DNA of 43,639 bases from a virus, in the IMG/VR virus record IMGVR_UViG_3300034071_001534, positions 1 to 43,639 of that record. One strand, given 5' to 3'. The position numbers and the translations under genes are program-made. The notes under the pieces were generated by a model. It had not been told where the DNA came from, ran no database searches, and worked only from the letters and a program-made list of their open reading frames with translations. Positions 1 through 43,639 of the stretch are shown here, piece after piece (position 1 is the first letter of the stretch; every line of letters begins with the position of its first letter).

Positions 1-127
1 GACGCCTTGGATACCCTGATCACCAGTGTCGCCCTTCACGCCCGGGACGCCTTGGATACCCTGATCACCAGTGTCGCCCTTCACGCCCGGGACGCCTTGG
101 ATACCCTGATCACCAGTGTCGCCCTTC
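1..127. repeat. 45-bp tandem repeat (collagen-like), left end
   Basis: Two identical 45-bp units (1-45, 46-90) and a third that diverges after about 37 bases. Each unit encodes 15 residues, five Gly-X-Y triplets, on the minus strand. Bases 1-76 are identical to 43564-43639. Confidence 0.95.
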
Positions 128-252
128 GGCCCCGGCGCACCAGGGATGCCGGCCGCAAGCGTCGACACGATGACTTGGGCGACAGGTGACGGGGTCGCGT
201 CCAAAGGACCGGGGGATGAAAAAAGTTGCGTCAGCGTCGTGCGAATTTTCAC
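1..252 (-). CDS. Collagen-like tail fibre, N-terminal part (continues at 43639-42637)
   Basis: This is the amino-terminal part of a fibre whose remainder lies at the other end of the window. The GTG start at 252-250 overlaps the stop of the upstream gene (TGA at 251-249). About 38 non-repetitive residues (beginning VKIRTTLTQLF) come first, then Gly-X-Y repeats of the type [15 protein letters not shown]. Joined across the 76-base terminal overlap, the protein is about 392 aa and ends in a Gly-rich tip. Collagen-like stalks in phage fibres form trimeric triple helices, so this is probably a receptor-binding or baseplate fibre; that role is inferred from composition and position. Repeat number, and so true length, is uncertain because assembly ends in the repeat. 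Confidence 0.8.
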   Translation of the reverse strand, partial: MKIRTTLTQLFSSPGPLDATPSPVAQVIVSTLAAGIPGAPGPKGDTGDQGIQGVPGVKGDTGDQGIQGVPGVKGDTGDQGIQGV

Positions 253-575
253 AGTCCGGCGCCCCGAGTCTGAGACGTTCTTGCGACTATGAAAAAGTCC
301 TCCGTGTGCACTACGACCCCGAGGCGGGAGTACTGGATATCGGCGACCAGGTCGCCGACCGGCCAATTTTGCGTGCGTGAGGCAATCGAAGGGTATAGGT
401 TGTACTGTCCCAGCACGGCGTCGGTAACCACTACGGACATCGTGTCTACCAACGCGCCCCCCTTGCGCACGTGGCATGCAATCGCGTACCCCGTCAAGTC
501 TAAAGGGGCGCCGTCGAATTCCGCTTCACAACTCAGGCCGAACGAGTCGCCGACCTTAATTTCGAACCCGTCCAT
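249..575 (-). CDS. Fibre-associated phage protein, hypothetical
   Basis: A protein of 108 aa if started at the ATG at 575, which has an AGG eight bases upstream (MDGFEIKVGDSF...). An in-frame ATG at 605 adds ten residues and is possible. An ATG at 644 is unlikely because it lies on the far side of a terminator hairpin. The sequence (GDSF, DLTGY, a run of alternating hydrophobic residues, SRTQNWPVGDLVADIQYS) suggests a small beta-rich domain. It resembles proteins often found next to phage tail fibres, but I cannot assign a family. Its stop overlaps the GTG of the collagen-like fibre, so the two are translationally coupled. Structural or baseplate role inferred from position only. Confidence 0.72.
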   Translation of the reverse strand: MDGFEIKVGDSFGLSCEAEFDGAPLDLTGYAIACHVRKGGALVDTMSVVVTDAVLGQYNLYPSIASRTQNWPVGDLVADIQYSRLGVVVHTEDFFIVARTSQTRGAGL

Positions 576-614
576 GCGGGGTACCTGTAGGGGGCTGCCG
601 CACATGTTACCAAC

Positions 615-641
615 AAAAAGCCCCGGGAGTGCCGGGGCTTT
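615..641 (-). terminator. Rho-independent terminator closing the primase operon
   Basis: On the minus strand AAAGCCCCGG and CCGGGGCTTT form a 10-bp stem with a 5-base loop, followed by a T-rich tail. It lies 27 bases after the stop of the gene at 668 and before the fibre-associated gene, so it separates the replication operon from the fibre genes. Confidence 0.85.
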
Positions 642-667
642 CATGTCGCAGGGCTTGGGTCGGTAAA

Positions 668-1081
668 TCAGATTCGGGTTTCGATTTGCGAGTCGAACCC
701 GATGGCTTCGACGCCGACGGGGTCGGACGTGGCGGGTTTGCGTACGCGGAAGTACCCGCCCGGTTCGAGGACGACGCGAGGACCGTCGCCTTGTCCGTAC
801 GCTCCCATGCGCGCGAACGGATGCCACGGCGCCCAGTTCGCCGGGTTTTGTTCGCCGCCAGGCTCACCGATCGGACCGGTGCCGCCCGGGCCTTCCGCAA
901 GACCTTCGGCGGTTCCATACGACACTTCGACCCACTGATCGGAAGGAAGGTGCGGGAGTGCGGCGCTCGGCTCGGTGGTCAGCTGCAAAACGAGAGAATT
1001 CGGGAAGTTCGGCGGGAGTACGAAAACGTACTCCGCAGCCGCAACCGTGGCGGCGATAAGGGTCAGTTTGTTCAATGACAT
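668..1081 (-). CDS. Hypothetical protein with hydrophobic N-terminus
   Basis: A 137-aa protein starting MSLNKLTLIAATVAAA. The ATG at 1081 has a good ribosome site (TAGGAAA) and overlaps the end of the primase gene by ten bases, so it is the last gene of that operon. The first ~20 residues are hydrophobic after a single Lys and could act as an anchor or signal sequence, but there is no clear cleavage site. A Gly/Pro/Glu-rich middle follows. The C-terminal part (GGYFRVRKPATSDPVGVEAIGFDSQ) looks beta-rich. Position next to fibre genes could suggest a virion protein. I recognise no family. Confidence 0.75.
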   Translation of the reverse strand: MSLNKLTLIAATVAAAEYVFVLPPNFPNSLVLQLTTEPSAALPHLPSDQWVEVSYGTAEGLAEGPGGTGPIGEPGGEQNPANWAPWHPFARMGAYGQGDGPRVVLEPGGYFRVRKPATSDPVGVEAIGFDSQIETRI

Positions 1082-3513
1082 GCGCTGTTTCCTATATTGA
1101 CGGGTGGTGGGACGTGTGACGCGATAGTGAACGTCACGCCTTGCGCTGCGCTGTAGGCGCGGGCAACTTCGGCCGGTGCCACGATTTTCAACTCTGGCGA
1201 TCCGACCCGAACGAACAGTATGGGTTTCCCAGCGTCGGGCGCAACCACGTTGTTCACGCGGCCCCCCTGCAGCGCCGGGTGCTTGATGTACCCCAGTTCG
1301 TTCAATATCTCTTCGCGCTGCCGGTGCGACAGCATGCGTTGGCGATTCATTTTTGCAAGCAGCCCGTCGAACGCGAATGACGAGATCCATCCGCCCATAA
1401 AGCCCGGGCGTTCCGCGCCGATCGCTTCGGCAATTTCTTGTTCAATAGCGCCGATGTGCCCTTCCGCCACTTCCGTAGATGAAGACGTGTTAGGCGCCAC
1501 GGGGCAGCCAATCGCCGGGTTTAACTCTGCCGGGATGGGGTATCTATAAAGAAAGTCGGCAACGATCCCATACCCACCCTCTTGTTTCAACCATCGGTAC
1601 AACCGCGGGAAATACCCGTCGGTCATGCCGTCGCGTTTCAAATCCTCCTTTTTTTGATGTGGCGTTAGAAACGGCGCGATGCGGCGGCCGTCGCCTTGCT
1701 TGGCTTTAACCACCGCTCTTTTATAGTTCGTATTTAAAATAAAGTTACACCAAACGTAAGTAGAAAATTGGTCAACGCCTTTCGGTTCGACGGGCTGTCG
1801 GTCGCTTGTGATCATCGGTTTAAGGACTTCTATCACTTCCTCTTGCCCGTCTTTTAAATACACATCTTCGACGCCGATAAACAGGCGGTTGGCAAGCCAA
1901 GAATTGAATTTTGTGCTGATCTGATCAGCGCGCGGCCAATGTGAATAGCGCTCTCCAATAGCTTTTTCGACGCAGCGAGAAAACAAGGACTTCCCGTTCC
2001 CCTCGCACCCCTGCAACATCGGCGCCCATTGGAATTTAACGCCGACGTGCTGCACGCACGCTGCCATGTACGCAAGCATAATTTCCCTGTCCCGAACGAC
2101 CGGAAGCACTTTTTCCAGGTGAATCAAAAACGGCGTCGGGTCTCCGGCGAAACGGTCGACGTTTACGGGGACGTACGTGTTGACGTAGGAAAGCCCCTCA
2201 TGCGCGGCCACGCTGCCGGGCGGTAGGTCAGGGCGGAACCACGAACGGTTAACGCGCGGAAACGAAATGACGTTCGACTCTGTGAACGCTTCCCATGCGT
2301 TACGCGTAGTCTTTTCGTTGTTCGCATCCATCACGAACACGTGCCCGCCGTACCAGGCTTTGAATTGCTCGGGCTTAAGCAAGGCGCCCGACGGCACGAA
2401 TACGCGATGGCTGTCCTGTACGTACACGCACCCGGCGAAAAATTCCACTTGCTGCGCGGGGTGTAGAAACGTAGCGGAGGTACGCGCGGTACCGGCGGCT
2501 ACCGCCTCGGTAGGTGCAGCATCGCCCGCGCTGCTTGCGAGCAAACCGGGCGCCGTCACTTCCTTATCGTGGCATACGTCGCGCTGCACAGTAACCGCTT
2601 TACTGATCGTAACGGTTAGATACGTACCGCCGGGGCGATGCTCGTCCCACTTGTCGCGCAATAGCGCCGACCGCCGCATTAAACGTTCAATGCGCGCGCA
2701 GTCGCAGCCTGTCCAAAAAGCCAAGTGCGAAGCGAGCGCGGCGTCTGCGTGTGAACGGCCGTAGGTGTCGCCCGACTCGCTGGGGTACGCATGTGCAAGT
2801 ACGGCGTCGTTGCCTTCCCATAGATCCGCAAACGATGCTTTTGTGCCGAACACTGCCGCCGCGGATTGGGACTTGAGCGCGCGCCGGATCAACTCGTCGT
2901 CATCGGTCGAACCCCGCCAATCCTCCCGCGCGCCTTTGTCCCAATCGGCCGGTTGGATCGGTTCGACGTATGGAAAAAAATGCTGTACGAGCCAAGGCAG
3001 TACGTGCGACATGTCTGCGTTCACGTCGCCGCATGCGTGCGTCCCGGTCAATGCGACAAACCGACGTTCGGTGTAAAACTGCACTGTCCCGCTACCTGGA
3101 ACATTGTAATCGCAAGAATGCGGCGGGCAGATGCCGCGGCCGATGATGTGCAATCCCGCGCCGCTTTGCGAAACTTCAACCCCAGCGCCGGGAAACGCCG
3201 CGCAAAGCTGTTGCGTCAACGGAGACCACTCGCCGCCAGGGGTTAACGCACCGTCAATGTCGATGAAAAAGAAAGGATCCGCAACCGTGAAAACAAACCC
3301 AACCCCGTGGCCGCGGCCGGCTGCGACTTGTGCGAAAGCCGCATCCGCGGTCAGCCATATCGCCGGATCGTGCGCACTCCACTTTCGCCCGTCTTGCCAT
3401 CGGATAGGAAATTTATCCGTCTTGCCCGGCCGCGTCGATGACGGAACCAGGGTGTAGACGATAAATTGTGGATACGCCGCTAATCCAGCGAGTGCGGCGG
3501 GGAGCGTTTGCAT
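1072..3513 (-). CDS. Primase-polymerase/SF3 helicase fusion (NrS-1-like, DUF5906)
   Basis: About 813 aa; the replicative primase and probably the main helicase. The N-terminal part has archaeo-eukaryotic primase signatures: FFFIDIDGAL around residue 85 (acidic metal ligands) and SQSGAGLHIIG around 115 (the sxH-type motif), then VQFYTERRFVALTG. Residues ~205-310 look like the helical helicase-binding linker of NrS-1-type primases. The C-terminal part is a D5/SF3-type ATPase of the DUF5906 kind: Walker A GCEGNGKS near 503, Walker B LFIGVEDV near 545, and FILNTNY. The start is uncertain. ATG 3513 is preferred; a GTG at 3522 adds three residues, and neither has a strong ribosome site. A TATACT -10-like box at 3540-3545 (minus) could be a weak internal promoter. 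Confidence 0.93.
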   Translation of the reverse strand: MQTLPAALAGLAAYPQFIVYTLVPSSTRPGKTDKFPIRWQDGRKWSAHDPAIWLTADAAFAQVAAGRGHGVGFVFTVADPFFFIDIDGALTPGGEWSPLTQQLCAAFPGAGVEVSQSGAGLHIIGRGICPPHSCDYNVPGSGTVQFYTERRFVALTGTHACGDVNADMSHVLPWLVQHFFPYVEPIQPADWDKGAREDWRGSTDDDELIRRALKSQSAAAVFGTKASFADLWEGNDAVLAHAYPSESGDTYGRSHADAALASHLAFWTGCDCARIERLMRRSALLRDKWDEHRPGGTYLTVTISKAVTVQRDVCHDKEVTAPGLLASSAGDAAPTEAVAAGTARTSATFLHPAQQVEFFAGCVYVQDSHRVFVPSGALLKPEQFKAWYGGHVFVMDANNEKTTRNAWEAFTESNVISFPRVNRSWFRPDLPPGSVAAHEGLSYVNTYVPVNVDRFAGDPTPFLIHLEKVLPVVRDREIMLAYMAACVQHVGVKFQWAPMLQGCEGNGKSLFSRCVEKAIGERYSHWPRADQISTKFNSWLANRLFIGVEDVYLKDGQEEVIEVLKPMITSDRQPVEPKGVDQFSTYVWCNFILNTNYKRAVVKAKQGDGRRIAPFLTPHQKKEDLKRDGMTDGYFPRLYRWLKQEGGYGIVADFLYRYPIPAELNPAIGCPVAPNTSSSTEVAEGHIGAIEQEIAEAIGAERPGFMGGWISSFAFDGLLAKMNRQRMLSHRQREEILNELGYIKHPALQGGRVNNVVAPDAGKPILFVRVGSPELKIVAPAEVARAYSAAQGVTFTIASHVPPPVNIGNSACH

Positions 3514-3555
3514 AGAGGGCACCAGGCAAGGACAGGGCGAGTATAGGCCAGACGG

Positions 3556-3795
3556 TCAGCCTTGGACCGGGCGCACCCCGCTGTCGTATGGCGCGAGTGC
3601 GTCGCGCAAGCCGTCCGCGTTTCCGATCATTGCGTGCGCAAGAGCCGACGGCATGATCGGCCCACTGTGCCCGGATAATATCGTGCGGGCAAGACTTTCC
3701 AATAAAGCAAACCGTGCGCGCGTCACACGTTCGCGACGTTCATGCAGTTCTTGGTACCGCTGTTCGTCAGCAGGAGACCACGTGTCGATCGGCAT
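3556..3795 (-). CDS. Small hypothetical protein, helical
   Basis: A 79-aa protein (MPIDTWSPADEQRYQEL...) with an excellent ribosome site (GAGGTG). It follows the gene ending at 3799 by three bases, so it is co-transcribed with the primase operon. The N-terminal half is rich in Glu, Arg and Gln and predicted helical; the remainder has no motif I recognise. Charge pattern and size resemble small phage accessory replication proteins, but that is only an analogy. Confidence 0.8.
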   Translation of the reverse strand: MPIDTWSPADEQRYQELHERRERVTRARFALLESLARTILSGHSGPIMPSALAHAMIGNADGLRDALAPYDSGVRPVQG

Positions 3796-3798
3796 CGG

Positions 3799-3975
3799 TT
3801 ACACCTCGTCGTTGTTGAAAGCGTCCCACGCGTCGCGCGGGGTGTACTGGCGGTCGTATAGGCGGCGCATCCAAGGCGCGGGCGTAGACGCGCTACCGCC
3901 CGACTCGCGCGCCACGTCACATAGCACGCGGTGCCATTCGTTGAACGTGGCGGTTTTGCATGTCGGATCGTTCAC
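3799..3975 (-). CDS. Small hypothetical protein
   Basis: A 58-aa protein started at the GTG at 3975, whose first bases overlap the TGA stop of the DUF1643 gene (GTGA). A GGGGA ribosome site sits just upstream. The longer reading from a TTG at 4008 was set aside because it runs deep into the upstream gene. It contains paired Trp and Arg residues (NEWHRVL, APWMRRLYDRQY) and an acidic C-terminus. No family recognised; operon membership is clear. Confidence 0.75.
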   Translation of the reverse strand: MNDPTCKTATFNEWHRVLCDVARESGGSASTPAPWMRRLYDRQYTPRDAWDAFNNDEV

Positions 3976-4481
3976 GTCGGCGTTCCCCGTAGCGGCTTGA
4001 CCGTGCAACTGTACGGCAGCATTAGCGGATGTGCGGGGGTACCGTCGGATAGCTGTCGCAAGCAGTGCACTACCGCGTCATGCCGTTCGACGATCTCCAA
4101 AACTTCCGCAACGCGGCTCGGGCGGCTGCGCGCGTGCGCGCCCCAGGCGGCAACTACCGCGCCGTGCTTTTGCAACGTCTCGCGTACGAACACGTCAATG
4201 ATGCGATCGTTATCCGGTCCGACAACGAAGTCTCGGCCCAACGTTGACAGCACGCGCGGGTCGGTGGCGCGGTATGCGAACAGGTTGACAACGTGGATAC
4301 CGCCGAAGTCGTTTCGACGGGCAAACCCCACGCATCGCCGGATGGTCGGGTCGTCCGCGTGTGCGTCGGCGGTCGAAGGGTTCAGCATGATGAAGAGCAA
4401 TGGCGGCAACTCGTCGTGCCAGACGCGCGACAGTACGTAGCGATATTTTCCGCACTCAGAGACGTAGGCTGCGCTAGTCAT
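3972..4481 (-). CDS. DUF1643 family protein
   Basis: A 169-aa protein whose sequence fits the DUF1643 family well. The diagnostic stretches are CGKYRYVLSRVW near the start, LLFIMLNPSTADA, DDPTIRRCVGFARRNDFGG, VVNLFAYRATDP and VVAAWGAHA. The family is common in phages and bacteria and its biochemical role is not established. The ATG overlaps the stop of the MazG-like gene (ATGA) and its own stop overlaps the next GTG, so it is coupled on both sides within the primase operon. Confidence 0.92.
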   Translation of the reverse strand: MTSAAYVSECGKYRYVLSRVWHDELPPLLFIMLNPSTADAHADDPTIRRCVGFARRNDFGGIHVVNLFAYRATDPRVLSTLGRDFVVGPDNDRIIDVFVRETLQKHGAVVAAWGAHARSRPSRVAEVLEIVERHDAVVHCLRQLSDGTPAHPLMLPYSCTVKPLRGTPT

Positions 4482-5269
4482 GCGGGCGGACCTGTTACGC
4501 GACCCGCGTCGCCGGTGTTACAACACGCGGCGCACCCGTACCCGCCGCACGCTGCATGTCGGCCGAGGCCATCCCCGAAAGGGGTGTGTACGAGGGTAGA
4601 CGCACCGTCTAACGATTTGGCCGTGCGTACGGCGTTCAACCCTAACGGCGCAAGCCCCTTGCGCGCGCGCCATTGCGTAACCGACCCGTCACCGTCCAAG
4701 ACGATGCGTGCAGCAGTGGCGCAGGCTTGCACGGCCTCTTTCCGGACACGTTCGGGGCTTTCGTCTAACACGGCTTTGACCACTTCGCCCGCCTCTTCGG
4801 AAAAGGCCAGGGTGCGCAGCTCGTCGCCCGGGAACAGCTCCGCCGCGCGCAGCGCTTCGTCGTGCACGTCCCGCAGAAAGACGGATAGGGCGTTCGTCGG
4901 CGTGAGGCCGCGTGCTTCGATCGCCGCGGCAATTTCCACCATCCACCGACCGTATTCGGAATCCGGGTCGAACGCTTCTTCTTGCGCGGTCGACAGCCCC
5001 ATGCGCACGCCGATACGGTCGCCCTCGTCCCATATGAATTGCGCTAAGTCGCGCGCAGCGTCGGGGCGGTCGGTCGGCAGTCGAGCCATGCCGACGAAGT
5101 CGTCAACCGTGACGAAGCGCATCGCGTTATCGTCAACGCGATAGTACGAAACGCATCTCGTCCCGACGTTCCGCCCTTCGTGCATAGGGTGCACGTTGTG
5201 CACGTAAAAATCAGAGCCGCCGATGCGGGAACCGTAGCGCCGTCCGGCTTGGATGTCGGTCAGTTTCAT
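4478..5269 (-). CDS. MazG-like nucleotide pyrophosphohydrolase-type protein
   Basis: A 263-aa protein. Residues ~165-215 carry a MazG-like signature: DELRTLAFSEEAGEVVKAV (the ExxE helix) followed by RKEAVQACATAARIV. The second acidic motif reads ExxQ rather than ExxD, a form seen in many phage MazG-like proteins, so hydrolase activity is plausible but not certain. The upstream segment (DSEYGRWMVEIAAAIEARG) resembles the leader of these phage proteins, and the N-terminal ~70 residues look like a separate small domain. MazG-type enzymes hydrolyse nucleoside triphosphates or alarmones; a phage copy could adjust dNTP pools or host stress signalling. The start at ATG 5269 has GGAGG upstream and overlaps the preceding stop. 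Confidence 0.78.
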   Translation of the reverse strand: MKLTDIQAGRRYGSRIGGSDFYVHNVHPMHEGRNVGTRCVSYYRVDDNAMRFVTVDDFVGMARLPTDRPDAARDLAQFIWDEGDRIGVRMGLSTAQEEAFDPDSEYGRWMVEIAAAIEARGLTPTNALSVFLRDVHDEALRAAELFPGDELRTLAFSEEAGEVVKAVLDESPERVRKEAVQACATAARIVLDGDGSVTQWRARKGLAPLGLNAVRTAKSLDGASTLVHTPFGDGLGRHAACGGYGCAACCNTGDAGRVTGPPA

Positions 5270-6027
5270 GCGCCGATCCTCCGCGACACAAGTGCGAGGA
5301 AGTCGGTCATTGTTACGCCTTGGCAGATTGCCGATGGAACGTCGCGAACGCTGCGAAAGGCGACCAAATCGGGGCCCACGGAAGCAACGTACAGATTCGG
5401 CGTTTTGTCGTTGCCCCGCTTCGGCACATACTCGCCGCCTTCGACGATGTCGGCAGCGGTCAACGGTTTGGAGCGTACGCGGATCCGCTTCGGTAAGTCG
5501 CGTTTCATGTGTGCGCCTTCCGGCGGTTCCATTTCGCCGCGCAGTACCTTTGCCGTTTCGTTCGCGGTCAAGACGCGGGAAAGTTGCGCGGGGACTTCGG
5601 CGGCAATGGCGCGCGCGTCGGTCGGGTCTGTGCACACGTGCGCGGTACCGGAGTGCGGGCAACCTTCGTCGTCGCACAACGTCGGCATCCCTTCGCCGCG
5701 TTCGGCGTCGCACTGTTCGACGTAGGCGGTAGGGTAGTCTCCTACGCCCGGGACGTGCGTGTATCCGGGCGGCGTTGGGGTTTCGTTCGGCCAAGCGCCG
5801 TCGTCACCTTCGACGCCCTCCGGTACCGGCGCGTGCGGCAGATTCGACGAAAGCGGGCCGCCTTTCGCGTGCCCTTCGTGCGTCGAGTTGCACCACGTGG
5901 GCGCCAACGGCACAACCGCCGTAATCATGAAAGGAGCGGCCTGTACTTGCGCCGCGTAGGCGTACCACCATAAAACACCCCCGATCGCGGCGGAGAGTTT
6001 CGAGAGTTTGAAGGGAAGGGTTTGCAT
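5266..6027 (-). CDS. Hypothetical protein with N-terminal membrane/signal segment
   Basis: A 253-aa protein from ATG 6027 (GGAG upstream). It starts MQTLPFKLSKLSAAIGG and has one hydrophobic stretch at about residues 10-32 ending in a small-residue region (AAQVQAAPF), compatible with a signal peptide or an anchor. A Cys/His-containing part follows at ~110-135 (LCDDEGCPHSGTAHVC) and could bind metal. The last ~70 residues (KRIRVRSKPLTAADIVEGGEYVPKRG...) look like a compact beta domain also hinted at in the downstream MazG-like protein (LTDIQAGRRYGSRIGG). An exported or anchored protein inside a replication operon is unusual. Function unknown. Confidence 0.78.
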   Translation of the reverse strand: MQTLPFKLSKLSAAIGGVLWWYAYAAQVQAAPFMITAVVPLAPTWCNSTHEGHAKGGPLSSNLPHAPVPEGVEGDDGAWPNETPTPPGYTHVPGVGDYPTAYVEQCDAERGEGMPTLCDDEGCPHSGTAHVCTDPTDARAIAAEVPAQLSRVLTANETAKVLRGEMEPPEGAHMKRDLPKRIRVRSKPLTAADIVEGGEYVPKRGNDKTPNLYVASVGPDLVAFRSVRDVPSAICQGVTMTDFLALVSRRIGA

Positions 6028-6032
6028 CGGAC

Positions 6033-6245
6033 TTACTCCGGCATTGTGAGATTGTAGGCGGCAGCGAGGCGCCGCAGTTCGACCGCCCATGCGTCGGGCG
6101 GGGCTTTGCATTCGACGTTTTGCAAATCGCGCAGTAGGTTCGCCGTCCGTGTGGAGAGCCGTCCGGCGCGCTCTATCGTAGGCGCGCGACCGCCGGACAA
6201 CAGTGCGTACACGCAACGGTCAAACAGTTCTTGATCGGTGGCCAT
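6033..6245 (-). CDS. Small hypothetical protein, first gene of the primase operon
   Basis: A 70-aa protein (MATDQELFDRCVYALLSGG...). It is the first gene after the operator-bearing promoter at 6253-6282. The ATG at 6245 falls almost exactly where transcription should start, so the message may be leaderless. A TTG at 6251 would lie upstream of the predicted transcript start. Two helices with Leu and Arg repeats are predicted (RAGRLSTRTANLLRDL, AVELRRLAAAYNL). No family recognised. Confidence 0.7.
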   Translation of the reverse strand: MATDQELFDRCVYALLSGGRAPTIERAGRLSTRTANLLRDLQNVECKAPPDAWAVELRRLAAAYNLTMPE

Positions 6246-6252
6246 GTTCAAG

Positions 6253-6282
6253 ATCTTACCCCCTACTTGACGCTAGTGTCAA
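6253..6282 (-). promoter_or_regulatory. Promoter with TTGAC-N6-GTCAA operator, primase operon
   Basis: On the minus strand the -35 TTGACA (6282-6277) is embedded in the 16-bp palindrome TTGACACTAGCGTCAA (6282-6267). The -10 TAAGAT is at 6258-6253, with an 18-bp spacer. The predicted start is close to 6246, next to the ATG at 6245. The palindrome recurs at five other sites in the genome, so it is likely a repressor-binding site. Confidence 0.75.
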
Positions 6283-6292
6283 CCCTTGCGCA

Positions 6293-6320
6293 AAGAAAAA
6301 CCCGGCCGAAACCGGGTTTA
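6293..6320 (-). terminator. Rho-independent terminator after the TetR-type gene
   Basis: On the minus strand AAACCCGG and CCGGGTTT form an 8-bp stem with a 6-base loop, followed by TTTCTTTG. It begins 13 bases after the stop of the TetR-type gene and immediately precedes the next promoter, so it insulates the two units. Confidence 0.85.
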
Positions 6321-6332
6321 AGATCGATACGG

Positions 6333-6638
6333 TTACGCCGCGAGGCTGTTCGCGGCGCGTTGACGCAGCGGTGCGGGCGCGGCTTTTGCGACACGGTGCC
6401 CGGACATGATACCGGCGGCGATGATAGGAAGGATCTCATCGCGAACCGCTGCGCGCATGATCTCCGTGCGCAGCTTGTCCATGCCGCCGAAGTACGTCGA
6501 GACGAGCCCGGCGGATACTCCGGCCTCCCGCGCTACGCTTTTGCGCGTGACCGCGTGAAAGCCTTTTCGGGTTGCAAAGGTCACGGCGGCGGCGAGGATT
6601 TTTTCGGCGCGCTCCGGACCGGGTAGGTGCTTTTGCAT
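6333..6638 (-). CDS. TetR-type HTH DNA-binding protein, short
   Basis: A 101-aa protein whose first ~70 residues match the TetR/AcrR DNA-binding domain: KILAAAVTFATRKGF, VTRKSVAREAGVSAGLVSTYF (helix-turn-helix at about 30-50) and the following GGMDKLRTEIMRAAV helix. Full TetR proteins have ~190-220 aa; here the ligand-binding domain is almost absent, leaving ~30 residues. It may therefore dimerise differently and be ligand-independent. The ATG at 6638 has GGGAG upstream. Two TTGAC/GTCAA half-sites lie just upstream (6655-6676), suggesting self-control. Inference: it binds the TTGAC-N6-GTCAA palindromes found at the early promoters. Confidence 0.85.
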   Translation of the reverse strand: MQKHLPGPERAEKILAAAVTFATRKGFHAVTRKSVAREAGVSAGLVSTYFGGMDKLRTEIMRAAVRDEILPIIAAGIMSGHRVAKAAPAPLRQRAANSLAA

Positions 6639-6654
6639 CGTGAGGACTCCCAAA

Positions 6655-6676
6655 GTTGACGCAATGGTAACTTGAC
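6655..6676 (-). promoter_or_regulatory. Possible autoregulatory half-sites upstream of the TetR-type gene
   Basis: Two GTCAA half-sites in the same orientation on the minus strand (GTCAAG and GTCAAC) flank a weak -10-like TACCAT, 17 bases downstream of TTGCGC. They match the half-site of the phage-wide palindrome but do not form a palindrome, so this is weaker than the other sites. Confidence 0.35.
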
Positions 6677-6695
6677 CGCACGGGACGCGCAAGCC

Positions 6696-7178
6696 CTACA
6701 GGGTGCCGGGCCCGGTGGCGAAAGAGGCATCTCCGCCTTTTGATCGGATCAGGTTCGCCCAAGCCATCTGCGCGCGTTCGCGCGGCGTTGCGGTGTACAC
6801 CCACCCCGGGGGTTTGGCTTCGCGCGATACGAACTGTCCGACCGTAGTGCCGACATGCTGCGGTAAGATCAAAACCGGACGAACCCCGATCAAGTCCCCC
6901 GACTTGAGCACTTCATTCAGTGCGGGCGAGTCGTTGCCGAGACCGTAGCGCACTGGCCTTCCGGTTTTATCTTTCAGTACGCCGACGTTGTTTCGAAAAA
7001 TTGCAACGCCTTTTTGCGCCGCCTCTAGTCGAATTTGCACTTGCGCCCACGCTTCTGATTTACCTACCGTAACGTCCGGAATCCGGCCAGGCGTTACGCC
7101 TTGCATCTCGTTTTCCCATTCAACTACCGCGGCCATCGGCACGCCCCAACGGGCGGCCCATTCGCGAAATTCCATCAT
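6696..7178 (-). CDS. VRR-NUC domain nuclease
   Basis: A 160-aa stand-alone VRR-NUC (PD-(D/E)XK superfamily) nuclease, the size usual for phage members. Visible signature: a conserved acidic helix near residue 52, GDLIG with Asp95, the REAK motif with Glu120 and Lys122, a following Gln137, and GGDASFATGPG at the end. Family members cut branched or flapped DNA, so a role in resolving replication or recombination intermediates next to the helicase is reasonable. Start: the ATG at 7178 overlaps the upstream stop and has GGGAG at the right spacing; a longer reading to 7256 is an overlap artefact. Confidence 0.92.
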   Translation of the reverse strand: MMEFREWAARWGVPMAAVVEWENEMQGVTPGRIPDVTVGKSEAWAQVQIRLEAAQKGVAIFRNNVGVLKDKTGRPVRYGLGNDSPALNEVLKSGDLIGVRPVLILPQHVGTTVGQFVSREAKPPGWVYTATPRERAQMAWANLIRSKGGDASFATGPGTL

Positions 7179-7342
7179 CGCACGATCTCCCACACGGCTA
7201 ACGTAAGCGCGACACGTGCGCCCCACTTGTGCAGGTTCACAACCGGAAGCCTCCACCTGTTCTTGCGACGCACTTGGCGCGGCGAAGCGGGTCTCTTATT
7301 ACGTAGTTCGCGATGCGCGGTAAATTCAGACTGTCGAGTCAT
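7175..7342 (-). CDS. Small basic protein
   Basis: A 55-aa strongly basic protein (MTRQSEFTAHRELRNKRPASPRQ...). The ATG at 7342 has GGGG upstream and overlaps the end of the helicase gene by 17 bases; its stop overlaps the VRR-NUC start. The basic N-terminal half could contact nucleic acid, and the C-terminal half contains a hydrophobic helix (ARVALTLAVWEIV). No family recognised. Its place between helicase and nuclease suggests an accessory to one of them. Confidence 0.7.
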   Translation of the reverse strand: MTRQSEFTAHRELRNKRPASPRQVRRKNRWRLPVVNLHKWGARVALTLAVWEIVR

Positions 7343-9173
7343 ACTTGAACCCCAGTTTTTCAATGTGAGATTTGACGCGCTCGCGCAGGCTTTCCGCGTC
7401 GGCCGCGCCGTACGTGTAGGCGGTTCCGACATCTACGCCGAAAGTTAAAAAAAACCGTCTGTAATTTACTGAATCGCTAACGTCGTTATGAATCGCGGCC
7501 CAGGTGTCGACGGCGCGACGTAGCTCCGTTTGTACTTGCTGCCGCCGTAGGTGTTGTTTGCGCGCTCCGCCAGCGGCGAACGCGTCTAAGTGCGCTGGCG
7601 GATGGCACGGGCCGTCGATTCGAGCAATTTCGCCGCGCATCGCCTTTAACACAAGAGGGTCCAATTCCGTCAAGTCACCTTCAACCGACAGCAGCGACCC
7701 ACGGTCGGCCGGCGGTTGGTAGTACCCGCAATGCGGGCAAGCTTTCAGGACGCGCAGGTACGCGTTGGCGCACGGAACGTCGGAAAAAGTCGTGAGGCCC
7801 GCAGCATGGATGGCGTCCCGCCAATCGGAAAAGGTCCAACCGTCCTGTCGTTCGATCGTCCGCCAAAGGTCTGCCCATGTTAAACCGCTAACAGGCTCGT
7901 ACCCCGGGTTTGGGCACGCTCGCACGGCGTCTGCGTCACCGACAGACTTGGCACGTTTTTCACGGCGGGCCAACGTCCATTCTTGACGACGGTCGGGCAG
8001 TTGATGGCGTTCGATGTTGCCCACGTGGTCGATAATGATCGCTTTCGGTTTCAAACTTTCGGCAATAAACGCCACACGCTGCGCGTCTGAGTACGTATCC
8101 CACGCTGCCGCCAGGATGTCCGAGATCATCAATCTAAGCGCGCGTCCGAACTGTTGCGCAAACAGAGAATAACTTTGCGTCGGGCGTGCCATACTGACCA
8201 CTTCGATCGCGGGCAGGTCGAAGCCTTCGCCGAATAGGTCGACATTGACCAATTGCAAAACTTCGCGATTGCGAAAGCGGCGGAGGATGGACCGCCGCAA
8301 GTCGTCCGGAGTTTTGGCGCTCACGACTTCCGCGGGGACTCCGGCCGCCCGGTACGACGCGGCGATCTCTTTCGCAGACTCCACATCTACTGCGAAAGTC
8401 ACGCCTAATTTTCCGGGCGCCCACCTCAAGTATTCGCGCACTACGTCCCCGACCAAACGCGGCGAAGCGTGCACCGCTTGCCGTACTTCCGTTTGGTTAA
8501 AATCTCCGGTCGTTTCGCTAACGTGGACGCTGTCGAGATTAACCGAAGGCGGCAGACATACAACCCGGTAGTCGGTCAGATACCCCGAGTCGATCAACGC
8601 GCGCATGTGCGGCCCTTCGACCAGCGCGTCGACGTAGCCATCGTAAGCGCGTCCCAAGCCTTGCCCGTCGGCACGACGCGGCGTAGCAGTGGGCAGCAAG
8701 GCAAGCGCGTCTTTGTGGAACATCCGCAACGCCGCGCCCCATTTATTTGCTTGCAGTACGTGGTGCCCTTCGTCTTCTACGACCAAACGCACGGACTGGA
8801 ACCACGGATCGTTTGTAACGTCCTTTCGTACGAGCGTGTCAACGCCGGCAACGCGTACGGGTAAATTAGACGCGATCCAACTGCGCCCAATTTCGGCCAC
8901 ATGTGCGGACTCAATCGCTCGCCTAGTCGCATCGGGTGCGACGATACTGTGCCGTACTTGTTCACGCGCAAGCGCTAGGGATATTTGCCCGACTAGCTCC
9001 TGCCGATGCGCGATTGCACATGTTGCGGTGCTTAGCTCTTTTACGATGTCTGCGACGATGACGGTTTTTCCGCCGCCTGTCGGTACGACTGGCATCACCA
9101 CGCGGGCGCCGTTGCGCCATTCCTCGTATATTTTTGCCTTAACATCAGCCTGGTACGGTCTTAAACGGGACAT
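7326..9173 (-). CDS. SF2 DNA helicase (DEAD/DEAH, SSL2-like)
   Basis: A 615-aa superfamily 2 helicase. Motifs in order: Walker A VPTGGGKT (residues ~30-37), AIAHRQELV (motif Ia), VEDEGHH (Walker B/motif II, ~132-138), PTATP (motif III, ~161), GEGFDLPAIEVV (motif V) and QQFGRALR (motif VI, ~341). After the helicase core an extra ~260-residue C-terminal region includes CPHCGYY near 479, probably part of a metal-binding knuckle. Likely unwinds DNA at forks or during recombination. The start ATG at 9173 has only a weak ribosome site, and the divergent promoter region lies directly upstream. Confidence 0.93.
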   Translation of the reverse strand: MSRLRPYQADVKAKIYEEWRNGARVVMPVVPTGGGKTVIVADIVKELSTATCAIAHRQELVGQISLALAREQVRHSIVAPDATRRAIESAHVAEIGRSWIASNLPVRVAGVDTLVRKDVTNDPWFQSVRLVVEDEGHHVLQANKWGAALRMFHKDALALLPTATPRRADGQGLGRAYDGYVDALVEGPHMRALIDSGYLTDYRVVCLPPSVNLDSVHVSETTGDFNQTEVRQAVHASPRLVGDVVREYLRWAPGKLGVTFAVDVESAKEIAASYRAAGVPAEVVSAKTPDDLRRSILRRFRNREVLQLVNVDLFGEGFDLPAIEVVSMARPTQSYSLFAQQFGRALRLMISDILAAAWDTYSDAQRVAFIAESLKPKAIIIDHVGNIERHQLPDRRQEWTLARREKRAKSVGDADAVRACPNPGYEPVSGLTWADLWRTIERQDGWTFSDWRDAIHAAGLTTFSDVPCANAYLRVLKACPHCGYYQPPADRGSLLSVEGDLTELDPLVLKAMRGEIARIDGPCHPPAHLDAFAAGGARKQHLRRQQVQTELRRAVDTWAAIHNDVSDSVNYRRFFLTFGVDVGTAYTYGAADAESLRERVKSHIEKLGFKYDSTV

Positions 9174-9186
9174 GGTCAAACCGGAG

Positions 9187-9215
9187 TTGACAGTGCGGTC
9201 AGTTTGGCATAACGT
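9187..9215 (+). promoter_or_regulatory. Promoter of the plus-strand replication unit, degenerate operator
   Basis: TTGACA (9187-9192) with a 17-bp spacer and a -10 around TAACGT (9210-9215), preceded by TGGCA. The first 16 bases, TTGACAGTGCGGTCAG, match the phage palindrome TTGAC-N6-GTCAA at nine of ten defined positions. The site is also 14 bases upstream of the helicase ATG on the other strand, so a bound repressor could affect both directions. Confidence 0.6.
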
Positions 9216-9256
9216 GCGGGCCGCAACAACCCCAAACCATCTGCGGAGATATCCAC

Positions 9257-10060
9257 ATGCTTTTTTCCTGCACCCTAAGTACCAGTGAAGACACCGGCAA
9301 CGACGCATCGATTGCGATCCGTACGATCGCGGGTCTGTTCGGTCTGTTGGTGACGATCAGCACCGCCGGCCCCGGCGAGACACCCCCAGGCCCGGGCGAA
9401 GACTTGAGCGCGGCAACGGTCGGTTTCGGCGGCGTGGCCGCAGCCCACACGCTCCCCCCTGCCGATGCCGAAACGGCCGCGCTTTTGTCTCGCGTCGAAG
9501 TCGACGCCGACCTGCTGCCGTGGGACAACCGTATCCACGCTGCATCGAAAGCCAAGAACCAGGACGGCAGATGGAAAGCCAAACCGAAAATTGACCCGGC
9601 GGAGCGGCTGCGCGTTGAAAGCGAATTGCGCGTTATCATGGGGACTGCTGCCCCGCCCGCCGCTGCCGCAGTCATCCCGCCGCCGCCCGCCGCTGCCGCA
9701 GTCATCCCGCCGCCGCCCGCCGCCGCCGCAGTCATCCCGCCGCCGCCCGCCGCTGCCGCAGTCATCCCGCCGCCGCCCGCCGCTGCCGCAGTCATCCCGC
9801 CGCCGCCCGCCGCTGCCGCAGTCATCCCGCCGCCGCCCGCCGCTACGACTCCGGCAACCCCTGCAACCTTCGCGTCTTTGATGGAATGGCTAGGGCCGTA
9901 CATGGCATCGCAGCAGCTTACCCCGGCGCTTGTTTCGGAAGCGATGCGCACCGTCGGCGTCGTCGACGCCACCGGCAACGGTTCCGTGCAGTTGTTGGCG
10001 ATGCGCCCCGATTTGATCGGGAATGCGTACGCCGAACTGTGCAACCGCATCCCGCGGTAA
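9257..10060 (+). CDS. Phage replication-cluster protein with Pro/Ala decapeptide repeats
   Basis: A 267-aa protein, first gene of the rightward replication unit; ATG with GGAG upstream. After ~75 residues there is a motif common to many phage proteins next to DUF2800 genes: LLPWDNRIHAASKAKNQDGRW with KPKIDP (about 95-120). Six perfect or near-perfect copies of a ten-residue unit (AAAAVIPPPP) follow at about residues 133-195. A conserved-looking C-terminal domain (FASLMEWLGPYMASQQLTPALV...) ends the protein. The repeat is probably a flexible linker between two folded parts. Biochemical function not known to me. Confidence 0.85.
   Translation: MLFSCTLSTSEDTGNDASIAIRTIAGLFGLLVTISTAGPGETPPGPGEDLSAATVGFGGVAAAHTLPPADAETAALLSRVEVDADLLPWDNRIHAASKAKNQDGRWKAKPKIDPAERLRVESELRVIMGTAAPPAAAAVIPPPPAAAAVIPPPPAAAAVIPPPPAAAAVIPPPPAAAAVIPPPPAAAAVIPPPPAATTPATPATFASLMEWLGPYMASQQLTPALVSEAMRTVGVVDATGNGSVQLLAMRPDLIGNAYAELCNRIPR
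9651..9845 (+). repeat. 30-bp tandem repeat encoding AAAAVIPPPP
   Basis: Six head-to-tail 30-bp units, strictly in frame, one differing by a single silent base (around 9721). It codes for a Pro/Ala linker in the gene at 9257. Very high GC and near identity suggest recent expansion by slippage. Confidence 0.95.
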
Positions 10061-10067
10061 CGCAGGC

Positions 10068-11186
10068 ATGTCCGCCGTACGCTTGCCGCCAAGTGCGGCG
10101 CCCGTGTGGGTCAACTGCCCCGGATCCGCGCGCATCGCCGCGCGGATTCCGGATGAATCAACAGACCGCGCGGAAGGTATCGCCGCGCACTGGTGCGCGG
10201 CCGAAGCGCTACGCGGCCGGTATCCGGCTATCGGGTCGTCCGCCCCGAACGGAATCAACGTGACGCAAAAAATGATAGAGGGTGCCGCGCTCTATCACAG
10301 TGTTGTTCTATCGAAGATCGGTGCAGGATATGCGCAAGTCGAAACGGAAATACCCATGTCTTACCTTGACGGGCAGACCGGTCTGCCCGACGTGTTTGGC
10401 GTTGGCGTGGATCGCTTCACGCTGCAGGTCGTCGAGTACAAATACGGTCATGCATTTATCGATGCGTTCGAAAACTGGGAATCCATCGCGCACGCCTTGG
10501 GCGCGTTCGATTGGTTGGTTAAGTCTGGCGTATGGGCCGCAACCGCTGCACAGCACATTGCAGCGGAAATTCACGTCGTACAGCCTCGGAACTACGATGC
10601 GTCCGGTCCGGTCCGGACTTGGCGCGTACGATTAGACCAACTGCGTGCGCACCGCAATACGCTCGCCTGTCAAGCAGCGCTAGCGCAACAGCCGACCGCC
10701 CCGGTGAAAACCGGCCCGTGGTGTCGTAAGTGCGACGCGCGGCACCGATGCGTCGCTGCACAACAGGCCGGCTATGAAATTGCGGAGTTCGCCGGAACCG
10801 TGGCCGCGCACGACTTGACGCCGGAACAAGCCAGTTTCGAGTTACGCGCGCTGGAGCGTGCGCGCGAACAATTGAAGGCCCGCGCCGAAGGCTTGGAGAT
10901 TCAACTGACCGCTGCGGCGCGCGGCGGCGCGCGCCTTCCGTGCCACGAACTGCGTCGCGGATCCGGACGCGAAGTTTGGAAAGAGGGGATGTCCGGCGCG
11001 GCGATTGCGGTCGCTGCGTTACATGGCAAAAACATCGCGAAACCAATCGAAGCCCTCACGCCTGCGCAAGCGCGGGAAAAAGGAGTCCCGCCCGACGCAA
11101 TCGCAGATATGATCCACCGCCCGCCCGGGGAGATAAAACTCGCCCCCGCCACTACGAACGACTCCCGCAAAATATTTGGAGGCTAA
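10068..11186 (+). CDS. DUF2800 protein, Cas4/RecB-like nuclease
   Basis: A 372-aa PD-(D/E)XK nuclease of the DUF2800 family. Catalytic residues are visible as Asp108 (LPDVFGVG) and Glu123-Tyr-Lys125 (VVEYKYG). Four cysteines, Cys17 (NCPGS) and Cys219/Cys222/Cys228 (WCRKCDARHRC), have the spacing of the iron-sulphur cluster in Cas4 and AddB nucleases. Start chosen at ATG 10068, eight bases after the previous stop, with GCAGG upstream; the longer reading from 10023 overlaps the upstream gene. The DUF2800-DUF2815-PolA order is a common phage replication/recombination module, so it is likely a DNA end-processing exonuclease. Confidence 0.92.
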   Translation: MSAVRLPPSAAPVWVNCPGSARIAARIPDESTDRAEGIAAHWCAAEALRGRYPAIGSSAPNGINVTQKMIEGAALYHSVVLSKIGAGYAQVETEIPMSYLDGQTGLPDVFGVGVDRFTLQVVEYKYGHAFIDAFENWESIAHALGAFDWLVKSGVWAATAAQHIAAEIHVVQPRNYDASGPVRTWRVRLDQLRAHRNTLACQAALAQQPTAPVKTGPWCRKCDARHRCVAAQQAGYEIAEFAGTVAAHDLTPEQASFELRALERAREQLKARAEGLEIQLTAAARGGARLPCHELRRGSGREVWKEGMSGAAIAVAALHGKNIAKPIEALTPAQAREKGVPPDAIADMIHRPPGEIKLAPATTNDSRKIFGG

Positions 11187-11190
11187 CGCC

Positions 11191-12168
11191 ATGAATGACG
11201 AGATTTATCAGCTTTTTCCGCCCGGCCGCCTCGTACAAGGTAGCCCCTACGAACCCAACACCACGGACGCAGACGGTAAACCGTTGGTCACGAAGACGGG
11301 CCCGAACGCCGGACAGCCGCGCATCGAGTATTACAATGCGATTGCGATCCCCAAAACGCCGGGCGTCACGCATTGGGCGCACGAAAAGTCGGACGATCCG
11401 AACGTCGGCGCCTGGGGCATGAATCTGTGGAACGCCGTCGCGAAGATGTGGCCGAACGGTCAGTACCAACGCCCCGACTTCGCGTTCAAAATCACAGACG
11501 GTGATTCGACCATTCCGAACAAAAAAGGCAACCGCCCTTGCGATGCGACAGGCTTTCCCGGTTGTTGGGTGCTCAAGTTCGGCGGCGGGTACGCGCCGAA
11601 AATTGTCAACGCGAACGGCTCCGAACTGATCACCGAAGTAGGCGCGATAAAGCTCGGATTTTTTGTGCAGATGTATGCCAGCATCAGCAGCAACAAGTCG
11701 GACCAGTCGCCCGGCATTTACTTGAACCATCGAATCATGGCGTTGACCGGCTGGGGGCCGGAGATCATCAACGGGCCCGACCCGTCGTCTGTAGGCTTCG
11801 GCGCCGGACCCCTGCCGCCAGGGGCGTCGTCCGTCCCTTTGGGGGGTATGACGCTGCCGGGGAATGGATCCCTCCCGCCTCCGCCGGGTGCGCCCTTGCC
11901 TCCACCGGGTGTTGCTTCGCTGCCGCCGGCCGGTGCTCCTGCTATCCCAGCCCCGCCTCCTAACACGGCATTCAGTGCGGGAGTCACCGGGGCGCCACCG
12001 ATCAGTACGGCACCGCCCGGGGCAGTCATCCCGCCTCCGCCTTCGCTTGCCCCGCCGCCCCCTCCGGTCGGCCCGACAATGACGGCCAAAGCCGAGGGCC
12101 GCAGCCGTGCCGACTTCGTCGGATGGACCGATGCGCAGCTGGTCGAACACGGGTACATGCTCCCGTAG
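11191..12168 (+). CDS. DUF2815-like single-strand DNA-binding protein
   Basis: A 325-aa protein started at ATG 11191 behind a strong TTTGGAGG site, four bases after the nuclease gene. Residues 1-190 (GRLVQGSPYEPNTTDADG, GMNLWNAVAKMWPNG, GCWVLKFGG, GAIKLGFFVQMYASISSNKSDQSPGIYLNHRIMAL) fit the DUF2815-type phage DNA-binding proteins that replace SSB in this gene order. A ~110-residue Pro/Gly-rich tail follows, ending in a short folded motif (RADFVGWTDAQLVEHGYML) that could recruit partners as SSB tails do. The DNA-binding role rests on family and neighbours. Confidence 0.85.
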   Translation: MNDEIYQLFPPGRLVQGSPYEPNTTDADGKPLVTKTGPNAGQPRIEYYNAIAIPKTPGVTHWAHEKSDDPNVGAWGMNLWNAVAKMWPNGQYQRPDFAFKITDGDSTIPNKKGNRPCDATGFPGCWVLKFGGGYAPKIVNANGSELITEVGAIKLGFFVQMYASISSNKSDQSPGIYLNHRIMALTGWGPEIINGPDPSSVGFGAGPLPPGASSVPLGGMTLPGNGSLPPPPGAPLPPPGVASLPPAGAPAIPAPPPNTAFSAGVTGAPPISTAPPGAVIPPPPSLAPPPPPVGPTMTAKAEGRSRADFVGWTDAQLVEHGYMLP

Positions 12169-12185
12169 TAACGGGGTTTTAGTTT

Positions 12186-12233
12186 GCCGCGCAACACCGG
12201 GGTTTCCTTTGCGTGTTGCGCGGCTTTTTTTTT
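12186..12233 (+). terminator. Strong terminator between SSB-like and polymerase genes
   Basis: A perfect 11-bp stem (GCCGCGCAACA / TGTTGCGCGGC) with a 17-base loop is followed by nine T residues. It ends only 12 bases before the polymerase ATG, and the polymerase ribosome site (GGGAG) starts at its very edge. Polymerase expression therefore depends on read-through or antitermination, since no separate promoter is visible after it. Confidence 0.93.
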
Positions 12234-12245
12234 GGGAGTTCCGAG

Positions 12246-14600
12246 ATGGAAAGGCTTGCCGGCGACGTGGTACAGGTTGGGCTGGGGTGGGCGACCGTGC
12301 TACCGGATATCGACTTCGAAACATACAGCGAGGCCGGGTATGTGTGGGCGCCCAATTGGGCAGACCGGTACGGCAACACGGTTGGACGGTGGAAAGCCCC
12401 GCCGGGCGTAAACTCAACCGCTGACGCCGGACTGCTTTGTGTCGGCGCTGCGGTGTACTCCGAACACCCCAGCTGCGAAGTGTTGACGTGTTCGTACGAT
12501 TTGAAAGACGGGCGCGGGAAACGCCGATGGAGGCCGGGCCGGGGGCTACCATACGACCTGTTCGACCACGTTGCGGCCGGTGGTTTGCTGGAATCGCACA
12601 ATGCGGGCTTCGAATGGTGGATCTGGTACAACGTGTGCCGCGTTAAGTACGGGTGGCCGATGATACCGGCAGCGCAACAACGATGTAGCGCTGCAAAAGC
12701 GCGCGCGTTCGGTCTGCCGGGCGCGCTAGATCCGTTATGCGTAGTGCTGAACACCGCGACAAAAAAAGACCCCGGCGGAAAAGCCTTGATCGATCTTTTT
12801 AGCAAGCCCCGACAGCCTGATAAAAAAGACCCGCGGCGCCGGGTCGCGATGGACGACGAGCCGGTGCAGGCGATCCGCTTTATGAATTATTGCGATACCG
12901 ACATCGAAGCCGAGGCCGAAGCGTCTCAGTGCATCCCCGACCTGTCCCCCGCCGAACTGGAATGGTGGCAGGTCGATCAGTTGATCAACCGTCGCGGCGT
13001 GCACGTCGACTTGACTACGATCAACGCGGCGATCGCAATTATCGAACAAGCGTTTGAACGCTACAACACGGAACTGCACGTACTGACCGGGGGTGCTGTC
13101 GAACGTGCGTCAGAACTTGACAAGTTGAAAGGCTGGATGCACGCCCAAGGCTTTCACATGGATTCGATGGACGAAGCCGGGATTGCGGACGCGGTCAAAC
13201 GGATCGAGTATTCGCTGTCAACTTGGGAGGTAGCCGAATCGGAGATTGCCCCCTTGCGGCGCGCGCTGGAAATTCGGCAATTGGTCGGATCGGCAAGCGT
13301 GAAAAAGCTGTACGCGATGCGCAACCAAGCGACGCAAGCGAGTCGACTGCACGAACTTTTCATGTACCACGCAGCGCGCACCGGGCGCGCGACGGGCAAC
13401 GGCCCCCAGCCGACCAACTTACCGAACAGCGGCCCCGACGTGCGCGTGTGCCTATGTGGCCGACACTTCGCGTTGACGCACGCTGCCTGCCCGTGGTGCG
13501 CGATGGCAGTGCCGCCGAAGCCGCCGGCCGGCCTCCCCGATCGCACGGTGTCGGAATGGAACCCCCAGGCCGTCGAGGACGCGATAGCTTGCATCCGAAC
13601 GCAGGATCTAAACGTAGTCGAGCATTACTTCGGAAACGCGGTCGTTGCCGTCTCCGGATGCCTGCGGGGCATGTACACCGCCGCCGCAGGGTATGAATTG
13701 ATCTGTTCCGACTACTCCGCAATTGAGGCCGTCGTACTGGCGGAACTGGCGGGCGAGCAATGGCGCATCGATCTATTCAAAGCGCGCGGCAAAATTTACG
13801 AAGCGTCCGGCGCAAAGGTGCAAGGCTTGGCATTAGAGGACGTGCTTGCGTATCGAGATCGAACCGGCCAGCACCACCCGTGCCGCAAAAAAGGCAAGGT
13901 GCTAGAACTGGCCTGCGGTTTCGGGGGGTGGATTGGCGCCTTGATCAATTTCGGCGCCGATGAATTCATGACCGAAGAGGAAATGAAACAATCAATTCTC
14001 GCTTGGCGTGCAGCGTCGCCGATGATCGTCAAATTTTGGGGTGGGCAGTTCGTCGACGGCACGGGGCACCCTTGCCCGTCATTCTTTCGCGACGCTCGTC
14101 CAACACTGACCGGCCTAGAGGGCATGGCGATCTCTGCTGTCTTATATCCCGGCACGCCGTTCGCGTACCGCGGAATTGAATACATCGTCGTCGACGACGT
14201 GCTGTATTGCACACTGTTATCTGGCCGTCGGCTCGCGTATCACCGACCACGCTTGGCGCACAGTGCGCGCGGCGGGTTGGCTTTATCGTACGAAGGATGG
14301 AACACTAACCCGAAAATGGGAGCGCCTGGGTGGGTGCGCATGGACACGTATAGCGGAAAGCTCGCGGAAAACGTCACGCAGGCGACGGCCCGGGACGTTT
14401 TGGCGCAAGCGGTTGTGCGACTGTGGCGCGCGGGGTACCACACTGTGCTACACGTGTACGACGAGATTGTTGCGGAAGTGCCGAAAGACTGGGGGTCTAT
14501 CGAAGAGTTTGAACGGCTCATGTCCATCATGCCCGCTTGGGCCGAAGGCTGGCCGATCTTCGCAACGGACGGATGGCGCGGGCACCGCTACAGAAAATAA
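12246..14600 (+). CDS. Family A DNA polymerase with 3'-5' exonuclease
   Basis: A 784-aa replicative polymerase. Exonuclease motifs: DIDFET (Asp21/Asp23, Glu25), HNAGFEW (~118-124) and YCDTD (~215-219), so proofreading looks intact. Polymerase motifs: A CSDYSAIEA (~487-495), B KVLELACGFGG (~551-561) and C LHVYDEIVAEV (~737), where Tyr replaces the more usual His before Asp-Glu. A Cys4 zinc-ribbon-like insert (CLCG and CPWC, ~402-418) sits between thumb and palm. The ATG at 12246 is preceded by GGGAG; an upstream in-frame GTG lies inside the terminator hairpin and was rejected. Confidence 0.96.
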   Translation: MERLAGDVVQVGLGWATVLPDIDFETYSEAGYVWAPNWADRYGNTVGRWKAPPGVNSTADAGLLCVGAAVYSEHPSCEVLTCSYDLKDGRGKRRWRPGRGLPYDLFDHVAAGGLLESHNAGFEWWIWYNVCRVKYGWPMIPAAQQRCSAAKARAFGLPGALDPLCVVLNTATKKDPGGKALIDLFSKPRQPDKKDPRRRVAMDDEPVQAIRFMNYCDTDIEAEAEASQCIPDLSPAELEWWQVDQLINRRGVHVDLTTINAAIAIIEQAFERYNTELHVLTGGAVERASELDKLKGWMHAQGFHMDSMDEAGIADAVKRIEYSLSTWEVAESEIAPLRRALEIRQLVGSASVKKLYAMRNQATQASRLHELFMYHAARTGRATGNGPQPTNLPNSGPDVRVCLCGRHFALTHAACPWCAMAVPPKPPAGLPDRTVSEWNPQAVEDAIACIRTQDLNVVEHYFGNAVVAVSGCLRGMYTAAAGYELICSDYSAIEAVVLAELAGEQWRIDLFKARGKIYEASGAKVQGLALEDVLAYRDRTGQHHPCRKKGKVLELACGFGGWIGALINFGADEFMTEEEMKQSILAWRAASPMIVKFWGGQFVDGTGHPCPSFFRDARPTLTGLEGMAISAVLYPGTPFAYRGIEYIVVDDVLYCTLLSGRRLAYHRPRLAHSARGGLALSYEGWNTNPKMGAPGWVRMDTYSGKLAENVTQATARDVLAQAVVRLWRAGYHTVLHVYDEIVAEVPKDWGSIEEFERLMSIMPAWAEGWPIFATDGWRGHRYRK

Positions 14601-14665
14601 CCGTTCGTCGGCTGGCACTTGACGCTAACGTCAAGTCGTTTAAGATGATCACATTCCCGCAACGA
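14601..14665 (+). repeat. Promoter cassette, copy 1 of 3
   Basis: A ~65-bp direct repeat, nearly identical to 40415-40479 and 41988-42054. It includes CCGTTCGTCGGCTGG, the palindrome, the -10 and the leader CACATTCCCGCAACGA. Confidence 0.9.
14619..14646 (+). promoter_or_regulatory. Promoter with perfect palindromic operator
   Basis: TTGACG (14619-14624), 16-bp spacer, TAAGAT (14641-14646). The palindrome TTGACGCTAACGTCAA (14619-14634) covers the -35 box. It drives the two small genes at 14679 and 14951, leaving a leader of about 25 bases without a clear Shine-Dalgarno sequence. Confidence 0.78.
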
Positions 14666-14678
14666 ACGAGCTGCCGAT

Positions 14679-14954
14679 ATGACTGACGCCACCCTTAGCA
14701 AAAGCCGATTCCGTCCAGGCGGCCGCCTTGATATTCTCGCCGCCAACCACGCTGCACACATTGCACGCGTGAAAGAAAAGGGTGGTCCGGTGCTGTCGTA
14801 TTCTCCGCCGTGCGGCTGTCCGCCTATCGAAACGCCCGCGCCGAAAGACGAGCGCGAAACGTGGGACAGTTTGACGACATGCGTGCATTGCGGCGCGCTG
14901 TTTATGAAGATAGTGCGGCGCGGTTCCGTAGAATGTCGGACGCTGCCCGCATGA
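14679..14954 (+). CDS. Small Cys-containing hypothetical protein
   Basis: A 91-aa protein directly behind the operator promoter. CGC at about residues 46-48 and CVHCGALF at about 67-74, plus a late Cys, suggest a zinc knuckle. The N-terminal ~35 residues are basic and helical (RLDILAANHAAHIARVKEKGG). The leader lacks a strong ribosome site (GAGCTGCCGAT). No family recognised; small zinc-binding proteins in this position are often regulators or host-takeover factors, but that is a guess. Confidence 0.8.
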   Translation: MTDATLSKSRFRPGGRLDILAANHAAHIARVKEKGGPVLSYSPPCGCPPIETPAPKDERETWDSLTTCVHCGALFMKIVRRGSVECRTLPA

Positions 14955-15154
14955 CCGCGCTCGTCGTAGATCTAGAGCGAGTAAAACGCGCGGTGGGCAT
15001 GTCGCACACCTTGGGCATGCCCGAGACGCGCGCCACCGTCGTTGCCAGGATCATTGCCAACACGCGAGAAGAGCAATCGGGAGACTGGCAGCAACGCCAC
15101 GAACGCGCGATGCGTCTGATATCCGCCACGTCGGCGGACGACGGCAGCGCTTGA
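14951..15154 (+). CDS. Small hypothetical protein, helical
   Basis: A 67-aa protein. The ATG overlaps the previous stop (ATGA), giving coupling. It is mostly helical (DLERVKRAVGMSHTLGMPETRATVVARIIAN...). Its TGA stop lies inside the TTGACG -35 box of the downstream small-RNA promoter, so the gene end and the promoter share bases. No family recognised. Confidence 0.75.
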   Translation: MTALVVDLERVKRAVGMSHTLGMPETRATVVARIIANTREEQSGDWQQRHERAMRLISATSADDGSA

Positions 15155-15180
15155 CGGGGCGGGCCGGGTTGGTTTAAGGT
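15151..15180 (+). promoter_or_regulatory. Putative promoter of the small RNA at 15187
   Basis: TTGACG (15151-15156), 18-bp spacer, TAAGGT (15175-15180), close to the TAAGAT of the other phage promoters. The second half of the palindrome is missing, so it should escape the repressor. The predicted start, about 15187, is exactly the first base of a hairpin. Confidence 0.55.
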
Positions 15181-15186
15181 TCAGCC

Positions 15187-15289
15187 TGTAGCGCGTGGGC
15201 ACCAGGCGGGATACTGGGGCGCTGCAGTCAAGGGACGGAAAGGCCGCAGTGGGCCGGGATTACTGAAAAGTGCCCGGCCCATTGTTTTT
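15187..15289 (+). ncRNA. Putative stand-alone structured small RNA (~103 nt)
   Basis: A non-coding stretch between two gene blocks with its own promoter and a strong terminator. Predicted elements: a 5' hairpin with outer stem TGTAGCGC/GCGCTGCA (15187-15194 with 15219-15226, one G-T pair) enclosing CCAG/CTGG. Next comes a purine-rich open segment (GGGACGGAAAGG). The last element is a terminator hairpin with a 9-bp stem. No open frame with a ribosome site is present. I do not recognise an RNA family; it could be a trans-acting regulator of host or phage mRNA, or a protein-binding decoy. Confidence 0.55.
15250..15289 (+). terminator. Rho-independent terminator ending the plus replication block
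   Basis: TGGGCCGGG (15250-15258) pairs with CCCGGCCCA (15273-15281) around a 14-base loop, followed by TTGTTTTT. It stands just before the 3' end of the convergent late block. Confidence 0.9.
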
Positions 15290-15295
15290 GCGCGT

Positions 15296-15625
15296 CTATC
15301 GGATACGACCGGCCGCGCGCTCACGATCAAGGCAATCAGCCGTTTCGGCCCGTTGCGTCACGACGCTCTCGTACGCACCGTACGCGCGTATTGCATGGCC
15401 GCCCCACAAGGCATGCACGCGGCCCACATATGACCGCCACTGCGCGGGCGTAGCGTCGTCCGAAGGTGAAGGGCTGAACCCAGGCCGCCGCGGCAGCGGC
15501 TCAGCCGGCGCCCTTTCGCTGCAATCGATCCGCGGCGGATCGGGCGCGATCATGCGCATTTTCCAATTCGCGCACGATGTCAGCAGGCACACCGCCATCA
15601 ACAGAATCAAGGTCGTTCGGTACAT
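15296..15625 (-). CDS. Rz1: Rz1-like outer-membrane spanin lipoprotein
   Basis: A 109-aa lipoprotein: signal MYRTTLILLMAVCLLTSC with the lipobox Leu-Leu-Thr-Ser-Cys (Cys18), then a Pro-rich stretch (APDPPRIDCSERAPAEPLPRRPG) as in Rz1 proteins. It starts inside the Rz gene in another frame, overlapping by 125 bases, which is the classic nested spanin layout. Longer than lambda Rz1 (60 aa), with an added Arg/Ala-rich C-terminus. It would sit in the inner leaflet of the outer membrane and bind Rz to fuse the two membranes at lysis. Last gene of the late block. Confidence 0.88.
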   Translation of the reverse strand: MYRTTLILLMAVCLLTSCANWKMRMIAPDPPRIDCSERAPAEPLPRRPGFSPSPSDDATPAQWRSYVGRVHALWGGHAIRAYGAYESVVTQRAETADCLDRERAAGRIR

Positions 15626-15935
15626 AGCTTTCGGCCCTCCGGGCTGCATCATCGGTATGGATACGGACTTCGACCGTTTGGCCGTCCATGTTACCCCGGG
15701 TGGTCGACGCGTTCGACGCCGCCCCGTTCGCATTGTTCGCGTTGGCCGTCGCAACGCCTGCGATGGCTTCCGCATTTTCTGCGCGGGTCTCCATCCTATC
15801 GGCTTTCCATTGCCAGTATTTCCCCGTCAGCACTCCCCACCCAAAAAACAGCAGCAAGCCCGCAAGTGCGACCAGGGCGACGATGTTGTATATCGTTTTG
15901 CCGAGCGTTTCGCCACGGAGGAAAACCGGAATCAT
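15501..15935 (-). CDS. Rz: Rz-like inner-membrane spanin
   Basis: A 144-aa protein with one N-terminal membrane helix (about residues 15-37, IYNIVALVALAGLLLFFGWG) followed by a long Ala/Asn/Glu-rich periplasmic region predicted helical (coiled coil). This is the i-spanin plan. The start ATG 15935 overlaps the previous stop. Asn/Ala-rich repeats (GVATANANNANGAASNAS) are unusual. It pairs with the nested Rz1 lipoprotein and is the second-last gene of the lysis cassette. Confidence 0.87.
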   Translation of the reverse strand: MIPVFLRGETLGKTIYNIVALVALAGLLLFFGWGVLTGKYWQWKADRMETRAENAEAIAGVATANANNANGAASNASTTRGNMDGQTVEVRIHTDDAARRAESYVPNDLDSVDGGVPADIVRELENAHDRARSAADRLQRKGAG

Positions 15936-16207
15936 GTTGACCGCCTTGCGAACCGATGTTCGTATGCGTAAAGAGCTACCACGCAGCCCGCGGTCAGTAG
16001 TCCGCGCAGCCAAGTCGGGGCGGGCGTCATGGTCATCGCGATCGCGATCGACCCAACCATCCCGAACACCTTTACCCCAATCAGCCCGACGGTCAGTACG
16101 GCTTGGCGCCATTCCGACACGTGGCCGTTTCTGAATAAAAATACAAACGCGATCACGGCTAGGGTCAACAGCGTCGCTACGTCATAGCACACTAGCATCG
16201 TTTTCAT
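15932..16207 (-). CDS. Small membrane protein, possible holin/antiholin
   Basis: A 91-aa protein with about three hydrophobic helices (residues ~7-27, ~38-58, ~66-83) and a basic tail (HRFARRST), a topology seen in class I holins. The start ATG 16207 overlaps the stop of the neighbouring membrane protein, and its own stop overlaps Rz. One of this pair is probably the holin and the other a partner or antiholin; the sequence does not decide which. Confidence 0.7.
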   Translation of the reverse strand: MKTMLVCYDVATLLTLAVIAFVFLFRNGHVSEWRQAVLTVGLIGVKVFGMVGSIAIAMTMTPAPTWLRGLLTAGCVVALYAYEHRFARRST

Positions 16208-16659
16208 TCTGGCAAGTCTCCGGCCGGTTGCTTTTTAACACGGGACAGGACCGCAGAATAGAGCTGTTCGAACCACCGTTTGCCGTTGGTTCGCACGAAC
16301 TCTGTCGACAGTCCCCCGAATCCCCCCAGAATCTCCGGTGCAATATCCTGTACGTGAACGTGCGTGTAGGAAAACCCTACAATAAACATCGCTATCCACC
16401 CCCCGACGAACCCGTCAAAGGTGACGCCGATCGCGTGGTGCGGCATTTTGCGATCAGGCTGCACGCCTTCACGGAAAGCCCGGATCGATGCGCCGACCAA
16501 CGCGGCGGCCAGGACCGACAACGGGACGCCCAAAACTACCACCGCCCACCAGGTCGAACTTGCGGGCGTGACGGTCTCCACCGCCCGGACGGCAGCCCCG
16601 GCCGATGCCGCGCCGATGTAGGCCGACGCTAACAGGTCTTTCAATGCGTCCAGTTTCAC
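16204..16659 (-). CDS. Putative holin-type membrane protein
   Basis: A 151-aa protein, GTG start at 16659 behind AGGGGGAG. Hydrophobic stretches at about 13-28 (Ala-rich), 38-60 (WWAVVVLGVPLSVLAAALVGA) and 82-97 (FVGGWIAMFIVGF), with a basic C-terminal region (NGKRWFEQLYSAVLSRVKKQ). Position between endolysin and a second membrane protein/spanins supports a holin role, but this is by context; the family was not identified. Confidence 0.72.
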   Translation of the reverse strand: MKLDALKDLLASAYIGAASAGAAVRAVETVTPASSTWWAVVVLGVPLSVLAAALVGASIRAFREGVQPDRKMPHHAIGVTFDGFVGGWIAMFIVGFSYTHVHVQDIAPEILGGFGGLSTEFVRTNGKRWFEQLYSAVLSRVKKQPAGDLPE

Positions 16660-16686
16660 GCGCTCCCCCTTGAATGCTGCAGTTTA

Positions 16687-17163
16687 CTAGGCTTCACTTT
16701 GCGACAGCGTACCGGCAGCGGCCACGGTTGCCGGTACGCGCGGTACGCCTAGCGGCAGGCGGTACGCCGTGATTCGAACAGCGGGAAACCACGATTCTTT
16801 CACGGCGTCGTCTTGGTTGCCTCCTAGCAAGCGGACTTTCGAACCGTCTCCCGTGACACCCGTGACGAAGGCGACGTGTCCGCCGCCCTTGCGCGTCAAT
16901 ACCGCAATTGCACCTTGCGCCGGGCCGGGACAGCGCACACCGTAGTCTGCCCACGCAAGGGCGCGGTAGTAGTGTTTGGGAATCGCGTGTCCGGCTTCCG
17001 ATAGCCATTTTGCCATTGCACCACCGCACCACGGCTGGCCTAAAAGCCAACCGGCGGAAAACTTCGCCCACATGCCGCGAATCCACTTAGAGTCGTTCGG
17101 CCCGAGCGTTTCTTTTTGGCCGATGTCCGCGCGGGCTATTGTTAAATAGGTGGGTTCTTTCAT
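16687..17163 (-). CDS. Endolysin, NlpC/P60-CHAP-like (TIGR02594 type)
   Basis: A 158-aa peptidoglycan hydrolase. The fold's features are IGQKETLGPNDSKWI near the start, PWCGGAM with catalytic Cys46, GGGHVAFVTG with His96 and LLGGNQDDAV with Asn115. This matches the compact TIGR02594 family of phage and bacterial amidase/endopeptidase-like proteins. There is no signal peptide, so release would need the holin. The start ATG overlaps the preceding stop (TAATG). Confidence 0.9.
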   Translation of the reverse strand: MKEPTYLTIARADIGQKETLGPNDSKWIRGMWAKFSAGWLLGQPWCGGAMAKWLSEAGHAIPKHYYRALAWADYGVRCPGPAQGAIAVLTRKGGGHVAFVTGVTGDGSKVRLLGGNQDDAVKESWFPAVRITAYRLPLGVPRVPATVAAAGTLSQSEA

Positions 17164-17789
17164 TAGCTGATGTCCGCTTCTGGTTCCAAAAGAACAAATT
17201 GCGTCGCAACGATCGCGCTATCCGACCGACGGAAGATCTGCACGCGTATCTGCCGATTGCCGCGCGTCGCGCCGCTGGTAGTGCGCGTGACCGAACTAGA
17301 GACCCCTCGCGGCGCATTCAACTGCAGGCGCGTGTTTAGGGGCGATCCGGAAAGGGTACCAACTCCGCCCGATATCAGTACGAACTCTACATCGTACGCG
17401 TCGCCGATTGTAGCCCCTCCCCCTGGGAACCACTCCCCCACGTTGCCAACATCCCACTGCGTGTCACCGTTTCTAAACAGCAAAAACCCCGCGACGGCAG
17501 TGACCGGGCCGGAAGTGCTGTTTTGGTAAACCTCGACATTGGTCGGAAGCCCGGCGGTCGAACTGACGTAGGATGCGGTGCCTGCCGCAGCAAAGAAATT
17601 AGAAATGTCCACCCCGGCAACCCGATAGCCAACGTCCGGGCCTTTCGTTCCGAACTCAATCGGGGCATACCGTTGATTCAAATCGATGCCCCCGATGCGC
17701 CGATGTGTAAGAGGCGCGAAAGTCCCCGTAACGTACGGGTCAAACAGCGCATCGAAGTCGACTCCAGCGGACTCGTACGGGGAAACCAT
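17163..17789 (-). CDS. Putative fibre/virion protein, hypothetical
   Basis: A 208-aa protein from ATG 17789 with GGGGG upstream. It reads as a beta-rich, Gly/Ser/Thr-rich protein: FDPYVTGTFAPLTHRRIGGIDLNQRYAPIEFGTKGPDVGYRVAG, and later QWDVGNVGEWFPGGG. Location between a tail fibre and the endolysin suggests a minor tail or fibre-tip protein. No family recognised. Confidence 0.78.
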   Translation of the reverse strand: MVSPYESAGVDFDALFDPYVTGTFAPLTHRRIGGIDLNQRYAPIEFGTKGPDVGYRVAGVDISNFFAAAGTASYVSSTAGLPTNVEVYQNSTSGPVTAVAGFLLFRNGDTQWDVGNVGEWFPGGGATIGDAYDVEFVLISGGVGTLSGSPLNTRLQLNAPRGVSSSVTRTTSGATRGNRQIRVQIFRRSDSAIVATQFVLLEPEADIS

Positions 17790-17791
17790 CG

Positions 17792-19057
17792 TCAGCCCCC
17801 CACCACGTGCCACACCAGCGACAACACCACCGCGGCGGCCGTCACCCGCTGCCACACCACCCGGGCGCGGTGCTCTTCCTGTAGTGCGGAGATCAAGACG
17901 GGAACGAATTGCTGATAGTCCAGCGTCGGAACGCGTTCGCCGCGGTAGGCGGTACCGATCGGGTCGACCGACTCCGGCACTTGGCGCATCGCATCTTCGG
18001 CGATCAAAAACAGCCGTTTGCGATTCTCCGCGCCCGCGGGCAAGTAGTCCGGTTTGTACACGCCAACGACGGGGCGCAGGCGCAGTACTTGACGCATACC
18101 ATACGGGAAGGGGCCCGCAAAAATGCTCTTGATTTTCCGCGACGATCCGGTGTCGTAGCCCGTAGCGGTAACTATTCCGAAAGTGACGTTTGCGCCCAGC
18201 TTCGCGCGTTGCGCCAACCCGGCCGGCGTGACTGCGGCGTTGTCTATGACTGCAGCATCGGACTCCGGAACGCTTGCGTACCGCGTGCGCCCGGCCACCG
18301 CAGCCGTTGCTTGGGGGATGGCGGCGGCCAACCCGGCCGGCGTGACTGCAGCGTTATCTATGACGCCGGTGGCAGTTTCTGCGCCTGTCGCGTACCGCGT
18401 ACGGCCGGACACGGCGACCGTCGCCGCTCCCACCCCCCACCCTTTGTTTGTTGCTGTTGCGGCTAACGATACGGGGGTGACCGCCGCGCTCGGTTCGAGG
18501 CCGGCTATGGATTCCGCATCTGTGGCGTAGCGTGTACGACCAGAAACAAGTGTCGTCGCGGGCGGGACGCTGACCGAAAAAGCGGCCAAGCGTGCGGTCA
18601 CGTAGGCGGGGGTAGCGAGGCGGTCGGTCGACGCCGTGTCTTCATCCGTTGCCGGTTCGAAAATCCAAGGCGTCCAATTTTCTACCGATGCCGGGTTTGA
18701 AATGTTTGCCTCCGCCAAAGAGACGTAAGTAACGAACGGGTCGCCGGGTCCGGCCTTATAACGCACCATGACGCCGCGGCCGTATGAAAAAGGCGCGCCC
18801 CCGTTGTCTGCGCTTGTGATGAATTCGGGGATTCCGGTTTTTTGGTACTGACCGACCGCCTCGGTCAACGCATAAAACAGGTAGTTCGTCGGGCCGCGGG
18901 GGAACGCTTTTGCGTCCGGATCAACGCCCAATTCGCGCTGGTAATCGAAACCGAAACCGTCGTCGAAGCTGACCGACCCGTCGAACTGATTCGGCCCGGG
19001 GATAACCGCTCGATCGCCGTTGACTGCGAAAGGCGAGGAAAAAAAACGTTGGTCCAT
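17792..19057 (-). CDS. Tail fibre with fibre repeats and S74-like C-terminal chaperone
   Basis: A 421-aa fibre. Residues ~165-285 hold three copies of a phage fibre repeat: (S/A)GRTRYAT..E(S/T)..G...NAAVTPAGLA. The C-terminal part (SSRKIKSIFAGPFPYGMRQVLRLRPVVGVYK, then RLFLIAEDAMRQVPESV and VPTLDYQQFVPVLISALQE) fits the intramolecular chaperone (peptidase S74) that trimerises fibres and then cleaves itself. A final hydrophobic stretch (AAAVVLSLVWHVVGG) follows and would be removed with the chaperone. ATG with GAGG upstream. Likely host-receptor binding. Confidence 0.88.
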   Translation of the reverse strand: MDQRFFSSPFAVNGDRAVIPGPNQFDGSVSFDDGFGFDYQRELGVDPDAKAFPRGPTNYLFYALTEAVGQYQKTGIPEFITSADNGGAPFSYGRGVMVRYKAGPGDPFVTYVSLAEANISNPASVENWTPWIFEPATDEDTASTDRLATPAYVTARLAAFSVSVPPATTLVSGRTRYATDAESIAGLEPSAAVTPVSLAATATNKGWGVGAATVAVSGRTRYATGAETATGVIDNAAVTPAGLAAAIPQATAAVAGRTRYASVPESDAAVIDNAAVTPAGLAQRAKLGANVTFGIVTATGYDTGSSRKIKSIFAGPFPYGMRQVLRLRPVVGVYKPDYLPAGAENRKRLFLIAEDAMRQVPESVDPIGTAYRGERVPTLDYQQFVPVLISALQEEHRARVVWQRVTAAAVVLSLVWHVVGG

Positions 19058-19069
19058 GCTTGCGGTCCT

Positions 19070-19753
19070 CTACAGCTGATTGTCTAAAAAAGTTCCGCGT
19101 TCGAAATTTTCATTCGTAGCGCCGAAGCCGAAAGACGCGCGCGTAGTGACGATATAGCCGACCCCGACCGTGGACGGTCGGGGCAGTAGGTCGTACTCAC
19201 GCAATACAAAAGCAAGGCGGGCGTCGGGAGTGAACCCAAAAACATAAATCAACGGTTGCATGCCGCCCGGGTCGAGCACGTGAACGGGGCCCAGCTCGCG
19301 AAAAATGTAACGCATGAATCGGTTGATCTCTGGCACCGCGCACCGGGTGACCAGTTGAAAATATCGTAACTGCAGGATGATCCGCTGCTGTTCGACAGTC
19401 AAGCGGACCGCAGCCGCGCCCGACTCTCCGAAGTTTCCGCGCTCGAAATTTTGGTTGTCGTTGCTGCCCGCGCCCTCTTTTTCGAACCCGAACACCGGAC
19501 GATCAGCAACGGTTCCCAAAGCGGGGGCGAGTTGTACGCCCAGTATACGCGCCCACACTTGGCAACCGAACGCGTTAGCGGTACGAAGGTCGAACACGTC
19601 GCGGAACCAGTTTTCCCAAAACTGCGAAACATTGGCGTCATACCATGCCTGCTTCCGTTCCAACAGCCCTCGCAGATTGCTCGCGCGGTTGTGCTGCCAC
19701 AACAACGCGCGCAGTACGCCGGCCGCCAAGTCGAATTGCTGGATTCGGGTCAC
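19070..19753 (-). CDS. DUF2612-type baseplate-fibre connector
   Basis: A 227-aa protein from GTG 19753, overlapping the baseplate J stop (GTGA). It matches the DUF2612-type proteins that follow baseplate J in myoviruses: LLWQHNRASNLRGLLERKQAWYD, FWENWFRDVFDLRTANAFGCQVWARIL, then ENFERGNFGE and a related ENENFERGTF near the end. Expected to link the wedge to the fibre. Confidence 0.88.
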   Translation of the reverse strand: MTRIQQFDLAAGVLRALLWQHNRASNLRGLLERKQAWYDANVSQFWENWFRDVFDLRTANAFGCQVWARILGVQLAPALGTVADRPVFGFEKEGAGSNDNQNFERGNFGESGAAAVRLTVEQQRIILQLRYFQLVTRCAVPEINRFMRYIFRELGPVHVLDPGGMQPLIYVFGFTPDARLAFVLREYDLLPRPSTVGVGYIVTTRASFGFGATNENFERGTFLDNQL

Positions 19754-20958
19754 AGTTCGATTACCGTAATCGATGACGCTTGCAACGTAGGAACTTCGTT
19801 GAGGGATACTTGATATTCTTCCGCCCGCCACGACCCGCCGCCCGGTTCGGATGGCCGCAATATCTCAACGTTCGACACGTACACACCGGGTGTTTGACTG
19901 GTCACCGCTCCGCTGATCTCGAAAGGGGACACACCCCCGCCAACTACAAACCCGCGTTCCCCCGGAATCTCGCCGTCGACGTAGTCCATGACGCTATTGC
20001 GCACGGCGTCGGCCACGTTGCCCGTGTAGCTGCCACGTCGGGCCGTAATGCGCACCAGAAACGGGACGGGGGACGCGCGGTCAAACGCCACCGCGTACGT
20101 CTGCCCGCTGTACTCGTCGACCACGTCGACGGTAACGGCGCCGTTCCAATCCGCGCCCGCGGTCTTGTTCGACAGCAGCGCTAGCGCAACGTCCGCGTCG
20201 GCGCCACCGTGCGCGCAGACCCAAACCGAATGCGCGACTAGGTTGATCCCGTCAATGACTGCCGCGGCGTTCGTGACATTTTCCCGAAACTGCAGCGAGC
20301 GCACGCCGACTGCAGGGTCATACAGCGCTGACGTGATCGCCTCCGATACGCTGATCCCCTGCCGCGCAAGCGTGGCGCGCCGCAGCGATCGCAGCGACTC
20401 GTCCGACTGTTCGTCGGTTCCCACAACGCCCGCCGTCGTGTTTGTGATCGTTTCCAATCCAAGCACGGCGTCGACGATCGTTGTCAGCGTGTTGGCCGGG
20501 CAAGGGGTTGCCCCGAGGTCTACCGCCGCGAAGTCGACAACACCAGCGCCCAAGTTGTCCAGTTGTACGGAGTTAACAGATTGAAAAATAAAACCCGCCT
20601 CCGTGCGCGCACGCGTACCTGCACGGACGACAGTCTGCGGCTGGCCTGTAACGATAACGCTTGGGACGAACGTGCGCGTTGCTGCGTTGCGTTCCAAACC
20701 CAACAGCGCGCATAGAGAGTCGAGGAAACGACCGCCCGAAACGTCCGGGTTGACTTGATTCGCCAATTCCGCCAGCATCCGAAGCACGTCCGCCCGGGCT
20801 TGGGTTTCGCTTGCGATGAGCGTGCCTTGCGGCGTTTCCGAGTCGACAGACAAATCGTCACCGAATACAGCACGGTACTCCGCTTGGACCGCCGCCAACA
20901 GGTCGGCAGTATCGGGAAGAATTACGCCCGTCTTGTCCAGGTACTCAAAGCCCGGCAT
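19750..20958 (-). CDS. Baseplate J-like wedge protein
   Basis: A 402-aa homologue of the P2 J/T4 gp6 type. Hallmarks: DLLAAVQAEYRAVFGDDLSVDSETPQG near the start, VNPDVSGGRFLDSLCALLGLERN, the GTDEQSDESLRSLRR motif near 190 and the C-terminal GGVSPFEISGAVTSQTPGVYVSNVEI. ATG with GGGGAG upstream. It overlaps the gp25-like gene by 14 bases. It forms the baseplate ring that opens on adsorption. Confidence 0.94.
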   Translation of the reverse strand: MPGFEYLDKTGVILPDTADLLAAVQAEYRAVFGDDLSVDSETPQGTLIASETQARADVLRMLAELANQVNPDVSGGRFLDSLCALLGLERNAATRTFVPSVIVTGQPQTVVRAGTRARTEAGFIFQSVNSVQLDNLGAGVVDFAAVDLGATPCPANTLTTIVDAVLGLETITNTTAGVVGTDEQSDESLRSLRRATLARQGISVSEAITSALYDPAVGVRSLQFRENVTNAAAVIDGINLVAHSVWVCAHGGADADVALALLSNKTAGADWNGAVTVDVVDEYSGQTYAVAFDRASPVPFLVRITARRGSYTGNVADAVRNSVMDYVDGEIPGERGFVVGGGVSPFEISGAVTSQTPGVYVSNVEILRPSEPGGGSWRAEEYQVSLNEVPTLQASSITVIEL

Positions 20959-21295
20959 TGGCTGTCGTCTCCCCGTAGATGGTCTGAATTGTCGCAGTAT
21001 ATCCGAAAGCCTCGCCGGTCCGGTCGATAGTGAAACCGGTTACCGCCACGACGCCTGCGACCCGTTTGATAGCTACGCGCGCCGCCGCTTCGAATTGAGC
21101 GGGCAAGTACGCGTTCCAGACGGTGCCGAGCGTCGGGATGCCGCGGTCGGCTGCAAATAGCATCTCCCCTCGCTGCGCTTGCATTGCGGATCGACAGTTC
21201 AGCGCTACCGCACGTAGTCCGGACACGATCGACAGGTTGCCGTCAGTGCCAATAACCAGGTCGTTACGGTCGTTGCTTTCGAAAGTTTTCGTCAT
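20945..21295 (-). CDS. gp25/gpW-like baseplate wedge protein
   Basis: A 116-aa protein with the expected small-wedge layout: DLVIGTDGNLSIVSGLRAVALNCRSAMQAQRGEMLFAADRGIPTLG, an Asn/Ala-rich centre and a beta C-terminus. The position between spike and J protein is the standard one. The ATG overlaps the upstream stop. In T4 the homologue primes sheath assembly. Confidence 0.88.
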   Translation of the reverse strand: MTKTFESNDRNDLVIGTDGNLSIVSGLRAVALNCRSAMQAQRGEMLFAADRGIPTLGTVWNAYLPAQFEAAARVAIKRVAGVVAVTGFTIDRTGEAFGYTATIQTIYGETTANAGL

Positions 21296-21951
21296 GGCAC
21301 AGGGGGCCCGCTGGTACCCGCGCCGGTGTCGACGCCTGAATGTGAGTGAGTCGATCCAACGTCGACGCCGTTGTTTTCGAGGATCCCGAACGTTTCGACG
21401 CCGTCGTTAAACTTCGCGCGACCGTCAAACTCATGCAAGGGCGCGACGTACCGAATGCGCGTCGGCGACAGTTCTACGCGTACAGCCCCGTCAAGGGACT
21501 GTATTGTCATCGCGTCATCGGCCACGTCTCCTAGCTCGAACTCCGAAAACACATCGGGTATAAACCGCCCGTCTTCGAACGAGTGTAGGCGTAGGGTGTT
21601 TGGGTGCGCTTCGCCCAATGATTGAACGAATAGTGAGATGTCCCGGTCGCTTGCTTCTATCCACCCGAGGTTCCCGGGCTGCAGTGGAAAGTTGATGACG
21701 AACCCCCCGCCGCCCAAGGCCAGCACCGGCACTTTCGCCACCGTCGCGCGTGGCACTTTTGCCCCGCCCGTCGTTAGCAGCGCAATTAGAGGGCGCACCG
21801 TTGCGATGTTGCTTGGCCGGTCGTACGCCACAACGACCGCCGGCAGCATACCGTCGACGTTTTGCAGCGCTTTGCGTATAACTTGCCGCAACGTGCCGGC
21901 AACCGTCGCATCGTTCGCGGGGTCTTTGCTGGGGATGTCAGCGTCCGCCAC
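21292..21951 (-). CDS. Baseplate central spike (gp138/gpV-like) with HxH tip
   Basis: A 219-aa spike. The N-terminal OB-type domain is visible in DGMLPAVVVAYDRPSNIATVRPLI and NFPLQPGNLGWIEASDRDISLF; a repetitive beta region follows (SFEDGRFIPDV, MTIQSLDGAVRVEL). The protein ends STHSHSGVDTGAGTSGPP, the HxH-type motif (His202, His204) that in P2 gpV and phage phi92 gp138 coordinates an iron ion at the membrane-piercing tip. GTG start overlaps the previous TAG by one base. Confidence 0.9.
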   Translation of the reverse strand: MADADIPSKDPANDATVAGTLRQVIRKALQNVDGMLPAVVVAYDRPSNIATVRPLIALLTTGGAKVPRATVAKVPVLALGGGGFVINFPLQPGNLGWIEASDRDISLFVQSLGEAHPNTLRLHSFEDGRFIPDVFSEFELGDVADDAMTIQSLDGAVRVELSPTRIRYVAPLHEFDGRAKFNDGVETFGILENNGVDVGSTHSHSGVDTGAGTSGPPVP

Positions 21952-22781
21952 TATTTCGCGCCTTTACGTTTGCATTCGGCAATACAGTAGAACGCCGTGT
22001 CCCGGTTGGTCAACTCGTACGACAGTTTGTAAATGACGTACTCTCCGCTCGCGGCGGGGTTGGATTCGCTTTCGATGGTCAGCGCGCCGCCTAGTTGGGA
22101 TTTTGGATCTAAAAAATACTTTACTTTCACACCCTGTTCGGTGATCTCCGGCTGTCCGATCATCCCGCTATGCTTGCTTAGCACGTGTGTCGTTTGCTGC
22201 AGCGCGACGTTATAGTTTTTGACGATCAAGCGGTCATCGTCGACATAGGCGTTTACGTTGCCTGCGTCCGACAGTTTCCGCACTTCGTTCAAGGCACCGC
22301 CGGAAAACGAATAGTTCGAGATGTTTTTGTCGTCCGCTTCGAACACCAGGACCAACCCCAACGATTGAGCGACGCGCGCGGCGATCGTTGAAAGTTTTGA
22401 TTGCGCAGCGTGAGCGGTAGAGATAACCCGGCCTTTCGAAAACTGCCCCGTCTTTGCTTTCATCTTCAAGGCGATATCCGGCGGCGGCGTCGGCGCGCAC
22501 TCCGTGATATCGCCTTGAAAAACTCGGAATGTCCCCGTTGACTGGCGTCCGGCTTCGACAACGATACGTTTCGCCGTTCGGTTTGCGTTGAACGGGCTTG
22601 TCTCCCGCAGCAAGTATTCGAGATGCTCCCGAGTTAGGTTGGAAATTTTAACTTCACACTCGTTTTGCAGTGGGTTCCCGAACTTGCTGCACGTGACCGA
22701 AATGGCTAGCTCTTCATAGACCGCTAGCTGGCCGTCTATTTCGATTCCGACTCGCAATATGCGCTCGTCAAACTCAGACAC
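21951..22781 (-). CDS. Baseplate hub protein (gp27/gpD-like)
   Basis: A 276-aa protein from GTG 22781, overlapping the previous gene by eight bases. Features: TCSKFGNPLQNECEVKISNLTREHLEYLLRE, FRVFQGDITECAPTPPPDI, QSKLSTIAARVAQSLGLVLVFE and VNAYVDDDRLIVKN. These are typical of the hub proteins of Pam3-like and related small myoviruses. Expected to carry the spike at the tube tip. A longer in-frame reading to 22979 runs through the neighbouring gene and was rejected. Confidence 0.85.
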   Translation of the reverse strand: MSEFDERILRVGIEIDGQLAVYEELAISVTCSKFGNPLQNECEVKISNLTREHLEYLLRETSPFNANRTAKRIVVEAGRQSTGTFRVFQGDITECAPTPPPDIALKMKAKTGQFSKGRVISTAHAAQSKLSTIAARVAQSLGLVLVFEADDKNISNYSFSGGALNEVRKLSDAGNVNAYVDDDRLIVKNYNVALQQTTHVLSKHSGMIGQPEITEQGVKVKYFLDPKSQLGGALTIESESNPAASGEYVIYKLSYELTNRDTAFYCIAECKRKGAK

Positions 22782-23100
22782 CCGCCACCGCCTGCGATAT
22801 TTCGTCGGGTGTTGAAAACACCAGGAAAGACGACACCCCGAAATTTTCAAAATAGGGGGCTTCGCCTTCGGTCGTGCTGGTAAATATAAAGTCCCCGTGT
22901 AGTGACCATAAGTGCGCGTGCAGTAGGATCGGAGTGCCCGCGACCGCCCGCGACCCCGAAACAAGTCGGACACCGTCACGCACCACCGTGGCCGCCATCA
23001 TCCCGCCGATCTCTTGCACCTGTAGCACGTACCGGCTGCCGTTCAGTTGAATGTTCACCGATTGATTAGGCACACGGTCGAGGGGAACTATCGTAGGCAT
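22774..23100 (-). CDS. Baseplate plug protein (Pam3 gp18-like)
   Basis: A 108-aa beta-rich protein: QSVNIQLNGSRYVLQVQEIGGMMAATVVRDG, GTPILLHAHLW, then FLVFSTPDE. This matches the small plug/hub-associated proteins that follow the Dit-like protein in Pam3-type baseplates. Its start overlaps the previous stop (TAATG). Confidence 0.8.
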   Translation of the reverse strand: MPTIVPLDRVPNQSVNIQLNGSRYVLQVQEIGGMMAATVVRDGVRLVSGSRAVAGTPILLHAHLWSLHGDFIFTSTTEGEAPYFENFGVSSFLVFSTPDEISQAVAGV

Positions 23101-23648
23101 TAGCCGCCGCCCCCGTAAAAAGTGCTGTATAACACGGACGACCCTCGCTTCGAAGCGGTTTCCGGCTTTCCTGCTTGTTCGCCTCGCTTCACAGTAGACG
23201 CGTTGCGCTTACCCTTGCCGTCCGCACCGGCGGCGGCCGCCTTGGGCGGCAGCGCTTGAAACTGGGCGGCCACGAACACCGCTTCGCGTAGTTTTAGGAC
23301 CAACGGCAACGCGTCCGCCACGTCTGAGGTTTCATCGTGAGGCATGGCCTCAATCGCCATGCTCGGAAACGCCCCTGCGCGCGTCTGAACGGTCACCGTT
23401 TCCGCTTGTCGGTAGATCTCTTTGAACCTTTCGTACAGTGCCCGAGACTCTTCGGCGCCCTGTAGGACAATCGTCAACTCTATTTCGATGGGCAGATATA
23501 CGCGGTGGTCGGTGACGGTGCTACCGTCCTCTAGCGGGTGTTCCATAAACTTAGCGGCCGGTTTCACGGCTGCTTTGATCGGTCGCCCTTCCGGCACCAG
23601 CTGCTTAAAATTCGCATCGAAAATGCCTACAACATCCGCGGTCGTCAT
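23100..23648 (-). CDS. Dit-like baseplate protein
   Basis: A 182-aa protein. The first ~135 residues (FDANFKQLVPEGRPIKAAVKP, HPLEDGSTVTDHRVYLPIEIELTIVLQG, QTRAGAFPSMAIEAMPHDETSDVADALPLVLKLREAVFV) match the Dit-like phage tail family. A Lys/Ala/Gly-rich linker and GSSVLYSTFYGGGG end the protein. It lies directly after the tape measure, as expected. ATGA overlap with the tape-measure stop. Confidence 0.88.
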   Translation of the reverse strand: MTTADVVGIFDANFKQLVPEGRPIKAAVKPAAKFMEHPLEDGSTVTDHRVYLPIEIELTIVLQGAEESRALYERFKEIYRQAETVTVQTRAGAFPSMAIEAMPHDETSDVADALPLVLKLREAVFVAAQFQALPPKAAAAGADGKGKRNASTVKRGEQAGKPETASKRGSSVLYSTFYGGGG

Positions 23649-25336
23649 GCGGCGACCCCATCATCGCTGTCATCAATCGCGTACGCCAGCTGTTTGTTTA
23701 GCTCCGTCCCAAGGGCTGACGCTACGGCTTTTCCGTCGATAGCCTGCGTGTAGACCGTCACCGGACCGGTCTGCACGGTTTTGTGCGTCGTGCGAGTAAC
23801 GGTGCTTTGACTCGCTGCGATACTGGCGGAGGTCTGCGACGCTATCGGGCTGTTCGTGGCCGCGACTTGCCGCTGTCCAGCGACCACCGCCGCGGCAGTC
23901 TTTGCGTCGACGTAAGGGTTTGCGGCTGCCGGCTTGGCTTCGGTGCCGCCGAACCCCAGCAAGCGCGCACCGGCGCCGTGCAGGCTGTTCACCCACCCCA
24001 GGGCGGCCATGAATACTTCAATCCCCGCCTGCACTTTTCCGACCAACCAATCCCAAGCATTGACGACTTCGAAAATCGCTTCACCCATCGCGCCCGTCAC
24101 CGCGTCAAACACTTGGCCGACAACAGGGAAACGCTGCGATATCTCGTCGACGAGAAAACGAATTTTATTTGCAAAAGCGTCGACCGCTTCCGCGCCTTTC
24201 CCTGCGATAGTCTCGCCGATCAACACGCCGAACGCTTCGACCAACGCCATCATCCATGCCATCCGCTCGCCCGCAGCGGTGACTGCGACGCCCAGTAACG
24301 GCCATTTTTTTACCATCTCCCCAAGTACAGAGTCGTGCCCTTGCCCGAACGCATAGATGTCGTCCACGACTAGAGCAAGAACCGCCGCGAACGCGACGAC
24401 AGCGGCCACGACGGCCGCATAGGGGGCGATCAACGCCCACGTTGCCGCGGCCGCGGCCCAAGCCGCCGGTGCGTACACGGCCGTCAGTACCAGCGCTACC
24501 GCTGAAAAGAACGAAACGACGAAGGGTTTATGGTCTGCCATCCATGCGACGAGCTCGCGCATCTTTTGCAGAAACCACGTAATCGGCGGAAGTAACGTGA
24601 GCGTCAGCTCCCGCTTAACGTCCGACATCGTGGCGTTCCATTCTTTCATCGTTAGATCGAATTTTCCCGCCTGTTCGACTTGCTCGGACGTAACGACGCC
24701 TAGTTCTTTTTGGCGTTCGATCAGTTCGGTGATACCGCGGCGCCCCAATGAAAGCAAGTTGATGGTGCCTTGATCCATCCCGAGTTTAGCGCCAAGTCCG
24801 GCCGCTTCCGACCGCGTTAAATCCTTGAAACGATCCGCCATTTTTTCCAACGCCGACAGCGGGTCTTTAGCCCCCGCCGTGATGTCGGCCATATCGAGTC
24901 CCAACTCTTTCAAAAACGGGAGCATCAACCCTTTGCCCTTCGTCGCGATTGAGTTAAGCCCGGTATTGAACGTGTTCAGCGTACCGACGAACCCTTCCGC
25001 GGTGCCGTCCATCATAACGACGGCTTGCGACCAGGCCGAAAGATCCTCGGGCCGTAGATCCAACGCGGCGGCGGCGTCGCCCAAATCGTCGATTTGACCC
25101 GCCGTTTCCATGACGATCGCTTTAATCGTGCCCAAGGCCGCGAAGCTCGCGAGCATCCCAGCCGCGGCGCCTGCGACTTTCACAAGGGACGACCCGAGCG
25201 CGCCACCGGCACGGTCCGCGCCTTGCAAACCGTCCTCTAGCTTGTCTGTTTTTTTGTCGGCGTCGTCGAGCCCGCGGTTTAGCTTCGAAGCATCCGACTC
25301 GAATATAAACAGAAAAGTGTCTAGGATGCTCGCCAT
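23645..25336 (-). CDS. Tail tape measure protein
   Basis: A 563-aa protein. The N-terminus (FESDASKLNRGLDDADKKTDKLEDGLQGADRA) is the usual heptad-rich tape-measure start. Ala/Gly-rich helices, two long hydrophobic clusters (about residues 270-345) and a Ser/Thr/Ala-rich C-terminus follow. The length predicts a tail of roughly 80 nm by the usual 0.15 nm per residue; this is an estimate. It sits between the frameshifted chaperone and the Dit-like protein, the standard place. Confidence 0.92.
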   Translation of the reverse strand: MASILDTFLFIFESDASKLNRGLDDADKKTDKLEDGLQGADRAGGALGSSLVKVAGAAAGMLASFAALGTIKAIVMETAGQIDDLGDAAAALDLRPEDLSAWSQAVVMMDGTAEGFVGTLNTFNTGLNSIATKGKGLMLPFLKELGLDMADITAGAKDPLSALEKMADRFKDLTRSEAAGLGAKLGMDQGTINLLSLGRRGITELIERQKELGVVTSEQVEQAGKFDLTMKEWNATMSDVKRELTLTLLPPITWFLQKMRELVAWMADHKPFVVSFFSAVALVLTAVYAPAAWAAAAATWALIAPYAAVVAAVVAFAAVLALVVDDIYAFGQGHDSVLGEMVKKWPLLGVAVTAAGERMAWMMALVEAFGVLIGETIAGKGAEAVDAFANKIRFLVDEISQRFPVVGQVFDAVTGAMGEAIFEVVNAWDWLVGKVQAGIEVFMAALGWVNSLHGAGARLLGFGGTEAKPAAANPYVDAKTAAAVVAGQRQVAATNSPIASQTSASIAASQSTVTRTTHKTVQTGPVTVYTQAIDGKAVASALGTELNKQLAYAIDDSDDGVAA

Positions 25337-25339
25337 CGA

Positions 25340-25887
25340 TTACCGTCTCTGTTTGGAATGCTCCATTGCGAGCCATTCGTTATAACGCCGGGTCACTATG
25401 ATCTCGTAAAAATCCATTGCGTCCCGCAACGTGTAGATCGTGCGCAGTTCGTGCCGCGTGGCTACTTTCTCGCCTTCGATTGCTGCAAAAATTCCGTCAA
25501 CGTTTGGGCAATCAACGTGCGGGCTTTCGCTGCGGTAGTTTCGAAGAAAGTCGAGATTTTGCCGCTCCCGAAAAAACTGCAATTATATTCGAGCATGGCC
25601 GCCTCCAATCTCATGAGGCATTCCGCGTCTGGTACGTGGTTGTTCACCAGCGCTTGCGTCGTCAATGCGAGCGTTGTTCCGTCCGGCATCTCTACGCCGA
25701 CATACGACATCATTTTCAACATGACGCCTTCGTTGGCGGCGTACTCCGCAACCCTGGGGATAGCGGTCAGCGGGTACTGTGTCAATATTTCCCGGCCTTG
25801 GATAGCCGGGAAATGAGACAGCACGAACGGTTTGTGCGCTCCGTCGCGGGTGGTGATATCGACGCGCTTCGGATTGAGTAAATCCAC
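25340..25887 (-). CDS. Tail assembly chaperone, long form made by -1 frameshift
   Basis: Translation begins at GTG 25887 and follows the short-form frame to the slippery heptamer T TTT TTC (25576-25570), where a -1 slip leads into a second frame ending at 25340. The product would have 106 common residues (ending SFF) plus 76 new ones (RERQNLDFLRNYRSE ... YTLRDAMDFYEIIVTRRYNEW), 182 aa in all. Two overlapping frames linked by a -1 slip just before the tape measure is the lambda G/GT arrangement. The long form would bind the tape measure and recruit tube subunits. The frameshift is predicted, not shown. Confidence 0.8.
25462..25887 (-). CDS. Tail assembly chaperone, short form
   Basis: A 141-aa protein from GTG 25887 (GGAGGG upstream; a TTG at 25893 is too close to that site). 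Sequence VDLLNPKRVDITTRDGAHKPFVLSHFPAIQGREIL resembles phage tail assembly chaperones of this group. It ends in-frame at 25462, 108 bases past the slippery site. It is the lambda gpG counterpart. Confidence 0.85.
   Translation of the reverse strand: MDLLNPKRVDITTRDGAHKPFVLSHFPAIQGREILTQYPLTAIPRVAEYAANEGVMLKMMSYVGVEMPDGTTLALTTQALVNNHVPDAECLMRLEAAMLEYNCSFFGSGKISTFFETTAAKARTLIAQTLTEFLQQSKARK
25570..25576 (-). promoter_or_regulatory. Slippery heptamer T TTT TTC
   Basis: In the zero frame the codons read AGT TTT TTC GGG. A simultaneous -1 slip of both tRNAs gives TTT TTT, keeping Phe pairing in both positions, then CGG. It is the only X XXY YYZ site I found in the overlap of the two frames. Confidence 0.85.
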
Positions 25888-25889
25888 GG

Positions 25890-26330
25890 TCAACCCTCCA
25901 CCGATTCGAAGGCGAAAGTATACGCCTTGGATTTACGGCGGCCGGCGCTCGAAACGCCGGTCGAAGGCGCCGCGTCGGTCAGCTTCCCTTGCGCGAACGT
26001 TTTGGTTTTCCCGTCCGGGTACACCGCCGTCAACGTGATGATGTCGCCGACCGCGTTTTTTCCTTTTCGAACCCGGTTCGCATCGGCCAGTACCGCCAGA
26101 TTCCGATCGTCGTCACTGTCCGGAATGATGTTGAGGGTGACGGTCACGGGGTTCGCTTTTGACCACGACACCAGGTGCCCGTTTAAGCCCATCGCTTTAT
26201 CTGCGATTTGCTGCGACGGGATGTCGAAAGGGTCGGCGTCGTCCGCAAACTGCGTGAGGTCCAGCCCGGACGGAAACGTGAAGCTGGCGCGCAGGGACAC
26301 GGAAGCCCCAAAGCCTGAGATGTCTTGCAT
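25890..26330 (-). CDS. Tail tube protein
   Basis: A 146-aa protein between sheath and chaperone. FGASVSLRASFTFPSGLDLTQFADD, HLVSWSKANPVTVTLNIIPDSDDD and FAFESVEG fit myovirus tube proteins of the Pam3/DUF3383-linked type. ATG with GGAG upstream. Forms the inner tube through which DNA passes. Confidence 0.88.
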   Translation of the reverse strand: MQDISGFGASVSLRASFTFPSGLDLTQFADDADPFDIPSQQIADKAMGLNGHLVSWSKANPVTVTLNIIPDSDDDRNLAVLADANRVRKGKNAVGDIITLTAVYPDGKTKTFAQGKLTDAAPSTGVSSAGRRKSKAYTFAFESVEG

Positions 26331-26344
26331 AACGGCGACTCCGT

Positions 26345-27859
26345 TTAGATGAGAATGTGGGCGCCGTCGACCGACCGGATTGCGTCGTCTTTGGCATATA
26401 TCAGGGTATACAGGACTTTGTACTCTGTCGTATTGCCCGGGCCTACGGTCGGCACGATGCGAACATCAAGCCAATACCCGGCATTTTGCACTTGATGCCA
26501 GGCCAAAGGGTCCCCGGTCAGGGTCGTGACTGCGACTTTTTGCGCAGGCGTGAAAGTGCGCCCGATGGAAATGACACCGTTGTTCAACGCCGCGTCGACG
26601 GTGTCCTGCAGTTGCGAGCGAATCTGACCGCGCCCGGCATCGTTTGCCGGCACCCTACCGACCGACATCAACAGCCCCATGACGCCCGCGCCCGCGTGGT
26701 CTTTCAACCACTGTTCGTTTGCGTACGTATTCATATCCAACGGCGCGGACGGCGGGCCTTTCAGCACACCGCGCTGGTAAAAACTCAGCACTTGGCCTGC
26801 GGTCTGCGTATTGCCGTAGTAGTTCACCCGAGCCGCGTCGAGGGCGTCCGACTCTGCGTCGGTGGTGACTTCCGCGGTCAGCCCGCCGAACTGCTTGAAC
26901 ATGTACACGGACGTTGCGCCGGGGCGGTCGTACCGCGTCGCGGCGAGCATGCACATCGGCGCCATCTCCGGAAACCGCCCGGCGATCGTAGACAACGTAA
27001 GGCCCGTTCCTTGGTAGTTGTCGAGCGCCGCCTCCCACGCAGGCCAATCCGCACGGGACACCGGAACCATGTACTGATACGCGACGTTCAGGCCGGCGTT
27101 TGCCTGCGCGACCGCTTCGTGCTGTTCGATGGTCAGCGTGGTCGCGAAAACGAACGTACCGAAATTGTTCGAAATGGCGTTTGCAGCGTTGAACGCTTCG
27201 ACCGGGGTCTGCGGTTCAACGCCGGCCACGCTCACTGCCCCGAGGGCCGCGGTCAAGCCCAACGCGGTCGCCAAATCGTTCACGCCGACCGCGTTGGATG
27301 TAATGGCGCCGGTCTGCGCTGCGATGTGGTTTGTTGCAAAGACGAACCTCGCATTTACGGCGTCATACGAAACCGTCGACGCGGACAGCTCGGGCAGCGC
27401 CGGGTACGCCGCGCGGATAGCAGCCGTGACTGCAGCTGCGACTGCGGCCAGACTGACCAGTCCGTCGAGGTCGATCGCCGCGACGGGGCGAGCGACGCCC
27501 GCCACCGTAATGACCAGGCCGCCCGCGTTGGCAAGTTCAAGTTGCGCGAGGGGTGCGTGCGTACTGCCGTACACGGCGAAGCCGTTGCCCGCAGCCGAGT
27601 ATCGCGCAAAGCTGATTTTCTGCGGCGTTCCGAGCGAGGGGGCTGTATAGGAAAAGTAAAACGCGGCGCGCGCGTACTCTTCCGATCCGATGCCGAAATA
27701 CTTGCCCACATCGGCTGCCGCGTTGAATTCGAGGACAGCATCGGGCGACAGGATGGCAGCGATCGAAAAGATCCGGCCGATCAAATCCCGTTGACGAACG
27801 GCGGCGTTGCCACCAACTCCGCTGGTAATGCTGACGTACTTACTGAAACGGATGGTCAC
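26345..27859 (-). CDS. Contractile tail sheath (DUF3383)
   Basis: A 504-aa sheath subunit; GTG start 27859 with AAGGAG upstream. Family features: FSKYVSITSGVGG, RDLIGRIF, the VGKYFGIGSEEYARAAFYF stretch, and the conserved C-terminal half (YYGNTQTAGQVLSFYQRG, NEQWLKDHAG, VISIGRTFTPAQ, DAIRSVDGAHILI). The central Ala-rich domain is probably surface-exposed. This establishes the contractile (myovirus) tail. A long antisense frame on the plus strand across this gene is a codon-bias shadow. Confidence 0.95.
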   Translation of the reverse strand: MTIRFSKYVSITSGVGGNAAVRQRDLIGRIFSIAAILSPDAVLEFNAAADVGKYFGIGSEEYARAAFYFSYTAPSLGTPQKISFARYSAAGNGFAVYGSTHAPLAQLELANAGGLVITVAGVARPVAAIDLDGLVSLAAVAAAVTAAIRAAYPALPELSASTVSYDAVNARFVFATNHIAAQTGAITSNAVGVNDLATALGLTAALGAVSVAGVEPQTPVEAFNAANAISNNFGTFVFATTLTIEQHEAVAQANAGLNVAYQYMVPVSRADWPAWEAALDNYQGTGLTLSTIAGRFPEMAPMCMLAATRYDRPGATSVYMFKQFGGLTAEVTTDAESDALDAARVNYYGNTQTAGQVLSFYQRGVLKGPPSAPLDMNTYANEQWLKDHAGAGVMGLLMSVGRVPANDAGRGQIRSQLQDTVDAALNNGVISIGRTFTPAQKVAVTTLTGDPLAWHQVQNAGYWLDVRIVPTVGPGNTTEYKVLYTLIYAKDDAIRSVDGAHILI

Positions 27860-27871
27860 GGTCTTCGCTCC

Positions 27872-28408
27872 TTACACACGGTGGATTGCATACTCCCGGC
27901 CTGTTACGGCGGGCACTTGTTCGACGAAACTGACGCGATGGGTAAACACCGCGTCAAACGTGGGGTTCGGCTTGTGTTGCATCCGGTCGTCGATAGCATA
28001 CCCCACCCGGACATCCCGAATGCGCAAAATTCCGACGCCCTGCGACCGAAGGGACGCCCGGCCAAAGTCCGACCCCAGTACAGACGCTGCCGCTAGCAGC
28101 ATGTCCGAGGCGGTCAGCTCCGCATCGTCGGCCGGGTTTTGTGGCGCCAACGCGGAAAACTGCAGCATCGTTTCGCATTGCTGGGATTGCACGTGATCGA
28201 ACGTCCCGGCCTCTTCGTTCCAGACGTTTTTACGCTGTTCGAACCCGTGCCGAATGATGGATATCTCAGAGTAAAACAGGACTGGCCCCGACGGTACCCC
28301 CTGCTGCGTCGGCTGTTCGGAACGCTTCACCGCACACACAACGCCCCGCAGCGGAAGGCGCGCGACGAGCAACGCACGGACGGCCACGTAGAGGGGGTTT
28401 TCGTTCAC
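27872..28408 (-). CDS. Neck/tail terminator protein (gp12/LIC_12616-like)
   Basis: A 178-aa protein from GTG 28408 overlapping the upstream stop (GTGA). The pattern PLYVAVRALLVARLP, QQGVPSGPVLFYSEISIIRHGFEQ, FDHVQSQQCETMLQFSAL, then LASDMLLAAASVL-type helix and VGYAIDDRMQHKPNPTFD is typical of the phage neck-terminator family that caps the tail before sheath genes. Expected at the head-tail joint. Confidence 0.85.
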   Translation of the reverse strand: MNENPLYVAVRALLVARLPLRGVVCAVKRSEQPTQQGVPSGPVLFYSEISIIRHGFEQRKNVWNEEAGTFDHVQSQQCETMLQFSALAPQNPADDAELTASDMLLAAASVLGSDFGRASLRSQGVGILRIRDVRVGYAIDDRMQHKPNPTFDAVFTHRVSFVEQVPAVTGREYAIHRV

Positions 28409-28809
28409 GTCTCCACCTGATTTTGGGACGCGGGCGGCGGGGCCGGGACTTCGACGCCGACGATGTTCGTCCAACCGTCCTGCGCGTACCAATTCGACTC
28501 TTTCACTACGTCGAAATGCGCCCCGTTCCACACGAAACGATCTCCGGACCGATCGCGAGCAACACCCGTGATGTCCGCGGGGGCGAAGAGCGACACGTAG
28601 CGCTTTTGAAAGTCAAGCCCGAGGTTTTCGTATCTGGACATCGGAACGGCCTGCACGCTCACATTGCGGAGTAGGACGCCCGTCGCGTATTGCGCAACAT
28701 CTCGCCCGCCCGCGGACGTGGTCCGGCCTATGTTGCGAAAGTAGTACACCGACTGCGGTTTGATCAGTCGCAGCGCTTGCCCCAAGAGATTACCGCCGGG
28801 AACGCTCAC
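28405..28809 (-). CDS. Head-tail connector/collar protein
   Basis: A 134-aa protein from GTG 28809, overlapping stops at both ends. QSVYYFRNIGRTTSAGGRDVAQYATG and FVWNGAHFDVVKESNWYAQDGWTNIVGVEV are typical of small collar proteins in phages with DUF3383 sheaths. Assignment is by sequence feel and position between the completion and terminator proteins. Confidence 0.78.
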   Translation of the reverse strand: MSVPGGNLLGQALRLIKPQSVYYFRNIGRTTSAGGRDVAQYATGVLLRNVSVQAVPMSRYENLGLDFQKRYVSLFAPADITGVARDRSGDRFVWNGAHFDVVKESNWYAQDGWTNIVGVEVPAPPPASQNQVET

Positions 28810-29306
28810 GGCCCGCCCCCGCCGGTTTCAACCGCATGCGTGATCGATCCAACCATGATCGACGTATCAACCAACGGTTTGGATAAGTTGCCCGTTTTGT
28901 TCTTGTCGGCGTACCTACTGCGGCGTTTGTCGATGGTTGCTTCGGCAAGCGGCGGCGCGGTCAACGCGGCGACCGCTTTCGCTACGTCACCCGCCGCGAG
29001 CATCCCCACCGCCCCCATGACTTGCACCGCGGTAGCGCGGCCGTTGACTACGGCGCGCGCGCCGGCCCCGAACTGCCGCGACCATTCCGAGGACTGCGCG
29101 GCGATCGTGGGGCGCATGGTGGGGCGCGCGGGTATGCCTTGCTCTTGCGCGCCGAATTCTTGGATTGCGGCGACGTACGCGACGGGCGTGCCGTCGGGAT
29201 ATTTCGCGGTTTCGAAATAGCCAACCTTTCCGGTCGTACCGTCCAAGCCTTTGACGGCAATGCGCACCTGTTCGACGCCTTCGCGCTTGCGGACAACGCG
29301 ACCCAC
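28806..29306 (-). CDS. Tail completion / virion morphogenesis protein
   Basis: A 166-aa protein from GTG 29306 (TAGTG overlap with the DUF4054 stop). VGYFETAKYPDGTPVAYVAAIQEFGAQEQGIPARPTMRPTI is the hallmark of HK97 gp10/Mu gpG-like virion morphogenesis proteins. The C-terminal YADKNKTGNLSKPLVDTSIMVGSIT is equally characteristic. It acts at the head-tail joint. A longer reading upstream covers the DUF4054 gene and was rejected. Confidence 0.9.
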   Translation of the reverse strand: MGRVVRKREGVEQVRIAVKGLDGTTGKVGYFETAKYPDGTPVAYVAAIQEFGAQEQGIPARPTMRPTIAAQSSEWSRQFGAGARAVVNGRATAVQVMGAVGMLAAGDVAKAVAALTAPPLAEATIDKRRSRYADKNKTGNLSKPLVDTSIMVGSITHAVETGGGGP

Positions 29307-29758
29307 TACAGCGCCCCGCCGAAAATGCCGCCGGCACCCCGTACGGCCTGCCGTTCGCACGACCCGCCGACCAGGAACCCGCCTACCGCCCGCACAGAGA
29401 GTAACGCCCACACCTGCTGCCCGTACGCGGTGCGAGCTAGAAAGAACTGCCACGCGCCGCGCGTCTGCGGTATCTGTTGCGTCACGCTGACGCGATCGAT
29501 GGTCGACGTTGTGACAATGCCCGTCTGATTCTCGCCGGAGTTGGCGATACTGAACACGATGACCAGGTGCGCCGTCATAAGGTTCAGCACAACTTGCAAG
29601 CAGTTCCCCGAAAGCCCATTCGGATTGTCGAACGGCTCGATATAGCAACCGGCAATATCAAAGTACCCGAACAGCATTGCGTCCGGGTACAGCGTATCGT
29701 CGGCAAACGCCGGGAAGGTCAGCCGGAACGACGCAGGGTCAAAGGTATGGGCGGCCAT
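29306..29758 (-). CDS. DUF4054 head-tail connector
   Basis: A 150-aa protein: FRLTFPAFADDTLYPDAMLFGYFDIAGCYIE (the DUF4054 start), LQVVLNLMTAHLVIV, QTRGAWQFFLARTAYGQQVWALLSVRAVGGFLVGG. DUF4054 proteins are head-completion adaptors in siphoviruses and small myoviruses. ATG with GGAG upstream. Confidence 0.92.
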   Translation of the reverse strand: MAAHTFDPASFRLTFPAFADDTLYPDAMLFGYFDIAGCYIEPFDNPNGLSGNCLQVVLNLMTAHLVIVFSIANSGENQTGIVTTSTIDRVSVTQQIPQTRGAWQFFLARTAYGQQVWALLSVRAVGGFLVGGSCERQAVRGAGGIFGGAL

Positions 29759-29773
29759 CCGACGGGGCTCCGA

Positions 29774-30214
29774 TTACTTGCCCGCCCCGCGCTTCCGGGG
29801 CGTCGCGGCCGCACCTTTCGGCAGTTGGGCCGTATCCGTTTTTGCCGGGTCTCCGGTGGTGACCTTGTCGACGCCGTCGAGTGCCGAGTCACCTTCGGTC
29901 AACGGGCGCGACAGGTCTCCGTCTGACATGTTGGGCGCGACCTGTTCCGGGTCGACTTTGCTGCCTTCGACGACCACGAAGCCACGTTCGACATGCTTGA
30001 CGAACGTCGGGCACGCCTGCAGGTATGCAAGCTGTTCCGCGCTGACCGTGGTCCGCACGCCGCGCGGGGTCCACATGCGCGCATCGGCAACACCGGCGCC
30101 GCCCTGAATGGTCACGCCGTCGCCGATGCGCGCGGGAATGCCGTTCGGGCTGTCGCTGTACTGCATATACAGGTTGTCGTTCGCGAGGGTGGAATAGACG
30201 TGAAACTCTTTCAT
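29774..30214 (-). CDS. Virion-cluster hypothetical protein
   Basis: A 146-aa protein from ATG 30214 (AAGGA upstream). The first ~85 residues (EFHVYSTLANDNLYMQYSDSPNGIPARIGDGVTIQGGAGVAD) are probably beta-rich; a low-complexity Asp/Lys/Ala-rich tail ends in KRGAGK. It lies between the major capsid and DUF4054 genes and follows a strong hairpin, so expression may be lowered relative to the capsid. Head-related role inferred from position. Confidence 0.82.
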   Translation of the reverse strand: MKEFHVYSTLANDNLYMQYSDSPNGIPARIGDGVTIQGGAGVADARMWTPRGVRTTVSAEQLAYLQACPTFVKHVERGFVVVEGSKVDPEQVAPNMSDGDLSRPLTEGDSALDGVDKVTTGDPAKTDTAQLPKGAAATPRKRGAGK

Positions 30215-30232
30215 GGGTTTTTCCTTGGGGAT

Positions 30233-30260
30233 AAACCGCCCGGATCGATCCGGGCGGTTT
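30233..30260 (-). terminator. 28-bp perfect palindrome after the major capsid gene
   Basis: Two 14-base arms (AAACCGCCCGGATC and its complement) meet without a spacer and would form a very stable hairpin between the capsid stop and the next start. The T-tract is weak on both strands, so it is more likely a partial terminator or an mRNA 3'-end stabiliser than a full stop. Confidence 0.65.
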
Positions 30261-30288
30261 GGTTGCGGGATCGGTTTGGGGCCGCGGC

Positions 30289-31422
30289 TTAGATGCCGCT
30301 GCGGCGCTGCACCGCGTACGGACGTTTCAACATGACGCCAGCCGACGCGCCGATGTAATCTTCGACGTAGCGTTTCGCCTGCTTTTCGACACCCAACATC
30401 TGAAACTTCGCCGGGACGATCTGAATCCAAGTGCGGGAATCGTCGCTTGCGCCGTCTTCGACCGTTTCGGCGTATGCATACATGACGTTTTCGCCACCGT
30501 TGGCCGCGTCCAGCTCCGGAGCATCGTCGACGCGAACGTTCGGGTAGGTGCTTTTCAACCAATCCGCAACGCTGTTGCCGTGCTCCGACACGACCGACAG
30601 ATAATCGACCGCCGCAAGCGGAAGCCCGAGCGTGATCGCCGCTTTCCGAACGTCGATCACGCCCCGAGACTGGACGCGCAACGATGCCAGGATCTCGCGG
30701 ATATCGGCCACAATTTCGAGATACGTTTTGCTCGACCATTCCGTTGCCGCGCTGCCGCCCGCTGCGACGTTTACGTACGCGGGAAGCGCCGGATCGTTCA
30801 GGAAACCGTACGTACGGTTGGACCCGTTGTTGAAACCGTAGAACCCGATTTTGTTCCGCATGATGTCGATTGCCAGCGCCGCAGCCCCGCGTTTTTCTGC
30901 GGCAGTGTTGGCGTTGATCCGCGCGGCGCGCGCCTCTTCAAGCGCACCGACTCCCATGCCCTTTTCGTAGCGTACGACAGTACGGCGTTCGAACCCGAGA
31001 TTGAAACCGGACAGTGGGACGTTCGTGTTGTCGCTGTAGATGACCGCTTTGCCCACCGGCTCCATGACGCCTTGTACAACTTCCTCGTCCTCCCACGATC
31101 CGGAGTTCGAAACGCCGATCAGGCTGTCGATTTTCCGCGGGGTGGTCATCGTGCGGACGAACCCGGGCAGCCATTGCTGCAGGAATTGCACGGGCGTCGC
31201 GATGCTCGCGGGCAGCAGCGGGTTGACGAGGTTGTCGTACGCACCCGACGCCATCGCATCTGCGACGAAGTCGGAATGCACGGCCATCATCCGACGCACT
31301 GTCGATTCCGACAGCCCGATGCCGAGCAGGGACAATTGTGCGAACTCGCCCACGGCTGCGGCGTCCATGCTGAACACCCGCACATCGCGCGGACCGAACG
31401 CGCTTCGTTCTTTGGTTTTCAT
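30289..31422 (-). CDS. Major capsid protein (DUF2184, HK97-like)
   Basis: A 377-aa protein from ATG 31422 (AAGGA upstream). DUF2184 features: SNSGSWEDEEVVQGVMEPVGKAVIYSDNTNVPLSGFN, FERRTVVRYEKGMGVGALEEARA, GFYGFNNGSNRTYGFLNDP, IRAILASLR-like helix and the C-terminal QMLGVEKQAKRYVEDYIGASAGVMLKRPYAV. It is flanked by decoration and connector genes. Coat-like family E members have the HK97 fold. No protease cleavage site can be assigned from sequence alone. Confidence 0.94.
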   Translation of the reverse strand: MKTKERSAFGPRDVRVFSMDAAAVGEFAQLSLLGIGLSESTVRRMMAVHSDFVADAMASGAYDNLVNPLLPASIATPVQFLQQWLPGFVRTMTTPRKIDSLIGVSNSGSWEDEEVVQGVMEPVGKAVIYSDNTNVPLSGFNLGFERRTVVRYEKGMGVGALEEARAARINANTAAEKRGAAALAIDIMRNKIGFYGFNNGSNRTYGFLNDPALPAYVNVAAGGSAATEWSSKTYLEIVADIREILASLRVQSRGVIDVRKAAITLGLPLAAVDYLSVVSEHGNSVADWLKSTYPNVRVDDAPELDAANGGENVMYAYAETVEDGASDDSRTWIQIVPAKFQMLGVEKQAKRYVEDYIGASAGVMLKRPYAVQRRSGI

Positions 31423-31463
31423 GTGAGTTTCCTTGTACGTAAAAAGAGGGTGCTTGGCGCGGG

Positions 31464-32012
31464 TTACGGGGCAGGCGCACCGACCGGCCAAGGGCCGTTC
31501 AGCGCGATGCATGCGATGTGCGGGGTTGCGGTCGAGTCGGTATAGCGGACGACGGTTGCGCCCGGAACGATTGCGAAACCGACGGGCAGCGCTTGCCCGG
31601 CCGTCAGCGGCGCGAGCTCGCCCGTTGTCGTGTTGTACACGACCAACTGCCCGACCACGCAGGCGCCGGGGAACTGTACCCACATGCCGGGCGTGTTCTG
31701 GATGACTTCCGCCAGCTCGTTGTTGCGCAGTGCGAGCGTACCCGCGAGCGAACCGCCGCCCGCAGTGCCGGCGCTGGCGTACAGTTTGGGGGAGGCCAGA
31801 ATGCCGGCGAATGCACCGGCACCGCCTGCCCGTACGGGGTTCGGTTCGATGGCGCCGTCGGCGTTGGCCAGGTAGGTAAAGGCGCGGCCGATGACGTTGT
31901 TGGCAGCGTCCGGCGAATTCAGCAGTACCGGCTGGCCGTTCAACGGGCCTTCGAAAGCGATCTCGCCGACGATACCGGCCGCCATATCGGAACGGATGGT
32001 AGATGGAAACAT
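31464..32012 (-). CDS. Capsid decoration / cement protein
   Basis: A 182-aa protein with an AGGAG site. RSDMAAGIVGEIAFEGPLNGQPVLLNS, FTYLANADGAIEPNP, GAFAGILASPKLYASAG and VGQLVVYNTTTGELAPL are typical of the structural cement proteins found between protease/scaffold and capsid genes in DUF2184 phages. Likely stabilises the shell after expansion. Confidence 0.87.
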   Translation of the reverse strand: MFPSTIRSDMAAGIVGEIAFEGPLNGQPVLLNSPDAANNVIGRAFTYLANADGAIEPNPVRAGGAGAFAGILASPKLYASAGTAGGGSLAGTLALRNNELAEVIQNTPGMWVQFPGACVVGQLVVYNTTTGELAPLTAGQALPVGFAIVPGATVVRYTDSTATPHIACIALNGPWPVGAPAP

Positions 32013-32079
32013 GATGTGCTACTCCTGAAAAAAGGTGACCGATGGTGACGGTAGTGTAGGCTCGTCGGCGGGTCGACGG

Positions 32080-33348
32080 CTACGCGGTGGCGGCTTTGTC
32101 CTTACCGGCGATGAAGTTTGCGACGGAGCTACCGGACGCAGCGGCGTCGGCGGCGGTCATGCGCTGATGCGGCCGGGGGGCTTCGCGCCCGTGCAGATAC
32201 GCGTCGACGGCGGTCCGTTCGTGGCCTTTCGCCGGCTTCAACTGCAGTTTGTCGACGGCGTACGCGACCACGTCAGCGGTATTCATGCGCGACGAATCGA
32301 AAACGCCGATGTGCGGTTCGAGTTTGCTGACGAGCTCGCGCGCGTCTGCAGCATCGGCCGCAACGGTCCGTGCCAGGGTCGACGCGTCGACGGCGACCGT
32401 CGGCGGGCGGTTCTTGATCGTATCGAGTGCGTCGGCGATCCGTTTGAACGAATCGGCAACCGCAACGACCCGAGTGCGCTGCGCTGCGGCATCGATCGCA
32501 GCCGCGGTCTTCATCGCGTCATCGCCTTCGGCTTTCGGCGGCGGCGCGCCTTCCGCACCCGCAGCAATCGGGGCCGGGGCGCCTCCGGTTCCGGGCTTGT
32601 CTCCGCCTTCGACGGGCGGCGGCGTGCCGGCCGCACCGGGTACGAGTGCGCCCATTTTTTCCATGAATGCGGCAAGCCGCGGAAGCATCGCTTCGACCTG
32701 TTCCAGCGTCAACTCTGCGCCGCCCTCTTTACCTTTGTCTTCGTCTGTCATTGCTTTGTACTCCAGTGAATCGACTGTGAAAATCTGGTGGTCGAGGACG
32801 GCCACATCCTTTCCCATCCGCCCTTCCTGCACGAGTGCAAGATGATTGCCGCGCAGACGCCGCTGGATGGCGTCGTAGCGAATGCCTTCGAACGTGCCCG
32901 GGGTCCATTCGTATTCACAACGATACCCGAGCGACAATTCGCGTTTGTGATGCTCGATTGTCGAGGCCATCGCTTGCGAGAAAACTTTCAGGTTCCCGGT
33001 CACCGTGCGGCCGTCGAATTTGACCGTCTCGCCGATAACGCCGTGCACCCCATATTGCTCGGCGGGAGTCAGCCCGTCTTTTTCGGCGCCCAACATTTCG
33101 TGGTCGTCGACGAAAGGAATCAGGCGCAAAGAGTTCAAGAACTCCGGATTGCCCAACTCTTCGGCCGGGCGGTAGACGTTGTACATCCGGTTCGGATCGG
33201 GGGCGCCGGCGAGGGTCGATCCGTGATAGGGGAAAACCCCGACTTTTGACAGGGGGTTGTCGACGACCTCGTACCAGCCGTTCACGTCGGGGACGCGCGC
33301 GCTGCTACCCGCCCGGTCCATCGCCAACCCCGCCCCGCCCGTTGTCAT
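32080..33348 (-). CDS. Prohead protease-scaffold fusion (DUF2213)
   Basis: A 422-aa protein. The N-terminal ~200 residues match DUF2213 head proteases: YEVVDNPLSKVGVFPYHGSTLA, RMYNVYRPAEELGNPEFLNSLRLIPFVDDHEMLG, GVHGVIGETVKFDGRTVTGNLKVFSQAMASTIEHHKRELSLGYRCEYEW. A Pro/Gly-rich linker leads to a helical, Ala/Asp-rich C-terminal scaffold (res ~290-422). The start overlaps the MuF-like stop (ATGA). A one-gene protease plus scaffold is common in this group. Confidence 0.9.
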   Translation of the reverse strand: MTTGGAGLAMDRAGSSARVPDVNGWYEVVDNPLSKVGVFPYHGSTLAGAPDPNRMYNVYRPAEELGNPEFLNSLRLIPFVDDHEMLGAEKDGLTPAEQYGVHGVIGETVKFDGRTVTGNLKVFSQAMASTIEHHKRELSLGYRCEYEWTPGTFEGIRYDAIQRRLRGNHLALVQEGRMGKDVAVLDHQIFTVDSLEYKAMTDEDKGKEGGAELTLEQVEAMLPRLAAFMEKMGALVPGAAGTPPPVEGGDKPGTGGAPAPIAAGAEGAPPPKAEGDDAMKTAAAIDAAAQRTRVVAVADSFKRIADALDTIKNRPPTVAVDASTLARTVAADAADARELVSKLEPHIGVFDSSRMNTADVVAYAVDKLQLKPAKGHERTAVDAYLHGREAPRPHQRMTAADAAASGSSVANFIAGKDKAATA

Positions 33349-34217
33349 GCTTCCGCCCCAAAGTCAAGTACCGGGCGCATGATACACCGACAATTGGGGG
33401 CTTGTCCCGGGATGCCCCGTTCCCCGGTCCGCGCGTCGATAACGGGCAGGTCGTCGAAAGAGTAGACATTGCCCGACATATCGATGTGATCCTGTCGCGG
33501 CGCCTGCCCTCCACCGGTATGGACCCACTCGAACCGTTTGATGCCTACCCCTTGCATCCGGCCGCGGTTGATGCCGTTGGTTGCCTTCCGCGTTTGGTCG
33601 TACGCCATGTTCCGGGCGTGGCGTTCGGTGATGCCCTTTTGCTTCGTGAAAAACGGCACCAGGTCTTGCAACCCGTTCCCGCTTGTGATTGACCGCATGA
33701 CCGCCGTCGACACTTTGCCTAAGTACGCCTCCGGCAGCGTCTTGATTAGGGCGACGTTTTCCGCAATGGACGCTTTGACCATTTCGGCGACCGGACCAGA
33801 CTTTAAAACGTCTGTCTTAATAGAGATGTTCCCCGCGATATCGCGCAGGCTGCGTTTTAACCCGGTCGCGCTGTTGCGCTGCACGTCGTCGACCATCCGT
33901 TCAGACAGGCCGCGCGCTGCGCGTGCGAACAACAACGAAAAACGTTCGTGCAACGCATTCATGAGTATCCGCGATTGACTGGAAATGCTCGCGTCGGTTG
34001 CAACATGCGACGCAACGGCCGTCGGCGACTGGAACAGCGCACGCACTTCCCTTTCGGTTTCCGCGACCATCTCACGAACCAATTTTTGCAACGCCGCATC
34101 GTACCGAACCTGTACCGCAACGGGCACGGCGAGCCTTGCACCGCGCAGGCTTTCCGGTTTGAACCGGTCGGCCCACTTTTGTTTTTTCGGGGAAAGCCGG
34201 ATTTTACGCGCCGGCAT
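33345..34217 (-). CDS. Mu gpF-like head morphogenesis protein
   Basis: A 290-aa protein from ATG 34217, overlapping the portal end by 14 bases. The C-terminal half carries the MuF signature: ITERHARNMAYDQTRKATNGINRGRMQGVGIKRFEWVHTGG, QDHIDMSGNVYSFDDLPV and the closing PGQAPNCRCIMRPVLDF. Minor capsid protein that acts with the portal during head assembly and may be ejected with the DNA. Confidence 0.93.
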   Translation of the reverse strand: MPARKIRLSPKKQKWADRFKPESLRGARLAVPVAVQVRYDAALQKLVREMVAETEREVRALFQSPTAVASHVATDASISSQSRILMNALHERFSLLFARAARGLSERMVDDVQRNSATGLKRSLRDIAGNISIKTDVLKSGPVAEMVKASIAENVALIKTLPEAYLGKVSTAVMRSITSGNGLQDLVPFFTKQKGITERHARNMAYDQTRKATNGINRGRMQGVGIKRFEWVHTGGGQAPRQDHIDMSGNVYSFDDLPVIDARTGERGIPGQAPNCRCIMRPVLDFGAEA

Positions 34218-35982
34218 CGGGCAACACCACGTAGTCCGATCCGGCATAGTCGCCTTCGACCAGCGTCGGCGCGACGCCCGCGCGAGTCGCGGCCGCTAAC
34301 GAATGGTGACCGTCAATAACTACCCGGTACCGCAACCCGCGCGGGTCGACGAACATCGGCGTTACTTGCACGACGAAGTCGCGCGCGGCGATCTTTTCGG
34401 CCACGATTGAGGCATCAAGGTATTTTTGGTTCGACACCAGCCGCACCGGGTCGACGCCGTCCGATCCGACGATCGTTTCGCCCGCGCCTTCCGGATCCGT
34501 CGCCGGGTCGATCGCTTCGCCTATGCCGTAGTAGTCCGACGCCTCGTCGTTGCGGATGCGGTCGCGCGATTCGGTACCGTCGATAACCCCGGCACCGATC
34601 AACACGTCATCGCGTTCGGCCTTGATCTTTTGCGTTTCGGCGACTTCTTTTTCGGTCGGCGAGTCCAGCGGCTCCCAACGCGCCGACGTGGGAATCGGCC
34701 GCCGATCGGCCAGGTGCGGCGCGATCTCGGACCGCATGACAAGCATGTGATGCCGTTCTATCAACGGCCGCAAGTCGTTCGTTTGGATCGATTCCAAGTG
34801 TTCGTGATAACTCGCTTCCTCGTACTCGCCCGTCGAGTTGAACCCCTTGGGCGTGGTCCCGATCAGTTTGGTCGCGGGCACGCCGGCAGCGGCAGCGACT
34901 AGCTGGTATTGCGTCATGATGACGGCGTCTAGATCCGCCAGCGACGTGTCGAATTGCTGCAGCGCTTCCGAATCCTTGTCGTGGACTTTCACCGCGTAGT
35001 TATCGCGGAACTGGACGAACGCGGAAAGAGACGCGTGCAGCTTTCCGGGGTTGGCGAAAGCCTGCGCGGCGTCCGTTGCAAACGTCGTGGTTCGTTTGGT
35101 CATTGCCAGCTGCAGCGCTTCGTCGGTCGTACGCTCCGCACCGTAGACCCGCGCCATGATCTGCTGCGGGACGGGAACGCCGCCGTACAGGTAGGACGGT
35201 TTGAGAATATCGGGCACGCTGCCGTTACGGAAAATGACCAGATGTGACCGGTGATACTTCTTGCCGTCAATGATCCACCATGTCGGTTCGTAAAAATACT
35301 GTGATGCCGGGTTCGCCGCGCTCGCTCCGTCCAACACGGGGGACAGCCAATAGGGGTCCAACTGAACGATTCCGCGATAACTCCCGGGCGTCACGCCGTC
35401 GGGGTTAAAGGGGTACTCGTAGAATTTCGGGTTTGTCGAATCGACTTTGAACAGCGCGACGCGGATACCGAACACACGGCCGCGCGCAACGAAGTCGACC
35501 ATGTGCGCGTTCAGGCCGAAGCGCTCGTCGATACGTTTGATCTTTTTGACTAACTCGTCGGGCAGCCTTTCGCCTTTGTCCGACAGTATCGTGTAGCCCT
35601 TTCGCACGGCGTCGCGCGCGGGCATGGTGCAGGCTTTATCGATTAGCCAATGTTGCGCCAAGAGCGCCGCAATGTGGTGCCCGATGAAACCCTGCGAAAC
35701 GTACCAACCGAGAAGCGCGTCTGAGATCGGAAGACCGCCCGACTGGTACATGCCTTTGATTGAATTGCGGCCGCCCGAATCGTCGGCGGCGAACTCCCCA
35801 GGTGATGCCGGCAGCAAAGACGCCGCGTAGTCCATGCGTTTCAACAGTAGGTCCGCCCCGGGCTGCGGGCCGCCTTCGTCGTCCGATCGGCCCATGAAAC
35901 GGCCAAGAAACGGAACCTTGCGTACGGTTTCGGCAACGCGCGAAGGTACGGAACGGCGCTTACGGCGGCCAAAAAAGAACAT
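34204..35982 (-). CDS. Portal protein (DUF1073) with ParB-like C-terminal domain
   Basis: A 592-aa portal. DUF1073-type features: MYQSGGLPISDALLGWYVSQGFIGHHIAALLAQHWLIDKACTMPARDAVRKGY, YPFNPDGVTPGSYRGIVQLDPYWLSP, SHLVIFRNG, PSYLYGGVPVPQQIMARVYGAERTTDEALQLAM and GTTPKGFNSTGEYE. The last ~85 residues form a separate ParB/Srx-like domain: LVSNQKYLDASIVAEKIAARD, then YRVVIDGHHSLAAATRAGVAPT (DGHH at ~557-560). ParB-like domains use such motifs to bind nucleotides or cut DNA; its role on a portal is unknown. DUF1073 portals are sometimes fused to Acb1 anti-CBASS domains; no Acb1 motif was seen here. Confidence 0.92.
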   Translation of the reverse strand: MFFFGRRKRRSVPSRVAETVRKVPFLGRFMGRSDDEGGPQPGADLLLKRMDYAASLLPASPGEFAADDSGGRNSIKGMYQSGGLPISDALLGWYVSQGFIGHHIAALLAQHWLIDKACTMPARDAVRKGYTILSDKGERLPDELVKKIKRIDERFGLNAHMVDFVARGRVFGIRVALFKVDSTNPKFYEYPFNPDGVTPGSYRGIVQLDPYWLSPVLDGASAANPASQYFYEPTWWIIDGKKYHRSHLVIFRNGSVPDILKPSYLYGGVPVPQQIMARVYGAERTTDEALQLAMTKRTTTFATDAAQAFANPGKLHASLSAFVQFRDNYAVKVHDKDSEALQQFDTSLADLDAVIMTQYQLVAAAAGVPATKLIGTTPKGFNSTGEYEEASYHEHLESIQTNDLRPLIERHHMLVMRSEIAPHLADRRPIPTSARWEPLDSPTEKEVAETQKIKAERDDVLIGAGVIDGTESRDRIRNDEASDYYGIGEAIDPATDPEGAGETIVGSDGVDPVRLVSNQKYLDASIVAEKIAARDFVVQVTPMFVDPRGLRYRVVIDGHHSLAAATRAGVAPTLVEGDYAGSDYVVLPDAGA

Positions 35983-35994
35983 GCGCGAACACTC

Positions 35995-37617
35995 CTAGCC
36001 GGAAAGAAACCCCGCGCGCCGTTTGGGTCGCGGGCTGTACAGCATCATAACGCAGTCGGCCAAGTTGGGCGATGGCATACCATCGGGCGCCTTGTCAATG
36101 ACCATCTTTCCGGCGCCGTTGAGGCTCCAAGTCGGTTGGCTCAGTTCGTTGGTCAAGCGCGCCAAGTACGGCAAGGCGGGCGATAGCGAAATGATCTCGT
36201 CAGGATCCAAGGCGTGCGCCTCGCCTGCTGCGTGCGCCTGAACCGCCCGGAAAGTGATTTGAAATTTAACGCGTAGTGCCCACCATGCCTGCGCTTTCGC
36301 GTTGGCAAAAAAGTCTTTGTTCGTCCGCTCTTTCTTATCGTTGCCCGAGGGCGTGGCCGACGGAATGGGTCGATCAGGATCGACAACCGCACCCGACCCC
36401 CGGAACGGCGACGCGTCGATCTGCCCGCGCCCGTCAGCAAGACGCGCAGTGTTCAACACGCGCGCGTCGCCCCGCACCCCGGCGCCCAGGCCGTCGGCGT
36501 CGTAGTCGAACTCTGTAATGTCGTAGCCGTCGGACAGCATAAACGCCCGCGCGACCGTGCCGAAAATATCGGACCCCTTGCCGCTCCACTCGTCCAGTGC
36601 GTCCATTTCGACACCGGTCCGCCCGCCCCACGCGTTTTTATCGATGCCCTCGTCGGCCACGTCCAGCGCGGCACGCTTTGCCCCCGTCGTCGCGATGCCC
36701 AACTTCGCCGCGGCGCCGACCGCCGCCTGCACCCATTCGGACGGGATGACGATGCCCTCTTTCGATGCCGAGTAATCGCGGTCAACTTCCTGCGCGACGA
36801 TCGCCGGGCTGACCGCTTCGGCGATTTGCTTCGCGTGCCACGCGTCGTCTTTGCGCGGGTCGTCGCGCCAATCGAAAATGAAAACCTTGATGCGGCCGCC
36901 CCATCGCTTGATTGCAAAAACGTTGTCCATTCCGTTCACTGACGACAAGTCAATGCGGCAGTTGGTTGTCGCGGACAAAGACGCTTCGACCAGCATCGGG
37001 CGTTCAAGGTGCGCCGCTTCGTCGACCATGTACAGCGACGTGCGGTCGCCGCGGCCGATGCCGTCGCCCGCCTCGCCCGTCATCGTGCTTTCGGTTCCCG
37101 GGAACATGATGCGCATGTGCGGCGCGTGTTTCTTTTCGTTCCACCCGGCGCGAAACTCCGGCGGCAAGTACCGGAGGAATAGGCGCGCTTTGTAGAACAA
37201 CGATTTTGGGCTGTCCAGTTTGTCGACGTACTCTTCTTTTCGCGACCCGTAGCCAACAACAAACCCGCGGTTGAAAATGCACAACGAGCAACCCAACGCG
37301 ATGACGATCCACGACAACCCTACGTCTCGCGATTTTTCGATCAAACCCGGCTCGCCCGCGCGCCACTGTTCGAGGATGAATTCTATGCACTCGCGCTGCC
37401 GTGGAAACAGTACGAACGGCATCAGGGCCGGTAACCCTCGTTCGATATTGCGCGGGTCGAACGTCACACCCCAATCGTTGATGAAGTCGGCGATGTTGTG
37501 CGCATAGTAGAGACGGAACGACGCGAGTAGCCCCGGATCCGCGCGCAGTTTTGCGAGCAAGTCAAGCCGCTGCCGAAAAACGGGCGTGTAGTCGGGGTTC
37601 TTAAAATCGAACGTCAC
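35995..37617 (-). CDS. terL: Terminase large subunit
   Basis: A 540-aa packaging motor. ATPase: the Walker A-like EKSRDVGLSW (~94-103), MFPGTESTMTGEAGDGIGRGDRTS, and Walker B LYMVDEAAH (~195-203). Nuclease: RAALDVADEG with Asp319, FDYDADGLG (~370) and SPNLADCVMML near the end (catalytic acidic triad). GTG start at 37617 overlaps the small-subunit stop (GTGA). Gene order TerS-TerL-portal is standard. Confidence 0.96.
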   Translation of the reverse strand: MTFDFKNPDYTPVFRQRLDLLAKLRADPGLLASFRLYYAHNIADFINDWGVTFDPRNIERGLPALMPFVLFPRQRECIEFILEQWRAGEPGLIEKSRDVGLSWIVIALGCSLCIFNRGFVVGYGSRKEEYVDKLDSPKSLFYKARLFLRYLPPEFRAGWNEKKHAPHMRIMFPGTESTMTGEAGDGIGRGDRTSLYMVDEAAHLERPMLVEASLSATTNCRIDLSSVNGMDNVFAIKRWGGRIKVFIFDWRDDPRKDDAWHAKQIAEAVSPAIVAQEVDRDYSASKEGIVIPSEWVQAAVGAAAKLGIATTGAKRAALDVADEGIDKNAWGGRTGVEMDALDEWSGKGSDIFGTVARAFMLSDGYDITEFDYDADGLGAGVRGDARVLNTARLADGRGQIDASPFRGSGAVVDPDRPIPSATPSGNDKKERTNKDFFANAKAQAWWALRVKFQITFRAVQAHAAGEAHALDPDEIISLSPALPYLARLTNELSQPTWSLNGAGKMVIDKAPDGMPSPNLADCVMMLYSPRPKRRAGFLSG

Positions 37618-38408
37618 CGCTTAACGCCCGCCATTGCCGCCTGATAGATGGCGGCCGCCTCGCGCGGGTCCGCCCCTTCCGGTAGAGCGTACGTGCCGAT
37701 GGGCGTCGGGTTGTCCGGGTCGCCGCCATGCCGGTGACGCTCGGGCGTCATGCCCAGGTACTTTGCGATACTCGCAAGGGCGCCATCCTGGTCGCGCGTC
37801 AGAATTTCGAGGCCGTTGCGTGTTTGCTTCACGCCCGCGTACAACTTGCGCGCGCCGGGCGATAGCGAATCGGTGTCGGCAATGTATACGTCGCACTCGC
37901 CGTCCCCGTGGCACGTCATGCACTCCGGATTGGGCGCCACGTTGCGCGTGTACCCGACGCCGCCATCAAACGATGGGAAAGGCAAAGGCGGCACGCCTCT
38001 ACGTTCGGCGCGCGCCTCGTTCAGCGTGACGATGTTTAAGACGGCCGCCGCGAATTCGTTTGCATCGATCCACTGATATTGCCCGTCGGTGCCGTAGCAA
38101 TGCCGACAGCCAAAACGACGAACCCGGGAAATTTCCCCGGCGTCGGCCATCGCGATCGTCACCCATTCCCGTAGGACCGCGGTCGCATCGGCCAAAGCGG
38201 GCGCCGCGGCTTGCGCGCGCAGTTCGGCCACGCGGGCGGCAACGTGCGGGCGGCGCGATATGAGATATGCCTGAGATTGCTGCGTTAGCGTCGTTCCGGC
38301 CGTCGAGTATCCGGCACGGCGGTACGCCTCCAACATTGACGGGCATGTCGGATCGACGAGCGCTTGAGCAAAAAACTCTTCGTTTGCGGAAAGAAAGGAC
38401 GATGTCAT
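37614..38408 (-). CDS. terS: Terminase small subunit with Cys-rich insert
   Basis: About 264 aa from ATG 38408. N-terminal: EEFFAQALVDPTCPSMLEAYRRAGYSTAG and SQAYLISRRPHVAARVAELRAQ, the usual HTH-bearing DNA-recognition region of TerS. A zinc-binding insert follows, with CRHCYGTDGQYQW (~100) and CMTCHGDGECDVY (~175). The C-terminus is SIAKYLGMTPERHRHGG with KLY..VKQTRNGLEI. It recognises the packaging site and loads TerL. Start is uncertain: alternative in-frame ATGs at 38420 and 38456, none with a good ribosome site. A strong AGGAG site instead serves an ATG at 38487 in another frame. Confidence 0.85.
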   Translation of the reverse strand: MTSSFLSANEEFFAQALVDPTCPSMLEAYRRAGYSTAGTTLTQQSQAYLISRRPHVAARVAELRAQAAAPALADATAVLREWVTIAMADAGEISRVRRFGCRHCYGTDGQYQWIDANEFAAAVLNIVTLNEARAERRGVPPLPFPSFDGGVGYTRNVAPNPECMTCHGDGECDVYIADTDSLSPGARKLYAGVKQTRNGLEILTRDQDGALASIAKYLGMTPERHRHGGDPDNPTPIGTYALPEGADPREAAAIYQAAMAGVKR

Positions 38409-38461
38409 GATTAAGATCATAGCCGCATTGTCCGCCACAATCCAACAGACCCGCATTGCTC

Positions 38462-38688
38462 GGGTATTTCGTTCTCGGGTACGGCATCGCGGGTACTCCT
38501 AACCCTTTGATTTTATTCTACTATACCCCTTCTATACCCCGATACCCTTAAAAAGTAATAACAGTACGTATAGTACGGATCATAAACACCCCGTCGCCGC
38601 CGGAAGGTCTTAATCATAAACACACGACCGGGGTAGCCGTACGGAAATTAAAAGGGCCGAGTTGGCGGGTATTGCGGGTACGCGGGTA
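38462..38688. repeat. Cluster of ten GGGTA motifs (iteron-like)
   Basis: GGGTA on the plus strand at 38462, 38477, 38491, 38631, 38667, 38676 and 38684, and on the minus strand (TACCC) at 38524, 38535 and 38543. Most are preceded by C or G. Spacings within clusters are 8-15 bases. Fewer than one is expected by chance. Confidence 0.75.
38579..38623. repeat. Direct repeat ATCATAAACAC, two copies
   Basis: Identical 11-bp copies at 38579-38589 and 38613-38623, 34 bases (about three helical turns) apart, in the AT-rich part of the intergenic region. Confidence 0.8.
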
Positions 38689-38711
38689 TTCGACCGCTCG
38701 TCGGCCGGCAG

Positions 38712-38740
38712 TTGACACTGGCGTCAAGTGTGTTTAAGAT
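38712..38740 (+). promoter_or_regulatory. Promoter with palindromic operator, accessory unit 1
   Basis: TTGACA (38712-38717), 17-bp spacer, TAAGAT (38735-38740). The palindrome TTGACACTGGCGTCAA is at 38712-38727. Upstream CGCTCGTCGGCCGG resembles the start of the promoter cassettes. It drives the genes from 38788 to 40436. Confidence 0.8.
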
Positions 38741-38787
38741 TTGGCGCATCAACCTTTCCGCCCGAATCGCGCCAGGGAGTCTTTGAA

Positions 38788-39039
38788 ATGACCGGATTTG
38801 TACTGCTCGAAAAACTCGCCACACGTACGCGCGGCGTTCCGATCCTGTTCCAAACGATGACGCGCATTGGGCCGATGAATACGTCGAACGAGAACAGCGC
38901 TGCGCGGTTTGAAACGGAAGCGTTGGCGAAAGAATGCCCGGCCCGCTGGCACGCGCTGTCGTTTTACGACGTGGTGCCGTTCGATCGGATCGGTGTCGCG
39001 GCTGCGAAGCTGATCGGCGAGCCCGGCGGTGCGGCATGA
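38788..39039 (+). CDS. Small hypothetical protein, accessory unit 1
   Basis: An 83-aa protein (MTGFVLLEKLATRTRGVPILFQTMTRIG...). ATG with GGGAG eight bases upstream, about 45 bases after the predicted transcript start. Contains a compact centre with several Trp/Tyr/Phe (ARWHALSFYDVVPFDRIG) and resembles small globular early phage proteins. No family recognised. Confidence 0.8.
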   Translation: MTGFVLLEKLATRTRGVPILFQTMTRIGPMNTSNENSAARFETEALAKECPARWHALSFYDVVPFDRIGVAAAKLIGEPGGAA

Positions 39040-39278
39040 CCGACACCGATCGCGAGACGGCCCGCGCGCTTCACCACGGCTGCCCGTCTAAAAAATCTGC
39101 GGAACGCATAGACGCGGTAATCGCCGCGGTCGGCGAGTTGGTCGACGCGATCAAAGAGGACCGGGCCGCCCGCCAAGCCTACGCGGAAGATCGGAAGAGC
39201 CATGAAAATTGGCTGCGAAAAAACGCGGCAGCGGAACGACTCGACGCTGCGCTGCGTCCTTTCGAGCGTTCGAAGTGA
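39036..39278 (+). CDS. Small helical hypothetical protein
   Basis: An 80-aa protein from ATG 39036 (ATGA overlap). Almost entirely helical and highly charged: SAERIDAVIAAVGELVDAIKED, then ARQAYAEDRKSHENWLRKNAAAERLDAALRPF, suggestive of a coiled coil. No family recognised. Confidence 0.78.
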   Translation: MTDTDRETARALHHGCPSKKSAERIDAVIAAVGELVDAIKEDRAARQAYAEDRKSHENWLRKNAAAERLDAALRPFERSK

Positions 39279-39760
39279 GTGCAAAGCCTTCCGAGCGCGC
39301 AGCAGCGAAAGCCGCGGGCCTCGCGCAGTACACGACCGCCCGCCCGTGCGTTCGCGGCCACATGGCGCCACGCTACACGCAGTCCGGCGCGTGCAGTGCG
39401 TGCATCGTGAGCCATGTTGTCCGTAGCCGCGAAGCCTTCCGCGCAGGTCCAGGCGCCGCCCGCAACGCGCAACGCGCAACGTACGCGCAGACGGTCCGCG
39501 TCATGTCGGTGCGGTTGCCGCTGCACGCCGTGAAGGACGTGGCAGGCGTGGCGGCTGCGATGTTGGTCGCGCGGTTCCCTTTGATGGTCGACGACAAACG
39601 TGTTGACTTTGGCGCGACGTACCGGGTGGGTGCGCCGGAAGGCGAAACGGCAATGGTCCGTTTGCTCGCCCACAACGACGACATGCCTACACTTCGCGCG
39701 ATGGCCGACGGCGAGTGCCTGCGGTACAGCGAAGCATTACGACGGAGGGTGCACGTATGA
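39275..39760 (+). CDS. Zinc-finger hypothetical protein
   Basis: A 161-aa protein from GTG 39275 (GTGA overlap). A treble-clef-like zinc site is visible early: PCVRGHMAPRYTQSGACSACI (Cys, His, Cys, Cys). This CxxGH...RYT.sGxCxxC pattern occurs in many phage proteins, sometimes fused to HNH or endonuclease VII-like modules; no nuclease core is visible here. The second half (MSVRLPLHAVKDVAGVAAAMLVARFPLMVDDKRVDFG...) is a separate small domain. Function unknown. Confidence 0.8.
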   Translation: MSAKPSERAAAKAAGLAQYTTARPCVRGHMAPRYTQSGACSACIVSHVVRSREAFRAGPGAARNAQRATYAQTVRVMSVRLPLHAVKDVAGVAAAMLVARFPLMVDDKRVDFGATYRVGAPEGETAMVRLLAHNDDMPTLRAMADGECLRYSEALRRRVHV

Positions 39761-40185
39761 TAATCGACCGGTTCGACGGTCCGCACCGTTTCCTTTCAAA
39801 TTTTTCATACAGTCCGGTCGTTTGCCGCGGGCTTGTCGCCCAAACAGTAGAGCACGCGTATCAGGCATCTAAAACACTGCAGGCCGACGCATTCCAGCAC
39901 GTCATGAGATCGCCCACGCCGGGCGAAGCGAAGCGGCGCGGCCGACGCGTGCCGTTGCGCGCCGATTGGGACGACGTGAAAGAATCGGTTATGTGGGAAC
40001 TGCTATGGCAAAAATTTCGAGACCCGAAAATGTCCGCCGCGCTTCTCGCAACCGGGGATGCAAAATTGATCGAAGGGAACAACTGGGGCGATACGTACTG
40101 GGGACAATGTAACGGCCGTGGCGCCAATCGCCTAGGCACCATGCTGGCGTACGTCCGTGCATACCGCCGGGCGGGGTACGCATGA
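39757..40185 (+). CDS. NADAR (YbiA-like) domain protein, candidate anti-defence enzyme
   Basis: A 142-aa single-domain NADAR protein. Signature residues are RFLSNFS (12-17), TVEHAYQASK with Glu32, Gln36 and Lys39, the Trp71/Lys87-Phe88 region, LIEGNNWGDTYWG with Glu106, Trp110, Asp112 and Trp115, and GANRLGTML. NADAR enzymes are N-glycosidases that remove ADP-ribose from nucleobases or act on related ribosyl compounds. In bacteria some serve as antitoxins to the DNA ADP-ribosyltransferase DarT. A phage copy could repair ADP-ribosylated DNA and so defeat DarT-type defence; that role is inferred. ATG behind GGAGGG, overlapping the previous stop. Confidence 0.93.
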   Translation: MIIDRFDGPHRFLSNFSYSPVVCRGLVAQTVEHAYQASKTLQADAFQHVMRSPTPGEAKRRGRRVPLRADWDDVKESVMWELLWQKFRDPKMSAALLATGDAKLIEGNNWGDTYWGQCNGRGANRLGTMLAYVRAYRRAGYA

Positions 40186-40436
40186 AAACCGTTCGAGACT
40201 TTGACGACGCGCAGCTGCGAGGCCGTCCGAACTTTTCGGCGTTGATTCTGTACGGCGGTCCGGCACATATCGTTCCAAACACGGCGAAGGGAGACGACGC
40301 CGACGAGTTCCGCGCACTATGCGACACGGTCGCGTCGGAGTATTTCCAACCGAGAGGCCGCCGTCCGATGTGCCCCGCGTGCGTCGCGCTATGGGAGATG
40401 GCCGCAGCAATTGACCGTTCGTCGGCTGGCACTTGA
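40182..40436 (+). CDS. Small Cys-containing hypothetical protein, last of accessory unit 1
   Basis: An 84-aa protein from ATG 40182 (ATGA overlap with the NADAR gene). MCPACVALWEM near the end suggests one half of a metal site. Its last residues, RSSAGT, are encoded by the promoter cassette beginning at 40415, and its TGA stop lies inside the TTGACG -35 box. No family recognised. Coupling to NADAR suggests a related pathway. Confidence 0.78.
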   Translation: MKTVRDFDDAQLRGRPNFSALILYGGPAHIVPNTAKGDDADEFRALCDTVASEYFQPRGRRPMCPACVALWEMAAAIDRSSAGT

Positions 40437-40479
40437 CGCTAACGTCAAGTCGTTTAAGATAGTCACATTCCCGCAACGA
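40415..40479 (+). repeat. Promoter cassette, copy 2 of 3
   Basis: Nearly identical to 14601-14665; differs by one swapped pair of bases after the -10 (AGTCACA instead of GATCACA). Confidence 0.9.
40433..40460 (+). promoter_or_regulatory. Promoter with perfect palindromic operator, accessory unit 2
   Basis: TTGACG (40433-40438), 16-bp spacer, TAAGAT (40455-40460); palindrome TTGACGCTAACGTCAA at 40433-40448, identical to the one at 14619. The leader before ATG 40494 is about 27 bases. Confidence 0.78.
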
Positions 40480-40493
40480 TACGAACCGCCGAC

Positions 40494-40700
40494 ATGCAAA
40501 CCGTCCACGACAAGCGCACTTTCGAGTTGACTGTCATTCCGAGCGACTTCCCGGCTGTCGAAGCCGACTTGATTCGCCGTGGGTTCGACGGCCGATCGTA
40601 CGTCGGCGAAAGCGAAGGCACTGGCCGTCAGCACGTGCGCGTCGCACTGTTCTACCGCCAGGCCGCCGACGGCGCGTTCGTCAACGCGTTGGGATCCTGA
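40494..40700 (+). CDS. Small hypothetical protein, accessory unit 2
   Basis: A 68-aa protein, first gene after the cassette promoter. MQTVHDKRTFELTVIPSDFPAVEADLIRRGFDGRSYVGE alternates beta and helix. No ribosome site resembling GGAGG is present; the leader (CACATTCCCGCAACGATACGAACCGCCGAC) is shared with the other cassette genes. No family recognised. Confidence 0.75.
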   Translation: MQTVHDKRTFELTVIPSDFPAVEADLIRRGFDGRSYVGESEGTGRQHVRVALFYRQAADGAFVNALGS

Positions 40701-40797
40701 ATCGAATAACCACCCGTGCAAAGGTGCCAAAGCGGCCGGAGTCTGCCGGCAGTCGGGACCGCAACCCGACGCCACCCAATAAACGAAAGCAACCTTC
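40701..40797 (+). promoter_or_regulatory. 97-base gap with putative structured leader
   Basis: No gene here. Predicted pairings: GGTG (40723-40726) with CACC (40773-40776) enclosing GCCGG/CCGGC (40735-40739/40746-40750) and GTCGGG/CCCGAC (40752-40757/40765-40770), a three-way junction. The following start at 40798 lacks a good ribosome site. Could be a translational control element; low confidence. Confidence 0.3.
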
Positions 40798-41037
40798 ATG
40801 GCTACCTTGACGCACAAACCGCACATATGCAAACGCTCTTACGGCGGCCGTCCGATTTGGGCGATCGTGTATCCGCAGGGCTATTACCAGCCATCATCGG
40901 TACTTCATCGCGACGCGATGAACTTCGCCCACAAAAAGAACCTATACGAAGCACCCGCGATCATCGGCGACTTTTCGTTTTTGATGGACATCGATTACAT
41001 AGCACGCCACTCGCTGCCGCCTACGGAGGCAAATTGA
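40798..41037 (+). CDS. Small hypothetical protein
   Basis: A 79-aa protein (MATLTHKPHICKRSYGGRPIWAIVYPQ...). Tyr/His/Pro-rich first half, then a predicted helix and an acidic patch (FSFLMDIDYIARHSL). The start has no clear Shine-Dalgarno site and follows the structured gap. No family recognised. Confidence 0.72.
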   Translation: MATLTHKPHICKRSYGGRPIWAIVYPQGYYQPSSVLHRDAMNFAHKKNLYEAPAIIGDFSFLMDIDYIARHSLPPTEAN

Positions 41038-41039
41038 CA

Positions 41040-41327
41040 GTGAATATCGACCTTTTAGCCGCGTGGGACGAAAACTGCGCGCACCGGAGCGGGTGCTTTG
41101 ACGCCGACACTTCGGAAGACGCCGCGGCCCGTGTTGCGCTTGTTGATTTGATCACTCGCAAAAACGCGCTTGAGGCACTCCGTCCGCATTGGGCGCAAGG
41201 CTACACCGACGATAGCATCGCAGCACAAACCGCTACCGCAGCGCTTGCCGATATTTGGGAGTTGCTGGGGGTGGACAATCAAACGGCAGCAATGCAAGCG
41301 CTGCGTCGACTCGTCGAGAACGCATGA
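41040..41327 (+). CDS. Small hypothetical protein, helical
   Basis: A 95-aa protein from GTG 41040 with GGAGG upstream, two bases after the previous stop. Mostly helical (DLLAAWDENCAHRSGC, VALVDLITRKNALEAL, ATAALADIWELLG). The longer frame reading from 40716 covers the previous gene and was rejected. No family recognised. Confidence 0.75.
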   Translation: MNIDLLAAWDENCAHRSGCFDADTSEDAAARVALVDLITRKNALEALRPHWAQGYTDDSIAAQTATAALADIWELLGVDNQTAAMQALRRLVENA

Positions 41328-41584
41328 TGAAACGTAAAACCTACCGCATTACCAGCACTGCCGGCCACGACGAAACGCGGTATGCGTGGAATAGCGCGCG
41401 CCGTGCAATGGTCGATTGCATGCACGCTCACGCGCACAACGTCGGCGGGTATTGGGAGTGCAGCCCGACCGCAATCGCCACCGTCAAACAAGGCAACGCG
41501 CACGTGCGAGGCCAGTTCGGATGGACCGGGCCGAACGGGCAAACGGTCGTTTTCACCATTACTCGCGAGGACGCCCAACTATGA
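41324..41584 (+). CDS. Small hypothetical protein
   Basis: An 86-aa protein from ATG 41324 (ATGATG; overlap with the previous stop). KRKTYRITSTAGHDETRYAWNSARRAMVDCMHAHAHNVGGYWEC and a beta C-terminus (GQTVVFTITRED). His-rich centre. No family recognised. Confidence 0.75.
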   Translation: MMKRKTYRITSTAGHDETRYAWNSARRAMVDCMHAHAHNVGGYWECSPTAIATVKQGNAHVRGQFGWTGPNGQTVVFTITREDAQL

Positions 41585-42009
41585 CCGACGACGAGTTCGC
41601 CCGCTTCGCCGCGTTGTACTTGCGATTCGAAGCGGATCCGCGGGACACGTCTGCCCGGGTAGAGTTGATGACCAACGTTGCCCGCGGCGGCTGTTGGGAT
41701 AAAACCGGCCAGGCGATGCACCGCACGTTGCTGGCGTACGACGTGGCAACCCTGTCCGCGTCTACGTTGCGCGAACGCGCCAATAAACGCGGCGACTCCG
41801 TCACAACTGCAGCCGTCCGCATGATCAGCGTCGGCACTTGGCCGATGTCCGCCGCGTTTATCGGTGCGACGGCGTGGGCACGTGTAGCGCGCGGGGTAGG
41901 CGTAGCTCCGGAAACGTTCGCGCCGATGCGGCCGATGTTCGTTGATGCGTATATTGACGAGCTCGTCGCACTGGTCAAAGCGGCGCACCGTTCGTCGGCT
42001 GACACTTGA
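41581..42009 (+). CDS. Hypothetical protein, last of accessory unit 2
   Basis: A 142-aa protein from ATG 41581 (ATGA overlap). The start FARFAALYLRFEADPRDTSARVELM and the helix TLSASTLRERANKRG precede a second helical region. Its final residues HRSSADT and the TGA stop come from promoter cassette 3, so it shares its C-terminal tail with the gene ending at 40436. No family recognised. Confidence 0.78.
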   Translation: MTDDEFARFAALYLRFEADPRDTSARVELMTNVARGGCWDKTGQAMHRTLLAYDVATLSASTLRERANKRGDSVTTAAVRMISVGTWPMSAAFIGATAWARVARGVGVAPETFAPMRPMFVDAYIDELVALVKAAHRSSADT

Positions 42010-42054
42010 CGTTAGCGTCAAGTCGTTTAAGATGATCACATTCCCGCAACGATA
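41988..42054 (+). repeat. Promoter cassette, copy 3 of 3
   Basis: Matches 14601-14665 with a few changes, all of which keep the palindrome intact (GCTAAC becomes GTTAGC, a compensating pair). Confidence 0.9.
42006..42033 (+). promoter_or_regulatory. Promoter with palindromic operator, accessory unit 3
   Basis: TTGACG (42006-42011), 16-bp spacer, TAAGAT (42028-42033); palindrome TTGACGTTAGCGTCAA at 42006-42021. The double change relative to the other cassettes keeps both arms, indicating selection on the site. Confidence 0.78.
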
Positions 42055-42066
42055 CGAGCCGCCCCG

Positions 42067-42372
42067 ATGAGAATTTCCGAGATTCGCGATATCATCCGCC
42101 GCGCCAACTGGACCCGTCACGACTTGACCGGCGGCACGTGCGACGAGTTTCGCCGCCAGGATGTCGGCGGCCGTCTCGCCGAACAGATGGAAAAGCTGCG
42201 CGCGCTGCAGATTCCGGCGCGGTTCGTGCGCGACATCGAAGAGCGCGAGCACGCGATCGACGCCGCCGCAAAAACCATCGCCCGTTGGATCGACGCGCGC
42301 GCTGCGTTCGAGGCACCCAAGCCGACGGCGATCGTTTACGCGTTCCCGTCGGGCCGGAGGATCGCGGCGTGA
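42067..42372 (+). CDS. Small helical hypothetical protein
   Basis: A 101-aa protein (MRISEIRDIIRRANWTRHDLTGG...) predicted almost wholly helical with alternating charged residues (FVRDIEEREHAIDAAAKTIARWIDARAAF). The leader lacks a purine-rich ribosome site (GAGCCGCCCCG). No family recognised. Confidence 0.78.
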   Translation: MRISEIRDIIRRANWTRHDLTGGTCDEFRRQDVGGRLAEQMEKLRALQIPARFVRDIEEREHAIDAAAKTIARWIDARAAFEAPKPTAIVYAFPSGRRIAA

Positions 42373-42650
42373 CGATCAACGTTGCCGTACTGGCCGACGG
42401 CGCCCAGTTGCGCTACGGTCGGTTGCGGTACGCCTGTTACAGCGTATGGCTGTACAGCGCGCGCGGGTCGCTGCTGTGGCGTTCGGCACCGGGCGCAATT
42501 TCGTCCATTCGGACGGCGCTGCCCCGCATGCGCAAGCACCTTTCGTGCGTTGATCTTGATCGCGACGAACAGGATATCCGCACCGACGCTAGAGCTCGCC
42601 GTGCGATCGATCGCTTGTGCACAGAGTTCGGCGGCGTCAGTACCACGTGA
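42369..42650 (+). CDS. Small hypothetical protein, beta-alpha
   Basis: A 93-aa protein from GTG 42369 (GTGA overlap). [36 protein letters not shown] suggests paired strands, followed by an Arg-rich helix. Its end overlaps the convergent Gly-rich fibre gene by 14 bases. No family recognised. Confidence 0.72.
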
Positions 42651-43639
42651 GTAGGACGTAGCCGGCGGCCCCTGCACCGCCCGCACCGCTGTTGCCCACG
42701 TTATCCAACGCAGCGCCACCGCCCGCACCGCCCGCACCGTAGCCCGCACCGGCCGCACCTTGCCCCGCGTTGGCCGTGATCGATGCGGCGCCGCTGCCGC
42801 TGCCGCTGCTTAACTTTGCGACGTTGCTGACCGCCCCAACGCCACCGTTGCCGCCTGCAGTTCCGGCCGTTCCGCCCGCCAAGACGCCGCCGTAGAACGT
42901 GGGCGCGGCACTGCCCGCGGCGCCGTTGCTTGCCACGTTTGCGCTCGTGATTCCACCGCCGCTGGCCGACGCGCTGGATGCGTAGTTCGCCACGGATCCG
43001 GAAGTGCCGACGCCGCCCGTCGTGCTGGCGTTCGCCCCTGCCGCCCCGCTTGAGACCAAACCGGTACCCGCACCGCCGCCGGATCCAGTTGTGGCGGTAC
43101 CGCCCGAGCCGGAGCCTCCGCCTGTTGCGCGTAGGTACGCGCCAAAACTGGCAACGCCGCCCGATGTCCCGCCCGTTCCGTTTGTGCTGTTCGTAACTTG
43201 GGAGGCGCCGCCGTTGCCGCCTGCCGGGACGGTTACCGTAAGCGGGAAGACCAGGTCGGACACTCGAAATTCCGCTTCCGACCGCCCGCCTGCACCGCCA
43301 CCGCCACCGCCGTTGCGGATAGACCCGGCCGCGCCTTTTCGACCGCTGCCGCCGCCACCACCGCTTGCGATTACCAAGGCGCGCACTTTCGTCGCGCCCA
43401 CCGGTGCTGCGTTGATGACGAACGCACCCGCGGCAGCGTATTCGTCTACCTGTACCGCAAAGCCGGGGCCCGGGACGCCTTGGATACCCTGATCGCCAGT
43501 GTCGCCCTTCACGCCCGGGATGCCTTGGATACCCTGATCACCAGTGTCGCCCTTCACGCCCGGGACGCCTTGGATACCCTGATCACCAGTGTCGCCCTTC
43601 ACGCCCGGGACGCCTTGGATACCCTGATCACCAGTGTCG
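42637..43639 (-). CDS. Collagen-like tail fibre, C-terminal part with Gly-rich tip
   Basis: This is the main part of the fibre that begins at 252 on the minus strand and joins here through the terminal overlap. The first stretch is Gly-X-Y ([13 protein letters not shown]), then a short spacer ([35 protein letters not shown]). A long Gly/Ser/Ala/Thr-rich tip with scattered beta-strand residues ([25 protein letters not shown]) follows and ends [11 protein letters not shown]. Gly-rich tips of this kind, with polyglycine-II-like packing, are known from phage receptor-binding proteins. A host-range role is inferred. Total length about 392 aa if the overlap is 76 bases. Confidence 0.85.
43474..43639. 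repeat. 45-bp tandem repeat (collagen-like), right end
   Basis: Units at 43474, 43519 and 43564 and a partial one at 43609. The first two differ from the rest by single bases; the last 76 bases equal 1-76. Confidence 0.95.

Follow-up and report, generated by a model that had tools for sequence, protein, structure and literature searches.

Does the 141-nt gap between the converging transcription units of this virus hold a free-standing structured small RNA gene with its own promoter and terminator, as a first-pass annotation had proposed for positions 15151-15289, or does it hold the end of a rightward operon? The window, that is, the whole stretch of DNA that was analyzed, was an IMG/VR virus record of 43,639 bases with 61% G+C.

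Genome context of the convergent junction

The rightward replication genes of the window encode an exonuclease, a Gp2.5-like annealing protein, and a family A DNA polymerase, and the leftward lysis and structural genes span approximately 15.3 to 38 kb. As part of the terminator reading that we favor, the window is likely to be a tailed phage and 15151-15289 the tail end of its rightward (early) transcription unit. The 141-nt gap separates the stop codon of the last rightward gene (15152-15154) from that of the leftward lysis genes (at 15296). The features of the locus are collected in Table 1. IMG/VR searches for relatives of the genes flanking the gap, including the 67-aa gene at 14951-15154, returned none, and no Pfam match was obtained for the leftward frame at 15296-15775.

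Table 1. Features at and around the convergent junction, in window coordinates.
Feature	Position	Strand	Description
Operator-bearing rightward promoter after the DNA polymerase gene	14619-14646	+	Member of the operator-bearing promoter set of the phage
Last rightward gene before the terminator	14951-15154	+	67 aa; TGA stop; no relatives found
Promoter-like TTGACG-18-TAAGGT	15151-15180	+	Sigma-70 8/12; shares TTGAC[AG]..TTTAAG with the four operator-bearing rightward promoters
5' hairpin	15186-15227	+	9-bp outer stem, loose interior; -20.8 kcal/mol, z -2.45
Purine-rich linker	15228-15246	+	Mostly unpaired; best phage duplex no better than those of shuffled linkers
Intrinsic terminator	15247-15289	+	12-bp G+C-rich stem, inner ACT-GAAA-AGT extension, then T5
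Last leftward reading frame, convergent with the rightward operon	15296-15775	-	C-terminal part spanin lipoprotein-like by inspection

The proposal that no gene lies between promoter and terminator held, as no frame with a ribosome-binding site was found in the 141-nt gap. A short coding region is very improbable; it would be a GTG frame of 23 codons at 15195-15266 or the preceding gene continued past its TGA (open from 15155 through the terminator). Both frames are open, but no properly spaced Shine-Dalgarno sequence was found, the continuation frame lacks ATG, GTG, and TTG, and the frame runs across the terminator and is too short for G+C by codon position to be informative.

Two further observations were made among the rightward genes. 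A gene with a NADAR domain (E 1.1e-21) was located at 39715-40185 among small early genes, and two terminator-like hairpins were located at 12161-12235, directly 5' of the DNA polymerase gene. The second of these hairpins has a long, almost perfect stem with T9 after it, and the pair gave the lowest folding z-score in the region scanned.

Terminator at the junction

By its sequence, 15247-15289 is a textbook, unambiguous rightward intrinsic terminator. The stem arms (CAGTGGGCCGGG/CCCGGCCCATTG) occupy 15247-15284, and TTTTT follows directly 3' of the stem at 15285-15289. The folding energy was -27.0 kcal/mol (z -5.54), and 0 of 500 shuffles were equally stable, which bears out the strong terminator previously placed with its end at 15289. 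The proposed RNA as a whole folds at -52.2 kcal/mol, for the most part owing to this element.

The terminator lies exactly between the rightward stop codon (15154) and the leftward stop codon (15296). In this respect it resembles the intrinsic (Rho-independent) terminators of convergent phage operon junctions, in which a G+C-rich stem and a U-tract are likewise placed between convergent stops, and relatives also carry a terminator at the same convergent junction. It departs from the usual terminators of such junctions in the two-step inner extension of its stem and in the promoter-like sequence that precedes it by about 95 bp. On the minus strand, no T-run follows the stem; therefore, the terminator looks one-directional.

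The same layout bears on a cis-antisense RNA, or transcriptional interference, in which the transcript would be the complement of the 3' end of the leftward lysis mRNA and would damp late lysis expression early in infection. The convergent arrangement fits this explanation, and with no minus-strand T-run after the hairpin, leftward transcripts may cross 15295-15155 and so carry the full complement. However, the RNA stops before the lysis reading frame and would thus cover only untranslated RNA, and the arrangement was found in no relative. We consider an antisense role improbable.

Promoter-like sequence and the operator-bearing promoters of the phage

The proposed promoter was confirmed as to its elements, with TTGACG at 15151-15156, an 18-nt spacer, TAAGGT at 15175-15180, and a predicted start at about 15187. 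As had also been noted, the -35 hexamer overlaps the TGA (15152-15154) of the preceding gene, 14951-15154. The site scored under the cut-off of the promoter scanner, and a sigma-70 consensus score of 8/12 is a level that arises 0.8 times per kb per strand in this phage. Judged by the phage's own promoters, the site fares better.

Four rightward promoters (14619, 38712, 40433, and 42006) carry TTGAC[AG] within a palindrome of the TTGACGCTAACGTCAA type, followed by TTTAAGAT. The palindrome was matched 9 times, with both strands counted, against 0.6 expected, and a leftward promoter at 6282 has an 18-nt spacer, as the site at 15151 does. The pattern TTGAC[AG]-N13..17-TTTAAG was found five times against about 0.01 expected per shuffled window, an optimistic expectation because the motif was picked after the sites had been seen; the fifth site is that at 15151. 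Among the seven TTGAC[AG]-N15..19-TAnnnT sites in the window, six contain the TTGAC-N6-GTCA palindrome, which is absent at 15151 alone. The second operator arm of the other phage promoters, CGTCAA, is missing there, as the first-pass annotation had stated.

This lone palindrome-less site fits an operator-less promoter and equally a look-alike, and we put the chances of a genuine, if weak, promoter at about even. The main source of the transcripts that reach the terminator is probably the promoter at 14619-14646. A TetR_N protein encoded at 6333-6692 on the minus strand is a candidate repressor that could bind the palindrome.

Several additional observations concern the promoter set. A -35 hexamer inside a TTGAC-N6-GTCA palindrome was located at 6267, 9187, 14619, 38712, 40433, and 42006 of the window. 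The promoter-like, palindrome-bearing sequence at 9187-9215 (TTGACAGTGCGGTCA..TAACGT, 17-nt spacer) lies just 5' of a rightward gene at 9257. A promoter module of about 65 bp (ACCGTTCGTCGGCTG..TTGACG..TTTAAGAT..CACATTCCCGCAACGA) is present in three near-identical copies, at 14600-14680, 40415-40495, and 41985-42070, with a diverged copy at 38700. The operator-promoter module was searched in IMG/VR, and none was found there. The same design, with the -35 element in a palindrome, occurs in the distant relatives L002, L008, L009, L010, and L015, each with its own core sequence. Relatives with this design include Acinetobacter phage Scuro, Shewanella phage SppYZU01, Pseudomonas phage vsMR, and IMG/VR contigs.

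Upstream hairpin and linker

The stem arms of the 5' hairpin were placed at 15186-15194 and 15219-15227. The earlier statement that transcription starts at the exact first base of this hairpin holds within the 1-2 nt precision of the start prediction, but the stem begins at 15186, one base earlier. The z-score of -2.45 was reached only with the edges cut to fit, and it was about 0 in a 67-nt window. At least equally good folding was given by 105 of 8720 43-nt windows of the phage (1.2%). The whole 104-nt region ranked approximately 21st by z among 1241 sliding windows, which cover about the first 21 kb, half of the phage. The 5' fold is within chance for this G+C-rich genome. If transcription enters from upstream, its 3' arm has 15140-15150, within the preceding gene, as a possible alternative partner. 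Since the hairpin is unexceptional and this alternative pairing is possible, structure alone is no evidence for an RNA gene. A duplex scan of the linker and loop against the phage gave no partner better than those given by shuffled sequences.

With its two neighboring hairpins close to a predicted start, the locus also recalls the put RNAs of phage HK022, in which two hairpins likewise lie close together. In HK022, the put sites open the early operons and suppress termination. A put-like cis-acting antiterminator RNA, whose two hairpins would modify RNA polymerase, is nevertheless extremely unlikely at this locus. Unlike a put RNA, the element ends in a terminator, its second hairpin being itself the one with the U-tract, and it closes the rightward operon instead of opening it, with no rightward genes after it; it thus does not belong with the put sites.

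Comparison with relatives and known RNAs

Homologues of the DNA polymerase were found at 7 loci in IMG/VR (up to 54% identical) and in named phages (up to about 48%), and none in bacterial genomes. They often share the order polymerase, small genes, convergent junction, and lysis genes. A simple hairpin terminator lies at the convergent junction in L005 and in phages TPWB-08, Scuro, and AeroV_348, and the L002 junction has a hairpin whose T-run faces the leftward strand. A promoter-plus-hairpin unit beside the junction terminator is absent in these five relatives. A promoter-like sequence 3' of the polymerase gene was also seen in relatives L002, L004, L013, L015, and L016.

Single-sequence covariance models R1 and R2 were built, and R2 was searched. 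In the 15 related records, both blastn of the proposed RNA and model R2, a weak single-sequence model that would miss divergent copies, gave chance-level matches only. The blastn matches on 15232-15253 in G001 and G002 (E about 0.03) were judged to be chance. DNA similarity searches in phages and plasmids gave nothing meaningful, and the exact 17-mer of the linker was not found in IMG/VR. No Rfam family scored above threshold, with both gathering and permissive thresholds applied. The Rfam family BjrC68, matched on the minus strand, reached 23.8 bits against a gathering threshold of 39 and was rejected as a generic hairpin match, with sub-threshold matches in 11 of 14 control genomes. None of the relatives reached exceeds 54% polymerase identity; at this distance, their lack of the unit is a poor guide to constraint among close relatives.

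Phage small RNAs such as lambda OOP, aQ, DicF, and IpeX have demonstrated transcripts and targets (review PMC12197685), in contrast to 15151-15289, which is known from sequence alone. Like this locus, they are short non-coding segments of phage that end in an intrinsic terminator (PMC12197685). A short RNA made here would, by analogy, be of a known kind (PMC12197685). No sequence homology between 15151-15289 and known phage small RNAs was found.

Interpretation of the locus

The free-standing structured RNA gene of the first-pass annotation was upheld in part: a terminator, a promoter-like sequence, and a non-coding segment are present, but the fold is at chance level, and neither an Rfam match nor a homologue was obtained. 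For these reasons, and because convergent junctions are expected to carry a terminator and relatives have one there without the rest, an RNA gene is not established.

An independent small regulatory RNA at 15187-15289 that acts in trans on transcripts of host or phage, and that would still be made while the TetR-type repressor silences the other promoters, would accord with the promoter match common to the promoters of the phage, the operator arm lost at 15151, and a terminator with a U-tract with no coding gene in between. However, its 5' fold is unexceptional, no conserved copy was found in the phages, plasmids, IMG/VR, or 15 related records searched, and the best phage duplex of its purine-rich unpaired linker is no better than those of shuffled linkers; the repressor and its binding to the palindrome are moreover both putative. 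We regard this explanation as rather unlikely. Its narrower form, a repressor-escaping RNA that has lost one operator arm, is expressed while the other promoters are silent, and acts on lysis or host transcripts, is distinctly unlikely. A functional small RNA is possible, and neither structure nor conservation nor predicted partners speak for it.

The explanation we favor, and consider the probable one, is that 15151-15289 is the terminator of the rightward operon at a convergent junction, perhaps joined by a weak, lineage-specific promoter that yields a short terminated transcript. The terminator would halt RNA polymerase moving rightward where it meets the leftward lysis and structural genes, so that its transcripts would not extend antisense into them. 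The 15151 promoter would be a weak, operator-less relative of the promoters of the phage. Firing of this promoter would yield an RNA of about 103 nt, ended at the terminator, whose 5' hairpin would need no special function. The convergent layout, the terminator, the promoter-like match, and the missing operator arm are established from sequence and computation; termination in vivo, initiation at 15187 (if there is any), and the lack of a dedicated RNA function are inferred.

Two findings count against a bare terminator. A promoter-type match with 0.01 expected per window lies in intergenic DNA, which makes up little of the genome, and a hairpin begins within one base of the predicted start. 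Together, the match and the hairpin at the start are more than a bare terminator needs. An ordinary terminator would have little importance beyond annotation. The operator-less promoter, if active, would give this phage a transcript freed from repression by the decay of one operator arm.
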